This document shows positions 1 through 24,271 of a stretch of DNA of 24,271 bases, piece after piece; the stretch's first letter is position 1, and each line of letters begins with the position of its first letter. The position numbers and the translations under genes were made by a program. The notes under the pieces are model-generated. The model was not told where the DNA came from, did not search any database, and saw only the letters and a list, made by a program, of their open reading frames with translations. Source of the stretch: Fragilaria crotonensis (lineage: Eukaryota; Bacillariophyta; Fragilariophyceae; Fragilariales; Fragilariaceae); the NCBI GenBank assembly GCA_022925895.1, contig JAKSYS010000802.1, positions 1 through 24,271 of the forward strand. The letters run 5' to 3'.

Positions 1-140
1 TATACGCTGACAGTTGCGCCGCTCACGCGCCGTTATTCAGTCGTAAACTGGATTGTCGAAAGGATTGGTTGACTACGACCGACCAAAAGACTCACAATGA
101 ATACTCGTTCGCCCCCCTCGAACGTGTCTGCTGTTCGATC

Positions 141-3100
141 ATGGAAGACTCTAGCAGCACGTCTGGGAAACGAGCCATCCGAGACGAAACCGATGATGCC
201 CAGGCTGATGGTCCAAAAAGAAGTTTGACGTACAGTCTCTCAAAGATTGACATGAACAGAATAACTAAGCTTTCGCTCGAAGCCATTTTTCATCCCAAGT
301 TTGAGAATGAAAATCGAGAATTGCAGTCCATTCGAAAGGAAATGAAGGATAAGGTGAGCAATCATGCAGGATATTTGGAAGTGTCACTCAAGCACTCGGG
401 TAATCTGTTGTTATGGAGCGGGGGTCAACGCTACTTCAGCAAGAACTCAACCAACAACGCATTTACCTATGTCGGAGAGGTCTTGCTGCGTCAGCATTTT
501 CACCGTTCATGGTACATGTGTCCAGAGAGTAATAGTGGCGATGCTGCTTATCAAGAGTGCAGTCATTACGTCGAGAAACATCGCTTGACGCTGGCGTTTG
601 AATCAGTTACGTCAGTCCTCGGCCATCATGGAGATCTTCCAAAGAAGGATTTTTTGATTTTGACCGCGGTAGCTCAGAAGGCAACGCAACGATTCTTCAC
701 TACTCTTGAAATTCTGGAGCTGGCGCATCGTTTTCGACTTCCTCACAACGATGTGTGGGTCTATTCAACATCTGAGTCTGTGGACATGCTCTTTCACCTC
801 TACGATTCGACACGCGAAACTGGACTGGCAGAAGACACGGTGGCGGCTCTCAGCGCATCTGCTAACGCGCATGTATCAAGCATGTATCCTCACGCTCACT
901 TTCAGGGAAACATTCTCGAAGGTATCGTGATTCGATACGTTGCATACAAGGAGGGCGAACAAGAGCGACAAATCAAACTCCTTCAAAAACGTGAACGTGT
1001 TGCGCTTGACATTCTTCGGAAGGTTCCGATCGACAGACCCATGTGCTTTGAGCTGTCCATAAACAGTGACTCCAAGCTTCTTTCGCTTGATATCCGCCAA
1101 GCTTTTCGTAATTGCGTCGCACACGGATTCGACAACGATTTGATTGTCCGGTTGGGCGATGCTGTCTCAAATGTCTTGCACGACGCAGATACCTATCGAA
1201 GGACCACCACGAAACACGTTCCCACCGATTGGAGCATTCCAGAGCTGGCCAAGACACTTCTCGAAAAGTCTGGCATTGATCAAGAGACCGTTCGGATCGC
1301 CAAATTAATCGTTAAGTTGGACGAGCAGAACGCGACGGTTCGCTATGGCGTCGTCCGGGAAGATGATCGGCGATGGTTGTGTACTCTTCATGTGTTGCAC
1401 GATAAGACCTTCAGTAAGTTTCAAAAGGAGATGCAGCCTGGCGATATGCATCTGTTCCGTGGGTTTTCCATTGAGTTGGGACTCGACGATATTGATGGCG
1501 ACGCCACCATGACGTCTGCATCCGACGATACCGAACGCATGCATGTTGATGACTCAGGAGATGCCCGTATCATGCTGAAAATGAAGTTCCTTCCATACAT
1601 GGTTCGCACATTCTGCTGTCGCAATGGTCTGATTATTTTAGCCAAAGATGGACCGTCGGGCTTTGCGAATTATACGTGGAAGCAAATGACATCGTGGGGT
1701 ATATCCGACCAAGCCAAGGCCATCTGGCAACGTTTCTTTCGTGCATGGGGCGAATACGCTCATGATTGTATCCATAACGTTCCTCGGGATTATATTGACA
1801 AGACGTTGCCGCCCATGAGAGCCGATTTTTACTTGAATCATTTGGAACACTTCGTCCCACTTTACGAGAACGGTACTATCAAATGCAGCGGCGACAGAGA
1901 CTCACGCGTTGCCGCATTCCGAGGAATTGTGGTGGTGGTTGCTATTTTAAAAGATACAGCAAAGCAAGTCGCAAAGTTCGTCTCGCAAGAGCTCGGTGGA
2001 GTCCAGATGTTTGACTCAATCGAGGATCGCAAAGCGTTTCAAGCGGCCATCGGAGCCGCGAGAGGTGGTGGCCTAGTTGTCAGTGCCACGATCAGCGACG
2101 TTCAGCACATGCGCAGCCGAATTGCAGACAAATTTGATGTCATCCTCTTCGGTTGTGACGAGAAGTCCATTGAGGCTTGTGCACATTCCAATGAGAAGCA
2201 ATTGATTGGAACGCCCGATCCCGACGAGAAGTCGATTGACACTTCTGTGTCCTCCTATCAGAAAAAATTGATGGGATTGGCAAGTCGTTGGCAGAGGCTT
2301 CATTGTGCCGCTATGGTCATCCACGTTACGCCGTCATCACTGCGGGAAGCTCATGATGGCGTTCTACCCTTTCAACCAAGCTACGAATTGAAGAAAGCAG
2401 TGGTGCAGCTTGAGAACCTGTCGCGTGAAAGTCAAGCTAAGGACGTCAGACAAGGACTTCTAGTTTTCTTTCCGGGGATACCAGGTTGCGGCAAATCGAC
2501 CTTAAGCGGCGCGGCATCGCAACGATTGTTGATTAACTTTCTTGAGACGTTTCAGGTCGAAGAACAGCCGCAGTATCCACGTCGAGAACTTATTGTTGCG
2601 GTTGGTGACCGTGTGAAGGGGAAATACTGGAAGCAGGTAGAGAAGCTGCGAAACAAACAACCAGCTAGTGTATTGATTGCCGACAAGAATGCTCCTCGGT
2701 CTGTCTGGTCTGCGGTCGGGGTCTCTGCTGGAAACGGTCTAGTTGTGCCAGTGCTACCTGACAGCAGCGCTCTGCACGACGCGAATTGTAGGAACTCGGG
2801 ATTCGAAGGGACACCTGGATCTCAAGGTCTCTCACTTCTATCCATTCTCTTTACAATATCTCGCTGTTTGCATGGCTCGTGTGATGGCGCGTCCTGCCAA
2901 ATCACATGAAGGGGGTCTCGACTGTCTCGTAGACCAAGTTTGCTTAGTGGTTACATCGTTCTTCGGCTTTTACCGTTTTGTCAGTGCTGACAACTTCATG
3001 GATTCTGTTCAGTCAATGGTGGCGAAGTCAGGCTCGATGTGCTCCAGTAGACCGATCGAAGTGCCTTTCTTTTGCAGAGACGACGTACCTGATCTTCCAG

Positions 3101-3867
3101 AAGAATTGTCGGATGTGCTGACCGAAGCTCTACAGCTTCAATATGGTCTCGAGCTCGCGCATAAGAACTCCACAGCCCCGCAAGACAAAAATGCTGCTCT
3201 CCAAGCGCTCGAAGGCAGGCTACGTGGTATGATAAAAAAACATGGGGCTTTGCTTCTCGGGATGACGGCTAGTGAAGCCGAGACACGGTCTGCTTTTGTT
3301 GATCAACTTATTGCTCACGTCAAGTCTTTGCACGACGAGCAAAGCCAGGAGCCAACATCTGTCAAGTTACCTTTAATCAGACTTGTTGCGATTGACGTGT
3401 GCGTGGAAAGGCTCTTTGACGAGCTCAAAGCAGTCGCGTGTGTGGAGAATGACTTCTCGCGAGCCCTCGATTCAAGTGGGCTTGACCTGGATCATGCCCA
3501 ATTCGGTCCACAGGCTGGTTTTGAACGACTACCACATGTGACACTCGCACATCCTTCCAATCTATCTCAGCATGAGATCCGATCGAAGTTTGACCAGCTC
3601 CTGGGGAAAACGGTCAGCCTTTCCGTCACGGGAATGCTTTGGAGTGAGCGCATAGCAGCGCTCGCCGTCAAAGTTGATGCAACAAGTGGTGATGGCATGA
3701 CTGTTCCGGAAAGTTGCAATGATTTTGTCCATATCACACTTTGGAGGAAAGGGGTCCAAGCAGTTGAGTCGAATCACCTTCCTGCACTTGTGGCCAAAGG
3801 TGATGCCTTTGAGGTTTTTTTCGAGGCTCCATTTGTAATTGAGGGAACTCTTTCCTATTGGACATGA
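141..3867 (+). CDS. Plant-type tRNA ligase (ligase-kinase-cyclic phosphodiesterase), one frame break
   Basis: It should heal and seal tRNA exon halves after intron removal, by opening the 2',3'-cyclic phosphate, phosphorylating the 5' end and ligating. The N-terminal adenylyltransferase carries the nucleotidyl lysine motif KHSG (Lys codon 390-392, residue 84). It is followed by a conserved SxELVT-like segment near 590-620 and an MKFLPYMVRTF segment near 1580. A kinase P-loop GIPGCGKST lies at 2475-2501, followed by GDRVKGKYW and ADKNAP. The C-terminal phosphodiesterase has both HxT motifs, HVTLAH (3535) and HITLW (3730). The architecture and many segments match plant RNL. At about 1,240 codons it is longer than plant RNL (about 1,100), largely through an extra ligase-kinase linker at about 1915-2300. 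The ATG at 141 is chosen because the frame upstream has only a TTG at 69. The frame changes once between about 2775 and 2800 (apparent one-base insertion), yet homology continues across it, so sequencing error is more likely than gene loss. Confidence 0.88.
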
Positions 3868-4218
3868 CAGATGTTAAAAATCCATATACTTGTGAGCATG
3901 ATTTCGCGCTGTGCTTCCGTCGTTGGAGACGTATCTCCATACAAGCTTAAAAGGTGCGAACACATGTGGTAGACTTAGACTTTTCTGAAACGAGGGCTTT
4001 GTGTATTCTGTACACTGTATACTCTCCCCACCCCGGGATATCCTGTGAAGGGCACGTTCGCGCGTCTCGTCCCTCCATCCGATGAAAAGCAGTCTTGATT
4101 CCTGGGCAGGACATCATGAGAATCGACACTCTACTAGACTCTATGGAGACCAGAAGTCTGACATGTTAGAAAGGATGTTGCTTATGGTGGCGATCTAGCT
4201 TATTTCCAAGTACCAGGT

Positions 4219-4236
4219 ACTACTACCGGTAGTAGT
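4219..4236. repeat. 18-base perfect palindrome ACTACTACCGGTAGTAGT
   Basis: The sequence equals its own reverse complement over 18 bases. Its 14-base core TACTACCGGTAGTA recurs at 4891-4904. Shorter CTACCGGTAG cores occur near 11535 and 15656. It is the longest of many palindromes in this spacer. Confidence 0.9.
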
Positions 4237-4890
4237 CCAGAACAGATTTGTTGCTCGAACGCACTTTTCACATTACACATCTGATCAATTTCAGATTTCA
4301 GGTTATTCAGTACCAGGTACAGTACATACCGACCCAGGTGCAAGTATGAATATGTCTCTATAGTTGTCCTATGCCTTCATGTCGTGCTACTACTACTCTA
4401 GTAGAGTTGGTATTACTAGTACACTTTTACCGGTAGTATACTCGAGTACTTGTATGTAGTACAAGTAGGAATGCAGTCCAATGAAACAGTGTACTACGTA
4501 TGTACAGTACACGATAAGTAGTACTACAGTACTCGAGTACCATACAGTAATCCGTACTGGAGTATTCCGTAGTATGAGTACTCGTAGTGGACAATCCGGA
4601 GTACAGTACCACTGTACCTACAATCATGCGTAAAAAAAGAGTACTGGAGACTGGAGTACTCCAGTACGTTTGCATACCCCCGTACCCACTACCTGGTACT
4701 GTGTATAACAATAGAGTATATGCGAGGTCAGGATTCTGGATTCAGTACAAGTACAAGTACTTGTACCCCGGCTAGCGGCTACATGTATCATACATAGCGG
4801 GTAGACAGCTTCCGTTTATCCCTACTGCTGTACTTGTATCAGGTATGTCATACATACAAGTATCAGGAACTCGGAGTACTGGTACTGGAG

Positions 4891-4904
4891 TACTACCGGT
4901 AGTA
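4891..4904. repeat. Second copy of TACTACCGGTAGTA palindrome
   Basis: A 14-base perfect palindrome identical to the core of the one at 4219-4236, 136 bases upstream of the chosen kinase start. The repeated core suggests a dispersed motif and not a chance palindrome. Confidence 0.85.
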
Positions 4905-5039
4905 TGAACACTTGCTCAACGCCACGATTGCAGCTCGCACATGGTTGTCCGCCAGAGGCCATGGATCACAAGCAAAGTGGACGGTCGCCCACCTGGATGT
5001 GCTTGCCCTGCATATATAGCTCAATCAACTAGGTGCGAG

Positions 5040-7096
5040 ATGGAATCAGTCTCCAGGATACCGACGAGTGGAAGCCAGGACAGCGCCCAAATTGAGGCGA
5101 TGAACGCGCCGTTCTTGCACCAGAACCTTATGTTGGAACGCAGAGATTGCGATCCGATGATTTACTACGAATTAGTAACCATTCTGGGGGAGGGATCCAT
5201 GGGATCTGTCAGCAAAGTTAAAAAGCGTGATAGAAGCAGCTCAGCTCGACCAGGATTCCTCCAAAGGCATGGGATGTATCTTCTTGCCATATTCTCTCGC
5301 TTTTTGATTGCTGTTTCGACGACGATGACGAAAACGAACACCATCAATCTCATCCACGAGATCTCCTTGTGCCTCTCAATTCGCACAGCTTCAAGCACGA
5401 TAGTACAAGTAGCTTGTACTCCGGGACAGACGATTCCGTAATCCGTCAAGAAGATTTGTCCTCCATGATTCGATTTGGCCGCCAAGATTCATTCTTTGCA
5501 CTCAAGTCCATTCATTTATCTATGACAAGAAATCCCACGTTGACAGAGGAGCTCAAGAATGAAGTGGAGATACTTCAAAACGTTAGATCACCCGGTGAGT
5601 GTGTCAGGTCGTGTCGTTGATTCCTGGCTGTACTTGACCATCTGACGTATCGTCCCAAAAAAGAATATTGTAAGACCTGTCGAAACCTTTGAGTACAGAC
5701 ATTCACTCTATCTGGTGATGGAGCTCTGTTCGGGTGGAGATTTATACGCACGAGACCCCTACAGCGAAGACGATGCTGCGCGTATCGTCCAATCCATCAT
5801 TAACGCTGTTGCCTACATGCACAGACAAGGAATCTCCCATCGAGATTTGAAGTACGAGAATGTCATGTTCGCCTCGACCCATCCGATGGCAGACGTCAAA
5901 ATCATTGACTTTGGTCTGTCGAAGAAATATCGAATGACCGGGGAAGACTTCATGAACGACGCCGTTGGTACAATTTACAGTATGAGTCCCGAGGTGTTGC
6001 GAGGAAACTATACCAAGCAGGCAGATCTTTGGTCTTGTGGTGTTTTGTCGTTTATGTTGCTTTCCAGCACAATGCCATTTTATGGAAAGTCACGCGATGT
6101 AGTCATCAGGCGCATTGTGAGAGGAAAGTTTGAGTTTAGGAGCCCGCGGTGGAATGCTGTGTCGGATGATGCCAAACGCTTCGTCGCGTCACTCTTGCGT
6201 GTCGACGCTCAGCATCGACCCACAGCAGAAGATGCAGCGCGTGATCAATGGCTCTTGACTGCAAACAAGCCCGGTGGCCGTCACCGAAAATGTACCAGCT
6301 CGAACATTCCTGAAACCATGGATAGCGTTCAGGCATCTATTGAGAATTTTGCTAATCACAGCAGGCTGAAAAAGTTGGCTTTGATGGTGATCGCGCATCG
6401 TTCCACGAACGACGAGATCGGCTTTATTCGTCGAATGTTCAAAAAGTATGATGATAACCAGGGATATTTCACACTCGAGGGCTTCAAGAACGCATTGTGC
6501 GATTATCTGTACACCGACGATGAGATTGAAAGAATATTTAGAGGCATGGACATTGATGGAAGTGGCACGGTTCACTATTTTGAGTTTCTCGCTGCCTCTA
6601 TGGAAGCACATGGCTTCATCAACGAGCAGCAGTTAGCTGATGCCTTTGATAGGTTAGATGTGGATGGCAGCGGGACAATCTCAGTGAATGACCTCGAAAA
6701 TTCCTGGGAAGTGAGGTTTCCGACGCGTCAATCGACAGAATTATTGACGAAGAGGACATGGACGCTGATCGGCAGGTTGATTATAAAGAATTTATCCAGA
6801 TGTGGGACATTGAATCTGATTCCCTGCGACAAAGGACACTACAAACAGTGGCCCGTCGTCGTATCAAGCAGAATCCTCCTCATCCATCCAGAGGACGGAG
6901 TCTTTCGTTCGGAGTCATAAAAGAGGACTTTTGTGGTAATGCTGTAGAATCCGACACTATACTCGATGGTGATGAATTCGAAGACGAAGACGGCGATGTT
7001 AGTTTTGGCGTCCAGAAAGCCATTTCAATCAGAAGAGCATCGCCAATAAGCCCCATATCCACATTTCGAACAAAAATGGACTGCGCCGACATCTAA
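5040..7096 (+). CDS. Calcium-dependent protein kinase (CDPK) with EF hands
   Basis: A Ser/Thr kinase joined to a calmodulin-like domain, expected to be switched on by Ca2+. The glycine loop GEGSMGSV is at 5187. The ATP-binding Lys is in FALKS (codon 5504-5506), the catalytic HRDLKYEN near 5838, DFG at 5907 and SPEVLRG near 5985. Four EF-hand units follow: a degenerate first loop (about 6447-6485, lacking Asp at position 1 and Glu at 12), canonical DIDGSGT (6549) and DVDGSGT (6657), and DMDADRQVDY (6755). The tail to the TAA at 7094 is low-complexity. An Asp-rich insert lies inside the N-lobe at about 5300-5400, as in other diatom CDPKs. The frame changes near 5260 (after AAA) and near 6703 (CC where CCC would restore the EF3-EF4 linker). 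One intron is likely near 5595-5663. ATG 5040 is preferred over ATG 4941 because the upstream frame runs into repeat-rich sequence, but this is uncertain. Confidence 0.88.
5595..5663 (+). other. Likely spliceosomal intron in the CDPK gene
   Basis: A consensus donor GTGAGTGTG follows the codons for VRSP. An AAG acceptor precedes AATATTGTAAGA, which encodes NIVRP, the expected continuation of the kinase N-lobe. The 69-base length leaves the reading frame off by one base, so either a base is missing here or another donor (GTCAGG at 5603) is used. Confidence 0.6.
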
Positions 7097-7171
7097 GCTT
7101 GATGTTTGCACGCTTCGACCGCACTTGAGCATATCTCAGTATGCAATACAACCGCCCCTTAGTTCGACTTT

Positions 7172-8191
7172 TCAATCGACTGCCTCTGGGTCCCCTTCCT
7201 GTCCCTCGACCGGCTGGTTGGGTTCCTCGGCTTGTCGTTCTAGTTTTCGTCGTTTGACTTGTTTGCTAGAAAAGGGTTTGTGAAAGGCGTCCCATAGTCG
7301 CTTCACCTTTTTCTCCCCCAGTCCTGGGCAGAGTGATAGTTCGTCCTCAGACGCGGCCGCGATTTGTTTCACCGAACTGAATTGCGCCAACAACTGTGCC
7401 GAATCGGTTTTGTTGACGCTTCGGACTGTCGACAAAAAGTCAGCCACTTGGTCGACAAAATTAGTTTGTTCTCGTTTCTGAATAGATGAGGCATCCTTGC
7501 CATCGAAGGCCTTATAAGTCTCCAAGTATCGAGCGGCCTCTTCTTCGGACCACGCCAAGATTAAGGAAAAGTTATGAACTACAGCCAAGCGGTTCAAGAA
7601 GAGCAAGACATTGGCATTGTCATCGACATCGACCAAGACGAGAAGAATTCTGAGCTTGAAATCAGTCTTGAGTTCGGAAATGCGATGGTGTATGTAGTTT
7701 GGAAATAGTGCGTGATACTTCATGGACAAGAAAAGTGCACATCGTTGACTACTCATGATGTAATCAGGTAGCATCTTTGAGTAAGCAAAAGGCACATTGC
7801 GGATAAACTTGAGGATTCCGTTACCTCGCTGCTTGGTTGAGACGTACAATACGTGCGGTTGGAGGAGAGCATGATTCTCGCGGGCGTCCAGTCGTTCGGC
7901 TTCATCGCGAGCAGCCAGAGTATCGAAGGAGCGCTGTTCGGCTCGCGCCGGAGCGTCGGTATCCAATTCACTTCCATCCTGTACACTTCCTATTTCGTTG
8001 AGAAAGTGAGCAGTGTCATCTATCGAAGAAAAGGCTTGACTGAAGGTGGCAGCGCCGAGTGGCATAACTGGAATTTCGGGATTCAGTGAAGTCCATGACG
8101 TGGAGCTAGGTTGATCGCCACCTTGGTTTTGACTCCTCTTCTTCGAGTATGGATTGGCTATCCTTGGAGCTCCAGAGGAATGGGTGCTCAT
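7172..8191 (-). CDS. ERCC1: ERCC1/RAD10 subunit of the XPF-ERCC1 repair nuclease
   Basis: The non-catalytic partner of XPF in the structure-specific endonuclease that cuts 5' of DNA damage in nucleotide excision repair and in crosslink repair. It acts in the nucleus. Counting from the ATG at 8191 the protein has 339 residues. The central nuclease-like domain (about 113-235) contains QRGNGILKFIRNVPF, PDYIM and CALFLSMKYH. Further on come LILAWSEEEAARYLETYKAF and a C-terminal helix-hairpin-helix pair (about 258-310) with VNKTDS and LSLCPGLGEKKVKRLWDAF. These match animal ERCC1 almost motif for motif. The N terminus is unconserved, and an acidic tail of about 25 residues follows the hairpins. 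A GTG 39 bases upstream is in frame, but the ATG is the better start. The gene is intact with no visible intron. It converges on the CDPK gene, with only 75 bases between the stop codons. Confidence 0.96.
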   Translation of the reverse strand: MSTHSSGAPRIANPYSKKRSQNQGGDQPSSTSWTSLNPEIPVMPLGAATFSQAFSSIDDTAHFLNEIGSVQDGSELDTDAPARAEQRSFDTLAARDEAERLDARENHALLQPHVLYVSTKQRGNGILKFIRNVPFAYSKMLPDYIMSSQRCALFLSMKYHALFPNYIHHRISELKTDFKLRILLVLVDVDDNANVLLFLNRLAVVHNFSLILAWSEEEAARYLETYKAFDGKDASSIQKREQTNFVDQVADFLSTVRSVNKTDSAQLLAQFSSVKQIAAASEDELSLCPGLGEKKVKRLWDAFHKPFSSKQVKRRKLERQAEEPNQPVEGQEGDPEAVD

Positions 8192-9029
8192 AGTGTTTTG
8201 CCAGCCTTCACATTCATGTGGACCTACCACGATTTGACTCCCTGCTGTCTTTCAAACGGTGTGCTCTTTCCTTCATGGCGATTGCAAGCAAGTACTTGTA
8301 TACTATGGTAGAGCTTCTTCCGATTTGGGTACTCACTACTCACTACTCACACGTCCGGTATCCAGTACCAGTATCCCACTGTCGACAGCTACAGTACATG
8401 CACCGAATTATTTGGACATCACGACATCACCATCAAACATTTTGCCAACTCAGTCCTAAGCAAGTAGATTCTCTCAAGAGCTATGCACTCTAGCATGTCT
8501 ATTATTTAATCAGGCGAGGTCTCGGTCTTCCGCCTGATCTTCCTCAAGTTTTGTGGCCCGTGTGCCGCACTGGAGCCTGAGTTTCTCCCACAGTAAGCAG
8601 AACTTCATATTGCCGGTGTCAATTGCTACATTTAGCTTGCCACCATGTCATCCCGCGCTTATGAACATGTGAAGTCCAATGATGCATTAGGGCTTCATAT
8701 AGCATCACAAAACTCAAACTACGCAAGTGAACGGAATTCAGTGCCGTTTTGCGTTGCCTTTGGTTGCGAGATAAGATCTGGCAGATAATGAAAGGCATGT
8801 GGTAGTGTAAAGTGGTGGTGGTAGGAAGCAGGGAGTCCTCTTAGCAAATGGAGATGTGATGGCAGCTTCCCTCTATTCAAAGACTGGAGGTGTCAACTCC
8901 ACTGGCGCGAATCTTGGATAATGATGGGTCATTGGTGCGGTAGTGTGTAGTGGCAAGTGAGAATCGTTGGTCAGCAGGCACAAAATGATGGTGCAAGGTC
9001 CATCACCAAAAGGAAAAAGAAGAACTTAC
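8192..9029. other. Spacer with ERCC1 promoter side and an unresolved 3' gene end
   Basis: The part next to ERCC1 (8192-8460) carries more GTAC words (for example CAAGTACTTG near 8290) and should hold its promoter. The part from 8460 to 9029 begins, on the minus strand, with a GTAAGT splice donor (9029-9024) belonging to the gene upstream, so some of it should be intron and terminal exon. Two short open stretches on the minus strand were considered as that exon, about 8622-8510 ending in TGA and about 8800-8620. Neither resembles a family I know, so no exon is called. Confidence 0.5.
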
Positions 9030-9609
9030 CATTTCATTGACATCCCTCACGACGGCTTTGTCGGAGTCGAACTCGAGCTGCAATAACTCGAAACGACGAG
9101 TTTTGGGGTCCATGAGGAGCAAGATAACCTGAAGAGCAAGCTGATTCATCATATTGTCATCATCTGTCATGAAGGATGGTTCATCACCTTCCCCTTCGTC
9201 AATATCATGGATATCCTGCTCTGCATCAGGTGGCAACTGATGAGGGGACTGCCGGTAGCGGACCGATGGCGGATTGGTTCTCGACATCCACCCCATAAAT
9301 GGTATCTTGTTCATCGCCTTCGAGAGGGCTCTGGGTGACAGGCGGGGTTTTCCCAGCCGCAACGGCTGCAGCGTGCTCGGCTTCTTTCTTAGCTTTGCGC
9401 TCGCGACGAGATTCGCCAGTCAGCAAGCCCCGGATAAGTCTGAGCTTCTTGGTCTTCACTTTCCTTCCCGCATTCGGGGATGAAGGAACGCTGCCCGCAT
9501 CGGTCTTTCTTGATAAATTCTTCAGGAAAGGCAGGTCAAGTGCGTTTGCGAAGCCCTTTCTGTTATCTTCCTTGCTTGGCACAGGCGTGGATGTGGATAT
9601 TGTTAATGG
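9030..9609 (-). CDS. Partial gene, diatom protein of unknown function
   Basis: The reading frame opens directly after the TAG of the upstream gene, with no ATG before PVPSKEDN; the true start is missing, non-AUG or altered. The first part is basic and low-complexity (Lys/Arg-rich, with RRERKAKKEAEH near 9410). The second part is acidic (DIDEGEGDE near 9190) and then enters a well-structured segment, LALQVILLLMDPKTRRFELL followed by QLEFDSDKAVVRDVNEM. I associate this with a recurrent diatom protein family of no known function, from memory only. The frame changes once between about 9230 and 9290. The exon ends at a phase-0 GTAAGT donor (9029-9024), and the rest of the conserved domain was not found downstream. 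The gene could be truncated, or it could be a continuation of the cyclic-nucleotide-like gene interrupted by a stop. Confidence 0.5.
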
Positions 9610-10721
9610 CTACGTGTTGAGCTCATGTGGGAGACCAGACGGTTCCTCTACCTCTGGCATCAGATGCATCTGTGGTTTGGGCTCTGACTTACTGCGCAGC
9701 AAAAGCCCAACTTTTCGTTGTAGACTTTTCAGTAGCAACTGCCGAATGGAGTTGGCCAGATGTTCGTCATGCTCCATAAGCTCGTAGAGTGCATCTGCCT
9801 CAATGCGCATCAACGTAGCCCCTTTTTGACCCACTCGAAAAGTGGCCATCGGGTATTTGATTATTTCAACATCAGAGTCAATTTTCTTCTTCTGTTTCAT
9901 ATCCAAACTGTACAAGAATTTCATGTCAGATAAGAGCCCGACGGCAGATGGATCGTCAATGGACTTTCCGTTGTGTCTTTCGATATGCGTCCACAAGTTA
10001 CCTTCGTAGGCCCCCGTCACATCTCCCTCGTACAGCCAGTAGAGGTGAACCGTCTCATCGGCTAGCGGGTCTTCGTTTTCACACACCACTTGTGAGCCTG
10101 GATCCAACACTACCCAATCAATGCAAGTTGCCACCATGGAACGAAACTGAATGGGGTTGACTCCGACCGGTTTAAAAAGCTGTTCAAAGACATGATCATC
10201 CAGTTTTGATGTTTTGGTGGAGACCGCTTTGAGGTAGGGAATCAATGAACGCCAAGCTAGGACTGCTGACAGACCAAGTAGAGGCAGCTGGAAGAATAAT
10301 TCATCCTTGACAATCAATTTATCGGGGAGGTAGTCAGATTCCATGGCAAATATTCGCCCTATCAGCATCGACAACCGAAAGACGAGTGTTGGTGCCCCCA
10401 CCAGCGGTGTTATGTCCGTCAAAACATGGGATATATCACCTAGAAGTTCCGCCTCCATTTGGGTGTTGGTGTCCAACGTAAGGAAATTAGAGGCGTACTG
10501 CGCGATCTCGGCTCCTCGTGTGCCAAAGGCAGCAACTGTAGCGGGTTCGAGGCCCGGGGCAAGAGGACAGATTGTGTCAGTGGTGACGAAGCGATGCGTC
10601 GTGATTTGGCCCTTCCTGTCGTGGTGGAAGGACCTTGTCGGCTGGTGAATGGTGATGATCTGAATGCTTTACAAACAAATATTGGGAAGTAGAGAACAAC
10701 GATGAGCGTCGCTGTTGGCAT
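9610..10721 (-). CDS. Predicted plastid protein with cyclic-nucleotide-binding-like domain
   Basis: The ATG at 10721 starts a hydrophobic signal peptide (LIVVLYFPIFV). It ends in CKAFRSS, a fair match to the diatom Ala-Phe plastid cleavage motif. A Ser/Thr/Arg-rich transit-like stretch with almost no acidic residues follows. The mature part contains FEQLFKPVGVNPIQFRSMVA near 10175, then WVVLDPGSQVVCENE, LYWLYEGDV and a closing ATFRVGQKGATLMRIEADA. Together these give the order of a cNMP-binding beta roll as in CNB and Popeye domains. The phosphate-binding cassette of true cAMP sensors is not evident, so ligand binding is uncertain. A hydrophobic stretch near 10210-10260 may be a membrane segment. 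The frame changes once near 10560, next to CCCCGGG, with one base apparently missing. The protein would be about 370 residues. No specific function is assigned. Confidence 0.6.
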
Positions 10722-11183
10722 CGTTGTGTTCTTCGTAACCAGTGTCGTTGGTGTAGTGTGCGAGCAACAAGCACGATGCACCCAAATGTATGAGTTATGA
10801 TTTATGATAGATCATTAGCACATCACACACATGTCATTGCCGATTGTCGTCCGGCGACGTCATCATCCCTCAACATCAAGTTCCGCCTTAAAACATCTCT
10901 GCTTGTGACGGTTTCGATTTAACATCATCATCGTTGTTTTGACACACCTGGTACTGCTAGTACCAGGTACCTTCACGCAGAATTCATATGTACTCCGGAC
11001 TCCGGTACAAGTACTTCGGACTACCCGACAGTACTGGACAGTAGTGTATCTTGTAATCAAGTACTGTAGTGCTCACTTGGTACTGGTACGATGTACAGAA
11101 ATCCCCCCGGACGAATCATGACTCAATGGTGTGGAGCAGAGTCCTGCACTGGGTACCCATACCCAGTACCCAACCACTACCCA

Positions 11184-11214
11184 CCCATACCCATGGTTAA
11201 TGGGTGGGTATGGG
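11184..11214. repeat. Inverted repeat CCCATACCCA / TGGGTATGGG
   Basis: CCCATACCCA at 11184-11193 pairs perfectly with TGGGTATGGG at 11205-11214 across an 11-base loop. An alternative pairing of ACCCACCCAT (11179) with ATGGGTGGGT (11200) is also possible. It marks the point where the repeat changes from C-rich to G-rich. Confidence 0.8.
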
Positions 11215-11230
11215 CATGCCCAACCAGTGG

Positions 11231-11300
11231 GTGGGTGGGTATGGGTGGTCCAAACTCCACTGAGCAAACCGTGGGTGGGTAATGGGTGGTCTAGCCTGCC
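11231..11300 (+). repeat. G-rich repeat unit, copy A
   Basis: About 70 bases running GTGGGTGGGTATGGGTGGTC, then CAAAC, a GCAAACC-like spacer, GTGGGTGGGTAATGGGTGG and CTAGCCTGCC. The same order recurs at 11463-11532. Runs of three G's spaced by one or two bases could form G-quadruplexes on this strand. Confidence 0.75.
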
Positions 11301-11462
11301 CACACGAATCGACCAGTGTGTACTCTGAGTATACAGTAGCTAGTAAGGAGTAGTAGAGTATAGTACACGGTGAGAGCAACTTTTAGAAAAATAGCCTGCG
11401 GCGGGCTAAATTTTTGCAGGGAAAATGGGTACTGGGTGGGTATGGGTACGGCCTAGCGGGCG

Positions 11463-11532
11463 TGGGTGGGTACGGGTGGTCCAAGCGTGACCGCGCGAAG
11501 CGTGGGTGGGTCATGGGTGGTCCAAGCCTGCC
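11463..11532 (+). repeat. G-rich repeat unit, copy B
   Basis: A second copy of the unit at 11231-11300, in the same orientation and about 232 bases downstream. The ends are conserved (GTGGGTGGGTA at the left, CAAGCCTGCC at the right) and the middle is diverged (GCGTGACCGCGCGAAGC). Confidence 0.75.
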
Positions 11533-11786
11533 TACCGGTAGCCTTGAGTACCCATGGGCACAGGCGTCATACCCGGTGCAGGACTCTGGTGTGGAGTGAG
11601 TTCGCTGTCCAGCGCAGTCAATGCTCGACCGAAGATTAAGAACACTACAGCATCTATCGATTGAACGAGCTGCACACAACATCGGAAATGCTGCAACTAC
11701 TGGTAGTCCCGCAACGATGTTCATCGCAAACCAAGGTCCGTTCTAGTACGGAGTAGCATTTAAACCTATTCATAGCTACCGAACCT

Positions 11787-12875
11787 TCATTTCCGCTTCT
11801 CGACAACGGACGTTACCATCGCCAGACCCTCAATTGCAGCGGGAGGCCACGCAATAGTGTTTTTCAAGTAGTCCTCATTGATGTATTTTAGACGTTGTAT
11901 GTCAGGAATTTCGAGATACTTGCGCTGGGCCGCAATCTGGTCCCCAGTGACAGCCAGGAAGGTAGCGTAGGCAGCTCTCACTTCAGGTGCTTCTGGGAAT
12001 CGATTGTCTACACGCTTCAACAAATCGAACCCTCCCTTAACATCACCAAGCTGAAGTTTCACCAACGCCGACCGAAGCCAGAATGGATTTACTTCATTCG
12101 AAGTCATAGAGATAGCCAAACTGTAGTCACGATCTGCAGGCGCATACAGCCCATTCAACTCCTTAGCTCGGGCAAGGTTCTGAGCGATAATACCATCTGG
12201 TTTTCCTCGCAAAGCGCTGGCTCGCGATAAATCCGAAAGGGCATCCTTAACGCGATTATTGTTAAGGCGAAGGCTACCGCGGTTGAGGAGCAAAATGTAC
12301 AAATCGTCACACTTTCGAACGCCGAATGCATTATCTGTTTCTCTTAGACTTTCCTGACATAAATTTATTGCTGTGGAGTAGGCTTCTTCAGCGGGATCCA
12401 AAAATCCAAGGGCGACTTGCGTATTGCCAAGATTGCTCCAACCGTAAATAAACCTAGGAGATATTTTGTAACTTTGGCATACAACCTTTGCGCTGCTTCC
12501 ATGTTCCCCTGTCCCTCGCGGGCTCGAGCTTCGTTGAACATCTGCACCATGCACAACATGAAATGACTGGTCATGAGAAAGGTAGATGACATGGCGCCGA
12601 AATGAAAACTACAATCACATACTCACCTTCTTGGCATCTCCTGAAGCAACAACTTCAACCGGAAGGTTGCCAACAACCTCTTCCGCTGCAAAGGAAGGCG
12701 CTGCAACGGGACCGAGAGCGACCAAACCGACCGAGAGGATCTGGGTCATGATGGCATTGCGCCGGGAAAGAACCTCCCGGAGATTATTGTTGGACGCAAG
12801 AGATAACCCCTGGATATCTTTGGATGCAAGAAACACGATGATGGCGCCGACCAATAACGCCGAAGAGACTGCCAT
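11787..12875 (-). CDS. Predicted thylakoid-lumen TPR protein, two exons
   Basis: Exon 1 (12875-12627) encodes a hydrophobic signal peptide (ALLVGAIIVFLA), a transit region, and a twin-arginine SRRNAIM followed by a hydrophobic stretch and APSFA|AEE. That is the pattern of a protein sent through the plastid and across the thylakoid by the Tat route. Exon 2 (12541-11787) encodes tetratricopeptide-type helices: an NEARAREGQGNMEAAQRLYA unit, then a YGWSNLGNTQVALGFLDPAE unit, with further repeats. It ends in a conserved-looking AWPPAAIEGL tail. TPR proteins of this kind usually act as assembly scaffolds; the partner is unknown. The frame changes near 12475, where GTTACAAAATATC would read on with one more A, a homopolymer-type loss. 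The right-hand transposon begins only about 150 bases upstream of the ATG. Confidence 0.75.
12542..12626 (-). other. 85-base spliceosomal intron in the TPR gene
   Basis: On the minus strand a GTGAGT donor follows GATGCCAAGAAG and a TGGTGCAG acceptor precedes ATGTTCAACGAAGC. Removing the 85 bases joins KK to MFNEAR in frame (phase 0). Both splice sites fit consensus. Confidence 0.85.
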
Positions 12876-13019
12876 GATGTGTTTGCCAGATTAGCGATTG
12901 ACAAAATATTGACTGGGTCAAAACACGCTGTCTGATGGTCTTCTTGCAATCGATGTTAGTGGCTTGATCCAACAGCTAAGAACGTCGTCAAAAGTTGGCT
13001 TCCTGAAACCTGAAACAGT

Positions 13020-13028
13020 TGGACGGAA
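13020..13028 (+). repeat. Left target-site duplication TGGACGGAA
   Basis: Nine bases identical to 20045-20053 and directly abutting the inverted repeats of the 7 kb element. Nine bases is the usual duplication size for Mutator-like transposons. Confidence 0.88.
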
Positions 13029-13103
13029 GGAAATGCCTAATTCGCTAACGATTAATGCGCTATCAAAAACGCTAAACCAATAAGAATCTGCCGCGACGTC
13101 ATC
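13029..13103 (+). repeat. Left terminal inverted repeat
   Basis: Reads GGAAATGCCTAATTCGCTAAC and continues through AATGCGCTATCAAA to GACGTCATC. It aligns with the reverse complement of 19971-20044 over the full length, with TGCCTAAT, CGCTAAC, AATGCGCTATCAAA, CGCTAA, CCAAT and ACGTCATC shared. The word CGCTA occurs three times and may be a transposase-binding motif. Confidence 0.88.
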
Positions 13104-13350
13104 GGGGAAAGGGGCCAAAACAGTCATCTGATGATGTCATAATCATATACATGTATCGTTATACATATTCAAATGGCACGCCGGCATAACTTATTCGATA
13201 TTCGCGCCCAACTTTGAAATTGAATGTACTTGAAATTGAACGGCTGCACCATTTTCAAATACGAGAGTGCATTCGTGAAAGTTAACAACTCTCACTCTCA
13301 CTCTCACTATTAACCAGCACGACATCAGCACCTCTTACCCACTGCAAGCC
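13104..13350. promoter_or_regulatory. Transposase leader and presumed promoter
   Basis: An AT-rich stretch between the left inverted repeat and the transposase ATG, with no open frame of note. A CTCACTCTCACTCTCACT pyrimidine microsatellite lies at about 13289-13306, some 45 bases before the ATG, a usual place for a 5' leader. The assignment rests on position only. Confidence 0.4.
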
Positions 13351-16300
13351 ATGGAAATCACTCCTATAGAGCAAGAAGAATGCACGTCAACCGCAACTGA
13401 CATCTTCTATTCTCAAGCAGAGAAGGAGAATTTACATCTTATCAAGAAGGAATTTGACGGAGAGTTCCCTGTCGGAGCTGTGTTTGCAACAAGGAGGGAC
13501 CTGATCGATGCAATGCGTCAAAAGGCAACGAAGTTTGGATTCTTTATTGTTGACCGCGGAATGGCAGCTTGTTGTTCTGAAACAACATCAAGGGATGCCA
13601 GGATGCACGAAAACAGCTAGGACGGAATTGGCTGCTCAGAGAAATGGAAAAACCTATATGCCGCGAAAATCTGCAAGATCAAAGTGTGGGTGTGAATTCA
13701 AGATTAACTTACCGGGATGAAGGGCAGTGAACTGGGAGGAGTTAGAATATCGCATGTGCAATTTATGCACGGAAAGGGGTGTAAGCCTTCAGGGGAACAA
13801 TTCAAGGCAGCATGGACTAGTGGTGGACATGCATCAAGGCACCTTGCCCGCACTCAGAATCTTAAGCTGCACACCATTGTCCAGCTTCTTGCAAGTGAAC
13901 AGAAGCCAAGTGCCAGAATGATGAGAGGTTTGCTTCGCGATATGTTGCCAAAAGATTTTGACGTGTCCAGCAAATTCATAAATAATGTGAAGACCAAGGT
14001 CAAGTTGAAGCTGATGAATGGTGACTTTGATCTTCTCCTGTCGGAAGGAAGAGTCTCAGAGGGAGATGTGGAGTTCATTTTAAGTCCTAGTGACAATCTA
14101 CCTCCAGAGTATCTGTCTGTTGCACAGGACATCGCAAATGAGACATTAAAGGAGGCACTCTCTGATCCCGGAAGTATGTGCTTGGTGGTTCAATACCTCT
14201 GTCGACTGCATCAAGAGGATCCATCTTTTCTCTTTGACATTCAACGTGATCAGAATGATACAATGGTTGGAATTTGCTGGCAAACAGCCACAATGAGGTT
14301 TGACTGGGACACCTGCGCCTCCTCGATTGCATTAGACGGTATGAAACGCCAGCTAAACAGCTTTTGTTACCCGTACATTGCTGTCACTGGTATTGATGGA
14401 TATGGCCACATGGTTGTGTGTGCCGAAGCCATTGTGATATCTGAGCGGATCGAGGCTTACGCATGGCTGCTTCGGTGCTGCAGTAACTTTTCATGCAAAC
14501 GAAAGCTAGACAGCATTCATGCTATCTTTGGTGATGGATTAGTAACTTGCGACAGTCTGCTCGCATCCCTTGGCATTCAAGATTCATGTTCCCTCCTTGA
14601 TGATGTGCACCATTTATTGTCCCCTGAGTGCGGTACATGGTTTAAACAATTTGGAGCCAGCAGATGGAACCACTATGGTGGATTGCTGCGATCTTTGGTT
14701 TTTGAGTCCTACTCCTTGGATGCCTACGAGACTATAAGGTCCAAGATTCTAGCAATGATGGATTGTCGTGGTGAGCCTCAAAGTCTCTTAAACTATTTCA
14801 ACAACGTCATTCATGTTGCAAGGAGAAGATTTGCACGCTACTCTGTCAATGCAATACCCTGTAACGAAGAACGTCTTGGATCTTCAATTGCGGAGGCTAA
14901 CCATTCATCTTATGTTGCTCGCATCGGGGGTGGTAGCTGGGATGATCCTGCAATGCAGGTTAAGGACTGCATCCTTCGCATGCAAGAGCTCGCCAATAAG
15001 AGGGCAAGTATCCGAGACCAGTACAGGCGACAGAGTGCAGCAAGCAGTCACACCACATGCGATAAAACCCTTGCCCTTATGCTTGTTAAACTGTCAAAGC
15101 GCGGATTCAAGATCTGCAAAGAAGAATACAAGAAATCATCAGGATACTACTGCTCACTGCTGAGTGGTGGCGGAGAACAAAAGGAAGTGCGACGGATTGG
15201 GGATTCATCCCAAAGGGCTCGCCTTGTCAATGGATCTAAGTGCTCATGCAATGTCTTCGTTGCATATCAGATTCAATGTCGACATCTCTTTGCATTTCAT
15301 GGTGAAGAATTCAAGCTTGGGCTCGTTGATTCCAAGTTCCACGCCCAGCCATTGTCAGTATCGTCCCCGAATCCAGATTACACCACTATCCTGTCAGCTT
15401 GGTCTGTAACCAGGGACCCTTACATTGGCAGTCTCGGCGATAAGTTGTTCTGTCGGCAGACTGCTCCTGTGCTGTCAAGCCCACCCAGAAGACCTACAAG
15501 CCTGCCGGCAGAGAGATGGATGCGAAGACAATGATCCTTTCCAAGACTATCATGATGCTGGGAAGGAGATGCGATGTGCATTTGGAAAGAACCCGACCTT
15601 GAGAGTATCGAACACGATTCTTGCATTCTCGTCAACAACACAGCAACTTCAGTTCTACCGGTAGTCAGGAAGAGGAATGTGACCTTCCGATTTTACTGAT
15701 GTTGCGAACAGTGTTGCAAATCTAGCACTAAGTCTTCCAAATGAAGATGCAAGAATGGAATGCCTAGGTGTCTTGGTTCGGATGAGAGATGCCTTGAGTT
15801 TGTCCGCCAGTGGCCAGCAGCAAACTTCTTCCGTTCCATTTCTTGGATTTATGTCGTCTGCTGAAGAATTTCTTGGGGCATTCGGGCCGAATGCCGAATC
15901 TCGGAAAGAAGGCATATTTGCTGAACACCACAACAGTAATTTTGAGATGCAGCGACACAATATCGGTAAGGTTCGGCAGAAGCGACTTAAATCACTGAAC
16001 GAGAGGAAAGCACACGGAGCAAAAAGCAGCAGACCCTTGTCGATGGAACTCTCTCAAAACCTTGTTCCTCATTTGGCTGATGCACGTAGCAGGCAGGCAC
16101 AATGTTCGTATTGTGGTTCCTGTCAGCACACGATCAAGCGGTGCTCTAAGATGGACAAGGTGGCTTTTGTTGGGAAGAAGAACAGTGCCTCCTGGAATCG
16201 ATGGTATCGTACGTTGGGGAATCAAAGTCACCACGATGTAGTTGTGCCCAATGCTGGGTGCACCTTGAAACTTAATCGAGAGCTCCAACAAGACATTCCA

Positions 16301-16626
16301 TCTCCCTCTCAGATTATTCGTCATCTGTCCATTAAAGCAGTCTTCTATTCTTCAGAGGCTATCGAGTTTATGTCGCGACCTACCAGCATATACAGATCCA
16401 GAATCTGCAGAACACCCACATTCCATCTCCGGACAACAATATTGTTGAACTCCAGCTTATTGAGCGCGGTGGAAACTTTGTTGTAAAGCAACATGAAACT
16501 GCTTGCAGGGTCGACAGGGAAGTTAATACCACTTTTTATACACAAGCAAAGACAGTTCAGAAATGGATGGAGAAAGCATCCAGCGATTCACACTTGTTTG
16601 TTTACGTCAAAGCAAAGGAAACATAG
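13351..16626 (+). CDS. Mutator-like transposase with SWIM zinc finger and zinc knuckle
   Basis: It should bind the inverted repeats and cut and rejoin the element. The N terminus has a FAR1/WRKY-GCM1-like finger: FPVGAVFATRRDLIDAMR, then RSKCGCEFKI near 13674 and SHVQFMHGKGC near 13754. The catalytic core follows: Asp in ALDG (14335), TGIDGYGHMVVCAEA, Asp in IFGDG (14533), and a candidate Glu in IAEANHSSY (14893). A SWIM finger C-x-C-x9-C-x-H is at 15241-15285, and a CCHC zinc knuckle C-x2-C-x4-H-x4-C at 16103-16144. The coding line changes frame near 13600, 13716, 15530-15680 and 16365, and ends in frame 1 at the TAG 16624-16626 after VKAKET. The ATG at 13351 starts the first conserved stretch. 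It is either an eroded copy or one with sequencing errors. Confidence 0.82.
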
Positions 16627-16834
16627 GTCCTTGAAGAGTGCCGTCCAACAAGAAAGCGAAGGCATATGGAACGAACCACCAAAGCGTATGACATTCCCTT
16701 GGTTCTCCACATTTGGTTCCGCTTGGACAAGCAACTGCAACAGATTTAATAGTGAGAGCCTATATGTACCAACTTAAAGGAGCAGCGATAGCCACCACCT
16801 TCTTCCACCACGTTAAAAACACATTGCGTCCGTA

Positions 16835-18586
16835 CTATGCATTCGTTGCACTCCGCTCCGCCATATCCCGCCGCAACGATATGGTTCTTCCAGCCTGAAG
16901 GACACTCTCCTTGGCGACACTGAATGAACCAAAGCACAAGTTTGGCCCATTTGTTTGCCCTGTAGTGTGCAATGATGTACAGTGCCGAAGCACTCGTCCA
17001 TCCCAACTGATAGCAACACCATGTGACAGTTTCACAGCCAGGCCCAAAAAACGATTCCCATTCCCATCAACACCCACAACATTTGGCATTAGGAAGAACC
17101 AATTTTTTGCTGCCCCAGGAATTGTCTCAGTCCACACTGCAAAGCCCTGCGAGGTATCACCACAATCAAAATGGGATGCATTGCCCAGGTTGACACTCAT
17201 GTCAACCGAATACCCAACACAGCCAAAATGACCATCACCCCCATTGGTGACACGGGAAGCAGGCCACTATCTGCCTCAAGTCCTGGATGACGGTGAGGAC
17301 ATCAGGAAAGCAATGCCGACCCACAAGTGCCAGCGACCGAACAAATTCGCGCAACACCTCATCAGGAACCAAAGCATTTGTTGTGTAACTGCTCGTTGAC
17401 ACGCCGTCCTTGTGTACCCGAGTTCCAATGGGGTGCATGGTCCCAACATCCCCCCTCCCATTCCTCGCACCGCCAACGGCACGTTCACGGGCAACAACCG
17501 CATTGTGGGAGTTGATGTTATCCAATGCTCTGCCCACCAACTGCCGACCCCCATTGTCAAGAAGTGACAGAGAGTTTCTGATAAGAATCGCAGTCTTCCT
17601 GCCTTTCATGTCACACCGATCAGGAGATCCACCATAACATCAAAATTGGGTGACACACGGGTCCACAATGCAGCACGTAGACGGCACACAAAGTAGTGGC
17701 ATCCAACTGCATAGTGACCCCACCATAGCGCACAGAGTTCGATCCGGCTAGCCGGAGGTTGTACAAAGGCTGCCCGATCAGCAGCCGACCACTCGCATGG
17801 ACTTCCATCGAAGACATCCGGAGGCAAAGCCGGTCCGTCAGCATCGTGCAGCTGCCTAGCACACCGAATTAATCGATGCTGGTGCACCTCAATATGCGAT
17901 CTAACTGTCAGCGACACCCTCCATGCAGAACTACGATGATGCAGGCGTTTCACATAACCTCCTGCCCGAATTCACTTCCACCACTAGTCGTAACCAACTC
18001 AAGTCCAGTGGAATAAGGGTTTGCACGACCAACTGCATTACTCCGACGCTCCCGAGCACAGTAGAAGGCCCCTGCCGACGGAATGATTGCGATCACTGTT
18101 CTGAAACTCCCGTCTGCACAGTCTGCAATTTCTTCAGGTCCAGAACATCCAACAGGAACAACAGTCCCTGCCCGTATGGCATGTTCCCTCACAACAGGGA
18201 CATATGAGCAATTCAAGATAACATCCATCACTATAAAATTGTGATGGAATGGGGTTGTGACCTCTGATTGATAGAACACATCCTCAAGCAGCCCAATTGT
18301 TCGATGTGGAAGCCAGGCAACTCAGCACCCCAGGAAACCATGCATATAAGCCATGGAGAGCACCAAATCCAACGTACGGGGTCATGCATAGCATAGGTTC
18401 ACCAGCATGCAATGCACGCGCACCCAGTTCAGTCACATATTGAGAGAAGGACTCCCAAACCCGGCTCTGAAGTCTCAGGCAAACACTTGAGTAACACAGC
18501 CAAAACCTGGGCCTGAGATGGACATGATTTACGAGCTCTCCTGACCCGTGGTAACACCCTGGCACCCTACTCGCACCCTGTGACAT
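16835..18586 (-). CDS. Transposon passenger gene, putative 2OG-Fe(II) oxygenase-like protein
   Basis: A minus-strand coding line facing the transposase gene inside the same inverted repeats. It runs from the ATG at 18586 to the stop at 16835-16837, with frame changes near 18310, 17950, 17610 and 17250. The first two thirds (VGCSGPEEIADCADGSFRTV, CALWWGHYAVGCHYF and others) match nothing I recognise. The last third reads as a double-stranded beta helix: YSVDMSVNLGNASHFDCGD with an HxD pair (His codon 17173-17171, Asp 17167-17165), then NWFFLMPNVVGV, FLGLAVKLSHG and AISWDGRVLRHCTS. The distal His (16984-16982) is 63 residues after the first. HxD...H with a 'G..ISWDGR..H' strand is the 2OG-Fe(II) oxygenase pattern, seen for example in TET/JBP DNA-base hydroxylases. 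The basic residue that normally binds 2-oxoglutarate is not clear; the nearest Lys is about 23 residues on. Fold assignment is inference, and the substrate is unknown. Confidence 0.55.
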
Positions 18587-18811
18587 CTGTGCCGCACTAA
18601 CAAGCCTTGGTGTGTCCCAAGATTAAGGATCGATGAGCGACAAGTTTGTTTGCCCACTGGCGCTCAGGAGATAGTTGCTGGCATTCACGGGAAACTCCCC
18701 ACTCCCTCCATACGTTCATTGCCCCATCCATCCTTCCACAAACTCCAGCCACCGTATCCTTCAATGAGAAAATTTCTCAAGTATCTTGTTGATCAGAAGG
18801 CAACGTCGTTA
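18587..18811. promoter_or_regulatory. Presumed promoter of the oxygenase-like gene
   Basis: The 225 bases between the ATG of the minus-strand passenger gene and the tandem array. No promoter motif was identified. A plus-strand open frame that starts at 18650 runs into the repeat array and has no protein-like features. Confidence 0.3.
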
Positions 18812-19590
18812 CAACAATTTGAGCAAGTCAGAAAGAAAGCTGCGGGTCGAAACCACTGTATGGCAGTGACAACAGCAACGTTCAGTCGTCGTTGATCACA
18901 ATTGATGATAACGCAGTAACCCAATGATGACGTCCAGCAGCAGTCAAGAGCGTAACCGATTTGCGTCCAACAATTTGCGCAACTCAGAAAGAAAGCTGCA
19001 GGTCGAAACCACTGTATGGCAGTGACGACAGCAATGTTCAGTCGTCGTTGATCACAATCTAGGACAGCACAGTAGCCTCAACGATGACGTCCAGCACAGC
19101 AGCAGAGGCGTAACTGATTTGCGTCCAACAATTTGCACAACTCAGAAAGAAAGCTGCAGGTCGAAACCACTGTATGGCAGTGACGACAGCAACGTTCAGT
19201 CGTCGTTGATCACAATCTAGGACAGCACAGTAACCCCAACGATGACGTCAGCACAGCAGCAGAGCGTAACCGATTTGTGTCCAACAATTTGCGCAACTCA
19301 GAAAGAAAGCTGCAGGTCGAAACCACTGTATGGCAGTGACGACAGCAATGTTCAGTCGTCGTTGATCAAAATCGAGGACAACGCAGCAGTAAGCCCAATG
19401 ATGATGTCTAGCACGGGACTGCGACAGAGAGGGTAGCTGATTTCCGTCCAACAATTCACACCGCTCGTGTTCAACGATTTGCTCAAGTCAGAAAAAAGCT
19501 GCGGGCGAAACCACTGTATGGCAGTGACGACAGCAACGTTCAGTCGTCGTTGATCAAAATCGAAGACAACCTCAATGATCCCCTGGCAGA
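18812..19590 (+). repeat. Five tandem copies of a ~157-base subterminal repeat
   Basis: Copies begin with CAACAATT(T) at 18812, 18968, 19126, 19282 and 19448, giving periods of 156, 158, 156 and 166. Each holds AAGCTGC[AG]GG, CGAAACCACTGTATGGCAGTG and a GTCGTCGTTGATCA block. CACTG-TATGG-CAGTG can fold as a 5-bp hairpin, and GACGAC...GTCGTC around AACGTT as a second, in every full copy. The last copy carries an extra ~24 bases. The array is present only near the right end. Confidence 0.92.
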
Positions 19591-19970
19591 TAGTAGTCAA
19601 TGGGGATTGTGTTGTCTGACACCAACACAAATCAAAACGGAGCAATGAGAACAACACAAGCAGCAGCATCAACAGTAAAAATATTATAATGCTGCAAAAT
19701 GGTGGCAAAATAAGTGCAACATTGTACTCCGAGTACCTTGCAGTACTCTGAGTACGAACGTATCTACAGCCGCTTCCAGAATTTCATGCCTCCGTACATA
19801 GCAGTACAATTGTAAGGCATGCCAAGAGTTTGGGTTCGAAATTTTGGAAACCGGGCCAGCGCCAATCTTGCCATGTAAGAGAGATACACATGAATTTTCT
19901 ATATGAAGACGTATGTTTCTTTTTCATTTAAAGGCGGGGTGCAAAAATTCATTGTGAGGAGACTCGACAT
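19591..19970. other. Gene-free right subterminal region of the transposon
   Basis: No coding stretch and no further copy of the 157-base repeat. A few GTAC words (CTCCGAGTACC and CTCTGAGTACG near 19726-19757) resemble the host spacers. The region leads into the right inverted repeat. Confidence 0.6.
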
Positions 19971-20044
19971 GATGACGTTGCAGCGGAATATGATTGGGTT
20001 AGCGCTTTGATAGCGCATTAGTTGTTAGCGCATTAGGCACTCTC
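19971..20044 (-). repeat. Right terminal inverted repeat
   Basis: The reverse complement reads GAGAGTGCCTAATGCGCTAAC and onward to AACGTCATC, matching the left repeat with scattered differences and small gaps. TAGCGC occurs three times (about 19999, 20011 and 20026). It abuts the second copy of the 9-base target duplication. Confidence 0.88.
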
Positions 20045-20053
20045 TGGACGGAA
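20045..20053 (+). repeat. Right target-site duplication TGGACGGAA
   Basis: A perfect match to 13020-13028, immediately outside the right inverted repeat. It defines the insertion event and the outer edge of the element. Confidence 0.88.
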
Positions 20054-20189
20054 ATGATTTTTGATTTTGTGATGCAAGGTGTCGAGAATCACTGTGCTAC
20101 GGCAGTATGCCATGCGACGATGCAACAGTGCTAGTAGACAGTAACGGTACGGTATGTCCTGGTGATCGATCTGAGCTTGGTTGGACTAC

Positions 20190-20461
20190 TGTTGGAGTTA
20201 AGACCAAGTCAAGAACATAAAGACCTCCCAGGAGGCAGGATCTACCTGAGGAGCTGACCTGGGATAGGGCGTCATGGAATGAAGACTGCTTACAAGTAAC
20301 CTCTACTGGAGGTGAATTGCAGGTCTTTTATGTTAGTTGTTCGTGTACAAGCTACTGGATGAGGACATGTGTCAATGATTAGAGAGCATTTGAGTGCTCT
20401 CATCTTGGATCTATTGATGACTCTAAATCAGTTTGTAACTTAAACTAAGCTCACAATAACA
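20190..20461 (+). repeat. Candidate 5' LTR of the copia element
   Basis: Begins TGTTGGAGTTAA and ends CAATAACA, with TGTT/AACA inverted ends as expected for an LTR, 146 bases before the gag ATG. Two stem-loops lie inside: CCTCCCAGGAGG near 20223 and GAGAGCA...TGCTCTC near 20382-20400. No tRNA primer-binding site was recognised after it, and the matching 3' LTR is not in the window. Confidence 0.45.
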
Positions 20462-20606
20462 GAAATAAAAGTGAGTAGAGGTTATCTACTGTCGCAATCT
20501 ATACGAGTATTCGCAAAGAGATACTGTAGGGCTACTACAGTACGGTGATTTAACACGTTTATAAACGATCAGTTGAAATCCAAGGTAAAAGAGTTGTACG
20601 GAAATC

Positions 20607-22405
20607 ATGGCAGTTGAAGATTCCGATTCCAACTTTGGAACCACTGTTCGTGCGTTCGCTTTCAACGGCGATGATACGAAGTTCAGGTCGTGGGAGGGCA
20701 AAACTCTCGCGCTCGCCAGTTCGAAGGGCTTCTTGCTCGCGCTCACCAGGGCAGAGGTAACGCCGGGTCTAACGGTCGAGCAGTACGAGTATGGTGAAGT
20801 GGAGGAGCCGGTCAGGCTCGCCACGGGAGCACCTGCTGAAACTGCAGGTGTCGCAGGGGTTACTGCCAGGCTTTGGAAAAATAATACTGCAGTAGAAGTA
20901 CACCGTATACTGCAGTGTAGTATACGGTTTACTGCAGCTCTGTGAGCCGTATACCGTAATACTGCAGCTCGGCTCGCAGTAGTATTACGGTTCACTGCAG
21001 CTCCGACGAAATACGGTGATACTGCAGCTCCGTGCTGTAGTATACTGTAGCCCCACGAACAATACTACGGTATTTGCAGTATTTCGAATACTGCTGCATG
21101 ACTTCTATACGACATTTATCGTGTAAGCAGATCGAGTACCACTATCGTATCAAACATCAACCTACAGAATGCTGGAACTCGGAGTACAAACTCCGTACTG
21201 TCATTTGGTAGTTGTTCAGTGCGCCAGTTTTACGGTATGTTACTGCAGCTCCTCTTAGAAGTAGTATCAGTATATACTGCAGCCATGGATACTGGTGGCT
21301 CTGCGCTCACCAGGGCAGAGGTGTACTGCTGCTGGGACACACTGCAGCAGTACTGTACTGCAGCTCCGTAAAATGTAAATACTGGACATGCTGAAACTAT
21401 TTTGTCCAAAGCCTGGTTGCGGCACCACCAGTACGAACCCGTGCAACACCTCAGTGGAGAACCGGAAGTACTTGGCGCGCGGCTGCGTGGACTTACTTAG
21501 TGGCGAGCTGTACCGACAAGGCCTACGCGCTCATCGAACGGGCAGACGGAGACCCCTTCAAGGCTTGGACCATCCTACAGGAAAAGTACTGCGCCACGGA
21601 CGCGGAGGAAAACTACCTGAGCTGTCGGAGGCATTCGGGAAGTGTAAGTTGAGCGAGACGAAGCAAGACCCGAACTTTGGTTCAATGATTTGGACCATTT
21701 GAATATGAGGATTGCCCGTATCAACAAGAAGTACAGGCTCGATGACCTTCAGATGAAAAGTCACATCATGACGTCGATGTCCAGTGGCTACGATTCCGTC
21801 GTGGTCAAGTATCGTGGTGAACTAGCGGAGACACCGCTTGTGAAGTTGCGCAAGGAAATTGGGCTCCAGTACAAGACACTACTCAAGACTACGAAGAACA
21901 AGTCGGAGTCGGCGCTCGTGGCAATGTAAACAAACACCCATATAAAGTTCAAGGGCACGTGTCGCAACTGCGGCAAAATCGGTCACAAAGCAAACGAATG
22001 TCGGTCCGCGAAGAGTACCGCGGAAAACCGATTCTACCAAAACGCCTGTTGACAAAAAATGTCACCTGTTTCAATTGTCAAGAGAAGGGGCATTATGCAA
22101 ACAAGTGCCCAAAACCAAAGAAGGATAAAGCAGATAATGACATGGCTATGTTCGTTGGTCTTTCACGAATTGAAGTTGACGTTGAAGCCGTGGAGACACC
22201 CAAGGTCGTGGTTAACGATAGTATCGATTTTACCCCTGATGACTTCTTCGATGACTGGCGCTGGGGCGATGACTCTTTGAGCGATGACTTCAACTCCGAT
22301 GACGATCTCGGAACCTTCACCGAATTCTTTGAACACGACTTGTTGGGCGACGACGATGCTACCATGGTGGATGTCTCGAGACCCAGGAAACTATGGAGTT
22401 TGTAA
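20607..22405 (+). pseudogene. Copia gag, interrupted
   Basis: Capsid/nucleocapsid precursor. The ATG at 20607 starts a normal gag N terminus (VRAFAFNGDDTKFRSWEGKT) that runs to LWKNN near 20878. About 600 bases of CTGCAG-rich sequence then interrupt it. Gag resumes at 21485 with AWTYLVASCTDKAYALIERA, changes frame near 21610 and near 21670, and continues through INKKYRLDDLQMKSHIMTSM. A TAA at 21927-21929 stands where CAA would read on. Beyond it come two CCHC knuckles, CRNCGKIGHKANEC (about 21961) and CFNCQEKGHYANKC (about 22069), with another frame change between them, then an acidic stretch to the stop at 22405. No intact gag can be made from this copy. Confidence 0.85.
20879..21484. repeat. 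CTGCAG-rich palindromic insertion inside gag
   Basis: ACTGCAGCTC or a close variant occurs at least six times, at about 20932, 20962, 20992, 21019, 21242 and 21358. Long inverted arms are present, for example CCGTATACT...AGTATACGG near 20901-20926. A 20-base stretch of gag (20739-20758) reappears exactly at 21303-21322. Gag homology resumes at 21485. The left and right edges are approximate. Confidence 0.75.
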
Positions 22406-22409
22406 ATGT

Positions 22410-23660
22410 CAGTTTGATTACGGAGGAATTCGTTGGGACTTCGCTGCACTCAACGGCATTGAAGAATGGCTTTTGGACTCAGGTGCTACTTGCGGCGTTA
22501 CGTATGACAAATCGAAGATGTCAAACATGCGGCATCAGACAAAATGATTACGATTGGCAATGGCGCTCAGGTCGCAACTCTCGGACAGGAACGGTGCATC
22601 TAGTCAACAATCGTGGAAACCAAGTAACTCTTCATGACGTCTACTATGCACCAAAGTTCACTAAACACATCGTGAGCCTTCGCAAGTTGATTGACGATGA
22701 CTGGACATTGAATGTTGCCGACAAAACGGAATTTGTCTTAGTCGACCCAGCAACGGCGTCCACTATGTGCTTTGAGCGAAACGACAACGACCAACTGTAC
22801 TACCTGACTGGGACTCGTGTCCCAACAGCGAACGACATTGAAGCGGTACACAGCCTCACAACAAGCCGGTAACTCTAGATATTAATATAGCGCACGGCTT
22901 GCTCGGTCACCCGGACACTCGCACGGTGAAGGCGATGGCGGTGAGACAGAACTGGACATTGACTGGGACGGTACAGCCCTGTGGCTCATGTGCACTTGCA
23001 AAGCACGCGCCAAGGCGGTCCCAAAGACTACAATGACCAAAGCCAAACTCCCGGAGAGACTCTTTCTGGACATTTCGGGCCCTTCAGTGACTCCCTCAAC
23101 TCGAACTGGTATTGGCTTCGCATTGTGGATGACAACACGCGGTTTTGCTGGGACAGTTTCTTCCACGCAAGAGTGGTATACACGTCCCGTTGGAGGCCCT
23201 TCTCATCGCGAACAAGGCTGCTGGTAAACCGTGCAAGTACCTTCGCTGCGACAACGCGGGTGAGAACGAGGCCTATGTGCAGAAACTGTGTGCCGAACAC
23301 GATATTGCCCTCGAGATGACCGCTCCGAACACCCCCAAATGAATGGCGTGGTGGAACGGAGCTTCGCTACATGGGATCGCGCCTTCGCGACTATGTATTG
23401 TGCACGATTCACGTTAGAATCGCAGGGTTTGTTATGGCCTGAGGCCATTAACACGATTACCAAGCTTGGTAACACGCTCCCACGCACCGGGGACGTTTTG
23501 GACCCCTACACTGCCTGGCACGGTGAAGATGTCAGGCCCAATCGCATTTGGATTATCTTCAGCCGTTTGGGAGAATCGCCTACATCACGGATCGCACTAA
23601 GATCAAGGCTAAGGCTGACGTCAGGGCTTCGAAATGTGTGTTCGTCGGGTATGCGACGAT
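22410..23660 (+). pseudogene. Copia pol, protease and integrase part
   Basis: The aspartic protease motif LDSGAT has its Asp codon at 22476-22478. A pre-integrase segment follows (TLHDVYYAPKFTKHIVSLRK near 22637). The integrase has a zinc-binding H-x4-H and C-x2-C arrangement (His 22893 and 22908, Cys 22980 and 22989). Its core has LFLDISGP near 23060, a second Asp in RCDNAGEN near 23249, and Glu in GVVERSFATWDRAFA near 23349. These are the DD-E residues. Frames change near 22540, 22985, 23090, 23145 and 23340, so no complete polyprotein is encoded. Confidence 0.85.
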
Positions 23661-24271
23661 CACTCCGGTGACACGTACAGTACAAGTTCTACAACCCTAC
23701 GACGAAACATACCATACTGTCCCGTGATGTCCACCAATGGATGGAATGGCACGGACGTATCACGGCTACTGATGATTTGGCACTGTTTGACGAATTAGAT
23801 AGATTAAAGACGGATTCAGTCATTTTGCCTGCCACCTCGACGGACATTCCCATTTTGTCTGACACTGACGGTTCGGACTGACGATCTCTGGGATCTCCGC
23901 CTCGACGCCCGCCGGCACGGATACAGGACTACCAGTTGAAGATGCTCTTCGTCCTGCGCGGAGGAATTTGGCTCCGGCTTTCGGTTCGGGTGCTGTCACT
24001 CGAGCACGAGCCCTCGCGTCAACGAGTACCTTCGCCGATGTACACAGGAACGAAGACAATTTGGAAGCGTCGGTTGCTACCATAAGCGCGGAGGAATTGT
24101 CCTCGCTACTGGTTATGAACGCCTTACTTCAATCGGATCCTCAACTTGGTGTACCAAAGAACTACAAGGCTCTACTTAAGCTCAATGACCCAAAGTGGAC
24201 AACTTCTATGCACGGTGAGCTGGAAAACTTCCTCAAGCGCGACGCATGGGAATTCTTACCACGCAGCGAGT
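23661..24271 (+). pseudogene. Copia pol, linker and start of reverse transcriptase, truncated by window
   Basis: After integrase come a LSRDVHQWMEWHGR segment (near 23715) and a poorly conserved linker with a TGA at 23879-23881. The frame open at the window end reads LGVPKNYKALLKLNDPKWTT, then HGELENFLKRDAWEF, which is the entry to the copia reverse-transcriptase domain. The catalytic residues of RT lie beyond the window. Confidence 0.75.

Follow-up and report, generated by a model that had tools for sequence, protein, structure and literature searches.

The window analysed in this study, 24,271 nucleotides of the Fragilaria crotonensis genome (contig C782 of a searched assembly of 62.1 Mb and 881 contigs), contains a Mutator-like element of 7,016 bp (13029-20044) that is bounded by inverted repeats and exact 9-bp duplications (Table 1). 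A minus-strand gene for a predicted TET-like dioxygenase lies inside the inverted repeats and is convergent with the transposase-like frame at 13717-15534; both points had been made in a first-pass annotation of the sequence and are borne out by the repeats, which bracket 13029-20044, and by the frame layout. The further frames located 3' of the transposase correspond to a single 435-aa open frame in copy L002, and a Pfam search of these frames returned nothing near the cut-off. The ~156-bp tandem repeats at 18794-19570 are possibly a promoter region of the dioxygenase gene.

Table 1. Features of the Mutator-like element and of its dioxygenase gene, in window coordinates.
Feature	Position	Strand	Remarks
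Left target-site duplication, 9 bp	13020..13028	.	Identical to 20045-20053
Left terminal inverted repeat, ~75 bp	13029..13103	+	Matches reverse complement of right end
Mutator-like transposase frames	13351..15534 (13351-13620, 13717-15534)	+	Weak MULE and SWIM matches
Further frames 3' of transposase	15755..16777	+	Cysteine/histidine cluster, by eye
Divergent TET-like dioxygenase gene (putative); frame broken here	16835..18731	-	Homologous segments frame by frame
Lys of FxAAK-type motif (CMD1 Arg418 position, spacing in short-loop members)	16910..16912	-	K in 28/28
Distal His, RHCTS motif	16982..16984	-	H in 32/32 rows
Trp at +13 of first His (CMD1 Trp358 position, counted)	17132..17134	-	W in 31/33
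Asp at +5 of first His (CMD1 Asp350 position, counted)	17156..17158	-	D in 33/33
HxD, predicted iron-binding His and Asp	17165..17173	-	Conserved in 33/33 rows
Five tandem copies, ~156-bp unit	18794..19570	.	Between dioxygenase start and right end
Right terminal inverted repeat	19970..20044	-	Pairs with left repeat
Right target-site duplication, 9 bp	20045..20053	.	Identical to left one

The hallmark of Mutator-like elements, terminal inverted repeats combined with target duplications of ~9 bp, was present at the window site and on contig C232. The left element end is common to the copies on C232, C724, and C88, and the C232 copy is flanked by its own, different 9-bp duplication, so that such duplications were seen at two independent sites; the C724 copy, of which only the left end was recovered, has yet another left flank. 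The C88 copy has both flanks, and the C659 copy the right flank, as in the window; because these flanks are common, C782, C88, and C659 are taken to carry one insertion on haplotype or duplicate contigs. The 9-mer of the target duplication occurs once more within the window, on the opposite strand. Domain matches of the window transposase were weak and stayed under the Pfam cut-off (MULE, E 7.5e-4, with 20.3 and 23.8 bits against a cut-off of 27.6; SWIM, E 3.5e-3). In related carriers on C592 and C20, MULE scored well over the cut-off, as it did for the transposase adjoining the relative L017 (E 4.8e-12). With this L017 match and the 9-bp duplications of the window, the suggested pairing of the dioxygenase gene with a SWIM-type, Mutator-like transposase proved to be real.

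The predicted iron-binding HxD was found where it had been described (H codon 17173-17171, D codon 17167-17165), with NWFFLMPN and GVAISWDGRVLRH following it; the distal His, whose codon begins at 16984, occupies exactly position +63 relative to the first His. The gene is longer than the 16835-18586 previously given, running from a first ATG at ~18731, placed by comparison with copy L002, to a stop at 16835, and the window copy is broken into several frames. Neither the window copy nor any of its four closest copies (98 percent identical) reads through. Across these five copies, 43 indels were counted versus 10 substituted columns, with 41 of the 43 breaking the frame and 29 located at runs of one letter. 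Because the indels far outnumber the substitutions and many fall at one-letter runs, long-read assembly error is favored over decay; the window frame is probably broken mostly by assembly indels, and we infer that the organism quite possibly has an intact gene.

The CpG observed/expected ratio was 0.72 in the window element and 0.94 to 1.09 in four flanking stretches, a difference that would fit past methylation; CpG depletion was nevertheless dropped as a methylation sign, being too variable among loci L001-L044 (0.66 to 1.12). The lowest ratio of the loci computed, 0.41, belongs to L048 (C137:75400-79000), beside a Plavaka-type carrier. Elsewhere in the window, broken frames at 20600-24000 resemble by eye a copia-type retroelement (CCHC zinc knuckle, pol-like stretches), and the two long frames that overlap at 69-3867 and contain a P-loop motif may represent a single host enzyme interrupted by an indel of the assembly; a Pfam search with the first of these two frames gave nothing above the cut-off.

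The putative dioxygenase family and its carriers

The catalytic part of a related copy served as query for a search of the assembly, which reported 160 matches; 150 of its 333 candidates were scored, and the site set consists of the 146 matches listed after four more were omitted as second pieces of the same place. At least 146 family sites were thus placed in the 62-Mb assembly with haplotype duplicates counted, and independent insertions are fewer than sites because of the haplotype and duplicate contigs that the assembly contains. Among the matches listed, 30 relatives (own count) have open frames between 700 and 1494 aa long. An alignment was built from 35 stretches of this genome, the rows of which are not independent since several are near copies of one another. 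In it, HxD was conserved in 33/33 rows reaching that motif and the His of RHCTS in 32/32, such that homologues keep the HxD...H residues first noted in the window and chance does not account for the motif; WDGR and the next Arg were likewise found in 32/32 rows. By comparison, the His of an SHG motif 50 residues after the first His was H in only 27/32 rows. The dN/dS ratio ranged from 0.066 to 0.18 in 8 of 11 pairs (the other three gave no value), with synonymous change near saturation in several pairs; ratios this far below 1 indicate a protein under purifying selection. In L018, L029, L031, L032, and L041, all of which keep the iron triad, an N, D, or Y stands in place of the SHG His, and the three members with D form one clade. 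Apart from this family, the genome was found to encode silicon transporters (E down to 4e-193), including three tandem silicon-transporter domains in a single open frame of 1456 aa at G000:C97:29749-33762.

Carriers were sought as transposase matches within 6.5 kb of a family site. With Pfam only, 31 of the 146 sites were near Plavaka (2.8 expected) and 26 near MULE (3.3 expected). When homologues of another Plavaka-type transposase were included, 55 of 146 sites were near Plavaka, with ~5 expected at random, an expectation that assumes an even spread, which transposons lack, yet MULE was near Plavaka in only 1 of 108 cases. The counts of 55 and 26 were made with those Plavaka and MULE matches whose contigs have family sites, together with 70 of 92 homologue matches, second pieces omitted. 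No site (0/146) was near both transposases, and a chance link to transposons was rejected on the observed versus expected proximity. The transposase is on the opposite strand at 79 of the 81 carrier-assigned sites: Plavaka neighbors are convergent at the 3' side in 54 of 55 cases, and MULE neighbors occupy the opposite strand in 25 of 26, with a convergent layout in 10 and a divergent one in 15.

At 65 of the 146 sites, neither transposase was found by these searches. This number is an upper bound for carrier-less sites because manual assignment was possible for eight, namely C137:70898 and C76 (L013 type of Plavaka), C121, C487, and C30:107331 (by the same type), and C659:141674, C724, and C88 (window-type copies). 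The PF18759 Plavaka domain scored over the cut-off in L016 and L018, the L013-type transposase is linked to the Plavaka of L016 (phmmer 3.2e-33), and the C487 transposase resembles the L013 type by eye. One Plavaka-type unit was delimited at C487:19650-29312, where inverted ends of 31 nt, terminating in CATCA..TGATG and accompanied by a duplicated AT, enclose a transposase, a dioxygenase, and a third gene. Such a third long frame is located upstream of the dioxygenase and on the opposite strand in L050 and L053 (C121 and C487), and by eye in L016, L022, and L023 as well. Some Mutator-like carriers, with a second layout of such elements, also encode a Ulp1-type (C48) protease (L014:5924-7999, L006:3048-3872), which in L014 shares its frame with a weak MuDR DNA-binding match. 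At L019:5893-7998 (C490), the dioxygenase copy adjoins a DEAD-box helicase frame, with no recognised transposase.

The history of these associations was examined in a tree of 31 catalytic domains, 21 of them labelled by carrier. L013 was labelled as Plavaka via its L016-linked transposase, and L006 and L010 as MULE from sister copies on C20, C313, and C579 that lie near MULE matches, while C193 and C166 are themselves not near MULE. With these labels, MULE carriers branch among Plavaka carriers rather than apart from them, which requires three switches, two of them forced by well-supported branches. The gene therefore appears, from these sequence relationships, to have changed carriers at least two or three times.

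Predicted fold and active site

Sequence searches gave no lead to the nature of the protein. PF12851 (Tet_JBP) had 0 matches genome-wide, and control genomes likewise had none over the cut-off, so that this search was without a positive control; Pfam searches with the window frames, full relatives, and 30 catalytic domains returned nothing relevant. Since no score exceeds the curated cut-off, the family is not filed under PF12851 and, unlike the members of Tet_JBP, escapes detection by that model. The best hits of profile searches against the PDB had E-values of 0.54 and 0.0069, neither being an oxygenase. A profile comparison with TET2 had a probability of 1 percent; the same comparison aligned SHG...RHCTS with THG...HATT, with one gap.

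The first-pass annotation had proposed a double-stranded beta-helix dioxygenase of the kind that includes TET/JBP, and such a fold is indeed predicted, for a Plavaka-borne relative rather than for the window copy. The AlphaFold model of this member (654 aa, 35 sequences), whose catalytic part is 54 percent identical to that of the window-type copy L002, had a mean pLDDT of 81.7 and a pTM of 0.87. In a Foldseek search with the model, the first 15 chains were all from the TET family, from TET2 (2.5e-8) to CcTet (7.6e-5), followed by FTO. VIA Z-scores were 17.1 for TET2 (291 residues), 14.7 for NgTET1, 14.6 for CMD1 (279 residues), 14.3 for CcTet, and about 11 for FTO and ALKBH3. Structural identity was 13-15 percent for CMD1 chains, 9-11 percent for TET2 and CcTet, and 6-7 percent for NgTET1, and ALKBH3 reached 12-13 percent over fewer residues. 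The model thus has a predicted double-stranded beta-helix for which TET enzymes are clearly the best matches, placing the family in the TET/JBP fold group. With TET2 and NgTET1 the modeled protein would share the fold and the iron triad; the distal His motif is HATT in TET2 and HCTS here.

In a gapless comparison, the family stretch GVAIRLSHGVTISWDGRVIRHCTS pairs with a 24-letter TET2 stretch, its letters confirmed, that holds the iron-ligand His, which we take to be His1881. This match may be read as homology, though sequence statistics alone are insufficient for it. The SHG His, whose spacing of 50 from the first His is as in NgTET1, was tried as the iron ligand and dropped: five of 32 rows have D, N, or Y in its place, in contrast to the invariant RHCTS His; the model has six strands after HxD, with RHCTS preceding the fifth; and the TET2 residue presumed to be His1881 pairs with the RHCTS His in the gapless match.

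Among the structural matches, CMD1 is the vitamin-C-dependent 5mC glyceryl transferase of Chlamydomonas. In its published description (PMC7854593), Asp350 of CMD1 reads N4 of 5mC, as does its NgTET1 counterpart, and its side chain disfavors T, A, and G by docking; Trp358 fills the 2OG pocket and blocks 2OG; and His249 and Phe245 are essential. The published CMD1 positions (PMC7854593) were matched to the family by counted offsets and secondary structure, not by superposed coordinates. Counted in this way, the Asp350 position (+5 of the first His) is D in 33/33 rows, the Trp358 position (+13) W in 31/33, the Phe371 position (+26) F in 28/33, and the Thr337 position (-8) S in 33/33. The Thr399 position (+2 of the distal His) is T in 32/32 rows, and the Arg418 position (+21 of the distal His) K in 28/28, with a spacing of exactly 21 in 8 of the 28. 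The positions of Arg244 and Tyr270, which are 26 apart in both CMD1 and the query, are R in 34/34 and Y in 30/33.

The 2OG-binding strand-VIII Arg (TET2 Arg1896) was looked for at positions 607-611, as placed by spacing and predicted strands, and no Arg occurs there in 29-30 rows; these positions hold V/L/I/C, Y/F, G, T/S/I/N/V, and F. At the Trp358 and Phe371 positions TET2 has Val and His (sequence verified), the latter presumably being His1416. In comparison with TET2, the family has Trp for Val at +13 and Phe for His at the strand-IV position, and lacks the strand-VIII Arg. At the Asp350 position, TET2 has Asn1387 (PMC7854593). By these sequence comparisons, the active site looks more like that of CMD1 than that of TET2.

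From the model and the conserved residues, the safe reading would be a TET-fold enzyme acting on 5mC-type bases, and the bold reading a co-substrate other than 2OG. In line with the latter, it is possible, though tentatively so, that the enzyme is CMD1-like, using vitamin C or another non-2OG co-substrate to conjugate a group to 5mC and so mask the methyl mark. The predicted fold and most counted active-site positions are common to both, Asp350 and Trp358 included, the 607-611 stretch is free of Arg, and structural identity is highest with the CMD1 chains. Against this, TET2 outscores CMD1 structurally, and an identity nearly as high is reached by ALKBH3, which is unlikely to be the closest relative. 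TET2 also has the Thr that follows the distal His at +2, the positions of Ser335 and Val342 hold D and N in the family, and those of His249 and Phe245, counted from the invariant R421, fall on D426 and variable residues, so that by spacing neither has a counterpart. The matching itself rests on counting rather than coordinates, and another basic residue (R577 or R580) could bind 2OG.

Proposed role and relation to known systems

Combined, these results make it probable that the family consists of very divergent TET/JBP base oxygenases that serve Mutator-like elements as a second gene, alter the 5mC of the element against silencing, and have been exchanged between two transposon superfamilies. 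A methylated cytosine in the DNA of the element itself would be flipped out by the enzyme and its methyl group then converted, either by hydroxylation or by CMD1-like conjugation; the element could thereby escape methylation-based silencing or be marked differently. The exchange between two unrelated superfamilies is proposed to have occurred because such an enzyme helps any carrier. The genome contains 13 matches to the DNA cytosine methyltransferase domain (PF00145), some of them pieces of one gene. Relief or masking of silencing has been put forward for the fungal cases as well, likewise as a proposal ahead of experimental validation (PMC12730594). It is rather doubtful that the process goes as far as a CMD1-like enzyme of two unrelated superfamilies building a bulky group onto the element's own 5mC by means of a metabolite such as vitamin C in place of 2-oxoglutarate, which would cloak the methyl mark from the silencing machinery of the host.

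A TET-fold base oxygenase with a different substrate, such as 6mA, thymine, or RNA, would break the link to 5mC silencing. CcTet, a fungal enzyme near the transposon-encoded ones, also acts on 6mA (PMC12730594), and FTO and ALKBH3 are the next structural matches after the TET family; with the 5mC-reading Asp at +5 invariant, a different substrate is considered unlikely. A function in transposition itself, e.g., in recognition of the ends rather than in escape from silencing, might explain why the gene is kept by two transposase superfamilies and nearly always on the strand opposite to the transposase. However, the ends and duplications of the carriers differ (9 bp for the window element, 2 bp for C487), which makes one specific cutting role unlikely to suit both, and a co-occurrence count over all Pfam matches found the gene near only 31 of 91 Plavaka and 28 of 108 MULE matches, leaving this function quite improbable. 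That the gene is a degraded remnant is even harder to believe, as the broken frames of the window copy and its four closest copies have an indel pattern that points to assembly error, and the 30 listed relatives are open at lengths up to 1494 aa with dN/dS far below 1. A base oxygenase that would counter silencing through 5mC is retained as the preferred explanation.

TET/JBP genes in fungal DNA transposons were reportedly described by Iyer et al. in 2014. In a more recent survey (Kojima 2025, PMC12730594), TET/JBP genes are cargo of fungal DNA transposons of many superfamilies, including Plavaka, and are divided into types PU, AG, and PE. The diatom family is similar to these systems in its TET-fold cargo, its exchange between superfamilies, and its Plavaka carriers, and the ends and 2-bp duplication of C487:19650-29312 resemble those of the TET-bearing PlavakaB of fungi (PMC12730594). 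The systems differ in the host, a fungus there and a diatom here, and in the Mutator-like carriers, which the available part of the survey does not list (PMC12730594). The PE type has HxE, whereas the family here has HxD with D in 33/33 rows, and the AG type with CcTet is marked by Gly (or Ser) at +5 together with an Asp at +11 (PMC12730594), whereas the family has D at +5 in 33/33 and S/A/T at +11. Set apart from PE and CcTet by these hallmarks, the diatom family may represent a fourth type of TET-fold enzyme on transposons, one outside the fungi. CMD1 differs in another respect: its description is that of a gene belonging to the host and taking part in the regulation of photosynthesis, whereas the family here is transposon cargo.

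Accessory genes of Mutator-like elements offer a second comparison. The available part of the survey names MuDR only for other cargo, and anti-silencing protein genes of plant Vandal elements and SET histone methyltransferase genes are given on Mutator-like elements (PMC12730594). Like the dioxygenase, these genes and the Ulp1-type protease are second genes, some acting against silencing, but none encodes an oxygenase. In the open-licence literature, no diatom or Mutator-like carriers of TET-type genes were found, and the survey does not contain the word diatom (PMC12730594).

Overall, on the preferred reading, TET-type enzymes carried by transposons would occur beyond fungi, in a diatom, and on Mutator-like elements as well. 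Because the family was missed by the sequence searches used, such genes have probably been overlooked elsewhere. If the CMD1-like reading is true, a new or rare DNA base would be expected in diatoms, and if that base is a bulky group that cloaks the methyl mark, it would amount to a hypermodified base encoded by transposons and give phage DNA hypermodification its eukaryotic counterpart. With at least 146 sites and two carrier superfamilies, diatoms would provide a test bed for whether transposons use base-modifying enzymes of their own to defeat DNA methylation.
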